DNA of 64,000 nucleotides from an uncultured Aquimarina sp. (GTDB lineage: Bacteria; Bacteroidota; Bacteroidia; Flavobacteriales; Flavobacteriaceae): assembly GCF_947496855.1 (NCBI RefSeq), contig NZ_CANMED010000002.1:248001-312000 (forward strand). The letters run 5' to 3'. Below the pieces are notes generated by a model. The model made no database searches and had not been told where the DNA came from. It was given only the letters and a program-made list of their open reading frames with translations. Within the stretch, counting starts at the first letter, position 1, and each line of letters opens with the position of its first letter. A program made the position numbers and the translations under genes. Positions 1-64,000 of this stretch are shown piece after piece.

Positions 1-236
1 TCTTCTGCAACAAGTGCTGAATAATCCAACCAATCAAAGATAATTTCAATCTGGAATGCAGCATCTGCTCCAAATTCATCTTCTAAATCATCAACGGCTA
101 ACCAAGCAGATTTCACTAAGTTTTTTAAGGTTGCATATTCAGATTCACGTACTATTTTATCAGAAGCGGCAATAGCGTAAAACAATTTGCCTAAATTTTG
201 ATAAAAACTAATTCCTATGTTTTGAGTTGCATTCAT
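1..236 (-). CDS. TerB-like small protein, 3' part cut by window edge
   Basis: The minus strand reads open from an ATG at 236 to the window edge, giving 78 residues that begin MNATQNIGISFYQNLGKLFYA. The sequence is helical and acidic (AVDDLEDEFGADAAF). It resembles a small tellurite-resistance-TerB-like protein of flavobacteria whose function is unknown; I base this on general resemblance only. It is divergent from the histidine kinase at 343, so the 237-342 interval holds both promoters. The C-terminus is missing. Confidence 0.6.
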   Translation of the reverse strand, partial: MNATQNIGISFYQNLGKLFYAIAASDKIVRESEYATLKNLVKSAWLAVDDLEDEFGADAAFQIEIIFDWLDYSALVAE

Positions 237-294
237 TTCGCTGAAAATTATTTGTTTATTTAGTAAAAGTAATGTCTAATCTTCATCTATTTTA

Positions 295-338
295 TGACAA
301 AAATCAGTTCTCGAAATGAGGCAAATTGACTATTTTTG
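295..338 (+). promoter_or_regulatory. Promoter with FNR-like palindrome upstream of the histidine kinase
   Basis: The palindrome TGACAAAAATCA (295-306, TGA-N6-TCA) is followed by TATTTTTG (331-338), a match to the Bacteroidetes -7 box TAnnTTTG. The centre-to-box distance is 30.5 bp. The same arrangement recurs at seven other promoters in the window, at 29.5 bp. The kinase ATG follows at 343, so the leader is nearly absent. Inference: the kinase belongs to the regulon it controls. Confidence 0.6.
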
Positions 339-342
339 AGAA

Positions 343-1572
343 ATGAAGGTCTTTGAGAAAAACAATAATATTTTTAAGATTCTTTCTGAAGCCATTTCAG
401 AAGGGATTATAGTTGTAAATAAAGATCAAATCATCGTGGCCACGAATGAATCTGCCAACGAAACCTTTGGATACGAAGAAAATGAACTAGTAGGACAAGA
501 ATTAACTGTATTGATCCCCAAAAAACACCATCACGCGCATGGCGGATATGTCAAAAAGTTTATTGCAGATAGTGGAAAAAGAAGCATGGGAGTTGGTCGA
601 GATCTTTATGGAGTACGAAAAGACGATTCTAAGTTTCCTGTGGAGATAGGATTAAATCCATTTGAGATTTATGATAATTTATATGTAATGGCTTTGGTAA
701 GTGATATTACATTACGTAAAGAACAAGAAGTTAGAATACAAGAATTAAATTTAGAACTAGAACAAAAAATAAACCTACGGACACAAGAGCTTCATACAAC
801 TATAAAAGAACTAGAAGAAGAGATCAAGTTGCGCAAAGAAGCCGAAGCTGTCACACAAGAATCTCTTAAAAAAGAACGACAACTCAATGAACTAAAAACT
901 AAGTTTCTTTCACTAGTCTCTCATGAATTTAAAACGCCATTAAGCGGGATTCTCACTTCTGCCGCTTTAATCGGAAAGTATACCAAAACAGAACAACAAG
1001 AAAAAAGAGATAAGCATCTGGACACCATTAAAAACAAGGTAAAATATCTTGACAATATCCTTAACGACTTCCTATCTGTAGAACGTTTAGAAAGTGGTAA
1101 AGTAAAGTATAAATTCACCACGTTTCCGTTAAGCAAAGTGATCAATGAAGTAATATATGATGCCAATATGTTGCTAAAAGATGGCCAACGTATTAAATAC
1201 CCAAAGAACATCGATGAGTATGTTATAGATTTTGACGAAAAAATATTAGAGCTCGTGTTAACAAACCTTATCAGGAATGCCGTAAAGTATTCTGGAGAGT
1301 ATACTACCATAGATCTACAGGTCTTATTAGAAAACGACCTTCTCACCTTTTATATCATTGATGAAGGAATTGGTATTCCTGAAAAAGAGCAAGAATTTAT
1401 ATTCAAAAGATATTTTAGAGCAGAAAATGCATTACTTGACCAAGGAACAGGAATTGGCTTAAATATCGTAAAAAGTCATTTAGAAAATCTGGGAGGTAGC
1501 ATTACTTTTGTTAGTAAAGAAAATCAAGGGTCTACGTTCACCGTAAACATACCAATATCAAAACTATCATAA
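343..1572 (+). CDS. PAS-domain sensor histidine kinase
   Basis: A soluble sensor kinase of 409 residues with no membrane segment. Residues about 8-125 form a PAS fold (AISEGIIVVNKDQIIVATN, FGYEENELVGQE), followed by a coiled coil (about 126-185) rich in Glu/Lys. The HisKA motif SLVSHEFKTPLSGI places the phosphorylated His at 194. The C-terminal ATPase domain shows the N box (NLIRNAVKYS), G1 (DEGIGIP) and G2 (GTGIGLNIVKS). The PAS stretch KKHHHAHGGYVKKF resembles the region of FixL-type PAS domains; a heme or redox ligand is therefore possible but unproven. The gene lies 4 bp upstream of a response regulator fused to a Crp module and is evidently its cognate kinase. Oxygen or redox sensing is inferred from the neighbouring hemN and cbb3 genes. 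Confidence 0.9.
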   Translation: MKVFEKNNNIFKILSEAISEGIIVVNKDQIIVATNESANETFGYEENELVGQELTVLIPKKHHHAHGGYVKKFIADSGKRSMGVGRDLYGVRKDDSKFPVEIGLNPFEIYDNLYVMALVSDITLRKEQEVRIQELNLELEQKINLRTQELHTTIKELEEEIKLRKEAEAVTQESLKKERQLNELKTKFLSLVSHEFKTPLSGILTSAALIGKYTKTEQQEKRDKHLDTIKNKVKYLDNILNDFLSVERLESGKVKYKFTTFPLSKVINEVIYDANMLLKDGQRIKYPKNIDEYVIDFDEKILELVLTNLIRNAVKYSGEYTTIDLQVLLENDLLTFYIIDEGIGIPEKEQEFIFKRYFRAENALLDQGTGIGLNIVKSHLENLGGSITFVSKENQGSTFTVNIPISKLS

Positions 1573-1576
1573 ACCA

Positions 1577-2632
1577 ATGAAAACCATTCTGTTAATAGAA
1601 GACGATACCGCTTTAAGAGAGAATACTGCAGAACTTTTAGAATTATCTGATTATCAAGTGATCACGGCACCAAATGGAAAATTGGGAATAGCAAGGGCAA
1701 AAGAAGAAAACCCAGACATTATTATTTGCGATATTATGATGCCAGAAATTGATGGTTATGGAGTTTTAGAGGCTTTATCCCATGATTTAAATACAAATCA
1801 GATTCCATTTATCTTTTTATCTGCCAAAACCGAACATAAAGAGATACGAAAAGGTATGGATTTAGGTGCAGATGATTATTTAACCAAGCCTTTTGATGAA
1901 GATGATTTATTAAGTGCAATTGAGAGTCGCTTAGCAAAAGCTCATATTCTCTCTAACATCGTAAAAGAACAATCTCAAAAACCAAAAGAAGATACCGAAG
2001 GTGGATTGCGAAGTTTACATGAGCTCAAGAATTTTTTTGATGATCACGGAGACATTTCAAACCACACAAAAGGAGCTGCTATTTTTAAAGAAGGAGATCA
2101 TTCTAATAAGATATATCTAATTCTAAAAGGTGTGGTCAAAACCCATAAGATGGACGAGAATGGGAAAGAGCTTATTACTGCTTTGTTTAAAGAAGATGAT
2201 TTCTTAGGTTTTACATCATTTACAGATCATACTCCTTATCAGGAATCAGCAACTGCAGTAGAAGATGCAGAATTGGCGGGTGTATCTAAAACAGATCTAA
2301 AAGATATCTTAGAAAAAAGTAACAACATCTCTTTAGAACTTATGGAATTATTAAGTGGTAATCTATCCGAAATAAAGGAACAGTTATTACAAATGGCCTA
2401 TAGTTCTGTACGCAAAAAAACTGCACAAACAATCCTACAGTTTACTCAGGTATTAAATAAAAAGCCAGAAGAAAGTATCAAAATATCTAGAAACGATCTA
2501 GCCAGTGTTGCTGGTATTGCGACAGAAAGTTTGATTCGTACCTTATCTTCCTTTAAAAAAAATGGCCTTATTGAAATTGAAGGGCGGAACATAAAAATTT
2601 TAGATCTCCCAGGACTTCAATTAGTAGAATAA
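1577..2632 (+). CDS. Response regulator fused to Crp/Fnr-type cNMP-binding and HTH domains
   Basis: The 351 residues hold three modules. A receiver domain (1-120) has acidic pocket E8-D9-D10, phospho-acceptor D52 (IIICDIMMPEIDG) and the TKPF lysine. A cyclic-nucleotide-binding-like beta barrel spans about 150-265. A Crp-type winged helix spans about 285-345, with recognition helix ATESLIRTLSSFKKNGLI. That helix keeps the Glu and Arg which in CRP and FNR read the TGA half-site. The gene is 4 bp downstream of the kinase and clearly cotranscribed. Phosphorylation probably replaces the usual cAMP or Fe-S input; the barrel has no FNR-type cysteine cluster. It is the best candidate in the window for binding the TGA-N6-TCA sites before ccoS, ccoI and the USP genes. 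That link is inferred. Confidence 0.88.
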   Translation: MKTILLIEDDTALRENTAELLELSDYQVITAPNGKLGIARAKEENPDIIICDIMMPEIDGYGVLEALSHDLNTNQIPFIFLSAKTEHKEIRKGMDLGADDYLTKPFDEDDLLSAIESRLAKAHILSNIVKEQSQKPKEDTEGGLRSLHELKNFFDDHGDISNHTKGAAIFKEGDHSNKIYLILKGVVKTHKMDENGKELITALFKEDDFLGFTSFTDHTPYQESATAVEDAELAGVSKTDLKDILEKSNNISLELMELLSGNLSEIKEQLLQMAYSSVRKKTAQTILQFTQVLNKKPEESIKISRNDLASVAGIATESLIRTLSSFKKNGLIEIEGRNIKILDLPGLQLVE

Positions 2633-2643
2633 AATATCTAAAC

Positions 2644-2686
2644 TGATTTTTATCATATTTTTAATAGGCACATCCGAATACATTTG
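2644..2686 (+). promoter_or_regulatory. FNR-like promoter of the USP-hemN operon
   Basis: TGATTTTTATCA (2644-2655) is followed by TACATTTG (2679-2686), a full TAnnTTTG -7 box. The palindrome centre lies 29.5 bp upstream of the box. This fits a class II activator position. The USP ATG is at 2708. Confidence 0.65.
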
Positions 2687-2707
2687 TTGTATTAGAACCT
2701 ATTAAAA

Positions 2708-3547
2708 ATGAAGAATATTCTTGTTCCGACAGATTTTTCGGAAAATTCATGGAATGCTATTACATATGCGCTGTCCTTTTTTAGTAAAGTGACGTGCAAT
2801 TTTTATTTCCTACACGTTTCTCCTTACGAACAAGTTGTTAGTAGTGATTCTTTTTTTAACCCAACGGATCAAGTCATTGAAAAAGTGACTCATAGTGATA
2901 AGGGACAACTGGAACTACTGCTAAAAAAAGTTCGAAAATTACCTCCTAATGCGGGACACAAATTCTTCACTATTAACGAACACATCTTTTTCATAGATAC
3001 TATAAGAAAGCAAATAGAAGAAAAGAATATTGATATTATTGTGATGGGCACTAAAGGCGCATCTGGCCTAAAAGAAAAAACGATTGGCAGCAATACGGGC
3101 GATGTCATTACCAAAGTAAAATGCCCCGTACTCGTTATTCCAGAAAAAGCTAGATACACTGATATAGAAGAGATTGCATTTCCTACGGATTACAATATAT
3201 TTTTCAAAAATAAAATACTCAGTACCATAACAGAATTTCTTACGCTAAATGATGCTTCATTACGCGTGCTGCATATTGCTAAAAAAGAAAAAGAACTTAC
3301 AGATTTACAAAAACAACATAAAAATTTTCTTGATGATTCTTTAGAAAAAGAGATCCCTCGCAGTTTTCATTTCTTATCCAATCCCAATATCGAACAAGCT
3401 GTACAATGTTTTGTAGAAAGCAGAAACATCCATATGATTACGATGGTAGCTAAGAACCTCAACTTTTTTCAAAGAATTCTATTTCATCCTACAATAGAAA
3501 AAATAAGTTATCATATTAATATTCCTTTTCTAGTATTACACGAATAA
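2708..3547 (+). CDS. Universal stress protein, tandem UspA domains
   Basis: A 279-residue cytoplasmic protein of two UspA folds (about 1-145 and 150-279). The start MKNILVPTDFSENSWNAI is the USP beta-1 signature. The first domain ends with IIVMGTKGASGLKEKTIGSNTGDVITKVKCPVLVIP, the G-x2-G-x9-GS/T nucleotide-binding pattern; the second domain lacks a clear one. It has an FNR-like promoter and is followed 21 bp later by hemN, suggesting joint induction at low oxygen. It is one of eight USP paralogues in the window. The specific role is unknown. Confidence 0.9.
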   Translation: MKNILVPTDFSENSWNAITYALSFFSKVTCNFYFLHVSPYEQVVSSDSFFNPTDQVIEKVTHSDKGQLELLLKKVRKLPPNAGHKFFTINEHIFFIDTIRKQIEEKNIDIIVMGTKGASGLKEKTIGSNTGDVITKVKCPVLVIPEKARYTDIEEIAFPTDYNIFFKNKILSTITEFLTLNDASLRVLHIAKKEKELTDLQKQHKNFLDDSLEKEIPRSFHFLSNPNIEQAVQCFVESRNIHMITMVAKNLNFFQRILFHPTIEKISYHINIPFLVLHE

Positions 3548-3568
3548 GAACTAAAGATCAACAACACC

Positions 3569-4933
3569 ATGCATACTAATTTAGTGGACAAATATAATGT
3601 TCCAGGACCTAGATATACCAGCTACCCTACAGTTCCTTATTGGGATCAAGAAACATTCTCCCTAAAAGGATGGAAGCACTCGGTAATACAATGTTTTAAA
3701 GACAGTAATGAATCAAAAGGAATAAGTCTCTACATTCATTTACCATTTTGCGAAAGCATGTGTACTTTTTGTGGATGTAACAAACGGATTACAAAAAGAC
3801 ACACGGTAGAAACACCTTATATCCATACAATTCTAAAAGAATGGCAATTATATCTCAATCTGTTTGAAACCAAACCAAAGATCAAAGAATTACATTTAGG
3901 AGGCGGAACGCCCACCTTCTTTTCTCCAGAGAATTTAAAATCTCTAATCAAAGGATTATTTTACTCAGCAGCATCGATAGAAGCATGTGAATTTAGTTTC
4001 GAGGGGCATCCCAATAACACCACGAGGGAACACCTACAGGCATTATACGATGTAGGTTTTAGAAGAGTTAGTTTTGGGGTTCAGGACTATAATGAAAAAA
4101 TTCAAAAAGCGATTCACCGCATACAACCTTTTGAGCATGTAAAACACGTTACAGAGGTTGCCAGAGAAATTGGCTATACTTCCATTGGTCACGATATCAT
4201 TTTTGGATTGCCTTTTCAGACAGAAGAAGCGGTGATTCATACCATCCAGAAAACCAAAGAATTGTTACCTGATCGCCTGGCTTTTTATAGCTATGCGCAC
4301 GTTCCCTGGCAAAAAGGAAATGGACAACGCGGATTTAACGAAGCTGATCTTCCGACTGCAAAACAAAAACGAAGACAATATGAAATTGGTAAACAATTAT
4401 TATCTACAATAGGGTATGTAGAAATCGGGATGGATCACTTTGCACTTAAAAGCGACTCATTATATAAAGCAATGGAAAATGAAACCCTACATCGCAATTT
4501 CATGGGATATACCGTTTCTAATACAACCATGATGATTGGTCTAGGTGTATCTTCTATTAGTGATAGCTGGCAGGGATTTGCCCAAAACGTTAAAAACATA
4601 GAAGAATATCAAAATTTAGTAAACGAAGGAATAATCCCAGTATACAGAGGTCATTTATTATCCAAAAAAGATGAACTCATTAGACAGCATATACTAAATC
4701 TTATGTGTCATTTTAAAACTGATTGGAGTACGGATCAACTTTATTTTGATGAACTAATAGACGTATCTATACGTCTAAGAGAAATGGAACAGGATGGGTT
4801 AGTAATTATGACCGATACTAGTATTGAAGTTACTGAAAAAGGAAAACCCTTTGTACGTAATATCTGCATGGCTTTTGACTTACGATTACAACAAAATAAA
4901 CCAGAAACGCAACTATTTTCTATGACAGTTTAA
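3569..4933 (+). CDS. hemN: Oxygen-independent coproporphyrinogen III oxidase
   Basis: A radical-SAM enzyme of 454 residues that decarboxylates coproporphyrinogen III to protoporphyrinogen IX without oxygen, for heme synthesis under low oxygen. The N-terminus VPGPRYTSYPTVPYW is characteristic of true HemN rather than HemW. The [4Fe-4S] cysteines are C61, C65 and C68 (CESMCTFC), with an additional Cys at CGC. LHLGGGTPTF is the SAM-binding glycine motif. The length is normal for HemN. It sits in an operon with the USP at 2708 under an FNR-like site, and opposite the heme-requiring cbb3 operon. Confidence 0.95.
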   Translation: MHTNLVDKYNVPGPRYTSYPTVPYWDQETFSLKGWKHSVIQCFKDSNESKGISLYIHLPFCESMCTFCGCNKRITKRHTVETPYIHTILKEWQLYLNLFETKPKIKELHLGGGTPTFFSPENLKSLIKGLFYSAASIEACEFSFEGHPNNTTREHLQALYDVGFRRVSFGVQDYNEKIQKAIHRIQPFEHVKHVTEVAREIGYTSIGHDIIFGLPFQTEEAVIHTIQKTKELLPDRLAFYSYAHVPWQKGNGQRGFNEADLPTAKQKRRQYEIGKQLLSTIGYVEIGMDHFALKSDSLYKAMENETLHRNFMGYTVSNTTMMIGLGVSSISDSWQGFAQNVKNIEEYQNLVNEGIIPVYRGHLLSKKDELIRQHILNLMCHFKTDWSTDQLYFDELIDVSIRLREMEQDGLVIMTDTSIEVTEKGKPFVRNICMAFDLRLQQNKPETQLFSMTV

Positions 4934-5109
4934 TGCTTGAACCCGCTATATGCATTAGAACTTTGTGATAAAGTTTGAAAAGTACAATGAAAACTGATGT
5001 TTTCTTGATTTTATCATAGCACCGCTACGCTACGATTAAATTAAAAAACAGGTTTTGCAGTAGTTTCAAGATGTACTAAATTTTCTAATACATACAGCGG
5101 GTTAGATTA

Positions 5110-5814
5110 TCAATGACATTCAAAATTTGCAGAAATGGTTTCGGATGATTGTTTTGGAGAAACATACGGGATTCCTAATCCCATTCCTCGTAAAATGAAT
5201 AATAACCCAATCATTACGATAAATACAGGAATCACTTTTTGAATATGGTTTCGTATCCACTTTGCTTTAAAAAAGTGACGTGCATACACCACCAAAGTCA
5301 TTAAAGGAATCGTTCCTAAACCAAATAAAAGTACATACAAACTACTTTCTATAATACTACCCAAAGCTACCGCAGCAAAAACCGCCATATATACCAATCC
5401 GCAAGGAAGAAATCCGTTTAAAAAACCAATGGTCAAAAATGTATCTGGGGTTTTCTTTTTTAGCTCTTTTCCTAATGCGCTTTTGATCCTAGAAATTACT
5501 CGATATATCGGTTTAGAAAAATTATATTTCATAAGTACAGGTGATGGGATCAAAACCACCAAAATCATTACAATCCCAATACCAATAGAAAGTCCTTGTT
5601 GCATTCCAAAAATGTTCAGACTCTTTCCTATCAATCCAAAAAATAATCCTATAATACCGTATGCCAGCAAGCGGCCCAAATGATATAAAGAGATTTGAAA
5701 AACTTTCTTAAACTGATTCTTATGATCTAGCGGTAACATAAAAGCAATGGGTCCACACATCCCAACACAGTGAAAACTTCCTAAAAGACCTAATATGAAT
5801 GCAGAAACTAACAT
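5110..5814 (-). CDS. TauE/DsbD-like membrane protein at the end of the cbb3 operon
   Basis: A 234-residue integral membrane protein with about six hydrophobic segments. It starts MLVSAFILGLLGSFHCVGMCGPIAF, where HCxGMCGP is the motif of the sulfite exporter TauE/DsbD/UreH-like family. A second conserved patch is GFLNGFLPCGLVYMA. In Bacteroidetes this family follows ccoG and ccoH and is thought to assist copper delivery to, or assembly of, the cbb3 oxidase. The ATG directly abuts the stop of the FixH-like gene, so the two are translationally linked. Copper or thiol chemistry is inferred from the Cys-Pro motifs, not shown. Confidence 0.8.
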   Translation of the reverse strand: MLVSAFILGLLGSFHCVGMCGPIAFMLPLDHKNQFKKVFQISLYHLGRLLAYGIIGLFFGLIGKSLNIFGMQQGLSIGIGIVMILVVLIPSPVLMKYNFSKPIYRVISRIKSALGKELKKKTPDTFLTIGFLNGFLPCGLVYMAVFAAVALGSIIESSLYVLLFGLGTIPLMTLVVYARHFFKAKWIRNHIQKVIPVFIVMIGLLFILRGMGLGIPYVSPKQSSETISANFECH

Positions 5815-6261
5815 TTAATACGTAAATGATTCTTTAAATAAATAAGAAGTATTCTCATGTTCCCAATTCACCGTAATGTTCCATCGTCCTTCTATCAACT
5901 TATTTTGCCGAACCAATAATTCTGAACTGTGTAGCTTGATCGGGACTTGGAAATCTAACTTTTTGTTAGATGGGCGATATAATGAAATAGTTCCTGATAG
6001 TTTTTCGAAGTTTATATCCTTTGGAAATGTAATCAGTAATCCTTCAGATACCTTTTTAATAAAGATATTGTTTTTTAATGCTTTTGCATTTTTTTCGGCA
6101 TTGATCTCTTCCTGAAAAGCCAATTCTTGTTTGTAGTAATCTTCCGTTACTAAATCGTGTTCAAACTTTTTATCCGTATTCATTCGTATCACGAAGAATA
6201 GTATAAAACTTATAAATCCTATAAATACCAATACAATTGCTGTACCCCAGTTTATTTTCAT
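5815..6261 (-). CDS. ccoH: FixH/CcoH-family cbb3 oxidase assembly protein
   Basis: A 148-residue protein with a single N-terminal membrane helix (about 7-27, GTAIVLVFIGFISFILFFVI) and a periplasmic beta-rich domain. The sequence LVTEDYYKQELAFQEEINA after the helix is the FixH hallmark. FixH is needed for cbb3 maturation together with the CcoI copper ATPase. It lies between ccoG and the TauE-like gene, all on the minus strand. Confidence 0.88.
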   Translation of the reverse strand: MKINWGTAIVLVFIGFISFILFFVIRMNTDKKFEHDLVTEDYYKQELAFQEEINAEKNAKALKNNIFIKKVSEGLLITFPKDINFEKLSGTISLYRPSNKKLDFQVPIKLHSSELLVRQNKLIEGRWNITVNWEHENTSYLFKESFTY

Positions 6262-6342
6262 CTTTTTATTTTTTAGTTATTGAGTATTTGAGCTGTCTAT
6301 AACTCTTTCTCCAATATGCACTTACTCAGAAACTCATATTCT

Positions 6343-7770
6343 CTATCTATAACTTCTCGGACCTAAAAACGCTGTTGTTGTTGTTTCGATCAGTTCATTA
6401 TCATTCGCGTATACTCCAATTTTTACTTTATCCTTACCACCGCTTAACGCAGAAACATTAATTTCTATAAATAATGTCCCCTCTGCTAATCCTTGCTTAG
6501 GCACAACAAAGTTTTTATGCGTTACCACTTCTATGGTTCCTGTATGCGATAGCAATTCGAAATGAACGTTTTCGATATCATCAATTGTCTTATTTACCAG
6601 TTTAAACGTGTATACATTACTAATCATATTATTCTCTTTTCGTTCATACAATTGCCCTGGTAATCTTAAAATATTCGCTTCGACATCATTTCTCAAAAAA
6701 GACATTCCCAGAAAGACACCAATCAATATCACCAATACTGCTGTATATCCTTTTAGTCTTGGTGTAAACTTAAATTTCTCTTTCTTAGCGATATCATCTT
6801 CACTGGCATAACGGATCAATCCTTTCGGAAGGTTTACACTTTCCATCATGTGATCACAAGCATCGATACAGGCAGTACAATTCACACATTCTAATTGGGT
6901 TCCATTACGGATATCGATTCCTGTCGGGCACACGTGTACACATTGAAAACAATCAATACAATCTCCTTTTCCTGTGGTAGGTCTTTCTTCATTCTTCTTA
7001 AACTTGGCGCGTCCTACTTCTTTTTCTCCTCGTTTATAATCGTATGCAACCACAATTGATTTGGCATCCAATAATACTCCTTGCAATCGACCATATGGAC
7101 AGGCTATTACACAAACTTGTTCTCTAAACCAGGCAAACACAAAATAAAATACTGCGGTAAATATAAGTAAGGAGATTAATGTACTCACATGCTTAAAAGG
7201 ACCTTCAATAAATATATATTGGATGAGTTTATCACTACCGATCAGGTAAGCCAAAAACACATTCGCTATTAAAAATGAAATGATAAAAAACACCATCCAT
7301 TTAAGGACTCGTTTTTTGATTTTTTCGGCGTTCCAGGGTTGTTTATCCAATCGTATTTGTTTTCCTCGATCCCCTTCAATCCAATATTCTATTCGTCGGA
7401 AAACCATTTCCATAAATATGGTTTGAGGGCATATCCAACCACAGAATAATCGTCCAAAAGCTACTGTAAATAATATTACAAAGACTACCCCAATAATCAT
7501 TGATATTACAAACAGATGAAAATCCTGTGGCCAGAAAGGAGCTCCGAAAATGTTGAAACGTCGCTCTAACACATTAAATAACAAAAACTGGTTGCCATTA
7601 ATTTTGATAAAAGGAGCAGAAAACAAAAAAATCAATAATCCATAACTTACCCATTTGCGGTATTCATAAAATACGCCACTTGGTTTTTTAGGATATAACC
7701 AAGCACGTTTTCCTTCTTCGTTAATCGTACCGATAGAATCTCTAAATGTTTCGTTTTCTGGTGTTTCCAA
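6343..7770 (-). CDS. ccoG: cbb3 oxidase accessory protein CcoG (4Fe-4S ferredoxin-type)
   Basis: The 475 residues begin with a cytoplasmic stretch and five or so membrane helices, including RLFCGWICPQTIFME, a motif of the CcoG/RdxA/FixG family. Two ferredoxin-type clusters follow: CIDCFQCVHVCP and CVNCTACIDACD. The C-terminal part (about 370-475) is an Ig-like FixG accessory domain. CcoG participates in copper handling (Cu2+ reduction) during cbb3 assembly. It is 50 bp downstream of ccoP. The length is normal. Confidence 0.95.
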   Translation of the reverse strand: METPENETFRDSIGTINEEGKRAWLYPKKPSGVFYEYRKWVSYGLLIFLFSAPFIKINGNQFLLFNVLERRFNIFGAPFWPQDFHLFVISMIIGVVFVILFTVAFGRLFCGWICPQTIFMEMVFRRIEYWIEGDRGKQIRLDKQPWNAEKIKKRVLKWMVFFIISFLIANVFLAYLIGSDKLIQYIFIEGPFKHVSTLISLLIFTAVFYFVFAWFREQVCVIACPYGRLQGVLLDAKSIVVAYDYKRGEKEVGRAKFKKNEERPTTGKGDCIDCFQCVHVCPTGIDIRNGTQLECVNCTACIDACDHMMESVNLPKGLIRYASEDDIAKKEKFKFTPRLKGYTAVLVILIGVFLGMSFLRNDVEANILRLPGQLYERKENNMISNVYTFKLVNKTIDDIENVHFELLSHTGTIEVVTHKNFVVPKQGLAEGTLFIEINVSALSGGKDKVKIGVYANDNELIETTTTAFLGPRSYR

Positions 7771-7820
7771 TGGACAATAATTATTGATTATACGATGTAT
7801 GCTATACTAATTTTATGACA

Positions 7821-8759
7821 CTAATTACTTACTACAGACGTCGAGTCTGCAACAGTTTCTGGAACTTCTTCTAAAACAGCATCTGGATCGATCCAGATCT
7901 CGCCTTGTGCCTCTTTGGGTTCTGCAGCAGTTGTACCACCTAATGTGATTACATAACTAGCCACTTGTGCCATTTCTGCTGGTTTTAGCGTTTGTTTCCA
8001 GGCAACCATTCCTTTTCCATCACGGCCACCTTCAGAAATAGTTCTAAATACATTCTTGATACCTCCTCCCAAAATCCAATTTGGATCGGTAAGATTCGGA
8101 CCGATACCTCCTCCTCCATCTGCTTTATGACAGGCCACACAATTGGTCGTAAAAATTGCTTTTCCGGCAGCAATATCAGCAGCATCCGTTAACAATACCA
8201 CTGTATTTATATCCACAAGATCTTTGGCCGTTTTTTTATACGCTTCGATTGCGACTAAAGCCTCTGCTACTTCTGTTTCATACTCCTCTGTCTGATTGTA
8301 ATCATTAAATACATGGAAGCGCACCAAATAGATCACTCCAAATAAAATAGAAGCATAAAAACCATACACCCACCAAGGCGGAAGGTTGTTATCCAGCTCC
8401 TTAATTCCATCATAATTATGATCCAGAATAATTTCTTCTTCTTCCGCTACTGGTGTACTATCTACTAATTTTAGATACGTCGCTTTGATCCATCGGAACT
8501 GCTTTTCTTTTTTAGCATCTTCAGTTAGCACATAACGCTCCTGAGCTTCTGGTTTCAGGGATTTAAACAACACACTTCGTAATGCCTCTACACAAATCTC
8601 TATAGCGATCGCAAATAACAATACGATTCCTAACACTGCCCAAGTAATTGGTACTGCAATAAATGCTGATTCTTCTCCAGAATCCACTGCCCATTCTATT
8701 AAAAAATAAGTGATCAATAGGAATGCAATGACTCTGATATAGGATACTGTACTTCTCAT
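7821..8759 (-). CDS. ccoP: cbb3 oxidase diheme-type subunit CcoP with only one visible heme site
   Basis: The 312-residue subunit passes electrons toward CcoN. It has two N-terminal membrane helices (about 8-24 and 35-60), a cytoplasmic linker, a third helix at PPWWVYGFYASILFGVIYLV, and a periplasmic cytochrome c domain. Only one CxxCH is present (CVACHKADGGGGIGPNL), whereas proteobacterial CcoP has two. Its ATG overlaps the ccoQ stop by 4 bp. The acidic C-terminal tail (DPDAVLEEVPETVADS) is extra. Confidence 0.93.
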   Translation of the reverse strand: MRSTVSYIRVIAFLLITYFLIEWAVDSGEESAFIAVPITWAVLGIVLLFAIAIEICVEALRSVLFKSLKPEAQERYVLTEDAKKEKQFRWIKATYLKLVDSTPVAEEEEIILDHNYDGIKELDNNLPPWWVYGFYASILFGVIYLVRFHVFNDYNQTEEYETEVAEALVAIEAYKKTAKDLVDINTVVLLTDAADIAAGKAIFTTNCVACHKADGGGGIGPNLTDPNWILGGGIKNVFRTISEGGRDGKGMVAWKQTLKPAEMAQVASYVITLGGTTAAEPKEAQGEIWIDPDAVLEEVPETVADSTSVVSN

Positions 8760-8947
8760 AGTATTAATTCGTTTTCATTTTCTGATTCGAATGGAATCTC
8801 GCTTACTTCTTTTATATGTTCCTTTTTTGCTGAAATTACCCACCAGAATAAGGCAGTAAAAAAGATGAAAAATATCAGTAGTGATATGATAGGATATATC
8901 TCTACGCCTTCGATACTTTCCATATGTCCTTTTATAAATTTAAACAT
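8756..8947 (-). CDS. ccoQ: CcoQ-like small cbb3 subunit
   Basis: A 63-residue protein with one membrane helix (about 18-40, YPIISLLIFFIFFTALFWWV) followed by a charged tail, as in CcoQ/FixQ, which stabilises the oxidase. It starts 11 bp after the ccoNO stop and overlaps ccoP by 4 bp. The assignment rests mainly on size, topology and position. Confidence 0.85.
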   Translation of the reverse strand: MFKFIKGHMESIEGVEIYPIISLLIFFIFFTALFWWVISAKKEHIKEVSEIPFESENENELIL

Positions 8948-8958
8948 GGTTTATTTCT

Positions 8959-11151
8959 TTAGTTTGAACTTGCAGTTTCGTTTTTAACTTTGATATCGGT
9001 TCCTAATCGCTGTATGTAGGCAATTAAAGCGATGACTTCTCTATTCCGCATTTCGATAAAATCCAATCCATTATCCTTCGCATATTTTTTATCCGCTTCA
9101 TAGGTTTTGGCAAAATCCGGATCATCATACAGCTTTTTCTCGATCTGTGTTGCCTGTTCATCCATCCATTGTTGGGCTTTAGTAATCTCTTCTGTAGTGT
9201 AGGGAACCCCAAGAGTAACCATGGCTTCCATTTTGGTTTCTGTATCCGATCGATCGAGTTCATTTTTTAGCAACCATTTATAACTTGGCATAATAGAACC
9301 AGACGATGTACTTTGCGGATCATAAAAATGATTAAGGTGCCAATTATCCGAATATTTGCCTCCGATACGCATCAGATCAGGACCGGTTCGTTTACTTCCC
9401 CAAAGAAATGGGTGATCATAGACATACTCGCCAGCCTTAGAATATTCTCCGTATCGTTCTACTTCACTACGAAAAGGTCGGATCATCTGCGAGTGACACG
9501 ACACACAACTCTCTCTGATATACAGATCTCTACCTTCTAACTCTAGTGGTGTATACGGTTTCACACTCGTGATGGTAGGAATATTAGAATCGATCATTAA
9601 GGTGGGTACAATCTGTACTGCACCACCAATAAGTATCGCAATCGTAGCAAAAATGGTAAGTTTTACCGGTCTTCTTTCTAACCAAGTATGGTATCCTTCT
9701 TTTGCGGTTCTATGTTTAGTTACTTTGGTTAATGGCGCAGCTTCTGCCAATTCATCGGTAACCGTATTACCTGCTTTGATCGTTTGGATCACATTGTACA
9801 GCATGATAAACATCCCTAAGATGAACATACTACCACCAATCGCTCGCATCCAATACATCGGTATAATTTCGTTTACGGTTTCTAAAAAATTACCGTATAC
9901 CAAACTACCGTCTGGGTTAAACTGTTTCCACATAGAAGCCTGAACAAATCCAGCCACATACATTGGTAAAGCATACATGATAATACCCAAAGTACCAATC
10001 CAGAAATGTGCATTGGCCAATGTGGTAGACCATAATTTGGTTTTAAATATTCTCGGGATTAACCAATATGCCATTCCAAAGGTGAAGAAACCATTCCACG
10101 CTAATGCACCAACGTGCACGTGGGCAATCACCCAATCACTAAAATGTGCTATAGCATTTACATTTTTTAAAGAAAGCATAGGCCCCTCGAACGTGGCCAT
10201 CCCATATCCAGTGATTGCGACCACCATAAATTTTAATACCGGATCTGTACGCACTTTATCCCAGGCACCACGCAAGGTTAATAATCCATTGATCATACCA
10301 CCCCAAGATGGTGCGATTAGCATAATAGAAAATGCCACTCCTAAGTTCTGTGCCCAATCTGGCAACGAAGAGTATAATAAATGGTGGGGGCCTGCCCAGA
10401 TATAAATAAAAATCAGTGACCAAAAGTGTACAATCGATAATCGATAGGAATATACCGGTCTATTCGCCGCTTTTGGCACAAAATAATACATCAATCCTAA
10501 AAAAGGAGTGGTAAGAAAGAAGGCTACGGCATTATGTCCGTACCACCATTGTACCAGTGCGTCTTGTACTCCTGCATAGACCGAATAACTTTTTAGCGCA
10601 CTCACCGGTATCGCCAAACTATTAAAAATATGAAGTACTGCCACAGTAACTACGGTTGCCAGATAAAACCAGATGGCTACATAGAGATGGCGTTGTCTCC
10701 GTTTTAGAATGGTACCAATTAGGTTCCACCCAAAAACTACCCAAATTACTGCAATCGCAATATCAAAAGGCCACTCTAGCTCTGCATATTCCTTAGAAGT
10801 TGTATATCCTAGCGGCAATGTAATTGCAGCGCCAACGATGATTAACTGCCAACACCAAAAATTAATGTTACTAAGGGTATCATTAAACATTCTGGTTTTT
10901 AGCAATCGCTGGGTAGAATAATACACTCCGGCAAAGATGGCATTACCCACAAAGGCAAAAATCACTGCATTGGTATGTAGTGGTCGTAAACGCCCAAAGC
11001 TTAACCAAGGGATTCCATCGGTAAGATTAGGAAATAAAAACAGAAACGCCAGCAGCAATCCGACTGACATCCCTACAATACCCCAAAGCATGGTGGCGTA
11101 TAAGAATTTTTTTACGATTTTATTATCGTAATAGAATTGTTCTATGTTCAT
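8959..11151 (-). CDS. ccoN: cbb3 cytochrome oxidase, fused subunits I and II (CcoN-CcoO)
   Basis: A 730-residue fusion. Residues about 1-490 are the heme-copper oxidase catalytic subunit with 12 or more helices and the heme/Cu ligand histidines: [32 protein letters not shown] and [11 protein letters not shown]. Residues about 500-730 are CcoO, with a membrane anchor and one cytochrome c motif ([14 protein letters not shown]). The fusion is typical of Bacteroidetes; in Proteobacteria the two are separate genes. It reduces O2 to water with high affinity and pumps protons. It starts 1 bp after the ccoS stop. Confidence 0.96.
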
Positions 11152-11152
11152 A

Positions 11153-11347
11153 TTATACGTGATTGTTATTAGTTGTTACTGAAGATTTTTCTTTGGATTC
11201 TGTAATCACCTCATCATCAAACAGCATTCTGATCGCAGGTGTATAGGTATCATCGTATTGCCCTTTTTTTACAGAGAGAATAAAAGCCGCAAAAAACACA
11301 ATGGCTACAACGATACTAATGGTTAATAAAACATAAATAACACCCAT
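11153..11347 (-). CDS. ccoS: cbb3 oxidase maturation protein CcoS
   Basis: I place the start at the ATG at 11347, giving 64 residues ([20 protein letters not shown]...). A longer reading begins with TTG at 11368, but that codon falls in the predicted -7 box, so it cannot be in the transcript. The protein has one N-terminal helix, then [19 protein letters not shown], the CcoS signature. CcoS is needed to insert cofactors into CcoN. The gene leads the operon ccoS-ccoNO-ccoQ-ccoP-ccoG-ccoH-TauE-like. Confidence 0.88.
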
Positions 11348-11365
11348 AAGATTCTTATTAGGCTC

Positions 11366-11408
11366 CAAAAGTATGGGTGCATGTTTTCTTAAAAAATGAC
11401 ATTTATCA
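11366..11408 (-). promoter_or_regulatory. FNR-like promoter of the cbb3 operon
   Basis: On the minus strand TGATAAATGTCA (11408-11397) is followed by TACTTTTG (11373-11366), a perfect TAnnTTTG. The centre-to-box distance is 29.5 bp, as at the USP promoters. The leader to the ccoS ATG is short. Confidence 0.68.
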
Positions 11409-11649
11409 GGTTTTAGAAAGCCAGTTTGTATTAAGAACGGAAACAGCTAATAGCAATCTCTCAATTAGGTACCGAAAAACAGCTATACAAACTATCTGAA
11501 TTAGAATTTTGAATTGGGGGAATTTTTACTTTATTTTAGAAGCGGAAAACAAATAATTACAAATGCGTGTAATTAATTACAAACGGTACTATACGTAATA
11601 ACTATACTCACATGTTATGTGCAATGCGAAAATCTGAACTAATAAGAAT

Positions 11650-12744
11650 ATGAGTTTTTTAAAATCAATATTCAATACAAAAGAAGAACCTATAAACTCA
11701 TACTCTGACTTTTGGAAATGGTTTATACAAAACAAAAAGAAATTCCACAAAGTTCTTAAAGACCAAGGTAACATTAATAAAGTGTTTTTTGACAGACTTG
11801 CACCAAAACTGGACGAATTAAAAGATGGATTTTGGTTTCTTGCAGGTATGTATGATGATGATACAGCAGAATTGATTTTAACTGCAGATGGAGTAATAAA
11901 AAATATAGTATTTGTTGAGGAACTCACACAGTCTGCACCGAAGATGGATAATTGGAAAATTACAGCACTCAAACAACCTTCCGATTTAAATCAATACGGA
12001 ATTGAAATGGATGGTTACAAATTTGACGAAAGTAAAATGAGTTTCTATGCTTCTGACCATAAACAAATGCCTGATGAGATTGATATTACAATTACTCATA
12101 AAGACTTTAGCGAAGAAAACAGAGCTGCTATGACAAATGGTGTTTACCTTGCTTTAGACAATTCTCTTGGCGAATTAAATTCCGTTACAACGATTGATAA
12201 CGTTAATATTATTAACCCAAAAGATGCAACATCTGACTTAATTCCACTAGAAAAATTAAAAGACTTTCTAATCTGGAGAGAGAAAGAGTTCGTTGAGAAA
12301 TATAACGGATTAAGACGTAATACAGATAATGATAACTATTCAAGCTTAGAAGCTACATTAGAAAATGGACTACCATTACTTGCAATAGTAAATTCGGATT
12401 TATTGAACTGGGACAGTAAAGCTTCCCATCCCTGGATGGCAGTAATGGAAATTAAATATGACAGGGAAAATAATAATGGAATGCCAAATAATTCCGATTA
12501 TCAACTTTTAAACGAAATAGAGGAAAAGATAATGCTTGAATTAAAAGATTCTGACGGATATATAAATGTTGGGAGACAAACAGCGGATTCTATAAGAGAA
12601 GTTTATTTTGCTTGTGTTGACTTTAGAAAACCATCTAAGGTCCTTCACAACATCAAAAACGAATATAAAAATAGAATTGAGATAGATTTTGATGTTTATA
12701 AAGACAAATATTGGCAATCATTTAATCGATTCATAACTCATTAA
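11650..12744 (+). CDS. DUF695 domain protein
   Basis: A 364-residue cytoplasmic protein with no signal or membrane segment. The N-terminal half (SYSDFWKWFIQNKKKFHKVL) and the C-terminal half (GLPLLAIVNSDLLNWDSKASHPWMAVMEIKY) match what I recall of the DUF695 family; the function is unknown. It is a lone gene, first in the accessory island, and is followed at once by an attC-like imperfect palindrome (12753-12814). The gap between the ccoS promoter and this gene contains short inverted and direct AT-rich repeats but no other gene. Confidence 0.75.
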   Translation: MSFLKSIFNTKEEPINSYSDFWKWFIQNKKKFHKVLKDQGNINKVFFDRLAPKLDELKDGFWFLAGMYDDDTAELILTADGVIKNIVFVEELTQSAPKMDNWKITALKQPSDLNQYGIEMDGYKFDESKMSFYASDHKQMPDEIDITITHKDFSEENRAAMTNGVYLALDNSLGELNSVTTIDNVNIINPKDATSDLIPLEKLKDFLIWREKEFVEKYNGLRRNTDNDNYSSLEATLENGLPLLAIVNSDLLNWDSKASHPWMAVMEIKYDRENNNGMPNNSDYQLLNEIEEKIMLELKDSDGYINVGRQTADSIREVYFACVDFRKPSKVLHNIKNEYKNRIEIDFDVYKDKYWQSFNRFITH

Positions 12745-12752
12745 AAAGCACA

Positions 12753-12814
12753 TAACATTTTGTATAATGCATATGCACCCTTCGGGAAGCAAACGCACCA
12801 TACAAGAGACGTTA
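12753..12814 (+). repeat. attC-like imperfect palindrome after the DUF695 gene
   Basis: Just after the DUF695 stop the sequence opens with TAAC and closes with GTTA. The left arm (12753-12776) and right arm (12789-12814) pair imperfectly: TAAC, TTGTAT, TGC and a final TGC match, with bulged bases between them, around a 12-nt loop. Integron attC sites and the cassette-like gene ends of some Bacteroidetes have this architecture. No integrase is present. The assignment is an inference from shape. Confidence 0.45.
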
Positions 12815-12964
12815 CAGCAATTGAACTACTATCACCTAAAAAGGAAGTTCTAAATTATCTTTTCCTATACTATTTCTAAAATATTTCAAAATTAATTTGG
12901 AGAATACAAAAACAATCTACATATTTGTACTGTAATAAAAATTAATACAGTTAAATTTTAAACA

Positions 12965-13375
12965 TTGGTAAAAAGTCAATTTTCTATATCGCTTCATATT
13001 ATGGCTTTATTAGCACTTTATCCAGAAGAATGGCTGAGCTCAAAAATTATAGCGAGTAGTTTAAACATTAATGCTGTATTGGTTAGAAAAGAAATTGCTG
13101 TTTTAAAATCTGGTGATTTGATAGAAAGTAAAGAAGGAAAAAATGGTGGCGTAAGGTTACATAAAAGCGCCAAAAAAATATATCTGTCAGATATATTTAA
13201 ATTAGTAAAAGGTAAAGATAATGTATTATCTTTTTCTAGTAATGAACCTAATCCAGCTTGTAGAGTCGGGAAAAAAATTAATAAGAATCTTACTTCTATT
13301 ATGAATACTATAGACAGTTCTATTATTAACGAACTTAAAAAACAAACATTAGAAGAATTCAAAAATAAGTTTTGA
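12965..13375 (+). CDS. Rrf2-family transcriptional regulator
   Basis: The 136 residues start at TTG (MVKSQFSISLHIMALLALYP), since no ATG precedes the conserved first helix. The winged helix follows, with LSSKIIASSLNINAVLVRKEIAVLKSGDLIESKEGKNGGVRL, typical of Rrf2 proteins. It has only one cysteine (NPACRV), so it is not an IscR-type Fe-S sensor; it is closer to YwnA-like members. It lies 55 bp upstream of an alpha/beta hydrolase operon which it probably controls. The ligand is unknown. Confidence 0.85.
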   Translation: MVKSQFSISLHIMALLALYPEEWLSSKIIASSLNINAVLVRKEIAVLKSGDLIESKEGKNGGVRLHKSAKKIYLSDIFKLVKGKDNVLSFSSNEPNPACRVGKKINKNLTSIMNTIDSSIINELKKQTLEEFKNKF

Positions 13376-13430
13376 TTTTTTTTATATTAAACTGTAACAA
13401 AAAATATTACATAATAAAAAAATTAATATT

Positions 13431-14282
13431 ATGAAAGAACGAACAAATTTAGTGACCATTGACGGTCTATCCATCCTATATAGAGAAGCGGGCAAATCTA
13501 ATGAAAAGACAATTTTGCTTTTACACGGCTTTCCATCTTCGTCATACATGTATAAAGATTTAATAGCTGAATTATCTGATGAGTATCATCTTATAGCACC
13601 AGATTATCCAGGTTTTGGACTTAGCTCAGCACCATCACCTTCAGAATTTGAATACACATTTGATAATGTAACTCAGGTGATGAATAAATTTATTGATGCA
13701 CTAAAACTCGATTCATTCTATGTTTTAGTACAAGATTACGGAGGACCAATTGGGTTTAGAATTGCTACCGAAAGACCAGAATTAATTAAGGGTCTCATCA
13801 TTCAAAATGCAAATGCCTATATGGAAGGATTAGGAGAATGGGCACGAAAAATTGGAGGCTATCATAAAGTCAATGATATGGAAGGTCTTAATAAATTTAA
13901 AGATTATTTATTATCATATGATGGGCTGAAAGACCAACATCTAGATGGCGCTTTAAATCCTTTAAAAATAGACCCAACATCTTATCTATTAGACAATGCC
14001 TTTTTAGAACGTACTGGCGCAAAAGAAATTCAATCAGCTATGTTCTTTAATTATGGCTCAAACTTTCCTAAATATCCAGAATGGCAAAACTATTTTAAAA
14101 CGCACCAACCACCAACACTAGTTGTTTGGGGAAAAAACGACAAGTTTTTTAATAAAGCAGGAGGACAAGCTTACAGTAAAGATTTGAAGAATATAGAATC
14201 CCATTTCTTCAATGGTGGACACTTTTTATTAGATGAATATTCTAATGAAGTTGCCCAAAAAATAAAAGAATTTATAAAATAA
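13431..14282 (+). CDS. Alpha/beta hydrolase, haloalkane dehalogenase/epoxide hydrolase-like
   Basis: The 283-residue soluble enzyme shows the oxyanion motif LLHGFPSSSYMY (about 28-40). The nucleophile elbow is VQDYGGPIGFR with Asp102, as in haloalkane dehalogenases and epoxide hydrolases rather than Ser-esterases. The catalytic His lies in NGGHFLLDEY near the C-terminus and a candidate acid in VVWGKNDKFF. The substrate is unknown. It is the first structural gene after the Rrf2 regulator, in an operon with two NTF2-like proteins and an NAD(P)-binding protein. Confidence 0.88.
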   Translation: MKERTNLVTIDGLSILYREAGKSNEKTILLLHGFPSSSYMYKDLIAELSDEYHLIAPDYPGFGLSSAPSPSEFEYTFDNVTQVMNKFIDALKLDSFYVLVQDYGGPIGFRIATERPELIKGLIIQNANAYMEGLGEWARKIGGYHKVNDMEGLNKFKDYLLSYDGLKDQHLDGALNPLKIDPTSYLLDNAFLERTGAKEIQSAMFFNYGSNFPKYPEWQNYFKTHQPPTLVVWGKNDKFFNKAGGQAYSKDLKNIESHFFNGGHFLLDEYSNEVAQKIKEFIK

Positions 14283-14301
14283 ATAAAAACGTAAATAATT
14301 A

Positions 14302-15153
14302 ATGAAAATGAAACTAATCACAGGAATTATTGGTCTTAGCTTGTTAGCAAGTTGTAATTCGACTAAGCAATTAGAAACTCAAAGTTTAAAAGATATTGCA
14401 GAAAAATCAAAAGCTAGTGTCTTTAAAAATTATAATGAAAAAGATGTAAGGACTTATTTTAACGATGGATACATACAACACAATCCTAATGTTCCAACTG
14501 GTATTGAACCAGTAGTCTCAATTTTGCCAACTTTACAATCTGAGAATACAACATACACTACCCACAGAGTTTTACAAGACGGTAATTTTGTAGTGCTGCA
14601 CAATTCATATCAAAACGCCACTAAAGCTTTTGGGTATAAAGATGCTATAACTTTTGAGGTTTTAAGAATTGAAAATGAAAAAGTAGCAGAGCATTGGGAT
14701 GCAACGACACCTATTGTATTACAAACTGCAAGTGGAAGAAGTCAAACAGATGGGCCAACAACCATTATAGATTTAGAAAAAACTAATGAAAATAAATCAT
14801 TAGTAAAAAACTTTCTGAAAGATGTTTTAATGGGAGAAAATCCTTCAAAAATAACAGAATACATTAGTTCAGAACAGTATGACCAACACAACCCTATGGT
14901 TAAAGATGGCTTGAAAGGTCTTGGTGAAGCCATTGAATATTTAGCATCTCAAGATAACTTGTTTAAGTATTCTAAAATACACAAAGTGCTTGGAGAAGGA
15001 AATTTTGTGTTTACTCAAAGTGAAGGAGAATGGAACAATAAACCATATGCATTTTATGATTTATTCAGAGTTAAAGATGGTAAAATTGTAGAACATTGGG
15101 ATGTTGTACAAGAAATACCTGAAAAAATGGCTCACAATAATGGAATGTTTTAA
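14302..15153 (+). CDS. Lipoprotein with two SnoaL/NTF2-like domains
   Basis: A 283-residue protein with a lipoprotein signal peptide: charged MKMK, a short hydrophobic core, then LLASC with Cys18 as the lipidation site. Two SnoaL-like halves follow, each with the family phrase YIQHNP / YDQHNP and an EHWD ending (VAEHWDATTP, IVEHWDVVQE). It is probably a periplasmic or outer-membrane cyclase/isomerase-like protein of unknown substrate. It is 19 bp downstream of the hydrolase. Confidence 0.85.
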   Translation: MKMKLITGIIGLSLLASCNSTKQLETQSLKDIAEKSKASVFKNYNEKDVRTYFNDGYIQHNPNVPTGIEPVVSILPTLQSENTTYTTHRVLQDGNFVVLHNSYQNATKAFGYKDAITFEVLRIENEKVAEHWDATTPIVLQTASGRSQTDGPTTIIDLEKTNENKSLVKNFLKDVLMGENPSKITEYISSEQYDQHNPMVKDGLKGLGEAIEYLASQDNLFKYSKIHKVLGEGNFVFTQSEGEWNNKPYAFYDLFRVKDGKIVEHWDVVQEIPEKMAHNNGMF

Positions 15154-15173
15154 GTAATTAATAACACGTAATC

Positions 15174-15587
15174 ATGGAACAAAAATTTCCGCTGCCACCT
15201 TTTAATTTGGAGACAGCTAAACAAAAAATACAAGCTGCTGAAGACGCTTGGAATTCAAAAGATCCTGAAAAAATAGCTTTGGCTTATTCACCTAATACCG
15301 AATGGCGTAACAGAGATGTTTTCCTTAATGGAAGACAAGAAGTTATCCACTTTCTAAAAGACAAATGGGAGAATGAACTCGACTATAAACTTAAAAAAGA
15401 ACTTTGGGCTTTTACCGAAAATCGAATTGCAGTAAGATTTGAATATGAATATCAAAACAAAGAAGGACAATGGTTTAGAGCTTATGGTAACGAGAATTGG
15501 GAATTTGATAAAAATGGATTAATGGAAAAGCGTTATGCAAGTATCAATGATCTAATAATTAAAGAGTCACAGCGTAAAATATTTTAA
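15174..15587 (+). CDS. DUF1348-family NTF2-like protein
   Basis: A 137-residue soluble protein. The pattern [30 protein letters not shown] is diagnostic of the DUF1348 (nuclear transport factor 2-like) family, followed by [19 protein letters not shown]. The function is unknown. It is 20 bp after the SnoaL lipoprotein, in the same operon. Confidence 0.88.
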
Positions 15588-15642
15588 AAATAAATAAGAA
15601 TAATCTAAAATTAAAATTAACAAACAATTAAAAATAATAATT

Positions 15643-16275
15643 ATGAAAGTAACAATTATAGGTGCTGGTGGAAACATCGGACAAAGAATTACAAAAGAGG
15701 CAGCTTCAAGAAATCATGAGCTGAGATTAATAACATCAAAAGACAAAAGTTTTTTTGAGTTGGATAATGCAGATTTGCAAACAGCAGATATTTTTGACAC
15801 AAATGCGCTTGCTGAAAAACTAAAAGGAAGTGATGTTGTAATAAGTGCATATGCACCACCTCACAGTGATACAGATCAAATAATAAAGGCAACAAAATCT
15901 TTAGTTGAAGCGTCTAAAAAAGCAAATGTAAGATTAATAGCTGTTGATGGAGCTGGTAGCTTAAAAATAGGAGAGAATCAGGTATTGGTTGATTCCCCAG
16001 ATTTCCCTGCAGATTATAAGGCTATTGCCATATCACATCAAAAGGCTTTAGAAAATATTTACCAAAAGGAATCTGAATTAAATTGGACAAACGTTTCACC
16101 TTCAGCTTATATTTTTGAAGGAGAAAGAACAAACCAATTTAGAGTAGGAGGCGATTATTTATTAGCAAATGAAAAAGGAGAAAGTTCTATCTCAATGGAA
16201 GATTTTGCAGTTGGTATACTTAATGAAGTTGATGATTCTAAATATAATAAAAAACGTTTCACCATAGGATACTAG
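15643..16275 (+). CDS. NAD(P)-binding Rossmann protein
   Basis: The 210 residues begin MKVTIIGAGGNIGQRITKEA, a GxxGxxG dinucleotide-binding motif, and continue as an NmrA/atypical SDR fold (SDVVISAYAPP, LIAVDGAGSL, NWTNVSPSAYIFEGERT). No Tyr-x3-Lys SDR catalytic pair is evident, so it may be a redox sensor or a reductase of the atypical SDR group. It is the last gene of the Rrf2-associated operon and is followed by a terminator at 16360. Confidence 0.85.
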   Translation: MKVTIIGAGGNIGQRITKEAASRNHELRLITSKDKSFFELDNADLQTADIFDTNALAEKLKGSDVVISAYAPPHSDTDQIIKATKSLVEASKKANVRLIAVDGAGSLKIGENQVLVDSPDFPADYKAIAISHQKALENIYQKESELNWTNVSPSAYIFEGERTNQFRVGGDYLLANEKGESSISMEDFAVGILNEVDDSKYNKKRFTIGY

Positions 16276-16359
16276 TGTTAGACTTAATAAAAACGACACA
16301 CAACATTGTATCTTATGTGAAGCACTTTCCCAATTCCTAAATTATAAAATATGATATTT

Positions 16360-16392
16360 AAGCACAAGCCATTAAAGCTTGTGCTTTTTAAA
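16360..16392 (+). terminator. Rho-independent terminator after the Rrf2 operon
   Basis: AAGCACAAGC (16360-16369) pairs perfectly with GCTTGTGCTT (16377-16386) around a 7-nt loop, followed by TTTTA. The gene-free stretch 16276-16658 otherwise holds only AT-rich sequence with a TGTATCTTATGTG cassette-like patch near 16305. Confidence 0.85.
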
Positions 16393-16658
16393 TATTTTTA
16401 TGGTATGTGGAGAGTTCTTTTATAGAAATGTATTTTTAGATTTATTCGATGAAAAACATCTAAGAAACAAACAATAATCAACAAGGTTAGAAACTAATTT
16501 AGTGTAAAGTCTAATCTTTAACTTGTGTAAACCATGTTTCTTAACCAACACACTCTAGAGATCTTCTTTAAAGGAACTTTGTGTTTTGAGTCTCATTTTA
16601 CATCATAATTGGTATTATTCTTTACTTTTGAAGTTGACAAAAAAAGAGTTCCTAATTC

Positions 16659-17495
16659 ATGAGTACCACACAACCAACCAAGAATACAACAAAAACAATA
16701 CGGCATACTTGGACCAGTAGTGCTACATGGCGTTGGTGTAAGAAAGCAATTGTATTAACGATTTTCTCTTTGGTGGCAAATCATATAGCAACACGCGATA
16801 CCTTTCCGGGTGGTGAACCGTATCGATTTCCTATAGAGGGTTTTTTATCGACGATTGTTTTATCCATTCTCGTTGGGATTATAGCGGACCTTAATTTTAA
16901 ATTTTACAAGAAAAAGTATTTTTCCAAAAAGGTAGAAATTGCTACGATCGCAAAGTTTATGGCCTCTACTCTAGGATATATTACGATCATGTATATTCCT
17001 GTAAATATAATTATAGATAAAGCTGCAGGTGGAGAGACACAGTTCTATTATGTACTAATTGGTTTGCTAATCACCTTATTATTGTGTTTTATTCTCATAG
17101 GATTATTGTATGCGCAAGACCTATATAATTTATATAAATTATCGATAAAAGATGCTGAAATTACTATTGATAGCGGCGCAAAAATAAAGAAGCTTACCTA
17201 TGAAAATATTGCGTGCTTTTATAGCGAGAACAAAATTGTATATACTGTGCAGAATGATGGCACGACAATAAATACCGATTTTACATTAAATGAACTCGAA
17301 GAAAAAATAAACGATCAACTATTTTTTAGAGCCAATCGACAAATTATCATTCATAAAGATGCGGTAGATTTAATCGAAAAGATTGAAAATGGCAAGTTAC
17401 GTATTCGGTTAAAAGCTCTTATTAAAAACGATGCAATTGCCGAAATCAATATCAGTCGTTACAAGCGAAAAACATTTATGGATTGGTATCAATAA
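16659..17495 (+). CDS. Membrane-anchored LytTR DNA-binding regulator
   Basis: The 278 residues comprise four membrane helices (about 28-46, 63-80, 100-122 and 130-152) and a C-terminal LytTR domain (about 175-278: KIKKLTYENIACFYSENKIVYTV, RANRQIIIHKDAVDLIEKIENGKLRI). Such proteins bind DNA while anchored in the membrane. It lies 124 bp upstream of a CPBP protease gene on the same strand, a possible target. Confidence 0.88.
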   Translation: MSTTQPTKNTTKTIRHTWTSSATWRWCKKAIVLTIFSLVANHIATRDTFPGGEPYRFPIEGFLSTIVLSILVGIIADLNFKFYKKKYFSKKVEIATIAKFMASTLGYITIMYIPVNIIIDKAAGGETQFYYVLIGLLITLLLCFILIGLLYAQDLYNLYKLSIKDAEITIDSGAKIKKLTYENIACFYSENKIVYTVQNDGTTINTDFTLNELEEKINDQLFFRANRQIIIHKDAVDLIEKIENGKLRIRLKALIKNDAIAEINISRYKRKTFMDWYQ

Positions 17496-17619
17496 AAGAT
17501 GCCAAAAACTACCGACTATTCAGTTGTAAATTTCGACCATTCAGTAAAAACATGCATATTTAAAGGGGATTTCAGAGATTTTGTTCATTATTTCGTTTAG
17601 AATTTAAAATCAAAAAACA

Positions 17620-18282
17620 ATGAACAAAATCACCTTACGCCAAGTATTAATTCCATTAATTACCGTTGCAATCATCTGCTTTTTATGGTTTGGGCCAATT
17701 AATTTTAGTTTCCTTCCAAATATTATTGCTTCAGTAGTAATCATCATAGCAAATTACATAGAATACAAAGGAAAAGCATTTTCGGAACTTGGGTTTCAAC
17801 GTGAAAAATTCACATTCAAAAATATTTTAGTACTTGCGCCATTAGTGGCACTAGGGCTCTTTATTTTTTATGTCTTTGTATTGGTTCCTGGAATTACAAA
17901 ACTCACAGGAACTCCTATAGATTATTCGGGTTTTGATCAATTAAAAGAAAATCTTCCGACCTTTTTAATTACTTTATTAATAGTGTGGGCTACCGCAGGA
18001 TTTGGAGAAGAAATAATCTTTCGTGGTTATTTTATGCGGCAATTTGTAAAATTCTTTGGGGAAAGCAAAGTCAGTATGGTGCTTAACATTGTACTAATTA
18101 CTGGTTTTTTTGGCTTTATGCATAGTTCTCAAGGAATTACTGGACAACTTGTTACTTGGATTGTGGGAGCGCTCTTAGCCCTGATATTCTACTTGCGTAA
18201 ATACGATTTGTGGTTTATGATTGCCGTACACGGCTTTTTTAATACCATCGCTTTAACTTGTATTTACCTTGATATGGTGTAA
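17620..18282 (+). CDS. CPBP-family intramembrane protease
   Basis: A 220-residue membrane protein with about seven helices. The CPBP (Abi/CAAX) motifs are present in order: EEIIFRGYFMRQF (Glu-Glu...Arg), FGFMHSSQGITGQ (His) and HGFFNT (His...Asn). Members are putative prenyl-protein peptidases or bacteriocin-immunity proteins. It follows the LytTR regulator. The role is not known. Confidence 0.88.
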   Translation: MNKITLRQVLIPLITVAIICFLWFGPINFSFLPNIIASVVIIIANYIEYKGKAFSELGFQREKFTFKNILVLAPLVALGLFIFYVFVLVPGITKLTGTPIDYSGFDQLKENLPTFLITLLIVWATAGFGEEIIFRGYFMRQFVKFFGESKVSMVLNIVLITGFFGFMHSSQGITGQLVTWIVGALLALIFYLRKYDLWFMIAVHGFFNTIALTCIYLDMV

Positions 18283-18444
18283 CAATATCCAGTAATAACA
18301 CATATATCTTGGATGTACCCAATACAATGCGCGTTTTTTGGAACTATATTTTGTTATAAAAATAAAAGAAGGCATCTGTCATCCTAGCATAGTACTTAAT
18401 TGAAAAATAAAAAAGATTCTCAACAAGCGTTATAGTTCATATAT

Positions 18445-18486
18445 ACTATAGTGCAAGTCGAAATATCCATCGAATTGCACTATAGT
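18445..18486. repeat. Perfect 12-bp inverted repeat
   Basis: ACTATAGTGCAA (18445-18456) and TTGCACTATAGT (18475-18486) are perfect inverted copies around an 18-bp loop, followed by AAAA. It lies in the 18283-18606 gene-free stretch. It may be a transcript hairpin or an operator. The lack of a U-tract argues against a simple terminator. Confidence 0.6.
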
Positions 18487-18534
18487 AAAAAGTTAACATT
18501 AGGAATCAATACCAAGAAAAACTGAAAAGCGAGG

Positions 18535-18569
18535 TAACATTTTGCCATGTTATGATACATACTTATAAC
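18535..18569 (+). repeat. Cassette-like leader repeat, copy 1
   Basis: A block opening TAACATTTTGC and including TATGATACATA precedes the gene at 18607. A diverged copy precedes the LRR gene at 20038-20072 (TAACGTTTTGC...TATGATACATA). The two align over about 35 bp without gaps. They appear to be the ends of gene cassettes inserted side by side. Confidence 0.45.
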
Positions 18570-18606
18570 TTTATAACATATTTCTGTAATAACATTACCT
18601 ATTATA

Positions 18607-19278
18607 ATGCAAAAGCTAACAAAAACAATTTTATTCTTATTATTTATTTCTAATATCTATGGACAAGAATATTTTGAAGGTCAAATAGAATATAAAATTG
18701 AATACGAACCTATAAATCCAAATATTCCAAAGGGTTATTTGTCTACCGAACTTGGAGATTCTTTTACTGCTTTTGTTCAAGAAGATAGATATACAATGAT
18801 TTATCACGGAAAAGGAGAACTTGGTTGGATGAAAGTAATAGTTCGATTAGACGAAGGTTATTCATATACCGAATACGAAAAAAAAGACACTATATCAAAG
18901 ACAAAATTCGGGCTTGACAAAGACAAATTACTTAAATTTAGTCACAATCCAGATGATAAAAAAATTATAATGGATGAATTATGCGAATCCATCACCATTA
19001 ACTATCAACCATCTGATCCAAAATCATTTTTTAAAACTTTTCGTGGTAAATATTATTTTAATCCAAAATATAAGCTAAACTCAAAGTTATATGAAAATTA
19101 TACGGATGGATTTTGGAATCTATTTGTCAAAGAATCCAACTCAATAAGTATTAGAAATGAAACGGAGTTTTATCCTTTTTTTAAAACCACCCAAGAAGCT
19201 ATATCTATTGATGAGAAGAAAATACCATCAAAAACATTTGAACCAAATAACTCAAAGGTGATATTTGAAAAAAAGTAG
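18607..19278 (+). CDS. Secreted protein, GLPGLI-like
   Basis: A 223-residue protein with a Sec signal peptide (MQKLTKTILFLLFISNIYGQ, cleavage near 20). The mature part is beta-rich (EYFEGQIEYKIEYEPINP, ...MDELCESITINY) and resembles GLPGLI-family exported proteins of Bacteroidetes, though I do not see the name motif. The function is unknown. It sits between two cassette-like junctions (18535 and about 19278). Confidence 0.65.
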   Translation: MQKLTKTILFLLFISNIYGQEYFEGQIEYKIEYEPINPNIPKGYLSTELGDSFTAFVQEDRYTMIYHGKGELGWMKVIVRLDEGYSYTEYEKKDTISKTKFGLDKDKLLKFSHNPDDKKIIMDELCESITINYQPSDPKSFFKTFRGKYYFNPKYKLNSKLYENYTDGFWNLFVKESNSISIRNETEFYPFFKTTQEAISIDEKKIPSKTFEPNNSKVIFEKK

Positions 19279-19310
19279 AACCGTTACTAACACAGCATAT
19301 AAAAAAACAC

Positions 19311-19937
19311 TTGAAGACATTGAATACAAAAACTGATGGTAAATGGATTAATGTGAGTAAAATAAGACCTTTTCGGAATATAGATATTATTACTTTCGAA
19401 AATGAAAGAATTACATACGCTGTTTTAGAAAACGTCGAAAATGAAATAAACATAAAAGAAAAAGAAGTCGAAAATTTTTCTAAAAATATAGCTGACATAA
19501 ACTTTGAATTTATGAACTCCGACCGAATACGATTTTATAGAAAAGGAAAAAAGGTAACCCTATTGAACGAAACGGAATCTAAAGCCGAAGACAAAATATT
19601 CGAACAAGATTATGTTAGATTGACTCCAACAGTATCAAAAATATCTGAAAGTAGAATTCAACTTTTGAAATACAATTTTGAATGGAATAAGGTAAAAGAA
19701 GTTATTGAGTTCAATAAAATTTTAGATAAACCTGAAATTATCGAAACACTCAAGAAAAGTGGATATGCAGGACGAAAAATATTGTTAGAAAAAATAGATA
19801 ATACTTTATTAATTTCTTCATTTTACAATAACCACAAAGGATTGGTACTATTGATTAAAGACATTGACGAAACTAAAGCTATTTTATACGGACTTCCTTC
19901 AGAATCGTTTGAAACTTTGGCCGAAAGAATTGATTAA
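19311..19937 (+). CDS. Hypothetical protein, start codon uncertain or gene 5'-truncated
   Basis: The frame gives 208 residues from TTG at 19311 (MKTLNTKTDGKWINVSKIRP); the next in-frame ATG is deep inside (about residue 67, EFMNSDRI). No signal peptide is present. The upstream bases (CGTTACTAACACAGCATATAA, about 19276-19296) look like a cassette junction, so the gene may have lost its 5' end. No family was recognised. Confidence 0.5.
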   Translation: MKTLNTKTDGKWINVSKIRPFRNIDIITFENERITYAVLENVENEINIKEKEVENFSKNIADINFEFMNSDRIRFYRKGKKVTLLNETESKAEDKIFEQDYVRLTPTVSKISESRIQLLKYNFEWNKVKEVIEFNKILDKPEIIETLKKSGYAGRKILLEKIDNTLLISSFYNNHKGLVLLIKDIDETKAILYGLPSESFETLAERID

Positions 19938-19975
19938 AAAACGAATCACAATACCTATCTGATCATAGCGGCTAA

Positions 19976-20021
19976 TTGCTTAATCGAATGATTCATGTAT
20001 TTTTGACAAGACGCAATATTT
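19976..20021 (+). repeat. Dispersed intergenic repeat, copy 1
   Basis: The run ATTGCTTAATCGAATGATTC continues ATGTATTTTTG. A near copy is at about 21632-21679 (ATTGCCTAATCAGATGATTC, then ATGTATTTTTG). The copies are 1.65 kb apart and flank the LRR and SUKH-like genes. Confidence 0.55.
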
Positions 20022-20037
20022 ATGAAGAATAGCTAGA

Positions 20038-20072
20038 TAACGTTTTGCTCTACTATGATACATATATTAAAC
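20038..20072 (+). repeat. Cassette-like leader repeat, copy 2
   Basis: Diverged copy of the block at 18535-18569, located 27 bp before the LRR gene ATG. Confidence 0.45.
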
Positions 20073-20098
20073 ATTGTGTGTAATCAAAATTTAAAAAA

Positions 20099-20686
20099 AT
20101 GAAAAAAGGCACCTTATTAATCTTATTTTCTTTGAGTATTGTCTCAAACATATATTCACAATCTAAAACTCATGAATTATGGGAAAATACTGAAATAGGA
20201 TCTGTAATGGTATACTATTCTTTAGAAGAAGCACTAAAGAACCCTGAAAAAGTTAAAGGTTTACAAATTAGGGACGAAGGTCTTGAAAAAATACCTGGTG
20301 ATATTGTCAAACTAGTTAATCTTGAATATTTAAGATTACATCATAATAGATTTGAAGAAATACCTGACTTTATTTTTAAAATGAATACAATTAGGGTTTT
20401 AGAAATTGGAGGAAATAAATTAAATGTGATACCCGAGGAAATTGGAGAAATGACACAATTAGAATTTTTAGGATTAAAAGCTAATGGATTAAAAGGTCTT
20501 CCGAAATCAATTGGTAATCTGACAGAATTAAAACATCTTGATTTGGATTTTAATCCACTAATAACACTTCCGGAATCCATAAAAAAATTGACCAAACTAA
20601 AATCACTTTATTTCTCTCACGCGAAATTTTCAGATGAAGAAATAAAAAGAATCAAAAAATTACTACCTCATTATTTCGGCACTTAA
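20099..20686 (+). CDS. Exported leucine-rich-repeat protein
   Basis: The 195 residues start with a signal peptide (MKKGTLLILFSLSIVSNIYSQ). From about residue 50 there are five LRRs of 23 residues with the pattern LxxLxLxxNxLxxIPxxI (VNLEYLRLHHNRFEEIPDFI, TIRVLEIGGNKLNVIPEEI, TQLEFLGLKANGLKGLPKSI, TELKHLDLDFNPLITLPESI). It is a short binding scaffold with no catalytic domain. Confidence 0.85.
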   Translation: MKKGTLLILFSLSIVSNIYSQSKTHELWENTEIGSVMVYYSLEEALKNPEKVKGLQIRDEGLEKIPGDIVKLVNLEYLRLHHNRFEEIPDFIFKMNTIRVLEIGGNKLNVIPEEIGEMTQLEFLGLKANGLKGLPKSIGNLTELKHLDLDFNPLITLPESIKKLTKLKSLYFSHAKFSDEEIKRIKKLLPHYFGT

Positions 20687-20725
20687 AAGTCTAGTTACAA
20701 CAACGTAAAACATTTGGTAACAAAT

Positions 20726-21601
20726 TTGAAACACATAATCTTAATAATGGGATTACTATCATTTTTCGGAGCGAATAGTCAGAATAATAAGAAAGAGAAT
20801 TATGAAAATCTAACTTCTGAATTAAAGGATCGATTTAAAAATGAATTGAAAAGGAATTCTGAAAAAGAATTTAACCTTGAATTTATTCGAACTACAAATT
20901 TGGAACATGAAATCATAAATAAATATGGTTTTGACGGAATTAAACTTGTATTCGATTCTCGAAATAGTAAAAACTATTACAAACTTGGCGAATTCCCTGA
21001 AGATTGCCCTTGGATGAAAGGCAACAAAAAAACAGTTACAGATTTCATTACCGAAAATTTCAAACCGATATCTAAAAAAATTCCTAATCTAATCGCTGCA
21101 TTAAAAGACAGATGTAAATTTATTTATGCAGAGAAAAAAGAAAACGACTGGCATTTGCATTACTTGCTTGACATGAAACTTTATGATGATAGAAATTATT
21201 ATAAAATATACACTGGAGGAGCGCCACTTTTACATGCAGAACCAAATAAAAACTTGAAATCTTTTAATTGGAATGTTCCGAATGATTTAAAAATATTTTA
21301 TAAGATTCATAATGGGTTTGGAGAACTATATGACGCTTATTTTGTGATGGCAAACGATGATATAAAAGTACTGGCAGAAATGATGAATCCGATTTGCAAA
21401 GAACAAAATGTGCAACCTGAAGGCTATTCTTTTAACGATTTACTTGAGTTCTATCCTGATGGTACAGGAAATGCACAATGCTTTTATAAAAACAACGGGA
21501 ATTCGACAGTCGACTGGGATCACGAAGTTTGGGAGATTTCAGGAGAAATGGGATTTTTTGAGTTTATAAACGAACGAATGGCTGAAATTGATGAAGAATG
21601 A
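20726..21601 (+). CDS. Exported protein with SUKH/SMI1-KNR4-like C-terminus
   Basis: The reading frame can start at TTG 20714 or TTG 20726. I prefer 20726 because it yields a clean signal peptide (MKHIILIMGLLSFFGANSQ); the first ATG (20747) would remove half of it. The mature protein ends with a SUKH-like region: WNVPNDLKIFYKIHNGFGELY, LLEFYPDGTGNAQCFY, VDWDHEVWEISGEMGFFEFI. SUKH domains are often immunity proteins against secreted toxins, but an exported one with no toxin beside it could be something else. About 291 residues. Confidence 0.65.
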   Translation: MKHIILIMGLLSFFGANSQNNKKENYENLTSELKDRFKNELKRNSEKEFNLEFIRTTNLEHEIINKYGFDGIKLVFDSRNSKNYYKLGEFPEDCPWMKGNKKTVTDFITENFKPISKKIPNLIAALKDRCKFIYAEKKENDWHLHYLLDMKLYDDRNYYKIYTGGAPLLHAEPNKNLKSFNWNVPNDLKIFYKIHNGFGELYDAYFVMANDDIKVLAEMMNPICKEQNVQPEGYSFNDLLEFYPDGTGNAQCFYKNNGNSTVDWDHEVWEISGEMGFFEFINERMAEIDEE

Positions 21602-21631
21602 AAACGAACTACAACTATCATATCCTAGTAG

Positions 21632-21679
21632 TTTATTGCCTAATCAGATGATTCATGTATTTTTGGTAAGGTACAATGC
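21632..21679 (+). repeat. Dispersed intergenic repeat, copy 2
   Basis: Near copy of 19976-20021. It lies inside the 5' extension of the following open frame, which indicates that the extension is not coding and that the alginate-lyase gene starts at 21759. Confidence 0.55.
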
Positions 21680-21758
21680 TTTTAATAGAGAAAAGTTAAA
21701 ATTCTTACACCAAATGTTCCAAATAGAGAAGAATGAAACTGGGCAAGCATCCATAGAA

Positions 21759-22823
21759 ATGAAAAAAATAAATAAATCACTATTTCGAGCGCCCCTACTC
21801 ATAGTTGGTCTTGCATTATTTCTGAATAGCTGTTTTGATTCTAATACAACTAAGAATTCTAAGAATGATGACACAAAAACTACCGTATATCCAAGTGATG
21901 TTATTGAATTTATGGACGATTGGAGCGTTCTTACAGGCGATGGTACACGTACCGAAGAATTAGCTAATTATGAGCAAAAAGATTTTTTTTATGTTTCTAA
22001 TGATGGAGAAACGGATTGGGTAGTTTATAAAACACCAAATGCCGGTATTACATCAAAAAATTCGAGTAATACAAGAACAGAATTAGGACAAAAAAAACAT
22101 TGGATACCTAAAATGGGTGGTAAACTAAGTGGCACCTTAAAAGTAATGCATGTTTCAACTTCTGGTGATGCTAGAGTTGCCGCGTCATACTCCGTAGTAG
22201 TTGGACAAATCCATAGTGATGATGGACATGAGAACGAACCGCTAAAAATATTTTATAAAAAATTTCCTGGACACACAAAAGGATCTGTTTTTTGGAACTA
22301 CGAAATTAACACAGAAGGTGATAATTCAAAAAGATGGGATTATTCAACAGCTGTTTGGGGCAATGATATGTCTGTTATTGGATCAAGTCCAAATGCCTAC
22401 CCTGAAGAACCTAAAGAAGGTATTGAAATAGGAGAAGAATTTAGCTATGAAATAAATGTTTATAAAGGTATCATGCACCTCACTTTTATGAGTGAAGGTC
22501 ATAAGACGATGAAGTTTACAAAAAACTTATTGAAATCAGAATTCACATCTAATGAGACGATTCCTGAACAAATTGCTACAATGTACGCATCTATAGCTCG
22601 TGATGGTACTGAACGCCCCGATGCATATACAGGTGAATTGCAATTTTTTAAACAAGGCGCCTATAACCAAACTAATGGGAAGAATCCAGAAGACAACATA
22701 GTTTGGAATACCGGATCAAAAACTTATGATGGTGATATTGCAAAACAATATGCTAATGGGTCCTATACAGAAGTATGGTTTAAACAAGGCACTATAGGTG
22801 CTGGTACAGATCCTAATAAGTAA
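21759..22823 (+). CDS. Lipoprotein polysaccharide lyase, PL7 alginate lyase family
   Basis: I choose the ATG at 21759 (354 residues), because it gives a lipoprotein signal (FRAPLLIVGLALFLNSC) and because the longer frame from 21588 runs through a dispersed repeat. The PL7 hallmarks are NTRTELGQ (catalytic Arg/Glu strand), VVGQIHSDD (catalytic Gln and His) and FFKQGAYNQTN (Tyr). It should cleave alginate by beta-elimination on the cell surface, which fits a marine, algae-associated flavobacterium. No SusC/SusD pair is next to it, so it is not in a full utilisation locus. Confidence 0.88.
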   Translation: MKKINKSLFRAPLLIVGLALFLNSCFDSNTTKNSKNDDTKTTVYPSDVIEFMDDWSVLTGDGTRTEELANYEQKDFFYVSNDGETDWVVYKTPNAGITSKNSSNTRTELGQKKHWIPKMGGKLSGTLKVMHVSTSGDARVAASYSVVVGQIHSDDGHENEPLKIFYKKFPGHTKGSVFWNYEINTEGDNSKRWDYSTAVWGNDMSVIGSSPNAYPEEPKEGIEIGEEFSYEINVYKGIMHLTFMSEGHKTMKFTKNLLKSEFTSNETIPEQIATMYASIARDGTERPDAYTGELQFFKQGAYNQTNGKNPEDNIVWNTGSKTYDGDIAKQYANGSYTEVWFKQGTIGAGTDPNK

Positions 22824-23273
22824 ATACTATTCTTTTGGGATAAGAACTAAGGTACATTTAAGATTTATCTATTGATAAAAAATAGAAATCGTAGGATAAA
22901 CGATCTGAAATAATAAAACTCTATAACATTTTTATATTATAAATACCCAACCCCCAAGGTTTATAACGCTGAAGGAAAGCTAAACTATATCCTTATATTT
23001 TATATAGCTGTACTTATATACATGTCTTGTCTTATATATAAGTATATAAATTTTGGGCAATAATTATACTTCAGTTATTGTTGTAAACATATTTTTACAC
23101 CCTGTTTTTAAATAAAAACAAATCCAAATTCTTTATTTTTTCAAAAAAAACACTTCAAAACGTCGTTTTTTCGTTAAAATATGTTAAAATAGTACCTTTT
23201 TATACATAGTACTGTAACAAAATTAAAACCTCTGCGTCTAGTAAGTATATAATAATCTAAAACAATAGAAATT
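22824..23273. other. Long AT-rich leader before the peptide array
   Basis: There is no gene over 450 bp. The stretch is very AT-rich with repeated TATAT words (22985-23050) and a TATAAATTTTGGG near 23044, which could be a diverged -7 box. It presumably contains the promoter of the small-peptide genes. Confidence 0.4.
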
Positions 23274-23360
23274 ATGAGAACATTAGACAATAATCAAATT
23301 ACTAAAAAATTGAACAAAACAAACGGAAATATATGGAACGCTAAAAGACGTTTTAGATAG
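23274..23360 (+). CDS. Small cationic peptide gene, array copy 1
   Basis: A 28-residue open frame: starts MRTLDNNQITKKLNKT and ends NGNIWNAKRRFR, stop TAG. The peptide is strongly basic with one Trp and no Cys. Copies 2-4 follow in the same strand at intervals of about 150 bp. They share the start MRTLD and end with RR(F/Y)R. Most differences between copies preserve the reading frame and length, so this looks like a translated gene family. The family and function are not recognised. Confidence 0.75.
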   Translation: MRTLDNNQITKKLNKTNGNIWNAKRRFR

Positions 23361-23427
23361 TCCGAAAATCAAAATCATTAATCAATTAACCTGTCCCATC
23401 TTTGGAGGGTCAAAAAAATCAAAAACC

Positions 23428-23514
23428 ATGAGAACTTTAGACAGCAATCAAATTACTAAAAAATTAAATAAAACAAACGGAAACATCTGGAACGCTAAAA
23501 GACGTTTTAGATAA
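23428..23514 (+). CDS. Small cationic peptide gene, array copy 2
   Basis: 28 residues, differing from copy 1 only at position 6 (Asn to Ser) while carrying several synonymous changes (TTG/TTA, AAC/AAT, ATA/ATC, TAG/TAA). Synonymous drift with a conserved product is direct evidence of selection for the peptide. It ends WNAKRRFR. The spacer before it includes a CATCTTTGGAGGGT patch. Confidence 0.78.
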   Translation: MRTLDSNQITKKLNKTNGNIWNAKRRFR

Positions 23515-23534
23515 TCCAAAACAATCAAAGTATT

Positions 23535-23582
23535 CATCAATTCAATCATCAATTCAATCATCAATTCAATCATCAATTCAAT
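23535..23582 (+). repeat. Four perfect 12-bp tandem repeats in the peptide-array spacer
   Basis: CATCAATTCAAT is repeated four times without gaps between copies 2 and 3. In the next spacer (23705-23729) the same unit occurs in a shorter, imperfect form. Unequal crossing-over or slippage is the likely origin. It is not a CRISPR: the units are contiguous. Confidence 0.85.
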
Positions 23583-23598
23583 CAAAAAACAAAACATT

Positions 23599-23685
23599 AT
23601 GAGAACATTAGACAGTAATCAAATCAGTAAAAAATTAAACAACACAAATGGAAGTATCTGGAACAACAAAAGACGTTATAGATAA
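23599..23685 (+). CDS. Small cationic peptide gene, array copy 3
   Basis: 28 residues: MRTLDSNQISKKLNNTNG then SIWNNKRRYR. It differs from copy 2 at Thr10 to Ser, Lys15 to Asn, Asn19 to Ser, Ala23 to Asn and Phe27 to Tyr. All are conservative or polar swaps. The leader (ACAAAACATTATG) is identical to that of copy 4. Confidence 0.78.
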   Translation: MRTLDSNQISKKLNNTNGSIWNNKRRYR

Positions 23686-23744
23686 TCCAAAACAATCAAA
23701 GTATTCATCAATCAATCATCAATTCAATCAAAAAACAAAACATT

Positions 23745-23831
23745 ATGAGAACATTAGACAGTAATCAAATCAGTAAAAAATTAAACAACACAAATGGAAA
23801 TATCTGGAACAACAAAAGACGTTATAGATAA
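23745..23831 (+). CDS. Small cationic peptide gene, array copy 4
   Basis: 28 residues, identical to copy 3 except Asn19 in place of Ser (NIWNNKRRYR). The upstream spacer is also nearly identical to that of copy 3, so copies 3 and 4 are the most recent duplication. The downstream spacer holds two short hairpins (CCTC/GAGG and TCCAC/GTGGA, about 23843-23892). Confidence 0.78.
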   Translation: MRTLDSNQISKKLNNTNGNIWNNKRRYR

Positions 23832-23906
23832 TCTAACAATCTGACCTCCTAGAGAGGATCATAAATCAAACCATCCACTGCTGGTGGACCTAAAAAACTA
23901 ATCATC

Positions 23907-24056
23907 ATGAGAACATTACAAAATATAAGGAATAGAACAAGAAATAGTGCCACTCCACAATATAATAAGTTTGTAAACTACATCACGCAATTCTATGATT
24001 ATGAAGGAAACATTATTACCGGAAATAAAAGATACACATACCAAGTTGAACGATAA
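23907..24056 (+). CDS. 49-residue basic protein related to the peptide array
   Basis: The frame starts MRTLQNIRNRTRNSATPQYN and ends GNIITGNKRYTYQVER. It shares MRTL with the four 28-residue peptides and a GNI...NKRY segment near its end, spaced similarly. It is followed at once by a strong terminator, so it closes the transcription unit. The family is not recognised; the middle is aromatic (FVNYITQFYDYEG). Confidence 0.65.
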   Translation: MRTLQNIRNRTRNSATPQYNKFVNYITQFYDYEGNIITGNKRYTYQVER

Positions 24057-24060
24057 AACA

Positions 24061-24100
24061 AAAAGCTGAATTTTAGGGTATTCTCCTAAATTCAGCTTTT
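24061..24100 (+). terminator. Terminator closing the peptide array
   Basis: AAAGCTGAATTTTAGG (from 24062) pairs with CCTAAATTCAGCTTTT (24085-24100) with one bulged T, followed by a T-rich run. It also separates the array from the convergent ccoI gene. Confidence 0.85.
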
Positions 24101-24174
24101 ATATTTATATCCCTTTTGATCACAAAAAAATTCACCTTTTCCTTCTCACTACTATAATTGATAAAAAATAAAAA

Positions 24175-26574
24175 TCATCCTCGAAGTTTTATTTTTCTTC
24201 CATTCCAATTGGTCAAAATCGTTACATATACCACTACAGAAATAGAACTTAATGGCATCAATATGGCGGCAATAATCGGAGATAACTGTCCCGTAACTGC
24301 ATAATATAATCCTATACTGTTGTACAAGAATGACAAGACAAAACTTGATTTAATAATCTTGATTGCCTTTTTAGAAACCTTAAGATACGTAGGAATTTTA
24401 TCAAATTGAGAAGCATCCAAAATTGCATCACATGCTGGAGAAAACACATTCACATTTTCTGAGATAGCAATACCAACATCACTTTGCGCCAAAGCACCTG
24501 CATCATTAAGTCCATCACCAATCATGATTACTTTTTGTGTTGACTCCTGCAATGATTTTATATAATTCATTTTGTCATCCGGTTTTTGATTAAAAAGTAA
24601 TACCGTGTTCTCTGGCAACAATTGTGCTAAATGTTCCTTTTCACCTTCATTATCACCAGATAGAATAGATAATTTATACCCTTTAGTTAAAGTCTCAAAA
24701 ACGTTCCTTACATTCTTTCTATATTGATTATGAAAAATATACCGCCCTTTATACGTGTCATTCGTACTTATATGAACATTCGTATTTTGTGTTTTCGAAA
24801 GTTCTTCCTTTCCAACAAAATTTGACGAACCTATTTTTATAGTACTTTCTGCTAATTTACCTTCAATTCCTTTACCGACATGCTCTTGGTATTCATCAAG
24901 TGTGTATATATCTTGCTCTTCTAAAATATCATACAACGCTCTGCTTAATGGATGATTGGATGCTCTCAACGTATTTTTGAGTAAGGATTCTTCTTCTGGA
25001 GTTAGTTCCATCCCTTCGTATTCTATTTTACTTGTAGTATTGGTCGTTATAGTCCCGGTTTTATCAAAAATCATACTATTCGTAGACGCTAATTGTTCTA
25101 TGACATCTGCATTTTTAAGATAGAATTTATTTTTTCCAAAAATTCGCAACATATTACCCAACGCAAAAGGTCTTGCTAATGCTAATGCACAAGGACAAGC
25201 GATAATTAATACGGCGGTAAAAACATTAATTGCTTTCGTAGCGTCCACAAACAACCAAAAAGTTGTTGCAATTATTGCTATACACAAAATAACAATCGTG
25301 AAATATTTACTGATGGTATCGGTTAGATTGGTAAAAGAGGCAGACTTGTTCTTACTAAATACGTCATTACTCCATAATCGAGTAAGGTAACTCTGTTCTA
25401 CTGTTTTTGTAGCTTCAATTTCTATTGCTCCGTATAATTGCTTACCTCCTGCAAAAAGTTTATCACCTGATATTTTAGTTACCGATTCACTTTCTCCGGT
25501 TACAAAACTATAATCAATTCTGGCCGTACCTTTAATTAATATAGCATCTACAGGTATTAATTCTCCATTGCGTATGAGAAGTCGGTTTCCTTCCTGAATA
25601 TCATACACCCGAATACTCTTTTCGTTATTTTTTTTCTTCTCTTTGTCGAAAATTAATCGAGTTACAGCAATGGGGAAATACGATTTATAATCTCTTTCAA
25701 AAGATAAAAAAGAATAGGTTTTCTGTTGAAAAAATTTACCTAGTAACAGGAAAAACACCAATCCCGTAAGACTATCAAAAAAGCCAGTACCCCAATCAAA
25801 TATGATCTCGGTAGTACTTCTAAGAAAAAGCACTGTAATTCCCAGAGCGACAGGCACATCTATATTTAATATTCTGGAACGCAATCCTTTAAATGCTGAA
25901 ATAAAATAATCTTGTGCAGCATATAACACAACCGGCAATGAAAACACAAACATCAGCCAACGAAATACATATTTATATTGTTCCAACCAGTATTCTGACA
26001 CCTCGAAATACTCAGGAAATGACAAGAACATTACATTGCCAAAAGCAAATCCAGCAACCCCTAATTTATATATTAAACTTCTGTTAATACGTTTTTCTCC
26101 TTCTGAATAATCATTAAGACTTATATAAGGTTCATAACCGATTGAATTCAATAAAACAACTACTTCTTTCAGTGATGTTTTTTCGTTATTAAAAGTAATT
26201 CGAACAGTTTTCTTCGGGAAATTTACTTGAGAATTTATAATTGAAGATTCGAGCTTATGTAAGTTTTCTAATACCCATATACACGAGCTACAATGTATAT
26301 GAGGGATGTATAATGTAATAATCTCAGTAATATCGTCACTAAACTCGATTAATTTTTCGGCAATAGCAGGAGTATCCAGATAATCATATTTCTTTTCAAT
26401 TTCTATAGGAATAGCACCAGGAGCAGATTGTAAGTCATAATAACAGGATAAATCATTACTCCAAAAAATATCATATACAGTTTTACATCCATTACAACAG
26501 AATGTTTTTTGATCAAAAATAATTGCTACCGAATCACAATCATTTCCACAGTGATAGCATGTGGATTCTATCAT
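24175..26574 (-). CDS. ccoI: Copper-translocating P1B-ATPase CcoI/FixI for cbb3 assembly
   Basis: A 799-residue integral membrane pump. The N-terminus has a Zn-ribbon-like pair CYHCGNDC and CCNGCK, then a heavy-metal-associated domain with HCSSCIWVL. Eight helices follow, with the CPC metal site (IIACPCALALARP), the phosphorylation loop DKTGTIT, the HP motif (NHPLSRALY) and the hinge GDGLNDAGALAQSD. It delivers copper needed for the CcoN centre. In other flavobacteria ccoI lies directly before ccoS; here the 12.8-kb accessory region intervenes. Confidence 0.94.
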   Translation of the reverse strand: MIESTCYHCGNDCDSVAIIFDQKTFCCNGCKTVYDIFWSNDLSCYYDLQSAPGAIPIEIEKKYDYLDTPAIAEKLIEFSDDITEIITLYIPHIHCSSCIWVLENLHKLESSIINSQVNFPKKTVRITFNNEKTSLKEVVVLLNSIGYEPYISLNDYSEGEKRINRSLIYKLGVAGFAFGNVMFLSFPEYFEVSEYWLEQYKYVFRWLMFVFSLPVVLYAAQDYFISAFKGLRSRILNIDVPVALGITVLFLRSTTEIIFDWGTGFFDSLTGLVFFLLLGKFFQQKTYSFLSFERDYKSYFPIAVTRLIFDKEKKKNNEKSIRVYDIQEGNRLLIRNGELIPVDAILIKGTARIDYSFVTGESESVTKISGDKLFAGGKQLYGAIEIEATKTVEQSYLTRLWSNDVFSKNKSASFTNLTDTISKYFTIVILCIAIIATTFWLFVDATKAINVFTAVLIIACPCALALARPFALGNMLRIFGKNKFYLKNADVIEQLASTNSMIFDKTGTITTNTTSKIEYEGMELTPEEESLLKNTLRASNHPLSRALYDILEEQDIYTLDEYQEHVGKGIEGKLAESTIKIGSSNFVGKEELSKTQNTNVHISTNDTYKGRYIFHNQYRKNVRNVFETLTKGYKLSILSGDNEGEKEHLAQLLPENTVLLFNQKPDDKMNYIKSLQESTQKVIMIGDGLNDAGALAQSDVGIAISENVNVFSPACDAILDASQFDKIPTYLKVSKKAIKIIKSSFVLSFLYNSIGLYYAVTGQLSPIIAAILMPLSSISVVVYVTILTNWNGRKIKLRG

Positions 26575-26593
26575 AAGTATCTAATTTGAGATA

Positions 26594-26667
26594 CAAAAAT
26601 TAAAAAGACCTCAAATATATAATATGATAAAAGTCATAGTTTTAGGTCTAATGAAGATTTAGTTTTG
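26594..26667. promoter_or_regulatory. Divergent FNR-like promoter between ccoI and USP
   Basis: TGATAAAAGTCA (26625-26636) is followed on the plus strand by TAGTTTTG (26660-26667), 29.5 bp from the centre. On the minus strand the reading TAATTTTTG (26602-26594) stands at the same distance, slightly off consensus. One palindrome may thus serve both directions. Confidence 0.62.
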
Positions 26668-26692
26668 GCATATCACCATAATACTACTGATG

Positions 26693-27595
26693 ATGAAAAA
26701 GATTTTATTACCTACAGATTTTTCGGATAACTCCTGGAATGCGATTGATTATGCTACAGAGCTTTTTAAAGAAGAAGCTTGTACTTTTTACCTTTTAAAT
26801 GTGTATAGTAAAATCATTTATGAATCAGTACACTTTTCTGATACGCCATCTAAACGTAGTATTGAAAATACAGTAAAAGCGAATGCTGTTACGAATCTGG
26901 AACATCTAAAAAAGACCGTAGTACATACAAGTCCTAATCAAAAGCATAAATTCGAAACCATAGCAGCTTTAGGGTCTCTAACGGAAATAACAGAAGAATT
27001 AGTAACATCTAAAAAAATAGATCTCATCATTATGGGAACCAAAGGCGCAACAGGAACAAAAGAAGTATTTATGGGCAGTAATACAGTGCGCATTATTAAT
27101 ACTCTAAAAAAATGTCCTGTTTTAGGAATACCAGATGGTTTTACTTTTACCTCCAAGCCTACTGAAATTACTTTTGCAACCGATTTTACTCATTTTTACA
27201 GTAAAGAAGAGTTAAGACCGCTATTGGAACTGGCTAAATCCTTTAACGCAGCTATCAGAATTGTCTATGTACAACAGGAAAAAGGATCTTTAACCGAGGA
27301 GCAGAAATTTAATTTAGGAATGTTACAAAAATATTTTAAGGATATAAAGTATTTTCAGCATACAATAACGAAGGGTGATTCGGTTTCAAAATCGCTTAAG
27401 ATATTTACTGAAGAACTTGATATTTACTTACTAGCAATGCTAAACTATTCTCATAGTTTTGTAGACAAACTAACTAGAGAACCAATAATAAAAACTGTCG
27501 CATTCCATACACAAATACCACTATTGATACTACCTGAATTGGGTATGAGTGCTTCTTTTTCTAGAACGGTTAAAAATCGTCTAAATCTAAACTAG
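26693..27595 (+). CDS. Universal stress protein, tandem domains
   Basis: The start at the second ATG (MKKILLPTDFSDNSWNAI) matches its paralogues; an in-frame ATG lies 3 bp upstream. About 300 residues, two UspA folds. The first keeps the nucleotide-binding pattern (IIMGTKGATGTKEVFMGSNTVR); the second is degenerate. The C-terminal tail (GMSASFSRTVKNRLNLN) is longer than in the paralogues. It is transcribed divergently from ccoI under an FNR-like site. Confidence 0.9.
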   Translation: MKKILLPTDFSDNSWNAIDYATELFKEEACTFYLLNVYSKIIYESVHFSDTPSKRSIENTVKANAVTNLEHLKKTVVHTSPNQKHKFETIAALGSLTEITEELVTSKKIDLIIMGTKGATGTKEVFMGSNTVRIINTLKKCPVLGIPDGFTFTSKPTEITFATDFTHFYSKEELRPLLELAKSFNAAIRIVYVQQEKGSLTEEQKFNLGMLQKYFKDIKYFQHTITKGDSVSKSLKIFTEELDIYLLAMLNYSHSFVDKLTREPIIKTVAFHTQIPLLILPELGMSASFSRTVKNRLNLN

Positions 27596-27640
27596 AGGGT
27601 ATACAATAAAAGATAGTGTTTTAAGACGGTGAATCAATGG

Positions 27641-27847
27641 TCATCTTTTGGTATTGGTCGATTCTTCATAAAGATCTTCAAAAGTTTTATCTCTAGTGTA
27701 CTTGCCAGTAAGCACTGCATATAACATAAATACGGCTCTTATCTGACCAATACAAGTAAGATAAAACACCTAACTAAACTTCATATTCATTATTACCATA
27801 ATTGTAATTAAAAACAATAAAACGGAGGTAATAACAACCATAAACAT
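27641..27847 (-). pseudogene. Degraded small membrane protein with an internal stop
   Basis: On the minus strand a frame from ATG 27847 encodes a hydrophobic helix (MFMVVITSVLLFLITIMVIM). A TAG at 27772-27770 interrupts it. Reading continues in frame with VFYLTCIGQIRAVFMLYAVL and ends at a TGA at 27643-27641. The continuous coding character across the stop suggests a decayed gene. The rest of 27596-27999 holds the next promoter. Confidence 0.35.
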
Positions 27848-27930
27848 TCGTGAAATTCTCAAAAACGTCTTTTTTTATTAAGATTTAAAAGAAACACTCT
27901 TAATGATTAACTAAAAACATAATTGGTAAC

Positions 27931-27973
27931 TGATAAAAGTCATAGTTTCTCTGTCTGTAGTTATCTAGTTTTG
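27931..27973 (+). promoter_or_regulatory. FNR-like promoter of the second USP
   Basis: TGATAAAAGTCA (27931-27942), identical to the site at 26625, is followed by TAGTTTTG (27966-27973) at exactly 29.5 bp. Confidence 0.68.
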
Positions 27974-27999
27974 AGAAAACACTTAACGATAGCTATATC

Positions 28000-28848
28000 A
28001 TGAGAAAAATATTAATCCCTACAGATTTTTCAGAAAATGCAATGAATGCAATTCGATATGCTGTCGAGCTATTTAAATATGAAAAGAGCAATTTTTTGAT
28101 CTTTCACGCTTATGCCGATGAAGTATATGACCATCATACATTAGTCTCCCGTAAAATGCTTGAAGAGTTTAAAAAAATGGCTCATAAAAACTCTGATACA
28201 GAATTAGCTGAAATGCTATCAGTACTGCATAAGGTTTCTCCAAATCCGAGACACGAATACAAAACGATATCGGTTTTTGGAACACTGATAGATGAAGCAA
28301 ATGATCTGGCTAATCAGGAAAATACTGATATAATAATTATGGCTACCAGAGGTAAAACCGATGATCGTAAAATCACCTTTGGAAGCAACACCTTACAAGT
28401 ACTTAAATATGTAAAATGTCCTGTCTTAGCAATACCTGAAGACTGTACATATCATCAGCCAAAAAATATTCTTTTTCCCACCGATTATATTTCACCCTAC
28501 AAAAGGAGAGAATTAAAATTACTAAGTACATTAACTAAAAGTTTTAGATCTTCTATTAACTTTTTACATATTTCTAAATACAAAAAACTGTCTCTACGAC
28601 AGGAGGATAACAAAGTTTTTATAGAAGAGTGTTTACCCGATGCAGACTTATCTTTTAAAACTATAGATGAAACGGATATTACAACTGCTATCAACCAGTA
28701 TATTGAAAAAAATGAAATAAATATGTTAGTGATGATAAACTCCAGGCACTCATATCTGGAGTGTGTGCTATATCAATCTACAATAGATAAAATTGGATTA
28801 CACATAAAAATACCATTTCTAACGATGCAAAACTTACAACGAAATTAA
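28000..28848 (+). CDS. Universal stress protein, tandem domains
   Basis: 282 residues beginning MRKILIPTDFSENAMNAI. The nucleotide loop of domain 1 is altered: IIMATRGKTDDRKITFGSNTL has TRGKTDD where its relatives have TKGATG, so nucleotide binding is doubtful. Domain 2 is about 150-282. It is followed 12 bp later by another USP and cotranscribed with it. Confidence 0.88.
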   Translation: MRKILIPTDFSENAMNAIRYAVELFKYEKSNFLIFHAYADEVYDHHTLVSRKMLEEFKKMAHKNSDTELAEMLSVLHKVSPNPRHEYKTISVFGTLIDEANDLANQENTDIIIMATRGKTDDRKITFGSNTLQVLKYVKCPVLAIPEDCTYHQPKNILFPTDYISPYKRRELKLLSTLTKSFRSSINFLHISKYKKLSLRQEDNKVFIEECLPDADLSFKTIDETDITTAINQYIEKNEINMLVMINSRHSYLECVLYQSTIDKIGLHIKIPFLTMQNLQRN

Positions 28849-28860
28849 ACTACTACAATT

Positions 28861-29778
28861 ATGAAACGGATTTTATTACCCACCGATTTTTCTGAGAATG
28901 CATTTAATGCTATACGATATGCAATGCTTTTTTTTAAGAATGAAGAATGTACATTTTACCTACTTCATACGTTTACACCTGCGTCTTATAATATAGGGTA
29001 TCTGATAGAGAATCCATTGCCCTATGGAATGGAAGATACAGCTATGATGAATTCAAAAAGGGATATCCAACGTACAGAAGAAAAAATAAAAAAGGAGTTT
29101 AATAACCCAAAACATAGTTTTAAAAGGATTTCAGCTTTTAATATGCTGATTAATGAGATTAAAGACACTGTTGATCGTTATAACATTGATCTGATAGTTA
29201 TGGGTACAAAAGGAGCTACAGGAGCCAAAGAAATTTTTATTGGAACACATACAATGTATACTATAAAAAAAGTAAAATGTCCTGTCTTGGCAATTCCCTC
29301 TGGCTTTGAATATGAGAATCCTAAAGAGATATTGTTCCCAACAGATTATCATCTTAGTACTACTAATAAGTATCTACCATTAATCAAAAACATTTGCAAC
29401 AAACATATATCAAGGCTTCATATGCTTAATGCATACTATGGAATTCCTTTAGATCAAAATCAAAAAGAAACAAAAGACTTTATAGATACCTATTTTGAAG
29501 AAAACGCTCATATTTTTCACCTTGCAGATGGCATGGACGTGATTGAAGCGGTAGAAGATTTTCAAAAGATGAATATCATAAACTTGCTTGTGATGGTTCA
29601 TAACAAACATTCGTTTTTCGATAATTTATTATTCAAACCAGTAATAAGCCAAATAGCATATCACACCAACATCCCATTTTTAGTAATTCCATCAGAAAAG
29701 AGAATCAAATCTAATAAACCAATTAATACTACTGATGAAAAAAGAACGAAAAAAGAGGACGAAGGTTTAACTGTCTAA
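28861..29778 (+). CDS. Universal stress protein, tandem domains, basic tail
   Basis: 305 residues beginning MKRILLPTDFSENAFNAI, with an intact loop (IVMGTKGATGAKEIFIGTHTMY; His replaces the usual Asn after GT). It carries a 25-residue lysine-rich C-terminal extension (SEKRIKSNKPINTTDEKRTK) absent from the others. Second gene of the USP operon from 28000. Confidence 0.88.
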   Translation: MKRILLPTDFSENAFNAIRYAMLFFKNEECTFYLLHTFTPASYNIGYLIENPLPYGMEDTAMMNSKRDIQRTEEKIKKEFNNPKHSFKRISAFNMLINEIKDTVDRYNIDLIVMGTKGATGAKEIFIGTHTMYTIKKVKCPVLAIPSGFEYENPKEILFPTDYHLSTTNKYLPLIKNICNKHISRLHMLNAYYGIPLDQNQKETKDFIDTYFEENAHIFHLADGMDVIEAVEDFQKMNIINLLVMVHNKHSFFDNLLFKPVISQIAYHTNIPFLVIPSEKRIKSNKPINTTDEKRTKKEDEGLTV

Positions 29779-29822
29779 CAATAATCAGTATAGTCTTAAC
29801 CTTTATAAATACTATCTAAGAG

Positions 29823-30674
29823 ATGAAAAAAATACTGGTAACAACAGATTTTTCTGACAGCGCCTGGAATGCGCTTATATATGCAATCGATTTATATCGC
29901 GATATCCCCTGCGAATTTCATATAATTAATACATATGATCTTAATGCTGTGCAATTAGTCTCTACAATAAGCTCGCAACGGGTGGGATATTTTCAAGAAT
30001 CTATTAGGATAGCATCAGAAGAAGGATTAAAAATGATATTGGATGACATTCAAAATTCTAAACCGCCATCTCATCATACTTTTAAAACAATATCGAAATC
30101 TGGATCATTAACTAAGGTACTTGCACAAATAACATCTATTACCCCTTTTAGCTTAATCCTAATGAGTACAAAAGGAATAACAGGAGCTAAAAACATCTTT
30201 TTAGGAAGCAATACACTTAAGGTACTAAAAGACGATATCAATTATCCAATTCTTATCGTTCCCGAAGATGCATATTTCGAAGGAATCAAAAATATTGGTT
30301 TCGCAACAGATTTCGAACGAATATATCACAAGTCGGAAATTAAACCCATCATAGATGTCGCAAAAAATAATAATGCAACTGTGAGAATGATTCATGTCTA
30401 TGACGAACCCAAATTAAGTACTGTGCAGAATTATAACTCCACTACTTTAGAAGATTTTTTTAAAAATGTAAAATTTGATTTTCACGTAATTCAAGATTTT
30501 TCTAATATAGAAAAAGGAATTCAAGTTTTTATAGAAGAGTTAGAGATTGATATGTTAACCATGATTAACTATGACCATAGTTTCTTTGAACGTTTAACAA
30601 GAGAAGCTGTTATCAAAAAAATCACATTTAATACTAAAATTCCTTTCTTAGTTATTCCAGCAGATCATGTTTAA
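29823..30674 (+). CDS. Universal stress protein, tandem domains
   Basis: 283 residues beginning MKKILVTTDFSDSAWNAL, loop LMSTKGITGAKNIFLGSNTLK (MST for MGT). Only a weak half-site (TAACAATAATCA, 29776-29787) and no properly placed -7 box lie upstream, so it is probably transcribed with the two preceding USPs. Confidence 0.88.
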   Translation: MKKILVTTDFSDSAWNALIYAIDLYRDIPCEFHIINTYDLNAVQLVSTISSQRVGYFQESIRIASEEGLKMILDDIQNSKPPSHHTFKTISKSGSLTKVLAQITSITPFSLILMSTKGITGAKNIFLGSNTLKVLKDDINYPILIVPEDAYFEGIKNIGFATDFERIYHKSEIKPIIDVAKNNNATVRMIHVYDEPKLSTVQNYNSTTLEDFFKNVKFDFHVIQDFSNIEKGIQVFIEELEIDMLTMINYDHSFFERLTREAVIKKITFNTKIPFLVIPADHV

Positions 30675-30732
30675 AAAAATGATAATCATTTAATACACAA
30701 ATTTTACATATCCTAAAAATCTTCTATGGATA

Positions 30733-30775
30733 TGAGAATTGTCATAGTATTCCTGGCTTTTTAGAAATAGTTTTA
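30733..30775 (+). promoter_or_regulatory. FNR-like promoter of USP at 30801
   Basis: TGAGAATTGTCA (30733-30744) is followed by TAGTTTTA (30768-30775) at 29.5 bp; the last base deviates from TTTG. Confidence 0.6.
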
Positions 30776-30800
30776 TGATATAATTTTAAAACTTAAAATC

Positions 30801-31649
30801 ATGAAAAGAATACTTGTTCCCACAGATTTCTCAAATAACGCTTACAGTGCTCTTTTTTATGCTACTCAATTATTTCAGGGTCAATCTTGTGAATTTTATA
30901 TATTAAATACTTTTGAAGTGAATACTCCTGTTTTAACGGGTAGGATTGATACTAGCAAAGGAGATTTATTATATCAAAAACTGAGTGCCAAGTCTACAGA
31001 TTCATTAACACAAATATTTCACTCAATTACTAGAGACACAGACCATCTCAAACATACTTTTGAAACTATCTCCGTTTCTAAAGATTTGACGGAAACAATT
31101 AATAAAACCATCAAAAATAAAAATATCGATCTTGTAGTTATGGGCACAAAAGGAGCTACAGGAACTGCAGCTCCTTTTATGGGCAGTAATACAGTTAAGG
31201 TTATTCAAAAAACCCATAATTGCTCTATTATGGTGGTTCCAGATGAGTACAATTTCCAAAAACCAATGGAAATTGCATTTCCTACAGATTTTAAGCGATT
31301 TTATATCCCAGAAGAGTTAAAACCATTAGTAGATATTGCCACTTTGTTTGGTTCCAACATAAGAATTTTTCACATCCATGAAGAAGAAAAACTAGATGAA
31401 ATACAAACTCATAATTACAATTCCTTAAAAAAACATCTTAAAAACTTTACACATAGTATTCACTGGATATCCAAACTTGATCAAAAGTCGAAGCTTATTA
31501 ATGATTTTATTGACCAGTTAAACATCAACTTATTAGTTATGGTCAATTATCGACATAGTCTTATAGAAGGTATAACTCATGAGCCAGTCATCAAAAAGCT
31601 AGGATTTCATGCATCTGTTCCTTTTTTGGTAATACCAGATGCTAGCTGA
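30801..31649 (+). CDS. Universal stress protein, tandem domains
   Basis: 282 residues beginning MKRILVPTDFSNNAYSAL; intact loop VVMGTKGATGTAAPFMGSNTVK. The stop codon TGA (31647-31649) is also the first half-site of the next FNR-like palindrome. Two UspA folds; the role of the second is unknown. Confidence 0.88.
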   Translation: MKRILVPTDFSNNAYSALFYATQLFQGQSCEFYILNTFEVNTPVLTGRIDTSKGDLLYQKLSAKSTDSLTQIFHSITRDTDHLKHTFETISVSKDLTETINKTIKNKNIDLVVMGTKGATGTAAPFMGSNTVKVIQKTHNCSIMVVPDEYNFQKPMEIAFPTDFKRFYIPEELKPLVDIATLFGSNIRIFHIHEEEKLDEIQTHNYNSLKKHLKNFTHSIHWISKLDQKSKLINDFIDQLNINLLVMVNYRHSLIEGITHEPVIKKLGFHASVPFLVIPDAS

Positions 31650-31689
31650 TAATTATCATAGTTTTTGACTTAGAATGATCATATTTTTA
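31647..31689 (+). promoter_or_regulatory. FNR-like promoter of USP at 31717
   Basis: TGATAATTATCA (31647-31658) is a perfect palindrome and includes the preceding stop codon. TATTTTTA (31682-31689) lies at 29.5 bp. Confidence 0.62.
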
Positions 31690-31716
31690 AACTGTTAATC
31701 ATTAAAACCTATTCTG

Positions 31717-32568
31717 ATGAAAAAGAAGATTTTATTGCCAACAGATTTTTCTAAAAACGCATGGAATGCTATAAGTTATGCTATTGAGCTTTATAAAAAT
31801 GAAGAATGTGATTTTTACGTGCTCAATGTTTTTAACGCTACAGGCTATGCATTAGAAAGTATGATGATCCCTGAACCGGGAGAAAGAGTGTATGAAGAAT
31901 CCAAAGAAAAATCGGAAAAAGGACTGAGTAAAATTTTAGAACGAATTTCTTTTAGAGACCAGTACCCAAATCACAAATTCTTTATGATTTCTCAATTTAA
32001 TAGCTTACTCGGAGGGATTAAGGATCTCATAGATAAACAAGACATAGAAATGGTTATCATGGGAACCAAGGGAACTACTAATGCAAGTGATGTAATTTAT
32101 GGTAGTAATACCGTTTTGGTTATGGAAAAAGTAAGAAACTGTCCTGTAATGGCAATCCCAGAAGATGTAGTATATACAGAACCTAAAGAAATTGTATTCC
32201 CCACAGATTATGAGGCACATTTTAAACGCAGAGAGCTACAATATTTGATCGAAATTGCTAAAATCAGTAATGCAGCAGTTCGTTTTCTTCACATATCTAA
32301 TGAAGAAATTTTAAGTGATCAACAAAAAAGTAATCAAAAATTATTGAAAGAATATTTTGAAACCATACCGCACACATTTCACACCTTAAGTAATGTGGAT
32401 GTAAAAGGAGGACTCAGTGCTTTTGTAGAAAGCAGAAATAGCGATATGATCACTTTCATAAATAGAAAACATAGTTTCTTCGGGAGTATCTTTTCTAGAC
32501 CCATGGTTAAGGATCTTGGATACCATTCTAAAGTACCCGTATTAGCATTACATGATATTAAAAACTAA
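31717..32568 (+). CDS. Universal stress protein, tandem domains
   Basis: 283 residues beginning MKKKILLPTDFSKNAWNAI. Loop VIMGTKGTTNASDVIYGSNTVL deviates (TTNAS for ATGTK). It heads an operon with the eRF1-like protein, a lipoprotein and a 2-hydroxyacid dehydrogenase. Confidence 0.88.
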   Translation: MKKKILLPTDFSKNAWNAISYAIELYKNEECDFYVLNVFNATGYALESMMIPEPGERVYEESKEKSEKGLSKILERISFRDQYPNHKFFMISQFNSLLGGIKDLIDKQDIEMVIMGTKGTTNASDVIYGSNTVLVMEKVRNCPVMAIPEDVVYTEPKEIVFPTDYEAHFKRRELQYLIEIAKISNAAVRFLHISNEEILSDQQKSNQKLLKEYFETIPHTFHTLSNVDVKGGLSAFVESRNSDMITFINRKHSFFGSIFSRPMVKDLGYHSKVPVLALHDIKN

Positions 32569-32580
32569 AATTTACGAGTT

Positions 32581-33018
32581 ATGAAAAACACAGGAATATG
32601 GATGGATAAGGAAAAAGCTTATATCATCGACATCAAAGAAAACAATGAAGATATAACCACAATTTTTTCTGAAATAGAAGATTATCGTATTCACGGAGGG
32701 TCAGGAACTCGGTTTAAAGGAGGACCGCAAGATGTAGTTCAGGATAGTAAATACCTAGAGCGAGAAAAACATCAATTTAAAAAATATTTTAAAAAAATAA
32801 TTCCACTTATAGAAAATGCTAGTGGAATTGTAATCTATGGACCTGCAGAAACTGGTGAAAAATTCAATAAAGAATTAGAAGAAAATTATAAACAAGTCGG
32901 AGCAAAAGTAAAAGCCGTTCTTAAAGCTGATAGTATGACCGAAAACCAAACAAAAGCTTTGATAAGGGATTATTTTAAAAAAAGTAAATCAAATTATAAC
33001 TCGATTAAGGAATTCTAA
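32581..33018 (+). CDS. Small protein with eRF1-like (baeRF) fold, tentative
   Basis: 145 soluble residues. The first half (TGIWMDKEKAYIIDIKENNEDITTIFSEIEDY) and the end (ADSMTENQTKALIRDYF) recall bacterial-archaeal release-factor-like proteins of the host-attachment family. I am not certain of that family. Genes of this kind commonly sit in low-oxygen USP clusters of Bacteroidetes. It is 12 bp after the USP. Confidence 0.5.
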   Translation: MKNTGIWMDKEKAYIIDIKENNEDITTIFSEIEDYRIHGGSGTRFKGGPQDVVQDSKYLEREKHQFKKYFKKIIPLIENASGIVIYGPAETGEKFNKELEENYKQVGAKVKAVLKADSMTENQTKALIRDYFKKSKSNYNSIKEF

Positions 33019-33045
33019 TAATTTTTTCAATTAAATATAGGATCT

Positions 33046-33717
33046 ATGAATAAGTTAAATAAACTCTTCTTACTAGGAATAACAGTAATTTTAATCAGTT
33101 GTTCATCCAGTGAACTTGTCGAGGTTTGGAAAAATCCAGATATTGATAGTTTTGAAGCTAATAAAGTATTAGTGATAGGAATGACATCCGACACTGATAC
33201 ACGAAAAGTATTCGAAAAGAAACTAACTGCTTCTCTCAAAAAGAATGGGGTGACGTCAGAAAAAAGCATTGATTTTTTTGAAAAATCATTTACTAAATCA
33301 CCAAAAACTGAAGAAGAGCTTATGGCTATAGAAAATAAACTCCTAGAATCAGGTTTTGATGCTATCTTATTATCAAAAGTAGTAGCTATAGAGGATAAAG
33401 TAACGGTAGTAAATGCTTATCGAAATATGGATAAAGATTTCAGAAACTTTAAAGATGATTATTATCAAAACCAAAGTATTTATTATGAAGATGGCTACTA
33501 TGAGGAATATGAAATCTACCATGCAGAAACATCCTTATACTGTATCTGTCCAGATAAAAAAAGAGAATTAATTTGGAAAGGATCTATTGATATTACAGAA
33601 CCCGAAAACATAAAAAAAGCAACTGGAGACTATATAAAAGTATTGATTTGGGCATTAAAAGGACAAAAACTCTTAATTATTGAAGAAGAACTGAACAATG
33701 AAGATATTGATATATAG
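33046..33717 (+). CDS. Lipoprotein, DUF4136-like
   Basis: 223 residues with a lipoprotein signal (KLFLLGITVILISC, Cys20). The remainder (VEVWKNPDIDSFEANKVLVIGMTSDTD, ESGFDAILLSKV) resembles exported DUF4136-type proteins; the tyrosine/acid-rich part (DDYYQNQSIYYEDGYYEEYE) is unusual. Its 3' end overlaps the dehydrogenase start by 20 bp, indicating coupled translation. Confidence 0.7.
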   Translation: MNKLNKLFLLGITVILISCSSSELVEVWKNPDIDSFEANKVLVIGMTSDTDTRKVFEKKLTASLKKNGVTSEKSIDFFEKSFTKSPKTEEELMAIENKLLESGFDAILLSKVVAIEDKVTVVNAYRNMDKDFRNFKDDYYQNQSIYYEDGYYEEYEIYHAETSLYCICPDKKRELIWKGSIDITEPENIKKATGDYIKVLIWALKGQKLLIIEEELNNEDIDI

Positions 33718-34693
33718 TGCCAAAGATTTTGAGATTCCCTTTCTAGAAAAAGCAAATAAGGACATATATCAGATTAAGTATATTCCAGAAAGACTTACTT
33801 CTAAAACAGCCATGCTGTCTTTAGGGTTTGATGTCATCTCCATTTTTTCTGCAGATGATGCCTCGTCAAAAGTATTAGAGTTATTATTCGATTTTGGCGT
33901 TAAATATATTACTTTACGTTCTGCTGGTTATGATAATATACATCTAAAAACTGCACACAAATTAGGAATAAAAGTTGCAAACACTCCAGAATATTCACCT
34001 AATGCGATTGCAGAACATGCGGTGGCCCTATTATTAGCATTAAATCGTAAATTGATACTTTCTAATCAACAAGTAACTTCTTATAACTTTTCTCTAAACA
34101 ATCTTATTGGATTTGACCTTAATAACAAAACTGTAGGAATCATTGGAACCGGTAAAATTGGAAAAGTAATTGCTAAGATTATGCTTGGATTTGGGTGTAA
34201 AGTTATAGCGCAGGATATTGATATAGATAAAGGTTTTACAAAACAATATAATATTGAATATGTAGCATTATCCGACTTATGTCGACAATCAGACATTATT
34301 ATGCTTAGTGTTCCTCTTACTTCAGAAACTCATTATATGATCGATGCAGATCTTATTCAATTAATGAAACGAGAAGTCTATATCATTAATATTGCCAGAG
34401 GAGCAGTCGTAAATACTTCGGAAATAATAGAAGCACTAAAATGGAATAGAATTACAGCTTACGGATCCGATGTTTATGAATATGAAGATCGTGTTTTCTT
34501 CTACGATCGTTCTGAAGTCAAACCAAATGATGAATTATTGCAACAACTAATTGACTTACCTAATGTTCTTATAACACCTCATCAGGCTTTTGCCACTAAA
34601 GAAGCTTTAACAAACATTGCAGAAACAACATTTTATAACATCAACTGCTGGCAACAAAAGAAAACTCCCGAAAATGAACTAACACTGAACTAG
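33698..34693 (+). CDS. D-2-hydroxyacid (D-lactate) dehydrogenase
   Basis: 331-residue NAD-dependent enzyme. The Rossmann motif is VGIIGTGKIGKVIAKIMLGFGC. Catalytic residues are Arg in NIARGAVVN, Glu near YEYEDRVFF and His in ITPHQAF; RSAGYDNI is the LdhA-type substrate loop. It likely reduces pyruvate to D-lactate, a fermentative reaction in keeping with the low-oxygen operon it closes. It is convergent with the YeeE gene, overlapping by 4 bp at the stops. Confidence 0.9.
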   Translation: MKILIYSAKDFEIPFLEKANKDIYQIKYIPERLTSKTAMLSLGFDVISIFSADDASSKVLELLFDFGVKYITLRSAGYDNIHLKTAHKLGIKVANTPEYSPNAIAEHAVALLLALNRKLILSNQQVTSYNFSLNNLIGFDLNNKTVGIIGTGKIGKVIAKIMLGFGCKVIAQDIDIDKGFTKQYNIEYVALSDLCRQSDIIMLSVPLTSETHYMIDADLIQLMKREVYIINIARGAVVNTSEIIEALKWNRITAYGSDVYEYEDRVFFYDRSEVKPNDELLQQLIDLPNVLITPHQAFATKEALTNIAETTFYNINCWQQKKTPENELTLN

Positions 34694-35103
34694 TGCGGTA
34701 ATTTATTTTTAAACAATCCATATAGAAAAGTCCCTCCTATTGAAGCTGCGATTACAATAAGTATTGGTAAATATCCAGCTCCTGCTAAAACAAACATAGG
34801 ACCAGGACAAGCTCCAGCTAGTGCCCAACCTAAACCAAAAATAATTCCTCCGAATATATAGCGGCTAAAACTTTTTTCTTTTGGGGCAATATTTATTTTC
34901 TCTCCATAAATTGAATTTACACGAAATCTTTTAATTAATTGAACAGCTATAATACCAAGTCCAACTGCAGAGCCTATAATCCCATACATATGGAAAGAGG
35001 CAAATTGAAACATTTCATAAATCCTAAACCAAGAAGCTGCTTCTGATTTAAACAGTATAATTCCAAAAAAAATACCAATTGCTAAATATATAATTGTACG
35101 CAT
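34690..35103 (-). CDS. YeeE/YedE-family half transporter (DUF6691)
   Basis: 137 residues, four membrane helices. GGIIFGLGWALAGACPGPMFVLAGAG contains the Cys-Pro-Gly motif of the YeeE/YedE thiosulfate/sulfur-transport family. With its partner at 35107 (3 bp away) it makes up the equivalent of one full YeeE protein. It probably imports thiosulfate or a related sulfur species. Confidence 0.88.
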   Translation of the reverse strand: MRTIIYLAIGIFFGIILFKSEAASWFRIYEMFQFASFHMYGIIGSAVGLGIIAVQLIKRFRVNSIYGEKINIAPKEKSFSRYIFGGIIFGLGWALAGACPGPMFVLAGAGYLPILIVIAASIGGTFLYGLFKNKLPH

Positions 35104-35106
35104 TTA

Positions 35107-35685
35107 TTAAAATATTAATGGGAATATTAAATGTATCATCGTCAAACCTCCTACAAAGAAACCAACAACTGCAATAAGAGATGGCAGCTGTAAATCACTC
35201 AATCCAGAGATCGCATGACCAGAAGTACAACCTCCTGCATAACGTGCACCAAACCCAACCAAGAACCCCCCAATTATAAGGATTGCTAAGCCTTTTGGGT
35301 CTGTAAAAACATCATTAGAAAATAACATATCAGGCATATATCCATTCCCTACGTTATTAAACCCTTTGGCCTGAAGGTCAGTAACAACTTTCGGGTTTAA
35401 ATCAACAGCTATAGTATTAGATAAATAATTTTCTGCAATAAAACCTCCAATAATTACACCTAAAACTACAATAAGATTCCAACGCTGAGCTCGCCAGTCA
35501 AACTTAAAAAAGTCTACTGTTTTTCCTGCTCCACAAATCGTACACATCGTTCTAAGATTAGATGACATACCAAATTTTTTGCCTATTATCAGCAACAGAA
35601 ACATTACTAAAGCTATTAATGGTCCTGAAACGTACCAAGGCCAAGGTTCATATATCCAATTCATTTGCTTTTCAATTTCGTGCAA
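35107..35685 (-). CDS. YeeE/YedE-family half transporter
   Basis: 192 residues, about five helices. GFGARYAGGCTSGHAISGLSDLQLPS is the core YeeE motif with the reactive Cys. There is also a pair in RTMCTICGAGK near residue 50. It is the promoter-proximal gene of the pair; a GTAAC-type operator stands 28 bp upstream. Confidence 0.88.
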   Translation of the reverse strand: MHEIEKQMNWIYEPWPWYVSGPLIALVMFLLLIIGKKFGMSSNLRTMCTICGAGKTVDFFKFDWRAQRWNLIVVLGVIIGGFIAENYLSNTIAVDLNPKVVTDLQAKGFNNVGNGYMPDMLFSNDVFTDPKGLAILIIGGFLVGFGARYAGGCTSGHAISGLSDLQLPSLIAVVGFFVGGLTMIHLIFPLIF

Positions 35686-35726
35686 ATAACTAATATTTTT
35701 TAGGAGAAATAAGTAACTTATGTTAC
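35683..35726 (-). promoter_or_regulatory. Sulfur-type operator upstream of YeeE pair
   Basis: GTAACTTATGTTAC (35713-35726) is a GTAAC-N4-GTTAC palindrome. On the minus strand TTTG at 35686-35683 is in the register seen at the sibling promoters (29.5 bp), but the upstream TA of the box is replaced by GT. Confidence 0.55.
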
Positions 35727-35944
35727 ACTCGAGTTATTTTATTCTGCCATGTAAAACATAAAAACTCAAAAAAATCATTGTAAAGAACAACTTGTACTTT
35801 TATAATTTCTAAAAAACAATTAACTTCTTTATCCAATCATTTGGTGCAATACACTTCAGTTCCCTTATTTAAAAGGTCCTTTTCTAATTGACTTACTATG
35901 ACAAACTAGTCTTATATTTAACTTATTTTATTAGTTAGAAAAAC

Positions 35945-36148
35945 CTATTTAACCTTACACGTATTTAATCCAACGATAGTATATAACGGACAAAAGCTAA
36001 TAAAACTAGTAAGTACAAATACTGCAGAAAGCCCTAATAATACATAGCCTATAGTACCTTGTATAACTCCGGTGAAGTATAGTATCCCAATCACGATAGC
36101 TACTAGTATTCTTATAATGCGGTCTAAGCCGCCCATATTCTTTTTCAT
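35945..36148 (-). CDS. DUF2892 (YgaP-like) membrane protein
   Basis: 67 residues, two membrane helices: MGGLDRIIRILVAIVIGILYF and YVLLGLSAVFVLTSF, ending SFCPLYTIVGLNTC. This is the DUF2892 domain, often fused or adjacent to rhodaneses. The two cysteines may bind sulfane sulfur; that is inferred. Confidence 0.88.
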   Translation of the reverse strand: MKKNMGGLDRIIRILVAIVIGILYFTGVIQGTIGYVLLGLSAVFVLTSFISFCPLYTIVGLNTCKVK

Positions 36149-36385
36149 ATGCTTATATTTTTTATGTTAAAAAAATTCAATGATTAGCACTACTCCTAAC
36201 ACAATACTCGAACATATAACACAAACAATCAACAATTTAAATCCTTTGTGCATCCGCATTCATTTTTTTGTTTTTAGGTTTTATTTATCAAACAGCTAGC
36301 AAATAAGTATCTTGAAAATAAATTAGTAGTTGTTTCTTTTAAAAAATTTGAGTATTATTTTTGACTTTCTCAATTTATTGTGAAA

Positions 36386-36429
36386 CAAATTTATTTAAGA
36401 AAATCAGTAAAAGATGTGACAATTGTTAC
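36386..36429 (-). promoter_or_regulatory. Sulfur-type promoter directed at DUF2892
   Basis: GTGACAATTGTTAC (36416-36429) is a one-mismatch version of GTAAC-N4-GTTAC. On the minus strand TAAATTTG (36393-36386) is a perfect TAnnTTTG at 29.5 bp. No such box lies on the plus side toward the methyltransferase. The leader to DUF2892 would be about 230 nt. Confidence 0.55.
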
Positions 36430-36444
36430 AACTAAGGTTATTTT

Positions 36445-37050
36445 ATGATGCATACCGAAAAACTAAGAACGGCACTAGGAAATATAGATATCTACTTATT
36501 AGATCAAATATTAAAAGAACGCTATTCACAAAACGATAAAATCCTGGATGCTGGTTGTGGAAGTGGTAGAAATATATATTAGTTTTACAAAAACAAATTT
36601 AATGTATATGCGGTAGATAAGGAAATTGAACAGATCGAATACTTGGAACTCATCTACCCCGATTGGAGTACTAAATTTAGTAATGCCCCGTTAGAGCAAT
36701 TGCCTTATAATGATATTTTTTTTGATCATATCATTTGTAGTGCTGTACTACATTTTGCTAAAAGCACCGATCACTTTAAAACTATGTTTTCAGAACTTAT
36801 CCGCGTATTAAAACCTTCTGGAACCCTGTTTATAAGAATGACTTCTGATATAGGGATTGAAGATAAAGTAACACCTATAGAAGATGGAGTTTATAGATTA
36901 GGTGATGAATCTGATCGATTTTTACTTACTAAAGAGTTACTATTTCTAATAATGCAAGAACATCAATTATCATTCTTAGAACCTTTGAAATCTACTAATG
37001 TTCATGATCTTAGATCTATGTCAACTTTAATACTTCAGAAAAATGGGTAA
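36445..37050 (+). pseudogene. SAM-dependent methyltransferase with an in-frame amber stop
   Basis: The frame is open from ATG 36445 to TAA/stop at 37050 (about 201 codons) apart from a TAG at 36580-36582. Before it is the SAM-binding motif I (ILDAGCGSGRNIY) and after it the second strand NVYAVDKEIEQ, so the stop sits between motifs. The rest continues with FDHIICSAVLHFAKS and IRVLKPSGTLFIR. The product resembles small TehB-like methyltransferases. Either the gene is dead, or the stop is a recent point change (for example from TGG). Confidence 0.8.
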
Positions 37051-37057
37051 AATCAGA

Positions 37058-37702
37058 TTAATTTTGATCAATCAGTTCTATAGTTCCTTGTTTTAAAAGT
37101 ATAAAACCTTCTTGTTCCAGTTTTTTGAGTAATCGCGATATCACTTCCCTAGAAGACCCCAAATCATATGCGATATGCTGATGCGTAGTCTGTAGCGTAT
37201 TGCGACCTTTTAACTTTGCCTCTTTTTTTAGATATTCTAATAATCTTGTGTCCTTGTTAGAAAATGTTAGTATTTCTATGACATTTAATAGTTCTTCGAA
37301 TTTAAGATTGAAAAGGTCATAAATAAACTCATTCCACTTGGGATATTTTTTTGCTATGGCAAGAGCTCTGTCTGCTGGAATAATAACAACTTCAGAATCT
37401 TCTTCGATAACTGCCTTTACCTGGCTAGTTTCATTCTTTACCAAAGTGATTACAGACATCACACAGCTTTCTCCAGGTTTTATATAATATAATAGCACTT
37501 CATTTCCGTGAGTTTGCTCTTCTTTAAAGACTTTAGCTAACCCAGAAATAAGTAATGGAATTACTTTTACATATGCTCCTTGCCTTAAAATTACAGTCCC
37601 AGCATCAAATGTATGAATACTACTAATTGCTACAAGTTCAGCTTTTAATTCTGGCATTGTCGCCAACTTTGGGAAATACGTATCTAGTGCTTTTGAAATC
37701 AA
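37058..37702 (-). CDS. Crp/Fnr-family regulator, sulfur cluster
   Basis: 214 residues: cNMP-like barrel (about 20-130) with Cys in PGESCVMSVITLV, then a winged helix with recognition helix SSREVISRLLKKLEQEGFI. It keeps the Glu and Arg expected for TGA-type half-sites (R-E-V-I-S-R). There is no N-terminal Fe-S cluster motif. It is 48 bp after the rhodanese gene on the same strand, so it is probably the last gene of the 39610-37058 operon. It is a paralogue of 40749-41381. Confidence 0.88.
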   Translation of the reverse strand: MISKALDTYFPKLATMPELKAELVAISSIHTFDAGTVILRQGAYVKVIPLLISGLAKVFKEEQTHGNEVLLYYIKPGESCVMSVITLVKNETSQVKAVIEEDSEVVIIPADRALAIAKKYPKWNEFIYDLFNLKFEELLNVIEILTFSNKDTRLLEYLKKEAKLKGRNTLQTTHQHIAYDLGSSREVISRLLKKLEQEGFILLKQGTIELIDQN

Positions 37703-37750
37703 TAGGAACTATTTTTCATTAATTTAATCAATAATTTATTCTAAGCGATA

Positions 37751-38194
37751 CTATCTTTTTGGGTTCTCATTCCAAGCTTTATATCCTCCTTTAAAATCAT
37801 ATATTTTGTTAAAACCTAAAGTGACCAACAGCTTAGCAGCTCGGTGACTTCTCCAACCAGAATAACAATAAATATAAACGGGTTTTTCTTTATCCAATTC
37901 TTGAATCGCTACAATAAACTTTTCTTTGTCAGCAATACTAATATTAATCGCATCATCAATATATCCAGCATTATACTCTTTGAGAGTGCGAATATCCACA
38001 AACTGAACATCTTTATGTATTACTTCTTTCTTTATTATATTGATATCTACAATGATGATTTTATCGTCTTCTTTTACAGTATTAGACTTTTCATTTCTGG
38101 AAATTTGTTGTGAAAAAGCACCTGAAATGCCAAACATCAACAAAATCAGATGTAGTTTAGAATTTATTAATTTGAAATTTACTAGGTATCCCAT
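37751..38194 (-). CDS. Exported single-domain rhodanese
   Basis: 147 residues with a hydrophobic N-terminus (SKLHLILLMFGISGAFSQ) suggesting export, then one rhodanese domain (VQFVDIRTLKEYNAGYIDDAINI). The active-site loop is CYSGWRSHRA with the persulfide-bearing Cys. It carries sulfane sulfur in the periplasm. It starts 3 bp after the metallo-beta-lactamase/rhodanese stop. Confidence 0.88.
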   Translation of the reverse strand: MGYLVNFKLINSKLHLILLMFGISGAFSQQISRNEKSNTVKEDDKIIIVDINIIKKEVIHKDVQFVDIRTLKEYNAGYIDDAINISIADKEKFIVAIQELDKEKPVYIYCYSGWRSHRAAKLLVTLGFNKIYDFKGGYKAWNENPKR

Positions 38195-38197
38195 ACA

Positions 38198-39610
38198 TTA
38201 TTTTAATGTACTTGGACAGACATACTCTGTAGTTTGTATGCCTGCTTCTTTCATTGCTGAAAAGCCTCCGGCAACATCAATAAGATTATGTATCCCTCGA
38301 CTTTTTAATATAGACGCTGCAATTACAGATCTATATCCTCCAGCACAGTGGATATAGAATGATTTATCTTCAGGAAAATCTTTCATATAATCATTAATAA
38401 AATCCAGCGGCGCATTATTAGCCTTATCTAAATGCTCAGCAACAAATTCACTTTCTTTTCTTACATCAAAAACATCTGTCTCTTCTGTGTTAAGTTTATT
38501 TTTCAGTTCCTCTGCTGTTATTGATGATACAGTATCGTAATCTTTACCTGCTTTTTTCCAAGCTTCTATTCCTCCTTTCAGATACCCTAACGTTTTATCA
38601 AACCCCACACGAGATAGTCGAGTAATCGCTTCTTCTTCTTTACCTTCTGGAGTCACTAGTAAAATAGGTTGTGCTACATCGGCGATCAAAGCACCTACCC
38701 AAGGAGCAAAACCACCTTGTATCCCGATAAATATTGATCTGGGAATATGACCTTTTACATATTCGTTTTGATGTCTTACATCTAATACAATCGCGCCTGT
38801 TTCATTAGCCAACATTTCGAATTCTTCTGGCGATAATGGTTTGGTTCCTCTTTCCAAAACTTCACCTATATCTTCATATCCTTCCTTATTCATCTTCACA
38901 TTTAATGGAAAATATTGAGGAGGTGGTAATAAACCATCAGTAACTTCTTTTACGAATTCTTCTTTGGTCATATCGGTTCGTAACGCATAATTCATCTGCT
39001 TCTGGTTTCCCAAAGAATCTACCGTTTCTTTCATCATATTTTTACCACAAGCAGAACCTGCTCCATGTGCTGGATATACAATTACATCATCGGCCAGAGG
39101 CATAATTTTATTTCTTAAACTATCAAATAATGTTTCTGCCAATTGTTCTTGTGTCATATCAGCAGCTTTCTGTGCTAAATCAGGACGTCCTACATCACCT
39201 AAAAACAGCGTATCACCACTAAAAATAGCGTGATCTTTACCATTTTTATCTCTTAACAAATAGGTTGTACTTTCCATAGTATGACCTGGGGTATGTAATG
39301 CAACTATGGTTATATCTCCAAGTTTAAATTCTTGCCCATCTACTGCAATAGTAGCATCAAAAGATGGATTGGCATTAGGTCCATAAATGATCTCTGCACC
39401 GGTTTCTTTAGCCAGGGTTACATGTCCACTTACAAAATCCGCATGAAAATGTGTTTCAAAAATGTATTTGATTTTTCCTTCATCATTCCTTGTTCTCTCT
39501 AAATATGGCTTTACCTCTCTCAGAGGATCTATAATCGCCACTTCTCCCGCACTTTCTATATAATAAGCGCCTTGTGCTAGACATCCTGTATATATTTGTT
39601 CTATCTTCAT
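38198..39610 (-). CDS. Metallo-beta-lactamase/rhodanese fusion, persulfide dioxygenase-like
   Basis: 470 residues. Residues 1-235 are an ETHE1/Blh-like metallo-beta-lactamase with THFHADFVSGH (metal ligands), HTPGHTMEST and FSGDTLFLGDVGRPDL. Two rhodanese domains follow: the first (about 270-350) lacks the catalytic Cys (TPEGKEE), the second (about 365-465) has HCAGGYRS with Cys. Such enzymes oxidise glutathione or low-molecular-weight persulfides to sulfite. First gene of a sulfur operon under a GTAAC-type promoter. Confidence 0.92.
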   Translation of the reverse strand: MKIEQIYTGCLAQGAYYIESAGEVAIIDPLREVKPYLERTRNDEGKIKYIFETHFHADFVSGHVTLAKETGAEIIYGPNANPSFDATIAVDGQEFKLGDITIVALHTPGHTMESTTYLLRDKNGKDHAIFSGDTLFLGDVGRPDLAQKAADMTQEQLAETLFDSLRNKIMPLADDVIVYPAHGAGSACGKNMMKETVDSLGNQKQMNYALRTDMTKEEFVKEVTDGLLPPPQYFPLNVKMNKEGYEDIGEVLERGTKPLSPEEFEMLANETGAIVLDVRHQNEYVKGHIPRSIFIGIQGGFAPWVGALIADVAQPILLVTPEGKEEEAITRLSRVGFDKTLGYLKGGIEAWKKAGKDYDTVSSITAEELKNKLNTEETDVFDVRKESEFVAEHLDKANNAPLDFINDYMKDFPEDKSFYIHCAGGYRSVIAASILKSRGIHNLIDVAGGFSAMKEAGIQTTEYVCPSTLK

Positions 39611-39670
39611 CTGTATTATTTTATATTATACTTCGTAAATTGAAGTCTCCTATTTTTCGGTATTCAGCTT

Positions 39671-39714
39671 CAAAAATACGACTCATATTATCTTTTTACA
39701 GTAACAATTGTTAC
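39671..39714 (-). promoter_or_regulatory. Sulfur-type promoter of the persulfide dioxygenase operon
   Basis: GTAACAATTGTTAC (39701-39714) is a perfect palindrome. On the minus strand TATTTTTG (39678-39671) lies 29.5 bp from its centre. Confidence 0.7.
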
Positions 39715-39730
39715 AAAATCTAAATTAAGG

Positions 39731-40528
39731 TTACCCCAATTCCTTGATAAGGATATAAATACCCATCACTAAAACAAACCAACCAAATCCTCTTTTTAAT
39801 TTTTCTCCTTCTATAAAATTCGATAAATACATTCCTATAAAAATTCCAACAATAGAAATCCCTGTAAATACTAATAAAAAACTCCAATCAATATCTAAAT
39901 TTTCGACATCGCCTAAAAATCCGATGAGTGATTTAATCGCAATGATTAATAAAGATGTGGCCACTGCATTTTTCATAGGCAATCTTGCAAATAAAACTAA
40001 AGCTGGAATTATTAAAAAACCTCCTCCTGCTCCAACAATTCCAGTTAACGTCCCCACTACAATACCTTCTATCACAATCAAAGGGTAATTGTAGGATACT
40101 TTAGTCTTCTTTTCTGGTGTTTCTTTTCCCTTTTTTATCATAGCAATGGAAGCTATCAACATAATCATTGCAAAAAAAACCATGATCCCTATGTCTTTGG
40201 TAATAATAAAGTCAACTATAGAAAAAAGTTTATCTGGTATTGCCGGAATCAAAAACTTTCTGGTCAAATACACCGCAATAAACGCAGGAATAGAAAATAT
40301 AATGGCAGTTCTGAAGCTAACAAGCCCCTTTCTTAGGTTTTTAATAGCTCCTACTAAGGCCGAAGAGCCTACAACAAATAATGAATATGCAGTAGCCGTT
40401 ACAGGGTTGATATGCATCAGGTATACAAAAACTGGTACGGTCATTATAGAACCTCCTCCACCTATTAAACCTAATACAACTCCTATAGCCAATGCTCCAA
40501 AATATCCCAAAATTTCTATTCCTTCCAT
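39731..40528 (-). CDS. TauE/SafE-family sulfite exporter
   Basis: 265 residues with about eight helices and the duplicated TauE motif: GVVLGLIGGGGSIMTVPVFVYLM and GTLTGIVGAGGGFLIIPALVLFA. It likely exports the sulfite generated by the neighbouring persulfide dioxygenase, or another sulfur oxyanion. It has its own GTAAC-type promoter. Confidence 0.9.
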   Translation of the reverse strand: MEGIEILGYFGALAIGVVLGLIGGGGSIMTVPVFVYLMHINPVTATAYSLFVVGSSALVGAIKNLRKGLVSFRTAIIFSIPAFIAVYLTRKFLIPAIPDKLFSIVDFIITKDIGIMVFFAMIMLIASIAMIKKGKETPEKKTKVSYNYPLIVIEGIVVGTLTGIVGAGGGFLIIPALVLFARLPMKNAVATSLLIIAIKSLIGFLGDVENLDIDWSFLLVFTGISIVGIFIGMYLSNFIEGEKLKRGFGWFVLVMGIYILIKELG

Positions 40529-40542
40529 TAATTATTTTTTAA

Positions 40543-40586
40543 CAAAAATAACTTCAGGTTGAAATGGTCACAGTAACAATGGTTAC
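40543..40586 (-). promoter_or_regulatory. Sulfur-type promoter of the TauE gene
   Basis: GTAACAATGGTTAC (40573-40586) on the plus strand and TATTTTTG (40550-40543) on the minus strand, centre-to-box 29.5 bp. The leader to the ATG at 40528 is very short. Confidence 0.68.
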
Positions 40587-40638
40587 ATAGGATTAAAATG
40601 AGATCGTAGTATCAAAGCTTTTTACAATTCATTTTTAT

Positions 40639-40711
40639 ATTCTAGCATACACTAGAATGACAGATAATTATCAGATGGTTTGCATATTCTCATTCCAGCG
40701 TAGGCTGGAAT
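40639..40711. repeat. Pair of REP-like palindromes
   Basis: ATTCTAG/CTAGAAT (40639-40658) and ATTCCAGC/GCTGGAAT (40692-40711) are short hairpins with related sequence, in opposite orientation (the first reads CATTCTAGTGTATGC on the minus strand, the second CATTCCAGCGTAGGC on the plus). They sit between two minus-strand transcription units. Similar elements are common in flavobacterial intergenic DNA. Confidence 0.6.
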
Positions 40712-40748
40712 ATTTTTTCTATCCTAATAAAAAGGGAATTCCTTCGAT

Positions 40749-41381
40749 TTAAAGATTCAGAATTTTAATACTATTCCTGTTTAAATTTATTTTACCTTCT
40801 ACTTCTAATTTTTTGAGTAATCTGGATATTACTACGCGTGAAGTGTGCAGATCATACGCTATTTCCTGATGCGTATTATGCACGATAATATCCTTATTGA
40901 CTTTGGTTTTATCTTTAAGATATTTCAGTAATCGTTCATCCATTTTTAGAAAAGCAATATTGTCAATCGTTTCAATAGCTTCCATTAATCTTTTATGATA
41001 GCTTTCAAAAACAAAATTCCTCCAAGATTTATACTTTGCAGTCCATTCTTCCATTTTTCCTATAGGAATCATGATCAGTTTAGAATCTGTTTCTGCAATT
41101 GCTTTGATCTCGCTTTTATGATGACCAATACAGCAAGATAAAGTCATAGCACAGGTATCTCCTCTTTCTAAAAAATAAAGTAATAATTCATCACCATCCT
41201 GATCTTCTCTTAATATTTTAATCGCCCCGCTAATAATTAATGGCATCGACTTAATATAACTTCCTGGTTTTATGAGTTCATTACCTTCGGAAACCTCTTT
41301 AAAAGTTGCCACACTATTAATTTCTTCTAATAGTTCATTCTCAAAAAGATGTCCATAATTACTCTTAAGTTCCTGAATCAT
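40749..41381 (-). CDS. Crp/Fnr-family regulator with CAMTLSCC motif
   Basis: 210 residues: barrel about 20-130, winged helix about 150-205. The barrel carries CAMTLSCCIGHHKSE, three cysteines, where the paralogue at 37058 has one. Recognition helix TSRVVISRLLKKLEVEGKI has Val in place of the FNR Glu209, a change known from CprK, which reads TTAAT instead of TTGAT. This fits the TAA-type GTAAC-N4-GTTAC sites nearby. The start overlaps the patatin stop (ATGA), so it is last in the USP-cls-patatin operon. Confidence 0.88.
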   Translation of the reverse strand: MIQELKSNYGHLFENELLEEINSVATFKEVSEGNELIKPGSYIKSMPLIISGAIKILREDQDGDELLLYFLERGDTCAMTLSCCIGHHKSEIKAIAETDSKLIMIPIGKMEEWTAKYKSWRNFVFESYHKRLMEAIETIDNIAFLKMDERLLKYLKDKTKVNKDIIVHNTHQEIAYDLHTSRVVISRLLKKLEVEGKINLNRNSIKILNL

Positions 41382-42163
41382 TGTTTTTGTTTTTGATTCT
41401 CAAAATATACTGCTAATTGTTGCTTTGCTTCCTTATATCCAACATCAAATATTTTATCCAGATTTCCACTACTAAAAATTCCGTGATTTATCAGTTCCTT
41501 TGGTTGAATGATAAGGTTGCAGTGCTTAAATTTTGTTTCAGAATTAGGCATCGCACGCAGATAGTATGCACGCTGCATTACGTTGTAAGAGTGCTTAAAA
41601 TCTGAAATTTTCGGTTTTCTTATTGGTGTAACATCGATACCTATTATCATATCACAGGGTTCCTTTAAGGGTTCAATCGGAAAATTATCTAAAATCCCTC
41701 CATCAGAATATAATTGATCTTCAATTTTTATTGGAGAAAACATTCCGGGAAAAGCAGCAGAAGCCAATATGGGTCTAATAAGCTCTCCAGTACTAAAAAC
41801 CATAACCGTCCCCTCCACCAGGTTGGTAGCAGTTACAAAAAGTTTTTTCTCCAGATTTTCAAAAGAGTTTTGAGGGAAATATCTTATTAAATCATCAAAA
41901 AATTTTTCAGAATCTAAAAAACCTGCCTTTTTTCTGGTAAATCTATTCAATTTAAACAAAGGCGTTTTACTAAAAAAACCTTTGATTTCTTCTATCGCAT
42001 AACCACCCGCGTATAACCCCCCTACAATTGCTCCTGCACTTGTTCCGGAAACAAAATTGGGATGTATACCTGCTTCCTCTATTGCTTTTATGGCTCCTAA
42101 ATGTGCTACTCCCTTAAATCCTCCTCCAGAGAGTACCAAACCTATATTTTTTGATGCTTTCAT
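41378..42163 (-). CDS. Patatin-like phospholipase
   Basis: 261 residues with the serine-hydrolase motif GTSAG (VSGTSAGAIVGGLYAGG), the oxyanion motif LSGGGFKGVAH and the catalytic DGG (YSDGGILDNFP). A bacterial RssA/YlbK-type lipid hydrolase. It is between cardiolipin synthase and a Crp regulator, suggesting membrane remodelling under stress. Confidence 0.92.
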   Translation of the reverse strand: MKASKNIGLVLSGGGFKGVAHLGAIKAIEEAGIHPNFVSGTSAGAIVGGLYAGGYAIEEIKGFFSKTPLFKLNRFTRKKAGFLDSEKFFDDLIRYFPQNSFENLEKKLFVTATNLVEGTVMVFSTGELIRPILASAAFPGMFSPIKIEDQLYSDGGILDNFPIEPLKEPCDMIIGIDVTPIRKPKISDFKHSYNVMQRAYYLRAMPNSETKFKHCNLIIQPKELINHGIFSSGNLDKIFDVGYKEAKQQLAVYFENQKQKQ

Positions 42164-42175
42164 TATATGTGTTTT

Positions 42176-43597
42176 CTACAAAACCGGACTGAAAATTTTG
42201 GCTACTCCTTCTTTTAACTTTTCTTTCCAAGGCCTATTCACAAAAGTAGCATAGTCTAACTGAATACTCTGTTCACAATCGCTTAAAAAATCATTTTTTA
42301 GTTCAATAGCAAACGTATCATCATATACTGCGACATTTACTTCATAATTCTGCTCAAAACTTCTAATATCCAAATTAGCAGTACCTATAGAGGAAATTGT
42401 ATCATCAGCAACCAAGGTTTTACTATGAAGAAAACCATCTGAAAACAAATAAATTTTAACACCAGCTTCTAACAATCTTTCGAAATAGGAGCGCACACAC
42501 CATCGTACAACCTTACTATCGGATATATCAGAAAGTAAGAGTCTTACCTCCACTCCACTAAGAGCAGCTACTTTTAATGCCTCCAGAATTGCTTCACCAG
42601 GAATGATATATGGATTAGCAATATACACATAGTTTTTAGCTTCATTGATCAACGAAAAATATAATTGTCTTGCAGCCGAGAAATCTTCATCCGGACCACT
42701 ATGGACAGTTTGAGCGGTCATATTTCCTGTTTTCTTATAGGTTGTAAAGTAAGACGTACTTAAAATATCTTCATGGTTACTTATCAAGTACCAATCCATT
42801 ACAAAAATTGCCTGTAAACTATGTACAACAGGACCTTCTAGCTGTAAATGCATATCATGCCAGATACCTAAATTAGAGTCACCTGTTACATATTTATCAG
42901 AAACATTAATACCGCCAGTAAAAGCTATTTTATTATCTATCACAATGATTTTACGATGATTCCTATAATTTATAGATGATAAAAATTTACCAAATTTAAC
43001 GGGTAAAAAACTATAGATCTCCACTCCTGCTTTCTGAAGTTTCCGGATATACTTTTTGCTTAAGGACCGGCTTCCTATTCCATCATAGAGAATCCGTATC
43101 TGAACTCCTTCTTTTACTTTTTGCTCAAAAAGATCGAACAGCCCTTCAGCCAAATATCCATTTTCAAAAATATAGTACTGCAAGTGTATAAAATGTTCTG
43201 CTCTTTTTAAGCTTTCGAATATTGCCTGAAACGTAGTATCACCATTTTTAAGAAGTCTCAGGTTATTTCCTGCACTAGGCGCAAAACCGCAGTTCATAGT
43301 AATGAGTTTAATTAACTTTTGATGTTCTTGATATTCTTCTTCGGTTACAGGTTCGTAATGACTTTCTGCTTTTTCTAAATAAGAAATAATTTCATCCGTT
43401 CTTTTTAACTGAAAAAGCTTATTTTTTCTTCGATTTCTACCTAATAGAAGATAGAATAACATTCCACCAACGGGAATTGTAAAAATAGCCAACATCCAAG
43501 CCAAGGTTTTGGTTGGGCGGATACCATATAATATCAATTTAATGACAATAACCGTTCCTACCAAAAAATAGATAATAAGAAAAGTAGTGTATACCAT
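42176..43597 (-). CDS. cls: Cardiolipin synthase
   Basis: 473 residues. Two N-terminal helices (about 5-60) anchor it in the membrane. Two phospholipase-D HKD motifs follow: NYRNHRKIIVIDNKIAFTGGIN and FLHSKTLVADDTISSIGTANLD. It condenses phosphatidylglycerols into cardiolipin. It is 24 bp after a USP gene and 12 bp before a patatin. Confidence 0.94.
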   Translation of the reverse strand: MVYTTFLIIYFLVGTVIVIKLILYGIRPTKTLAWMLAIFTIPVGGMLFYLLLGRNRRKNKLFQLKRTDEIISYLEKAESHYEPVTEEEYQEHQKLIKLITMNCGFAPSAGNNLRLLKNGDTTFQAIFESLKRAEHFIHLQYYIFENGYLAEGLFDLFEQKVKEGVQIRILYDGIGSRSLSKKYIRKLQKAGVEIYSFLPVKFGKFLSSINYRNHRKIIVIDNKIAFTGGINVSDKYVTGDSNLGIWHDMHLQLEGPVVHSLQAIFVMDWYLISNHEDILSTSYFTTYKKTGNMTAQTVHSGPDEDFSAARQLYFSLINEAKNYVYIANPYIIPGEAILEALKVAALSGVEVRLLLSDISDSKVVRWCVRSYFERLLEAGVKIYLFSDGFLHSKTLVADDTISSIGTANLDIRSFEQNYEVNVAVYDDTFAIELKNDFLSDCEQSIQLDYATFVNRPWKEKLKEGVAKIFSPVL

Positions 43598-43621
43598 CTT
43601 ATGATACGTTTTTGTATAACA

Positions 43622-44458
43622 TTAATTATGCATAATAAGCAACGGAACTCTAGTGCCATAACTTATTTTGGAGGTTTCTGAACCGTGAAAGAATCGATCC
43701 AAAAAAGTTTCTCTATGTATAAACATAGCATTCATATCCACGTTCATAATTTGTACAAAGCTATCGATCGCTAAAGGCGTAGGCACATTAGTAATAGAAT
43801 GAAATGTATGATTGATGTCTTTAAAAAAATCTTTTAAATGCTTCTTATCATCAAAATCAGCAACAGTAACCGTATCGTCTTCTTTTATTTTCAGAATTCT
43901 TAAAGAAGCTTTGGATTTAATCAACGTATCGACCAATGGTTCTATATTCTCCTTATTGAAATGATCGTTATAATCGATTGTGTACAATATGGTTTTCAGC
44001 CCTTCAAAAGTATATCCTTGTGGAATTACCAATACCGGACAATCAATTTTACGTATCACATTAAGCGTATTACTCCCAAAAACTACTTCTCTTGTTCCAG
44101 TTGCACCATTAGTACCCATCACGATAAGATTAATATCTTTAGATTTCACTGCTTGCTTAATAGCATCCGTAAACACATCATAATCAGTAATCCCCAGAAA
44201 TGTATAATTCTCGTGTTTAATTTCTTGTTGAAGTTTTTCTATGAGAAGGTTTAGCTTTTCTTTTGAATTATGAATTACAGACTGATGGAGTGAGGTATTT
44301 GCCGGAGCTGCCATTAGATCATCCATCATATAGTTAGAAGTTTTTTGCACATTGAGTATATAAAATGTACAGAGCTCATTTTTAAAGAACTCCAATGCAT
44401 AATTAATAGCATTTTCTGCATTTTCAGAAAAGTCGGTAGGTAGCAAAATGTTTTTCAT
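43622..44458 (-). CDS. Universal stress protein, tandem domains
   Basis: I choose the second in-frame ATG (44458, MKNILLPTDFSENAENAI) over 44464 because it matches the paralogues. About 278 residues. The loop IVMGTNGATGTREVVFGSNTLN has Asn for Lys. First gene of the USP-cls-patatin-Crp operon, with an FNR-like promoter. Confidence 0.9.
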   Translation of the reverse strand: MKNILLPTDFSENAENAINYALEFFKNELCTFYILNVQKTSNYMMDDLMAAPANTSLHQSVIHNSKEKLNLLIEKLQQEIKHENYTFLGITDYDVFTDAIKQAVKSKDINLIVMGTNGATGTREVVFGSNTLNVIRKIDCPVLVIPQGYTFEGLKTILYTIDYNDHFNKENIEPLVDTLIKSKASLRILKIKEDDTVTVADFDDKKHLKDFFKDINHTFHSITNVPTPLAIDSFVQIMNVDMNAMFIHRETFLDRFFHGSETSKISYGTRVPLLIMHN

Positions 44459-44478
44459 AACCATATGATTTAATACTA

Positions 44479-44521
44479 TAAAAGTAATCCAACAAGGGTT
44501 AGGGAACTATGATATTTGTCA
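44479..44521 (-). promoter_or_regulatory. FNR-like promoter of the USP-cls operon
   Basis: On the minus strand TGACAAATATCA (44521-44510) is followed by TACTTTTA (44486-44479) at 29.5 bp. The remaining 44522-44786 shows nothing recognisable. Confidence 0.62.
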
Positions 44522-44786
44522 TACTGATGTAGACTAAAGGACAACTAAAATTTGTGCAGAAAAGAAAATCAGTTGCGTATTCTAGGTATAGAAAATGTAG
44601 TTCTTTCGCATTTCAAATGTCAAGACGACTAGCCTTTTAGACTGTCCTTTATTCTAATTTAATCATTATATTACAGGAGTAAAAAACCATATATTATAAT
44701 TTTAATTAATTTTAATTCGCTGGGATTCTATATTATAATTCAAAGTTTAATAAGATTTTAGAAGGAATTAAAAGTTTATTTTAATT

Positions 44787-44960
44787 ATGTTTCAAGAATA
44801 CCCTGAATTGATTAAAACTGTAATTGTATTATTAGTTTTGTTGGTAATTGCTATAAAATCTGATACGATTATCAAAACACTTAAGCTCAGAATATCGCAA
44901 AAACAGCTAATAGTCATAATATTTGCTGTTTATCTTATTTTAGATATTATACTGTTTTAA
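44787..44960 (+). CDS. Small two-helix membrane protein
   Basis: 57 residues. The first helix is IKTVIVLLVLLVIAI and the second QLIVIIFAVYLILDIILF, with a short basic loop (IKTLKLRISQKQ) between. The ATG is preceded by an A/T-rich leader typical of the region. 25 bp before the glyoxalase-like gene. The function is unknown. Confidence 0.6.
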   Translation: MFQEYPELIKTVIVLLVLLVIAIKSDTIIKTLKLRISQKQLIVIIFAVYLILDIILF

Positions 44961-44985
44961 TTAAAACTTTAATAAACTCATTAAA

Positions 44986-45342
44986 ATGTTAAAAGACATC
45001 CATCCAAAACTACCTATGCGGAATAAAACCATTACTAGGGATTTCTATATAAATGGGCTAAGTTTTAAACAATTAGGAAGGGTGGATTATGATGACTACT
45101 TGATGCTAAAAAAGGATGCTATCGAGATTCACTTTTTTGAGTTCAAAACACTTGATCCAAAAGAAAATTATGGACAAGTTTATATCCGAGTGGAGAATAT
45201 TGAAAAGTTTTACCAAGTATTATTAGACAACAGCATAAAAATCCATCCAAATGGATATCTGGAAACAAAACCTTGGAAACAAAAGGAATTTTCTATTCTT
45301 GATCCGGACAATAATTTACTAACTTTTGGAGAGCAAATTTAA
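44986..45342 (+). CDS. Glyoxalase/bleomycin-resistance-like protein
   Basis: 118 residues of the vicinal-oxygen-chelate fold: AIEIHFFEFKTLDPKENYGQVYIRV and FSILDPDNNLLTFGEQI. This pattern fits bleomycin-binding resistance proteins (two betaalphabetabetabeta modules). It could bind a bleomycin-like antibiotic or another ligand. Confidence 0.85.
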   Translation: MLKDIHPKLPMRNKTITRDFYINGLSFKQLGRVDYDDYLMLKKDAIEIHFFEFKTLDPKENYGQVYIRVENIEKFYQVLLDNSIKIHPNGYLETKPWKQKEFSILDPDNNLLTFGEQI

Positions 45343-45362
45343 AATAGTTGGTTTAACTTTTA

Positions 45363-45818
45363 ATGAACGAATCCATGAAAACCTTAAAACTAGTATGCAT
45401 TGGGATGCTAATGTTCTTTCCAATCCTGGTATTTTCTCAAGGAATGTCAAAAACAGATAAGGCATAAAATATTGTTGCAGCAGTAAATCAAAAGGATGCG
45501 AAACTTTTTGTAGCAAATTTCACGAATGGTATAAAAGTCAATAGGTACGGTGAAGATGGTACCTTTGATCTAAAGGTTGATGGTATAGAGGCATTATATA
45601 AAAACAGCGCGGCAGATCTTAAGAAACATTCGGATGTTCGCAACGAAATTCAGCATTTAACAGAAACTGATAATAGGCTTATGATGCACGATAAAGTATG
45701 GCTCACTCCAAAATATAAAGAAAGTAGTGATATCGTAGAAATTTTTACATTCGACAAATCGGGTAAAATTTCACGAGTAGAGGTACTGCAGCAAAGTAAT
45801 CTGTTTAGTCAAGAATGA
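45363..45818 (+). pseudogene. Secreted NTF2-like protein interrupted by a stop
   Basis: A signal peptide (MKTLKLVCIGMLMFFPILVF, from the in-frame ATG at 45375) is followed after about 34 codons by TAA at 45465-45467. The same frame then stays open to 45818 and reads AVNQKDAKLFVANFTNGIKVN, LYKNSAADLKKH, WLTPKYKESSDIVEIF, a SnoaL/NTF2-like composition. One nonsense mutation explains the break. Confidence 0.7.
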
Positions 45819-45856
45819 TTGAAATAGGTCTTCGAAGTTTTGGCTAGAGAACAACC

Positions 45857-45980
45857 TCAAAGTAAATCAATAACGCGGTAAGTACGAATTATCTCTATAT
45901 AATTAACCCACATATTCAATTCATAATTATCAATAAAACGAAGCCACTCCCCTTCTTCTTCAGAAATGTTTACATTTAAT
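45857..45980 (-). pseudogene. Possible gene fragment
   Basis: The minus strand shows a short, protein-like frame (NVNISEEEGEWLRFIDNYEL then NMWVNYIEIIRTYRVIDLL) ending in TGA at 45859-45857, without a start codon. It may be the remaining 3' end of a lost gene. Very tentative. Confidence 0.25.
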
Positions 45981-45989
45981 TGTTAATCC

Positions 45990-46032
45990 TGTTTAAACAT
46001 TTATGAAAAATGTTAAACATTTCGTATCTTTA
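45990..46032 (+). promoter_or_regulatory. Promoter with two direct repeats
   Basis: TGTTTAAACATTT (45990-46002) and TGTTAAACATTT (46011-46022) start exactly 21 bp apart, two helical turns, and are followed by TATCTTTA (46025-46032), a near TAnnTTTG box. The next ATG is 46050. This looks like a tandem regulator-binding site. Confidence 0.5.
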
Positions 46033-46049
46033 TTTAAAAATTAAAAGGT

Positions 46050-46271
46050 ATGGAACTTATTGAAAAAGCTTTAGAGTTTGAAAGTAGAAAGATGAGTAAT
46101 ATGACTACCAGTGATCGCGTAGCTGCTTCTAGAGAAGCAAAATCACTTGTTTTGGCTATAAATGAAATCTATAAGAAGACACAAGAGTCTAAACTTATGG
46201 ATATTATGAAACGACTTACTGCTAAGAAAAGAAAAATAGAAAAACGTCTTAAAGGAGTACCAACGGTATAG
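46050..46271 (+). CDS. Small helical basic protein
   Basis: 73 residues, predicted helical, with basic end KRLTAKKRKIEKRLKGVP. Possibly a DNA- or RNA-binding protein. No family recognised. First gene of the unit that runs to 47128. Confidence 0.65.
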   Translation: MELIEKALEFESRKMSNMTTSDRVAASREAKSLVLAINEIYKKTQESKLMDIMKRLTAKKRKIEKRLKGVPTV

Positions 46272-46305
46272 ATTACAATTATTTATAAATCAATAATTTG
46301 TCTTT

Positions 46306-46737
46306 ATGATATTAAACACCACATATTCAAACAAAAAAAACAAAGAACAGATCAATGATCTGGTTGGAAAACCTTTTTCACTGATCAATTCAATTAGGCT
46401 AAAAGGTATCGGATCTAAACGTATGATCATAGAAAATGTAAGTCCTAACCTGAATAAAATTTTAAATACTGTATCAGATGTAAATTATGGAAGCATTGAA
46501 TTGAGACCCGGTGGAATTTTAATAGCTATCAATAAAGGATTACAAAATTTCACATGGGTTGTTCCTTACTATCAGTTTTATCTTTACAAAACTAACGGTA
46601 TTAGTATCCACGCACAAGGCAAGTTTGTTCATTTTAAAAATAATCGTACACATCAAGAAAATATTCCTTTTTTTAAAAAGTTAACACGACTAAAAACAGA
46701 ATATGATCAAAGATTTCCACATGTAGATTCTATTTAA
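46306..46737 (+). CDS. Conserved hypothetical protein
   Basis: 143 residues, no signal. LVGKPFSLINSIRLKGIGSKRMIIENVSP and FTWVVPYYQFYLYKTNGISI suggest an alpha/beta fold. 34 bp after the helical protein. No family recognised. Confidence 0.65.
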   Translation: MILNTTYSNKKNKEQINDLVGKPFSLINSIRLKGIGSKRMIIENVSPNLNKILNTVSDVNYGSIELRPGGILIAINKGLQNFTWVVPYYQFYLYKTNGISIHAQGKFVHFKNNRTHQENIPFFKKLTRLKTEYDQRFPHVDSI

Positions 46738-46759
46738 CACAAGATCTTAAACTAAAAAA

Positions 46760-47128
46760 ATGACTATAGAATTAAACGTGCTGGGAACTTCTTTACAACC
46801 TTGTTGTTGCGAACCTATGACAGGATATTACAGAGATGGACTTTGTAGAACTAATACAGAAGATACGGGTACTCATATTATTTGTGCAATAGTAACCTCA
46901 GAGTTTTTAGCATATACTAAATCCAAAGGAAATGATCTTTCTACTCCTTTGCCTTACTGGAATTTTCCTGGTCTGAGACCCGGAGACAAGTGGTGTCTAT
47001 GCATCTCTAGATGGCTACAAGCTGAAAAAGATGGAAAAGCACCTCCAATTGTTCTGGAAAGCTGTCATAAGAAAGCACTAACATACACGGATATTGAAAC
47101 ACTACTAGCACACAAACACACTTTCTAA
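46760..47128 (+). CDS. DUF2237 protein
   Basis: 122 residues with LNVLGTSLQPCCCEPMTGYYRDGLCRT, TGTHIICAIVTSEFLAYTKSKGNDLSTP, LRPGDKWCLCISRWLQA, diagnostic of DUF2237 (BQ-like small proteins, often near photolyase genes in marine bacteria). Several cysteines could bind metal. The function is unknown. Confidence 0.9.
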   Translation: MTIELNVLGTSLQPCCCEPMTGYYRDGLCRTNTEDTGTHIICAIVTSEFLAYTKSKGNDLSTPLPYWNFPGLRPGDKWCLCISRWLQAEKDGKAPPIVLESCHKKALTYTDIETLLAHKHTF

Positions 47129-47138
47129 GGAGTTTTTT

Positions 47139-48419
47139 CTAATTAAATTCGGAAGTGAATTCTTCTACAATCAAGCCATCTTCTAAGGTTTTTATAATTC
47201 CTAATGCGGCACGTTCTCCAGATATCATTGCAGCATTTAATGAACCATTAAGCAGCTGATCGCCTGCTAAAAATATGGTATTAGTTAATTTAGTTTCGGT
47301 AGCAGAAATTTCATATTGTAAATTTCTAAGCTTTGGAAGTGCATTTTTGATATGATAGTACTTGATAAATTTACATCCTGAAATACCACAAAACTGATCT
47401 AAATCTTCTATCACTTTTTCTTTTAACTCTTTCTCATTAAGTTGATGATTTTTAACAACAGTAACTGATAAAAGTTCTTTGTTGGTCGTTCCAGAAGTTT
47501 GTAAGCTAGTATGGTAAAAAATATTATTTATCAAAGCATCATTATCAGTAATGAGGCCAATAAGCGGTTTGTCAATCACTCTATCATCAACTTCAAAATA
47601 GAAGGTATCACAAGATCTCCATTCCATCTCTTGATTATTGAGATTAGTAATAAGTTGATGTGCCTGTGCAGCAACTATGGTAAAATCACTTTTTAGTTCT
47701 TCTCCATTATCTAAGAATACACTGCCATCGATGACTTGTTTAACAGAGGTATTATACAAAAATTTTGTTTTTTCTAATTTATCAACCAATTGATTAACAA
47801 CTCCTTCGATACCATTTTTTGGTAATGCCGCGAATCCTTCTCCAAACATTTTATACACAAACTGAAACATCCTACTCGAGGTTTCCAGGTTAGGTTCTAA
47901 GAAGATTCCACTGAAAAAAGGTTTAAAAAAATCCTTGATCATTTCTTTAGAAAAACCATAACCTTGTAAGTAATTCAGTGTAGTAGTTTCGTTTTCTTCA
48001 AAAATTGTAGTGATTGATTTTTTCTTCAGCATTGAGTTAAGTCGCAATACCTTTATTTTATCAGAGAAATTACCTATGTTAGATAATAAAGTAGGTATCA
48101 AAAGAGAAGGGTTTCTAAGAGGATCACCAATAACTTTCTGCTTTCCATTAGTAAAAATAGACGCTCCCGATAAAAACGTTTGTAGCGATAATTTCTCGAA
48201 ATTCAAATATTTCTTAGCTGCAGGGTATGCAGTTAACAACACCTGAAAACCATGGTCTAATTGATATCCCTCGACCATATCCGTCTTAACACGACCACCA
48301 GCACGGCCTGTAGTTTCTATAATTACTGGTGAATATCCATAATTCTCTAATACCTGAGCTGCAATTAATCCACTTACTCCACCACCAATGATATGGATTT
48401 TATATTCCTCTTTTTTCAT
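47139..48419 (-). CDS. FAD-dependent amine oxidase / phytoene desaturase-like protein
   Basis: 426 residues. The Rossmann motif is IHIIGGGVSGLIAAQVLENYGY with the second site ETTGRAGGRVKTD. The C-terminus has FLAGDQLLNGSLNAAMISGE, the FAD-binding motif of the amine-oxidase family. The substrate is unknown; membership in the NAD(P)/FAD protoporphyrinogen- or phytoene-oxidase-like group is clear. It converges with DUF2237 across 10 bp. Confidence 0.88.
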   Translation of the reverse strand: MKKEEYKIHIIGGGVSGLIAAQVLENYGYSPVIIETTGRAGGRVKTDMVEGYQLDHGFQVLLTAYPAAKKYLNFEKLSLQTFLSGASIFTNGKQKVIGDPLRNPSLLIPTLLSNIGNFSDKIKVLRLNSMLKKKSITTIFEENETTTLNYLQGYGFSKEMIKDFFKPFFSGIFLEPNLETSSRMFQFVYKMFGEGFAALPKNGIEGVVNQLVDKLEKTKFLYNTSVKQVIDGSVFLDNGEELKSDFTIVAAQAHQLITNLNNQEMEWRSCDTFYFEVDDRVIDKPLIGLITDNDALINNIFYHTSLQTSGTTNKELLSVTVVKNHQLNEKELKEKVIEDLDQFCGISGCKFIKYYHIKNALPKLRNLQYEISATETKLTNTIFLAGDQLLNGSLNAAMISGERAALGIIKTLEDGLIVEEFTSEFN

Positions 48420-48689
48420 ACACTATGTGTTTCGATCTCCGGGTAAAATCATTTAAATTACTATCTAATCTCAAATATACAAAGGGTTTACCGTTGCTAA
48501 TGATAGTTATTGTTAATTTTTGTTTAGTCTTAAAATGAAGGCATCAAACGTTTCACAAAAAACAAAGCTAATACCTTATAGTAGCCTCATAGATTCATAA
48601 ATTTCATATCTTGCTTAAAATATTATTGGGCACATTTAAAAACTTTTTGAGCACATTTTTTATGAGCTTTATTAGTTATTTTATCTTAT

Positions 48690-48774
48690 AATCCTCAGAG
48701 AATGACTGTAAATAGAAATATTATGGCAAGTCAGTCTGTAAAGTCCGGAATTTACGACTGTACCTTTGAGGATT
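48690..48774 (+). ncRNA. Candidate structured RNA or nested-hairpin element
   Basis: AATCCTCA (48690-48697) pairs perfectly with TGAGGATT (48767-48774). Inside, CAGTCTGTAAA (48732-48742) pairs with TTTACGACTG (48751-48760) with one bulge around GTCCGGAA. The element ends in TTTTTA, like a terminator. It lies in the gene-free 48420-48855. No known RNA family recognised; it could be a mobile-element remnant. Confidence 0.35.
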
Positions 48775-48855
48775 TTTATGTTTTACTTTTCTAGAATTAA
48801 CAGCTGTTCATCTCCGCAACGCTCTCCTTTTTTTCGGATAATAAAATCTCATATA

Positions 48856-49185
48856 CTAAACATTGCTTTTATTTTCTTGATCTTGACTTCTAAGTGATAA
48901 CGCAAATTGCATGAGATCAAGATCAGCGTGTACTCCGTAATTACTACTTAAACAACCTTTTACTCCATCATCACAGGCAATTAAGAATAAAATGGAAGCA
49001 TCACTGGGATCACTTAATCCTTCGTGTCTACAATATTCTATCAAAACACAACCGCGTTTACCATACCCTTTATTTGTTTTACAATCATATATCATATCAT
49101 CTTTGAATAAAAAATCTACTGTAAATCCTTGTTTCTTTGCATTCTGGATATCTTCCAAAAGTGTTTTATGTGATGATAATATCAT
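48856..49185 (-). CDS. Small conserved flavobacterial protein
   Basis: 109 residues: ILSSHKTLLEDIQNAKKQGFTVDFLFKDD then a conserved LIEYCRHEGLSDPSDASILFLIACDDGVKGCLSSNYGVHAD. Such short proteins are often mislabelled as phosphoribosylpyrophosphate synthetases; no PRPP motif is present. The function is unknown. Confidence 0.7.
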   Translation of the reverse strand: MILSSHKTLLEDIQNAKKQGFTVDFLFKDDMIYDCKTNKGYGKRGCVLIEYCRHEGLSDPSDASILFLIACDDGVKGCLSSNYGVHADLDLMQFALSLRSQDQENKSNV

Positions 49186-49330
49186 AGTATTTTGTTTGTT
49201 TTTAATTAATATTTCTAAATTCTAAGCAGTACTTAGGTATTGTTTTTAATACCCGTTTTATACTTGAATTAAATTAAAATTTTCGTGACATAAAACAATT
49301 ATTAAGGATTGAGGTAACTAAATTGTATCA

Positions 49331-50122
49331 CTATCTAAAGATGATTGAAGCACAGGTTTCCGTATTCATTTTTTGAATAAGTAATTGAACCATTTGTTTT
49401 GGAGTTTTTACGACTCCCAATTCTTTCTGGTTCAAAGTCAACTTATTACTATTATTTTCCCAAACAAAGACTTTCCCCCCGGATTTTACGATCCTGTTTT
49501 CTTCATTGGATGTTATTCGAAAAGCTTCAAATTTATGATCATATTTAACACCCGCTGGGTAATATAACTCAGTTACAAATTGGGTGCTACCTTTCTCAAA
49601 AATATGGCAAACACAATCTCCAATATCTTTTAACTCAGAAACCCGAACCATATTATTCTGAGTAATTTTCCATTGCCCTTTTTGCTGTACAACAACAATA
49701 TTCATAAGAATAGTACCTTTTTCTGCAATTTTATCATCTATAATAGATTCAAAATCTAATAATGCTGAAACGGTTCCTGCAGTTTCTTTTTGGGTACTAT
49801 ATAAAATTTTATTCGTTTTTATCTTAAGACTATAATTACCATCCTGAACGATATCATTAAGTTGAAATCTAATATTGTCTTTTGTGTAGTTTTTCTTAAC
49901 GATCGCTCCAGACAGCTTTACATAAGTTGTGTTTCCGGAATACTGTTCGCTATATAGCGCTAATACTTCGGAAACCGAGTTGTCTTTCTCTATAGAATTC
50001 ATAAGCTCTATATAAGATTCCAAGATTTCTATAACAGGATCAACACTTTCTAATTTATTAGCAGATGCAGTTGCATATACCATAGTGATGATACTACATA
50101 GTAGGATATAAGATTTTTTCAT
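49331..50122 (-). CDS. Secreted protein of unknown function
   Basis: 263 residues with a signal peptide (MKKSYILLCSIITMVYATASA). The centre resembles an NTF2-like calcium/calmodulin or DUF4440-type fold (EILESYIELMNSIEKDNSVSEVLALYSEQYSG). The C-terminal part reads LNQKELGVVKTPKQMVQLLI. No family assigned. On the minus strand 23 bp after YitT, probably cotranscribed. Confidence 0.65.
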   Translation of the reverse strand: MKKSYILLCSIITMVYATASANKLESVDPVIEILESYIELMNSIEKDNSVSEVLALYSEQYSGNTTYVKLSGAIVKKNYTKDNIRFQLNDIVQDGNYSLKIKTNKILYSTQKETAGTVSALLDFESIIDDKIAEKGTILMNIVVVQQKGQWKITQNNMVRVSELKDIGDCVCHIFEKGSTQFVTELYYPAGVKYDHKFEAFRITSNEENRIVKSGGKVFVWENNSNKLTLNQKELGVVKTPKQMVQLLIQKMNTETCASIIFR

Positions 50123-50145
50123 AGTATTTATATTTAAAAATATAT

Positions 50146-51033
50146 TTATTTGTTCTTAGAAAGATATCTCCTTAGAACACCTCCTTTGATATGATTTACA
50201 TCATATTCGATCACAAAAGCATTAGGATCAATTTGATCAATAATTTTATTTACTTTGCCTATCTCAATTCGATTTATAATGGTATGAATCACTTCAAAAT
50301 TTTCAGCCTTTCCTTGATTTCCATATCCATGAACTCCATTAAATACAGTCATCCCAGCTCCTAATTTGGTTGTAATTGCTTCTCTAATTCGATCATACTT
50401 TTTTGATACGATCATCACTCCAATAAAATTCTCAAATCCTTCTATAGTGAGGTCTGTTATTTTTGCAGTTACTAAAAACGCTAGAATAGAATACATAGCA
50501 GTTTCTTTGGAAATAATGATTGCTGTAATTGCGAAGAGTATAAAATTAAAAAGCAAGGTCACTTTTCCAATACTTATACCAAAATGCCTATTAAGATATA
50601 TTCCTAAAATTTCAGACCCATCTAAAACAGCACCATTTTTTATGGTAATACCTATACCTAAACCTAGTAAAAGTCCTCCAAAAATTGAAGTCAATAATTT
50701 GTCACTAGTGACCACTTCAAAATTTTCAAAATGAATAAAAACTGCAAAACTAATAATACTAACCAAAGATTTAAAAACCATATATCTAGAGATCGTGAAA
50801 TACGCCAATATTAGAAACGGAATACTAAGAACTATCAATACTATTGATATATTGATATCAAATAGGCTATTTAATAAAATCGCAATTCCTGTGACACCTC
50901 CATCTAAAAATCCATTAGGTAGAAGAAAAGCCTTCAAACCAATACTCGCTAATAGCACTCCTAGGGCAATTTGTATGTACTCATATGCAACTCTTATCAT
51001 TTGGTTTTTATGTATTGAAGTATTTTTAGTCAT
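50146..51033 (-). CDS. YitT-family membrane protein (DUF161/DUF2179)
   Basis: 295 residues: five or six helices (LGVLLASIGLKAFLLPNGFLDGGVTGIAILL, duplicated in part) and a cytosolic DUF2179 domain (IRVSKKYDRIREAITTKLGAG-like segment, then FVIEYDVNHIKGGVLRRY). The substrate is unknown. It starts 12 bp downstream of the CutA/PII-like gene. Confidence 0.9.
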   Translation of the reverse strand: MTKNTSIHKNQMIRVAYEYIQIALGVLLASIGLKAFLLPNGFLDGGVTGIAILLNSLFDINISIVLIVLSIPFLILAYFTISRYMVFKSLVSIISFAVFIHFENFEVVTSDKLLTSIFGGLLLGLGIGITIKNGAVLDGSEILGIYLNRHFGISIGKVTLLFNFILFAITAIIISKETAMYSILAFLVTAKITDLTIEGFENFIGVMIVSKKYDRIREAITTKLGAGMTVFNGVHGYGNQGKAENFEVIHTIINRIEIGKVNKIIDQIDPNAFVIEYDVNHIKGGVLRRYLSKNK

Positions 51034-51045
51034 TTAGATTCTTAT

Positions 51046-51363
51046 TTAGAATACAGTTATGTAATCTGCAATAGCTTCTGACTGCTGCGGATCCATATGC
51101 ACGATTGGAATTGAATATAAAACAGGCATGTTAGAACCGAACATTTCTCTAAGACGATTATTTAAATTGCTAAACTGTAATGATTTAATAACACCCGAAA
51201 TTAATGTCCTATTTACCCTGTTTGTTCTGCTTTTCGCATCTATTTTAGCCTGCACGCAATGTTCTGTGATTATGACTGTCAAAAGATACTTCCCTCTTAG
51301 TAAAAATTCTATAATTTCATCAGTTTGTAATTTACTTTTTGGAATGATGAATATCTTGACCAT
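51046..51363 (-). CDS. Small PII/CutA-like protein
   Basis: 105 residues: VKIFIIPKSKLQTDEIIEFLL, then LYSIPIVHMDPQQSEAIADYI. Length, betaalphabeta layout and the conserved ending recall CutA or PII-like trimers. The SbtA-like permease at 53327 is usually paired with such a protein, but this gene is on the opposite strand 2 kb away. Tentative. Confidence 0.5.
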   Translation of the reverse strand: MVKIFIIPKSKLQTDEIIEFLLRGKYLLTVIITEHCVQAKIDAKSRTNRVNRTLISGVIKSLQFSNLNNRLREMFGSNMPVLYSIPIVHMDPQQSEAIADYITVF

Positions 51364-51374
51364 AATTCTTGGTT

Positions 51375-52211
51375 TTAAGATTTATAGTAGGGCACCTCAG
51401 AATTTTCTACTCTTAAAATTGAGGATAGTTCTTCTATTGGTATTTCTAAAAAATAGTTTCCTGCATACGAAGGACATACCGCACAATCGTCAAAATAGAA
51501 TTTTATATGATCGGAATCGACAACAAAATTATTTTTGAAAACTTCAAAGGTATCTTTAGTAAATTCCCAGCAATCATTAAAAGAATCCTGCCCTACAATA
51601 CGCGCTTGCAACTCTTGATTTAGTTTAAACAATAGAAACTCCTCACTTTTATTTTCAAACAAATCATCATATGTAATAAACATTCCTGTTTGTACATTAT
51701 AATTTAAACCCTTAAACATAAAAGAATTATGAAGATCGGCGTCATAATAATTTGTCTTGTATAATAAGATACTTAAGAATTGATTATTTTTAGTGTACAC
51801 TTTATAATCCAGATTTCTTCTCTTCCTTTCCACATCTTTGAATAAAGGGTCACATGATAAATCATCATTTTGAAGTACTTGCAGAATTGACATCTCTGTT
51901 TTTAAATAATTCTTCTCTATAAAAGAATTAAAATTATGGAACAAAGGATTCATTTGTTCATCTAGATAAGGATATTTATAATCAAGAATTAATGAATTTT
52001 CTTCTTTATAAAACTTTTTAGTGCTAACAAAATCATTTAACGAAGCTTTTTCCTTTTTCTCTAGCCAATAACCCGACTTCTCTTTGGAGAAATTATGAGA
52101 TATTAAGAACGGTTTAGAATCTTGTTCAATCAATTGATGATTCGAATCATTTGATATAGTGTTACAAGACATAAGTATTGTAATCAAGGAAATACAAATT
52201 AGATTTTTCAT
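51375..52211 (-). CDS. Lipoprotein with DUF3298/RsiV-like domain
   Basis: 278 residues with a lipoprotein signal (LICISLITILMSC, Cys16). YDDLFENKSEEFLLFKLNQEL and DHIKFYFDDCAVCPSYAGNYFLEIPIEEL are the DUF3298/DUF4163 region found in PdaC and the anti-sigma factor RsiV. It probably binds or senses peptidoglycan. Its promoter carries element A. It starts the minus-strand group down to 49331. Confidence 0.82.
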   Translation of the reverse strand: MKNLICISLITILMSCNTISNDSNHQLIEQDSKPFLISHNFSKEKSGYWLEKKEKASLNDFVSTKKFYKEENSLILDYKYPYLDEQMNPLFHNFNSFIEKNYLKTEMSILQVLQNDDLSCDPLFKDVERKRRNLDYKVYTKNNQFLSILLYKTNYYDADLHNSFMFKGLNYNVQTGMFITYDDLFENKSEEFLLFKLNQELQARIVGQDSFNDCWEFTKDTFEVFKNNFVVDSDHIKFYFDDCAVCPSYAGNYFLEIPIEELSSILRVENSEVPYYKS

Positions 52212-52246
52212 CTTTTAAGGTGATTTAATATTGTTAATATTTGATA

Positions 52247-52292
52247 CAAAGCTGCATAAAAAGTTTCATATATTTTTATTTATATTTATAAT
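52247..52292 (-). promoter_or_regulatory. AT-rich shared promoter element, copy A
   Basis: On the minus strand a 27-bp element (52292-52266, ATTATAAATATAAATAAAAA then TATATGA) is followed after 14 bp by CTTTG (52251-52247), part of a -7 box. Copies B, C and D precede other genes up to 55.2 kb with spacing 13-14. A and C are identical over the 27 bp. Confidence 0.65.
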
Positions 52293-52328
52293 CATTTGCA
52301 TAAAATTATTTTATGCAAATGATTATAA
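52286..52328. repeat. 43-bp near-perfect palindrome
   Basis: Two 21-bp arms (52286-52306 and 52308-52328) are exact inverted copies around one T; the centre reads CATAAAAT-T-ATTTTATG. It overlaps promoter element A, so it may be an operator or a former inverted promoter pair. The gene-free stretch 52212-53032 otherwise holds gene remnants. Confidence 0.85.
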
Positions 52329-52821
52329 TGAAACAATTTGAATAAACAATACTGGAATTGATTAATTTCTAAAATATGACCGGACAAAAAACACTTTTAC
52401 CTAGTTAGAAATAGGAGTGTAAAATAATTCGCTACCAAAAAGAATATAGATGTAATAGAGGTATCGAATGAAGAAAATAATTTTGTTAAAATGATCCTAA
52501 TACTTTATAAACTCACCAATTTTTTCTGAATTTTTACTATGTTTTCTTCTAAGCTATCAACTAACTGCACCTTCTTTATCTTATCAAGAGTTAATTCGAC
52601 GCCTTTATCCTGTATTTATAAAATCAGATAAGACATAATATATTTACTAATAAATATTACCGAAACCTTCAATACATCAGATAGTTGTCCATTATAGACT
52701 AAGGTTTTATAATTTATTTACTTTATTTCGCTAATATCTTCTTAATAGTATTTGCAATTTCTTTTTTAAAATTCGTGACCCATAACTTTCTTTCAATTAC
52801 TTCAGTTAAAAGGATAGAAAA

Positions 52822-52953
52822 TTAATTCTGAAGATTTTTTAATCGCAAAGAAACATATGATTGTGTTAAATTCAAATCCTCAGAATTCTTTGTACCACTC
52901 TTTTTATCAAATATTCCAGAGAAAACCTGCCGTTGATCAAATAGGAATTGCAT
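52822..52953 (-). pseudogene. Remnant of a possible ArsR/HTH-type regulator
   Basis: A minus-strand frame from ATG 52953 encodes 43 residues; LNLTQSYVSLRLKNLQ resembles an HTH recognition region. After its stop at 52822 further short protein-like stretches continue in shifted frames (EVIERKLWVTNFKKEIANTI). It looks decayed. Very tentative. Confidence 0.25.
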
Positions 52954-52973
52954 AATTTTTTTTTATACAAATC

Positions 52974-53018
52974 ATTATAAATATAAATAAAAACATATGA
53001 AATAATACATCACCTTTG
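52974..53018 (+). promoter_or_regulatory. AT-rich shared promoter element, copy B
   Basis: The 27-bp element (52974-53000, one difference from A and C: C for T in ACATATGA) followed after 13 bp by CTTTG (53014-53018). Drives the gene at 53033. Confidence 0.62.
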
Positions 53019-53032
53019 CAAAAACAAAACTA

Positions 53033-53272
53033 ATGAGAGATCTACATTTAAAGAAAAACCAATCAGGAAAAGTAAAAGTGATTCGTTCAAATAATAATGA
53101 AAAAATAGAATCCCCAGCACTCTTTAATTTAATCATAATCTTCATCCTCTTTTTTACTTTTCTAACACTTTCTATTAGAAACAACAACCTTTTCTTAACA
53201 GAAATATTAATTTCTGGAAGCGTAATATGTTTACTATTTCTACAAAATCCCACTCTTATAACTAAGAAATAA
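53033..53272 (+). CDS. Small membrane protein with two helices
   Basis: 79 residues: basic N-terminus (MRDLHLKKNQSGKVKVIRSNN), two helices (FNLIIIFILFFTFLTLSI and ILISGSVICLLFLQ). It lies 54 bp upstream of the bicarbonate-permease-like gene and probably forms a unit with it. No family. Confidence 0.65.
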   Translation: MRDLHLKKNQSGKVKVIRSNNNEKIESPALFNLIIIFILFFTFLTLSIRNNNLFLTEILISGSVICLLFLQNPTLITKK

Positions 53273-53326
53273 CCACCTCATCTTTTTCAAAATAAATTGT
53301 TATCATAAAATCATATTAACAGCCAT

Positions 53327-54292
53327 ATGGATTTACATTTACTTATAGACAACCTGACCAACCCTGCATTACTTTTTTTCTTCTTAGGAATTATTGCAGT
53401 TCAACTTAAAAGTGATCTTAATATTCCTGAAAACTCTTCAAAGTTCATTTCACTTTATCTTTTACTTTCGATTGGTTTTAAGGGGGGGCAAGAGCTTTCA
53501 CATAGTACATTTAATGCAGAAATACTTTGGTCATTACTTTTTGGAATATTTCTGGCCATTTTCATTCCTGTGTATACATATTTTATATTACGAAGAAAAT
53601 TTAGTCTCGAAAATGCAGGAGCTATTGCAGCTTCATACGGTTCTGTAAGTGCAGTAACATTTGTAACTACCATATCTTTTTTGGAAATAGAAAACATTGC
53701 CTTTAGCGGTCACATGGTAGCAGTAATGGCATTAATGGAAGCACCTTCTATAATGGTGGGATTACTCTTAGTTACAATTTTTAAAAAAAACAAGAACGAA
53801 GATAAAATTCCTATAAAAACGGTAGTACATCACGCACTAACAAATGGCAGTGTTCTACTTATAATAGGTAGTTTAATTGTAGGTTTATTTGCTAGTGAAG
53901 CACAAGCCGAAGGAATCAAACCTTTTACCACAGATATATTTAAAGGATTCCTAGCCGTATTTCTTTTGGATATGGGAATCACTAGTGGTCGTAAACTTTC
54001 TGATTTTATCAAAAAAGGATGGTTTGCATTTCTATTCGCCATCATCATACCAGTTATAAACGGTTGTATTGTTGCGGTAGTAAGTGGTCTTTTTAGTTCT
54101 GGAGAAGGAAATAGATTGTTATTTGCTATACTCGCTGCTAGTGCATCATATATAGCAGTACCTGCAGCTATGAAATTAGCACTTCCAAAAGCAAATCCTA
54201 GTCTTTATATTCCAATGGCTCTGGCAATCACTTTTCCTTTTAATATAACATTAGGAATGCCTTTATATCTCTGCATTATACAAATGACATAA
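53327..54292 (+). CDS. SbtA-like sodium-dependent bicarbonate transporter family permease
   Basis: 321 residues with about ten helices. Duplicated halves: LSIGFKGGQELSHSTF and VFLLDMGITSGRKLSDF, each with the family's Gly-rich turn. Matches the SbtA/DUF897 family. In cyanobacteria it imports HCO3-; the substrate here is unproven. Promoter element B is likely shared with the small gene upstream. Confidence 0.82.
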   Translation: MDLHLLIDNLTNPALLFFFLGIIAVQLKSDLNIPENSSKFISLYLLLSIGFKGGQELSHSTFNAEILWSLLFGIFLAIFIPVYTYFILRRKFSLENAGAIAASYGSVSAVTFVTTISFLEIENIAFSGHMVAVMALMEAPSIMVGLLLVTIFKKNKNEDKIPIKTVVHHALTNGSVLLIIGSLIVGLFASEAQAEGIKPFTTDIFKGFLAVFLLDMGITSGRKLSDFIKKGWFAFLFAIIIPVINGCIVAVVSGLFSSGEGNRLLFAILAASASYIAVPAAMKLALPKANPSLYIPMALAITFPFNITLGMPLYLCIIQMT

Positions 54293-54304
54293 TAATATTT
54301 TATG

Positions 54305-54356
54305 ATTACAATAAAATATATAAATAAAAATATATAACATATTAATTTCATCTTTG
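54305..54356 (+). promoter_or_regulatory. AT-rich shared promoter element, copy D
   Basis: A diverged copy (TAAATAAAAATATATAA at 54321-54337) followed after 14 bp by CTTTG (54352-54356). Upstream of the gene at 54391. Confidence 0.5.
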
Positions 54357-54390
54357 TATTCTAAATAAGAATAAATTTTAATAAGAAATT

Positions 54391-54702
54391 ATGGAAGCTA
54401 CAGAAACAGCAACAATGGAAGTAAAAACAGATCAAAAGATAAACTTGATCGATGGTCACTTTACAGCATCAGAAGCAGCAGACATTATTAATGCAGTACT
54501 TAATGTAAAAATCAACTTTCATAAATTGCACCGATTATCAATTACTGAAGGAAATTCTATTGATGAGTGTGAGTATGATAGTGGAAGAATAGATGAACTA
54601 TTGAGAGAGCAAGTTATAGCAAAAGAGTTTTTTACTCAAGCAAGATTAGATGGAAAAAAACTTAAAATGAGTAGTATAATCAATATTTCTGTCGAAGATT
54701 AA
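54391..54702 (+). CDS. Conserved small protein of unknown function
   Basis: 103 soluble residues with alternating helices: INLIDGHFTASEAADIINAVL, NVKINFHKLHRLSITEGNSID. No cofactor motif, no signal. It is followed by a terminator at 54770. I recall similar short proteins in other flavobacteria, without known role. Confidence 0.7.
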   Translation: MEATETATMEVKTDQKINLIDGHFTASEAADIINAVLNVKINFHKLHRLSITEGNSIDECEYDSGRIDELLREQVIAKEFFTQARLDGKKLKMSSIINISVED

Positions 54703-54769
54703 AAATTAGAATTAGTCAAATAATTAAATATTCAAAATTCGTTCAATCCAGTGGATTAAATTAGTTTAC

Positions 54770-54806
54770 AAAAAGAGAGCCTCTTCCTGTAAAAGGCTCT
54801 CTTTTT
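54770..54806 (+). terminator. Strong terminator after 54391-54702
   Basis: AAAAAGAGAGCCT (54770-54782) pairs with AGGCTCTCTTTTT (54794-54806), an 11-nt loop and a T-run. Confidence 0.88.
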
Positions 54807-54831
54807 AATACGTACACCAGTCATAAAAATC

Positions 54832-54957
54832 TTAAAAGCGATACTCAATCCAAGAAAATGGATTTATTGCGACACGGTAGCTATTAAAATATTTCCTCTT
54901 CAATATTGTATTCAAAAACTTCTTTCTTACACTAATTAAAATCGAATAAAAAACGGT
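54832..54957 (-). pseudogene. C-terminal fragment of an outer-membrane beta-barrel protein
   Basis: The minus strand encodes FNSYRVAINPFSWIEYRF followed by TAA, an aromatic C-terminus typical of outer-membrane barrels. The frame is open for only 41 residues and has no start. Probably what is left of a deleted gene. Confidence 0.35.
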
Positions 54958-55165
54958 TCATTATAAAATGAAAACCAAGAAAAAACAAATTCCTAATACT
55001 TAGAAACGAAACTGTACTTCTTATGACTATATGATTATTCTCCAAAGTTTTCACATAACAATTTTCAGCGTAATTCTTAAAAATTTTCATAAAATGTTAA
55101 TCTCATAATTTTGTATAACAAATGTTAACCTCTACTTTTTATCATAAATATTTTTTATTTAAATC

Positions 55166-55211
55166 ATTATAAATATAAATAAAAATATATGATTTATTTT
55201 GTTTAATTTAG
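55166..55211 (+). promoter_or_regulatory. AT-rich shared promoter element, copy C
   Basis: The 27-bp element (55166-55192) is identical to copy A. TTTAG at 55207-55211 occupies the -7 position after 14 bp. Upstream of the gene at 55257. The rest of 54807-55165 shows nothing further. Confidence 0.62.
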
Positions 55212-55256
55212 ACGTAATGAAAAATTATTTTCAGGAAACTAAAAAAATAATATAGT

Positions 55257-55700
55257 ATGAAAAAGGCATATAACACTTGGATACTTTCTGTATTTAGTAT
55301 GACCATTATTTATGGCGGAATATCAGACAATAAGTTTACCGTGAACTTTAATACATGTAAAGAAATACTATTCTGTTTTAATGAATATAAAAACGATCTA
55401 AACTTTGAGTTTACAAACTATTTCAATGATAAAAATAATTTTCGTTTTGTTAGTGCGGAGTTAGAATATTCTATACCCCTTTCTTTAGTAACTCTTGAGC
55501 ACAAGGTTAAAAAAGAATTAGAAAAGATAAACAAACAAGAAAATCACTTAAACTCATTACTCGTAAGAAAACGTTCACAATATCAATTACATAAAGTAAA
55601 TATATTTGGTCAATTAACGAATCCCGTAAACATGGCCACAAACTATCACAAGTCTCTACCTCCAAGAATGGAAGGATTGGGTGTAAGATTACGATTTTGA
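55257..55700 (+). CDS. Hypothetical protein with hydrophobic N-terminus
   Basis: 147 residues. The start MKKAYNTWILSVFSMTIIYG is a probable signal or anchor. A Cys-x-x-x-x-x-Cys pair (CKEILFC) and a coiled region (LEHKVKKELEKINKQENHLN) follow. The ending GLGVRLRF is barrel-like. No family recognised. Confidence 0.6.
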   Translation: MKKAYNTWILSVFSMTIIYGGISDNKFTVNFNTCKEILFCFNEYKNDLNFEFTNYFNDKNNFRFVSAELEYSIPLSLVTLEHKVKKELEKINKQENHLNSLLVRKRSQYQLHKVNIFGQLTNPVNMATNYHKSLPPRMEGLGVRLRF

Positions 55701-55719
55701 AATCAAAATATTGTACTAG

Positions 55720-55748
55720 AAAGCTATAATTTGCCCATTATAGCTTTT
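55720..55748 (+). terminator. Terminator after 55257-55700
   Basis: AAAGCTATAAT (55720-55730) pairs with ATTATAGCTTT (55737-55747), loop of 6, then TAT. Confidence 0.75.
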
Positions 55749-55779
55749 ATATGTAGTGCTTTTTATTATGTTGTTTCCA

Positions 55780-55812
55780 AAAAGAGGTTGCCTTAAATGA
55801 CAACCTCTTTTT
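55780..55812 (+). terminator. Second hairpin terminator
   Basis: AAAAGAGGTTG (55780-55790) pairs with CAACCTCTTTTT (55801-55812). No gene lies between the two terminators, so it may end a small transcript or back up the first. Confidence 0.75.
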
Positions 55813-56072
55813 AATTTATGATTTATGCATCATTCGATAAAGTGAATACGATACTACTCATGCTTTTCTATTCTTTACTAATATTCTAGATATAGCCAAC
55901 TATAAATAGTTACATAATTTATTTATATAGTATTTAGGTCTTTAAACTTTTACCAGAGAATTGGATTGTCAGTTACAATCGGGGAAATTAAACGATGGTC
56001 CACAACACTATATATTTGAATAACTCCAATAGAAATTATTATTTATATTCCTGTATAGTTATCTTCGTTTAC

Positions 56073-57128
56073 ATGATTAAGAATAGAACTTTTTTATTTA
56101 CATTTCTGCTTACTTCAACTTTTGTTATAGCACAAAAATCTTTTGTTTTTCAAAATAAATCGATCAAACCGGGAACCAAAAAACATTTTGAAATACCTGT
56201 AGTTAATGACACAGATAGCACCTTTATTCCTGTAACTGTATTTCACGGTTCAAAACAAGGATCTATTTTAGGAATAACTGCAGGAGTTCATGGGTATGAA
56301 TATCCACCTATTCTTGCTGCTCAACAACTAAATCAAAAAATTGATCCTACGAAATTATCCGGAACGATTATTTTAGTACAAATAGCCAATGTACCGGCTT
56401 TTTTGGGTAGAAGCCCGTTTTTAAACCCAATGGACAATAAAAATTTAAATCGTTCTTTTCCAGGAGATTCGAATGGATCTATAACCCAACGCATGGCAGA
56501 CGTACTCACTAAAAAAGTAATCGAAAGATCCGATTTCTTCGTTGATATGCATGCTGGAGATGCTCCAGAAGATTTACATTCCTATAATGCGTGGTATCAA
56601 AGCGAAGCACTTCCAGAGGTTTCTCGAAAAGGAAGAGAAATGGCTTTAGCAATGGGATTTGATTATTCTATAATTTTTAATATTGCTAAAGAACGACTAC
56701 AGGCGCCTAGTTTGTATTGTTCGCAAGAAGCCTTTCATCGTAAGATACCTTCTGTTGATATTGAGTGTGGTAGATTAGGTATTCCAAATAAAATAGAAAC
56801 TGATAGAATTGTGAATGGAATGTTTTCATTATTCGTTCATCTCAACATGATGGATTTCAATAACGAATCCGTTTCAAGAAAATCAATAGTCATAGCAAAA
56901 CGATTTACAATAAAGAGTACATCAACTGGGCTCTTTTATACTGAGAAAAAAGCTGGTGATTTCATTAAAAAGGGAGAGCTTTTAGGATACATTACTGATT
57001 TTTTTGGCAATAAATTAGAAAATGTTAAAGCATCACAAAGTGGAATGATCTTATATATGATCGGCACTCCCCCTATTAATGAAGGCGAAACTATTATGAA
57101 TGTTGGTGTTACACCAATTTCAAATTGA
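56073..57128 (+). CDS. Succinylglutamate desuccinylase/aspartoacylase-family zinc enzyme
   Basis: The likely start is the ATG at 56073, which gives a clean signal peptide (MIKNRTFLFTFLLTSTFVIA), rather than 55995. About 351 residues. Zinc ligands: GVHGYEYPP (His, Glu) and VDMHAGD (His); catalytic Glu in VDIECGR. The C-terminal swivelling domain includes AGDFIKKGELLGYITDFFG. Substrate unknown (an N-acyl amino acid is typical). Exported. Confidence 0.88.
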   Translation: MIKNRTFLFTFLLTSTFVIAQKSFVFQNKSIKPGTKKHFEIPVVNDTDSTFIPVTVFHGSKQGSILGITAGVHGYEYPPILAAQQLNQKIDPTKLSGTIILVQIANVPAFLGRSPFLNPMDNKNLNRSFPGDSNGSITQRMADVLTKKVIERSDFFVDMHAGDAPEDLHSYNAWYQSEALPEVSRKGREMALAMGFDYSIIFNIAKERLQAPSLYCSQEAFHRKIPSVDIECGRLGIPNKIETDRIVNGMFSLFVHLNMMDFNNESVSRKSIVIAKRFTIKSTSTGLFYTEKKAGDFIKKGELLGYITDFFGNKLENVKASQSGMILYMIGTPPINEGETIMNVGVTPISN

Positions 57129-57198
57129 TAATACCATATTTAAGGCGATGTTATTTTTTTGCACAAAAACGCCGTGATTATTTTTCATAGTCTGAACG

Positions 57199-58545
57199 TT
57201 ATAAACGTCTTGTCATTGGTATAGAAATCAAAATCATAAATATCAATGCAATTATGATCGGTATCACACTTTGTATCGGTGAAATGTTAGATGTTGTTTT
57301 ATGATATTCTGGAGTAAATTGACTCCAATCAACAGTGTCCGCGTTTTGTTTTTTAAATATTTTTGGATAAAAAAACAATCTTAGTCTTTCATGAAATGCA
57401 TCAGTGGCCTCTAGATAATCCATTTGTTGACTCATACTTGTTCCAGATAATCGATTGAAAACAAGTTGCAAATGCATATTAGGAATTACAGATGCAATTT
57501 GTATACTGGTCTGTTCTCGTAACTTTATCTTTTCTTTTAGAGCTTCTTGTTCATTTTTTGAGTCATCATCTCCCATCTGCTGCATGGCATAATACCATAA
57601 CCAGTTAAACCCATCTGTAGGATATCCGTGTTTTTTAAATTGAGGATAATGCTTATAAAACTTCTCTATAGTTGTTAATTTATCCGTGTCCCACTTAGTA
57701 TGATATCCATCTCGCTGTGCTATGGTCGTACTTAAGGCTTCTGGTACAGGATATTTTGAGGATACATATGCATTAATTCCTGCTGGTAAAAGAATAATCA
57801 AAACTAACCAAACTGATAAAAATAATAGCGCATTAAAGCCAGAAGATTTTTTAAAAGTAATGATAAAAAAAGTGAGTGTAAACCAAAATAGAATATATAA
57901 CATGGATAAACCCAACATCCAGATAAAGTCACTATTTAGAGTTAAGTTGAGTACTAGTTTTGCTATAAAAAAAAGAAATACTAGAACGATATATAATAAG
58001 ACTAATCGAATTAAAAGTTTGGAAATAATGAATCCTAATTTAGATCTTGCTTGGATCGTCACTAATCGCCATGTCCCGGTTTCTGTTTCTTCAGAAAGTA
58101 CATTAAACGATAATACAATGACCAGTAAAGGAAATAGATAAATGATTACAAACGATAAATCGAGATTACCGGATTGCAAATTCATTGGATTCACTAAATC
58201 GGTATCATATTTTTGCGCTTCAAAAGTCTTAATAGTAATTCGCTTTACTGTAGGGTTTACGTCTGACTGACCAATAGATAATCCAGCTAATGGATTTAAA
58301 GTGTTTATATAGGCAAATTTTGCGTAATACAGTAACAATCCTAGATCCTCATTATGAAGTGCTACTTGTCTGTCAAAATGTTGTTCCTGATATGCATTCA
58401 CTTCGGCAATCGCGTCCTGCTGTCTTTCTAGATGCTTGTTACCAATAATAATACTTATTATACCTAAAAGTGTAATAAGTAACAAACTTATCCAGACCTC
58501 TTTTGATCTTATGCATTGCTGTAAAAATAACTTAAATATTGTCAT
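57199..58545 (-). CDS. ABC-2 permease, DUF3526 type (second)
   Basis: Start at ATG 58545 (MTIFKLFLQQCIRSKEVW), overlapping the upstream stop as ATGA; the longer frame from 58602 would overlap by 61 bp. About 448 residues, six helices and a large extracytoplasmic loop after helix 1. NVLSEETETGTWRLVTIQARSK is the DUF3526 ABC-2 motif. Pairs with 58542-59993 and the ATPase at 62583. Confidence 0.88.
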   Translation of the reverse strand: MTIFKLFLQQCIRSKEVWISLLLITLLGIISIIIGNKHLERQQDAIAEVNAYQEQHFDRQVALHNEDLGLLLYYAKFAYINTLNPLAGLSIGQSDVNPTVKRITIKTFEAQKYDTDLVNPMNLQSGNLDLSFVIIYLFPLLVIVLSFNVLSEETETGTWRLVTIQARSKLGFIISKLLIRLVLLYIVLVFLFFIAKLVLNLTLNSDFIWMLGLSMLYILFWFTLTFFIITFKKSSGFNALLFLSVWLVLIILLPAGINAYVSSKYPVPEALSTTIAQRDGYHTKWDTDKLTTIEKFYKHYPQFKKHGYPTDGFNWLWYYAMQQMGDDDSKNEQEALKEKIKLREQTSIQIASVIPNMHLQLVFNRLSGTSMSQQMDYLEATDAFHERLRLFFYPKIFKKQNADTVDWSQFTPEYHKTTSNISPIQSVIPIIIALIFMILISIPMTRRL

Positions 58546-59993
58546 ATAGCTTTTGCTTTTTTTGATGTGAATAGCAATAACCAAAAGGTAAATAGCATCC
58601 ATAATATTATAGAAATCAATGCAAGAAAAGCTTCTTTTATTGATTTAGACAAAGTCATAGGTTGGTGATTAAAATCACTAAATGCTGACCAATGTTCATG
58701 GTCTACTACATGGGTTTTCCCTTCAGAACCACTCTCTTTTTTTGGACTTATGTATTCCATTTGTAATTCATTCATAGTTTGCGCTAATTGATAACGATAG
58801 CTATCAGCTTGGTTTTGAAAATCGATGTAAGAGGAAAAATCTGTTCCCGACAGTGTCATTGATAACTGTTTTATAGCAATAAAAGGATTGATAAATGATG
58901 AAAACTTTGTTACATCATTTTGATTTTTATAGATGTTAACCAATTTCTTATTATGCTTTCTATATAAGGTAGATGTAATTCTCTCTCCTTCTCTCATTAC
59001 AAATCCCGAATAATTAAACGGTAAATCCGTTACCTCGCTCACATTATGAACACTTAGAACAGAGTCCCTGAGATTGTTGTAGTGAGGATCATTTGGGTTA
59101 TGGCTATCCCCTTTTTTAATTACCTCTTTCTCAATAGCGGATTGAAAGGCTAATTTACTAGGTGTCGGAAACCAATAATTCCCCATAGCTTGGGCAGATT
59201 TTGGTAATAACACGACCAATAGTAACCAAATACCTAATAATCGAAGTAAAGCATTTTTTGAAGTACGGGTACTTGCAGAGACTATAATAGTTATGGAAGA
59301 TATGATAAATAAAAAAGCTAAATACCCACTGCCTATTAATAGTAATCGCAACCAAAGAAAATCATTAGCTGCTTCTTGTCCGAACATCAAAAGTGCTATG
59401 ATCACTGCTAAAAAAATAGGAATAAAAAATAGTATAGAAATTGTAAAAAGTCCTATAGACTTTCCAAAAAGGATTTCTTTCCAGGTAGCACCTTGCGACA
59501 ATAACATTTTTAATGTTCCATTCTCGCGATCCTTTGCTACACTCGAAAAACCTAAGAAAAACAAGATTAGCGGAAGTACTAGTTGTAACAATAATGATAA
59601 GCTTAATTCTCCGAATCTTAGCATACCTGTAGAAAAAGTAGCTTCAGAAAAGTTAGCACTGTTTTGTCGATGAGCTTCTAAAAAAACGGTGTTTCCTGTA
59701 AAACTTTCTAATCCATAATCAAATATTCCTAAGGAAGCATTTATTCTAAAAGCAAAAGTTCCAAAATGAGCCATTCGATGTGGATGTTTATCAGGGTTAG
59801 CTTCCCAGCTTTGTCTAGCTTTAATTTGATGTTCTAATCGAATTTCATTCTGCGTAATATGGTTATTTATACCACTAACCGCCGCATACCCTGTTAGTAA
59901 TATAAAAATAGAGTACAATAGATAAAAACTTTTGGGAGTCGTTGCATTATGCCAAAAATTTAATGCGAATAACTTAATATTTGCCCATTTCAT
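58542..59993 (-). CDS. ABC-2 permease, DUF3526 type (first)
   Basis: 483 residues, six helices and a large loop (about 40-130). SVAKDRENGTLKMLLSQGATWKEILFGKS is the diagnostic ABC-2 coupling segment. The extracytoplasmic loop is long and variable, unlike NosY. 78 bp after the TonB receptor, with a hairpin between. Confidence 0.88.
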   Translation of the reverse strand: MKWANIKLFALNFWHNATTPKSFYLLYSIFILLTGYAAVSGINNHITQNEIRLEHQIKARQSWEANPDKHPHRMAHFGTFAFRINASLGIFDYGLESFTGNTVFLEAHRQNSANFSEATFSTGMLRFGELSLSLLLQLVLPLILFFLGFSSVAKDRENGTLKMLLSQGATWKEILFGKSIGLFTISILFFIPIFLAVIIALLMFGQEAANDFLWLRLLLIGSGYLAFLFIISSITIIVSASTRTSKNALLRLLGIWLLLVVLLPKSAQAMGNYWFPTPSKLAFQSAIEKEVIKKGDSHNPNDPHYNNLRDSVLSVHNVSEVTDLPFNYSGFVMREGERITSTLYRKHNKKLVNIYKNQNDVTKFSSFINPFIAIKQLSMTLSGTDFSSYIDFQNQADSYRYQLAQTMNELQMEYISPKKESGSEGKTHVVDHEHWSAFSDFNHQPMTLSKSIKEAFLALISIILWMLFTFWLLLFTSKKAKAI

Positions 59994-60028
59994 ATGTTTG
60001 TCTTTATTGTTTTTTCAATGGTCATATA

Positions 60029-60061
60029 AAACCGATATGATTACACGAATCATATCGGTTT
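60029..60061. terminator. Hairpin between TonB receptor and permease genes
   Basis: AAACCGATATGATT (60029-60042) and AATCATATCGGTTT (60048-60061) pair perfectly, loop of 5, flanked by a T-run on the plus side. On the minus strand the U-tract is short, so it may attenuate rather than stop transcription into the permeases. Confidence 0.65.
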
Positions 60062-60071
60062 CATTTTTTTT

Positions 60072-62558
60072 TTAGAATTTATATGTTGTAGTTAACAACA
60101 CATTTCTTGGAGCTCCAGGGAAAACTCTAGTTGCATTTAAGGCTCCATTCCAATAAGTTTCATCTAATAAATTATTAAGTTTTAAAGCAATTTGCATATC
60201 AATTCCAGAAGGACGATAATACAGAGCTGCATCAAATACAGTATATGATGGTAATACGATGCGATCTCCATACCAAGACAAACGATCTCCACGATATACC
60301 ATTCCTAAACCTACACCAATATTTCTTAGAGTTCCACGCGTAAAATCATATCGCCCCCAAAAATTAGCACTATGCTCAGGCGCTCCTCCAATACGTTCAC
60401 CAATTAATGCTGGATCATCATCTTCTATAATTTCAGCATCAATAAATGCATATGAAGCACTTAATTGAAGATTAGGTAATACATATCCGGTAAGATCCCA
60501 TTCAAAACCTCTACTACGCTGCTCTCCTCGTTCTGTCAATACAGATTCATCATTAGGGTCTTGCTGTAATAGATTTTTTTGAGTTATTTGATATACCGCA
60601 GCGTTCACTGTTAATTTTCCCCCTAAAAACTCTCCTTTGGCACCAAATTCTATATTGTCACTTTCTAAAGGATCAAAACTAGCGGGAGAACCTGCCCAGA
60701 AAAACCCTTCGGTAGCAGGAGAAAGAGAAACCGTATTAGACTGTGGCTGAAATCCTTCTACATAGGAGCCATAAACACTAATAGCCTCAGTAGCTTCATA
60801 CGTTAACCCTATTCTAGGTATAAAAGCTTGATTCTTAAATGATTCTTCACTGTTTGATTTGTAATCAAAAATATCTTCGTACCAATCGTATCGAAGATTT
60901 AGTAATGCAGAAAATTTACCTATCTTAAACTGGTTCTGGATATAAATACCATTTGAAGTAGTAAGATTTGCTGGAATAGCAAATTCTGAAGTAATATAAC
61001 CTGAAGTTTCTCTGGCTGTATTATTAGGGTCTGCAAGATCAAAATGATCAACATTTGGTCTTGGTGCGATTACACCATCGATGTCAATAGTTTCAAATTG
61101 ATCAGCTTCGGCAGGATCAAAAGAAGTTGCAGTACCATTTAATCTTCTATATCTACGAGCACCATTTGATGCTCCACCTATAGTACGCTCCCATCTGCTA
61201 CCATCATATCCTACTAATAATTTATTAGTAACTTTATCATTTTCAAAGTCATAATTAATATATGCAGTATAATTATCTGTAATCCAAAATTGTTGTCTCT
61301 CTGTATATCTTAATTCAGCTAATGTCGGTATTGAATTCCCATCTATATCTACTGCCGCAGAACCGGCAACACGATGCTCTGCAAGGTCTTCTTCCCAAGT
61401 TTGCTTCATATAAGAAGCATTGAATCCAATGTTATCTGTAATCTCTTTACTAAAATTACTGATTACCATAAACTCTTTCGAAGCATAAAAATCATTCGCA
61501 GCTCCAACATTTGTTGAAATATCTGTACTATTTAGATCAAATTGACCATTAATCGCACCAAAAAGAGGTTGACCTCGATCCAAATTCCCAACACCACTAC
61601 TGTATATCATTTCTACGTTTAGCGCTGTAGTACTATTAGGCAAAAATGTAATGGATGGTGTTATCAAAAATTGATTGTTCTGTACTAAATCTCTAAAAGA
61701 TCTCGCTTCCTGAACAGCTGTATTAAAACGATATAATAAAGTTCCTGAATCGTTTAATGGCCCTGTGAAATCCGCGGTTGCTCTTAATGTTCCGAAACTT
61801 CCTACAGTAGCACTTACTTCATTTCTTTTTTCCTTTAATGGTTTCTTAGTCACCAAATTAACGGATCCACCAGGATCAACACTAGAAAAAGTTACAGAAG
61901 ACGGACCTTTAATAACTTCTGCTCTTTCTATATGGGAGGTAATCGGTTGTAAAAAATAATACTGACGCGTTCGCATACCATTAATAAGTTGACCATCTTC
62001 TGCCTGAGTAATACCTCTAATATTAAAATGATTATAAAACCCTGTATGCGTTACACTACTAGAATTTTTTATTGCATCCGCTATCTGAAAGGCTTGCCTG
62101 TCATTTATTAATTCCTTTGTAATAGTTGATACTGCCTGAGGTAATTCTCTGTTTTTTATGGCGACCTTGGTAGATGAAAACGAATAATCACTATTGTAAT
62201 CCGTTCGTGCACGACCAACGACTTCTACTCTTTGTAGTTGTTCTGTACCTTCTTCTAATTGAATAGTTCCTGCATCAAATGTAGAACTATTGCTAATTTC
62301 AATACTATTTTTATAAGATTGAAACCCTAAATATCGTACTTCTAAGTTGTAGTTACCAGAAGGGGCATCTATTTCGAATTGTCCTGATTTATCAGTTAAT
62401 TTGCCAAAAGTATTTTCTGTATTCTTTAATAAAATTGTAGCTCCAATTATAGGGGTGTTTTCCGAATCGACGATAGTTCCAGTTACTTTTACTTGTGCAA
62501 ATGTTGCATATCCAAATAATAGTAATAAAAGGGTGGGTAATAATTTAAAAAGTTTCAT
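60072..62558 (-). CDS. TonB-dependent outer-membrane receptor, siderophore type
   Basis: 828 residues with a signal peptide (MKLFKLLPTLLLLLFGYATFAQ), a carboxypeptidase-regulatory-like domain (about 25-105), a plug (about 125-235: AVSTITKELINDRQAFQIADAIK, RAEVIKGPSSVTFSSVDPGGSVNLVTKKP) and a 22-strand barrel ending in TTTYKF. The phrase RGITQAEDGQLINGMRTRQYY is a FhuA/FpvA-like siderophore-receptor feature. Located between an ABC ATPase and two permeases. Confidence 0.92.
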   Translation of the reverse strand: MKLFKLLPTLLLLLFGYATFAQVKVTGTIVDSENTPIIGATILLKNTENTFGKLTDKSGQFEIDAPSGNYNLEVRYLGFQSYKNSIEISNSSTFDAGTIQLEEGTEQLQRVEVVGRARTDYNSDYSFSSTKVAIKNRELPQAVSTITKELINDRQAFQIADAIKNSSSVTHTGFYNHFNIRGITQAEDGQLINGMRTRQYYFLQPITSHIERAEVIKGPSSVTFSSVDPGGSVNLVTKKPLKEKRNEVSATVGSFGTLRATADFTGPLNDSGTLLYRFNTAVQEARSFRDLVQNNQFLITPSITFLPNSTTALNVEMIYSSGVGNLDRGQPLFGAINGQFDLNSTDISTNVGAANDFYASKEFMVISNFSKEITDNIGFNASYMKQTWEEDLAEHRVAGSAAVDIDGNSIPTLAELRYTERQQFWITDNYTAYINYDFENDKVTNKLLVGYDGSRWERTIGGASNGARRYRRLNGTATSFDPAEADQFETIDIDGVIAPRPNVDHFDLADPNNTARETSGYITSEFAIPANLTTSNGIYIQNQFKIGKFSALLNLRYDWYEDIFDYKSNSEESFKNQAFIPRIGLTYEATEAISVYGSYVEGFQPQSNTVSLSPATEGFFWAGSPASFDPLESDNIEFGAKGEFLGGKLTVNAAVYQITQKNLLQQDPNDESVLTERGEQRSRGFEWDLTGYVLPNLQLSASYAFIDAEIIEDDDPALIGERIGGAPEHSANFWGRYDFTRGTLRNIGVGLGMVYRGDRLSWYGDRIVLPSYTVFDAALYYRPSGIDMQIALKLNNLLDETYWNGALNATRVFPGAPRNVLLTTTYKF

Positions 62559-62582
62559 TGTGTGAGTTAATTTGTTTTACGT

Positions 62583-63278
62583 TTAGATAGTTTTTAAGTA
62601 TAAATCTTGTAATTGAGTTGCATTAATAGTCTCCGTGTTAGAAGTATGTACCAATTGTCCTTCTTTCATAATACCGATTTTGGTTCCTACGTTTACTGCA
62701 TTAAAAATGTCATGAGTAGCCATAAAAATTGCTTTACCATCATTGCTTAATTCTTTGCAAATTTTGGTGAACTCAAGTGTAGCTTTAGGGTCTAAACCTG
62801 AGATGGGTTCATCCATGAAGATGTAATCCGCATTTTTAGAAAGTGCAATGGCGATACCAACTTTCTGTCTCATCCCTTTAGAATAAGAGGATAATTTATT
62901 TTGATGTGCGTTTTCTTGTAATCCAGCTTTTGATAAAAAGTCAGAAAGTTCTTTATTGGCGTATTTAAAACCAGCCAATCTGCTGAAAAAATTTAAGTTT
63001 TCAATACCCGACAGATTCCCATACAATTGTACAACTTCAGGGATGTAAGCAATCATTTTGGTAGTTTTATTACTAGTAGGCGTAACAGTAATTCCATTGA
63101 TTAAAGCTTCGCCGCTTGTGGATTGAATTAGGCCTAAAAATAGATTGATTGTTGTTGTTTTTCCTGCACCATTTTGACCTAGTAAACAAAATATTTCTCC
63201 TTTATCAACAGATAAATTCAATTGACTAAGTGCCTGGTGCTTACCGTATGTTTTGGTAAGATTGATTGCTTTCAGCAT
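62583..63278 (-). CDS. ABC transporter ATP-binding protein
   Basis: 231 residues. Walker A: LLGQNGAGKTTTIN; signature: YSKGMRQKVGIAIAL; Walker B: YIFMDEPISGLD; switch His in FMATHDIFN. Belongs to the ABC-2 type (NatA/YhaQ-like) group. It is 24 bp upstream of the TonB receptor and energises the two downstream permeases. Confidence 0.93.
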   Translation of the reverse strand: MLKAINLTKTYGKHQALSQLNLSVDKGEIFCLLGQNGAGKTTTINLFLGLIQSTSGEALINGITVTPTSNKTTKMIAYIPEVVQLYGNLSGIENLNFFSRLAGFKYANKELSDFLSKAGLQENAHQNKLSSYSKGMRQKVGIAIALSKNADYIFMDEPISGLDPKATLEFTKICKELSNDGKAIFMATHDIFNAVNVGTKIGIMKEGQLVHTSNTETINATQLQDLYLKTI

Positions 63279-63528
63279 ATGTATATGTAAAAAAATAAGT
63301 TTGACGATTCGTGTTTTAAACTCAATTATTAAAGACGAAAATCGAGTTGTATTGAAAATATCTTATTGTGTAGTGTGTTCTATTGTAGACTATAAATACA
63401 TTATTATTATACTTTTTCCAGCTACTTCATAATAATTATGAGTGCTAATAATAAAAATGGAATAAATAATTGATTCACGAATACAAATTCGTGTCTTAAA
63501 TAGATTTTAATAACAAGAGATACATCCT

Positions 63529-63834
63529 TTAAGTAAGAGGTGGAGGCTTATTATAAATATAAGCTGGAGAAAGAATCTTTTCTTGTGGAGCATTGTATTG
63601 GGTTACTACAACAAATGAGCTGGGTATACTTTTACCTTCAATTTCTATGTAGAAATTATCATCATTGACTAGATCAAACTGATGAGAATCAACTATAATA
63701 TCGCAAATTTCACAAGAAATAGGAGTGTCGTCATCCGATAGATGACTCAAGGCATGCAAGCTTGTGACCCTCGGAACAAGGAATGACACTGTAAAAAACA
63801 GAGCAATTACATATGTAAGTACACGTTTGTGCAT
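63529..63834 (-). CDS. Small exported protein with Cys-x2-Cys
   Basis: 101 residues with a signal peptide (MHKRVLTYVIALFFTVSFLVPRV). The mature part has HALSHLSDDDTPISCEICDIIVDSHQFD, a His-rich patch and CEIC pair that may bind metal. The end NKPPPL is proline-rich. It is separated from the ABC ATPase by a gene-free 63279-63528. Such genes often sit beside TonB receptors and metal transporters in flavobacteria. Confidence 0.72.
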   Translation of the reverse strand: MHKRVLTYVIALFFTVSFLVPRVTSLHALSHLSDDDTPISCEICDIIVDSHQFDLVNDDNFYIEIEGKSIPSSFVVVTQYNAPQEKILSPAYIYNKPPPLT

Positions 63835-64000
63835 GTTCGCAATATTAGAAATAATAAAATAGGTTTTTTTTATTTTAACAAAATTTTAAATTATTCATTA
63901 GGTTTTATTTAAGCAATTCCGAGAAGTTTCGTCTTACTTTCATAAAAAAACGCTAATGATTAAAAAATCATTACTTCCGATAAAATAAAGCAGTTTGAAT

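What the first reader, a model, noticed from the sequence alone, without database searches (positions are those of the whole stretch)
23274..24100. Tandem array of four 28-residue cationic peptide genes
Four open frames of identical length (23274, 23428, 23599, 23745) encode near-identical basic peptides beginning MRTLD and ending WN(A/N)KRR(F/Y)R. Between copies 1 and 2 nearly all differences are synonymous, while spacers vary, so the peptides, not merely the DNA, appear conserved. No export, maturation or immunity gene is adjacent. A toxin, antimicrobial, signalling peptide or nucleic-acid binding peptide are all possible. I do not recognise a described family.
Basis: partly seen in the sequence, partly recalled or inferred. 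Interest (0 to 1): 0.88.

Follow-up and report, generated by a model that had tools for sequence, protein, structure and literature searches.

The report
Stress-sigma arrays of tiny basic proteins
A marine bacterium carries a row of near-identical 28-amino-acid basic protein genes; rows of this kind sit behind the same unusually conserved switch in many related genera, and that switch carries the signature of a widespread stress sigma factor, so this looks like an undescribed stress-response small-protein system whose exact job is still unknown.

Summary
The four 28-aa ORFs are real, and the finding is larger than reported. The window is Aquimarina (Flavobacteriaceae). A fifth ORF (49 aa) and a strong terminator close the array. 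The peptide family occurs in 43 of 66 genomes of the genus and 110 of 299 of the family. In 80 named arrays all 141 copies found start with ATG, none has an internal stop, and 129 end exactly at residue 28; pooled dN/dS is 0.14 in the window, 0.21 within arrays. Upstream lies a near-invariant element, seen in 37 of 38 array-bearing and 0 of 23 array-free Aquimarina genomes. It ends in TGTAAC-N16-CGTC, an ECF-type promoter. The same motif precedes 29 of 30 orthologues of one conserved ECF sigma gene and envelope genes in this genome, so the array very probably belongs to that sigma's regulon. Elsewhere in the family the same element precedes other small basic ORFs with a similar tail. No known family or paper was found. 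Best reading: a dose-amplified stress microprotein that binds an anionic partner, most likely RNA or ribosome; that last step is inference.

The parts
23173..23192 (+). two GTTAA repeats, 10 bp apart (23173 and 23183), start of the conserved upstream block; possible activator site
   Evidence: for place; spacing 10 bp in 63 and 11 bp in 10 of 80 named arrays
23183..23218 (+). 36-nt near-invariant element GTTAAAATAGTACCTTTTTATACATAGTACTGTAAC
   Evidence: 37 of 61 genomes of the genus, one per genome, 34 of 37 exact, 0 in reversed control
23213..23218 (+). TGTAAC, proposed -35 box of an ECF-type promoter
23235..23240 (+). CGTCTA, proposed -10 box, 16 nt after TGTAAC
   Evidence: 16-nt spacing in 77 of 80 named arrays and 40 of 46 other element sites
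23274..23360 (+). 28-aa ORF, copy 1
23428..23514 (+). 28-aa ORF, copy 2
23599..23685 (+). 28-aa ORF, copy 3
23745..23831 (+). 28-aa ORF, copy 4
23907..24056 (+). closing ORF, 49 aa, different sequence but same MRTL start and a basic-aromatic tail
   Evidence: a further ORF follows the last 28-mer in 62 of 67 testable named arrays
24053..24108 (+). terminator-like hairpin
   Evidence: z -6.55 for 24050-24110

Best explanation
The locus is one transcription unit of a stress response. Shown by sequence comparison: the ORFs encode conserved small basic proteins; one promoter of the form TGTAAC-N16-CGTC precedes the array; the same motif precedes the conserved ECF sigma gene of the family and envelope genes in this genome; a second near-invariant block just upstream (GTTAA repeats plus TACYTTKTNATRCATAGTAC) is nearly private to arrays. 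Inferred: envelope or oxidative stress frees the ECF sigma, which fires the array together with an unknown factor bound to the upstream block; several copies, A-rich starts and a weakly structured mRNA give a burst of cytosolic microprotein; the conserved C-terminal tail (W, then K/R-R, then Y/F) binds an anionic partner, most likely RNA or the ribosome, and adjusts translation or mRNA fate during the stress. I put the sigma-regulon part at about 0.85 and the RNA/ribosome partner at about 0.35.
For: Coding: 141 of 141 copies ATG, 0 internal stops, 129 ending at residue 28; dN/dS 0.14 and 0.21; A at -3 in 96% of 141 copies. Promoter. Sigma: 16 sites against 3 reversed-control sites in this genome, 13 of 16 with an ORF start within 200 nt; 460 against 147 over 34 array-bearing genomes; 29 of 30 sigma orthologues preceded by the motif, control 0 of 30; 78 of 80 array-bearing against 54 of 69 array-free family genomes have the sigma (not corrected for kinship or genome size). 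Tail: W21, N22, K24, R25, R26 invariant in 27 variants; basic and hydrophilic; array RNA weakly structured, z -0.51 for 23241-23835.
Against: No expression, binding or knockout data. Array-free Aquimarina genomes also have more sites than control (130 against 66), so the sigma does not need the array; two array-bearing genomes show little or no excess (G057 11 against 11, G001 12 against 9). G096 and G144 have the element but no sigma match at 1e-20 (G144 is an incomplete assembly). A member of another sigma group could read the same motif. One array copy has an internal TAA (G045). The 28-mers and 37-mers are not shown to be homologous (probability 0.6%). The RNA/ribosome partner rests on composition alone.
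Confidence: 0.55

Rival explanations
1. Membrane stress peptide: the basic-aromatic tail binds the inner face of the cytoplasmic membrane (acidic lipids) when the envelope is damaged.
For: Neighbours in the presumed regulon are envelope proteins: M23 and M61 peptidases, outer-membrane barrel, MacB-like permease, ABC ATPases; Trp with Lys/Arg tail.
Against: No hydrophobic stretch, GRAVY -1.40 to -1.72.
Confidence: 0.2
2. Feedback microprotein: the peptide acts on the sigma, the anti-sigma or RNA polymerase and tunes the response.
For: Shares the promoter motif with the sigma gene; single regulatory locus in most Aquimarina genomes.
Against: The sigma is also kept in 54 of 69 array-free family genomes; several copies and fast peptide change fit poorly with one conserved protein partner.
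Confidence: 0.15
3. Secreted or modified peptide (antimicrobial, signal, or ribosomally made natural product).
For: Small, cationic, tandem copies, conserved Trp in the tail.
Against: No such gene in the window neighbourhood scanned; of eight recurrent neighbour types scanned, none is a peptide-modifying or export enzyme, one is ExbD, but not all flanks were scanned; no leader or signal stretch; no PHROGs or PADLOC match; no element in viral contigs, no 28-mer in plasmids.
Confidence: 0.1
4. The RNA is the product (a regulatory RNA in tandem units) and the ORFs are secondary.
For: Tandem units, own terminator; the upstream DNA is more conserved than the coding DNA.
Against: Synonymous sites change freely while frames stay open; RNA no more structured than shuffles, z -0.51; no Rfam match at gathering score.
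Confidence: 0.07

Closest known systems
CcaF1 (DUF1127) with the CcsR RNAs, Rhodobacter sphaeroides
   Same: CcaF1 is described as a small RNA-binding protein (PMC10253847, start of abstract in a search listing). Recalled, not from a call: it is Arg-rich, stress-sigma controlled and lies in one unit with four tandem sRNAs.
   Different: Our peptides have no Pfam match, the tandem units are ORFs rather than sRNAs, and the host is a different phylum.
ECF sigma / anti-sigma / DUF4252 operons of Porphyromonas gingivalis (PG_0214-0216, PG_0985-0987)
   Same: Same layout as the sigma operon here: sigma, small gene, DUF4252. Listed as up-regulated in a mutant transcriptome, more under peroxide (PMC10101095, passages).
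   Different: No small-protein array in the passages seen; orthology of the sigma factors not tested here.
ECF motif SM6 of Flavobacterium psychrophilum
   Same: CGT box at -10, and a sigma/anti-sigma operon among its targets (PMC9723704, passages).
   Different: Targets named there are T9SS and Band-7 genes; none of our 16 sites was found before a T9SS gene. The -35 part is only in a figure I could not see. Same sigma or not: open.
SigP of Porphyromonas gingivalis
   Same: An ECF sigma of the phylum with a proposed motif (PMC4800418, passages).
   Different: The motif proposed there, C(T)AAA(G/C/T)A(T)A(C)T(A/G)A, does not resemble TGTAAC-N16-CGTC.

Membership tests
Regulon of the family-wide ECF sigma (TGTAAC-N16-CGTC) | motif with 16-nt spacing before the array | tested here: met
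   window 23213-23238; 77 of 80 named arrays, 40 of 46 other element sites
Regulon of the family-wide ECF sigma (TGTAAC-N16-CGTC) | same motif before the sigma's own gene | tested here: met
   29 of 30 best-matching orthologues, own included; control pattern 0 of 30
Regulon of the family-wide ECF sigma (TGTAAC-N16-CGTC) | transcript lost when the sigma is deleted | not testable with these tools
   needs an experiment
DUF1127 / CcaF1-like small proteins | sequence match to the Pfam family | tested here: not met
   no Pfam family at E up to 1 for two window 28-mers and the 49-mer
Type I toxin or membrane-active peptide | hydrophobic segment | tested here: not met
   GRAVY -1.40 to -1.72 for the four 28-mers
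Modified natural-product peptide | maturation or export gene beside the precursor | tested here: inconclusive
   none in the window genes scanned or in eight recurrent neighbour types; not all flanks of the 80 loci were scanned
Leader-peptide attenuator | same-strand target gene directly downstream | tested here: not met
   terminator-like hairpin at 24053-24108, then a gene on the other strand
Known structured RNA | Rfam match at gathering score | tested here: not met
   only two matches, both below gathering score, both at the terminator
Anti-phage defence protein | PADLOC match | tested here: not met
   none at E up to 1 for a 28-mer and the 49-mer

The most novel reading that the evidence does not exclude
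A family-wide, undescribed stress system: a conserved ECF sigma plus a dedicated activator drive interchangeable tandem arrays of fast-changing microproteins in which only the start and a W/R/aromatic tail are kept, acting as protein counterparts of the stress-induced small RNAs of other bacteria.
Probability: 0.3. Interest if true: 0.92.

Novelty: new variant of a known kind. Interest (0 to 1): 0.78.

Why it matters
About half of the 299 family genomes sampled (153) carry the element or one of two peptide families, yet none of the family libraries or papers searched names them. The motif offers a ready-made regulon for a conserved sigma factor of marine Flavobacteriaceae, and a directly testable question: what does a 28-aa basic protein, made from several copies at once under stress, bind?

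Tried and rejected
Rejected: a single-copy chromosomal site of the dif kind (the element is absent from the 23 array-free Aquimarina genomes sampled); the AGTAC-N12-GTACT palindrome seen in Aquimarina (its left half is not kept in other genera, by eye); mobile-element cargo (element not in viral contigs; 28-mer not in plasmids; the phage record collection was not searched); a link to the respiratory genes next door (neighbours differ between clades); known RNA.

Led nowhere: PDB profile searches gave only chance rows; the model of the 49-aa ORF is one low-confidence helix, mean pLDDT 62; paper searches returned no paper, in a library without most subscription journals. dN/dS of first copies binned by synonymous distance is biased by the binning and not used; copies with N were left out.

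Searches drew 66, 61 and 53 genomes of the genus. In one search the 30 loci are the 30 best of 135 listed matches; the pattern allowed 15-17 nt and all 29 hits have 16; three hits lie within 14 nt of, or inside, the open-frame start, which was taken from the previous stop codon. In one search the ORF list was filtered for A-rich upstream bases or a basic tail, so 'small basic ORFs follow' (34 of 40 sites, judged by eye) is partly selected; not so at L270, L274, L286, L288, L289, L290 (L270 and L274 end at contig ends within about 170 nt). In one search some of the 62 closing ORFs are probably chance; 46 of 62 are 43-45 aa; one of the 13 downstream starts (L297) is only 8 nt after CGTC and another (L301) is a TTG.

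A recurring neighbour exists: one gene without Pfam match lies near 43 of the 80 named arrays (36 within 2.5 kb) and an ExbD gene near 26. I read this as shared gene order by descent, but a functional link was not excluded.

Full report
What is there. Four ATG ORFs of 28 codons lie at 23274, 23428, 23599 and 23745 on the + strand. A fifth ORF (23907-24056, 49 aa) begins MRTL like the others and ends in a basic-aromatic tail. A terminator-like hairpin follows at 24053-24108 (z -6.55 for 24050-24110). The next gene, on the other strand (24175-26574), is a cation-transport P-type ATPase. The own genome has no further copy of the 28-mer. Contigs named as Aquimarina have the lengths of unnamed contigs of the same genus (for example 658289, 1036089 and 106524 bases), so the genus is Aquimarina.

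Is it translated? Of the 80 named loci, 77 hold at least one copy in the DNA held, 141 copies in all: 141 start with ATG, none has an internal stop, 129 stop right after residue 28 and 12 run on. A scan for half copies found two, both in-frame short forms that keep the MRTLN start and the tail. Against this, one copy in G045 has a TAA inside. Pooled dN/dS is 0.14 for the six pairs in the window and 0.21 for 88 within-array pairs. The bases before the start are A-rich: A at -3 in 96%, at -11 to -13 in 90-96% of 141 copies; A at -3 is a reported positive determinant of translation in Flavobacterium johnsoniae (PMC6847099, abstract). In an alignment of 27 variants M1, N7, W21, N22, K24, R25 and R26 never change. 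The four window peptides are basic (+5.5 to +6.5) and hydrophilic.

The closing ORF. Of 67 named arrays with at least 400 nt after the last 28-mer, 62 have a further ATG ORF of 18-55 aa within 130 nt; 46 of the 62 are 43-45 aa, many ending like KRYAH or KRYAY.

Distribution. Genus: 43 of 66 genomes at E up to 1. Family: 110 of 299 genomes, 89 of 236 genera, at E up to 0.01. Phylum sample: 4 of 395 at E up to 1e-4, own genome included, all in the same family. The element was not found in viral contigs nor the 28-mer in plasmids.

The promoter. All 30 same-genus loci looked at show one block before the first ORF. The 36-mer, with up to 3 mismatches, is in 37 of 61 genomes of the genus, once in each, 34 of the 37 exact, and never as the reversed control. 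Set by hand, that is 37 of 38 array-bearing genomes (G021 is the exception) and 0 of 23 array-free ones. In the family the core TACTTTGTNATRCATAGTACTGTAACA, up to 3 mismatches, is in 120 of 299 genomes, with no control match. GTTAA repeats lie 10 bp apart in 63 and 11 bp in 10 of 80 named arrays. The block ends in GTAAC, followed 16 nt later by CGTC in 77 of 80 named arrays and 40 of 46 other element sites; the bases between are less conserved. CGTC lies mostly 31-36 nt before the ATG. This is the shape of an ECF promoter. Calling it one is inference from established knowledge of ECF promoters.

Which sigma? TGTAAC-N16-CGTC occurs 16 times in this genome against 3 for the reversed pattern. Thirteen of the 16, the array included, have an ORF start within 200 nt downstream. 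Genes there: M61 and M23 peptidases, DUF4870, a beta-lactamase-family hydrolase, two CarboxypepD-regulatory proteins, an outer-membrane barrel protein, an Rce1-like protease, a MacB-like permease, two ABC ATPases and an ECF sigma. L294, L299 and L304 have no close downstream gene, and L299 and L307 overlap an opposite-strand ORF. Over 53 genomes of the genus, the 34 array-bearing ones have 460 sites against 147 control sites and the 19 array-free ones 130 against 66; single genomes can show no excess (G057, 11 against 11). The sigma gene of site L307 matches in 132 of 149 family genomes at 1e-20, and 29 of its 30 best-matching orthologues, own included, carry GTAAC-N16-CGTC near the start of the open frame; the control pattern does so in 0 of 30. 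So that sigma is very probably autoregulated through this motif, and the array carries the same motif. Behind the sigma lie a small ORF without Pfam match, read as an anti-sigma from its place, and a DUF4252 gene. Operons with the same layout in Porphyromonas gingivalis are listed as up-regulated in a mutant transcriptome, more under peroxide (PMC10101095, passages). An ECF-type motif with CGT at -10 is described in Flavobacterium psychrophilum (PMC9723704, passages); whether it is the same sigma is open. The SigP motif proposed for P. gingivalis is different (PMC4800418, passages).

Not only this peptide. In genomes without the 28-aa family the same element is followed by other small basic ORFs, often in tandem: 37-mers ending like SKRAQWAQYRNFNR, 24-mers, 29-mers ending LGYFKRRIA, 43-mers ending WNSKRRFSY (34 of 40 further sites, by eye). 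A profile of the 37-mers matches 37 of 299 family genomes (one of its 22 rows is a typing mix). Element, 28-mer or 37-mer: 153 of 299. A profile comparison puts the two tails in register but is not significant (probability 0.6%), so common descent of the peptides is suggested by promoter and layout, not proven.

How it most likely works. By comparison: conserved coding, one promoter, a sigma-type motif, repeated dose, a terminator. Inferred: release of the sigma under envelope or oxidative stress, help from a factor at the upstream block, a burst of microprotein, and binding of RNA or ribosome by the tail. The weak RNA structure (z -0.51 for 23241-23835) and the free synonymous change favour the peptide over the RNA as product. 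Membrane binding and feedback on the sigma are the main rivals. The upstream core TACTTTGT also fits the TAnnTTGY box of motif SM5 (PMC9723704, passages), so a second promoter there is possible.

Known or new? No Pfam, NCBIfam, PHROGs, PADLOC or PDB match above chance rows, and no Rfam match at gathering score. Paper searches found nothing. [quoted passage not shown] I therefore file it as a new variant of a known kind: stress-sigma-controlled small proteins, in an array form not met before in the searches made here.

Noticed in passing
own genome G000:C8:16561-17067 (-), loci L307 and L313: A conserved ECF sigma gene with its own promoter motif, followed by a small gene and DUF4252; found in 132 of 149 family genomes. 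Its regulon looks definable from GTAAC-N16-CGTC.
   Followed up: partly
L243, L254, L271, L272, L276, L278 after the element: An ORF of another kind (38-43 aa, with a motif like YFRIGFGWNTDRLYD) opens many of these arrays or lies within them.
   Followed up: no
L093, L120, L130, L139, L145, L164, L169: In some genera the closing ORF is a short 22-26 aa peptide with an acidic stretch (like NTSNSLDDDLETIK), unlike the basic 44-aa form.
   Followed up: no
window 23832-23906: Two small hairpins with CCTCC-like and CCACC-like bases in the spacer before the closing ORF; weak (z -1.67).
   Followed up: partly
G070: One genome of another genus has 10 matches of the 28-mer spread over several contigs.
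   Followed up: no
80 named loci: A gene without Pfam match lies near 43 of 80 arrays and an ExbD gene near 26; probably shared gene order, not tested.
   Followed up: partly
upstream core, window 23193-23209: In most other genera this reads TACTTTGT, which fits the TAnnTTGY box described for Flavobacterium psychrophilum; a second promoter is possible.
   Followed up: no
L006, L007, L013, and contig ends of G061 and G052: Runs of N and contig breaks fall inside arrays, so copy numbers from draft genomes are uncertain.
   Followed up: no
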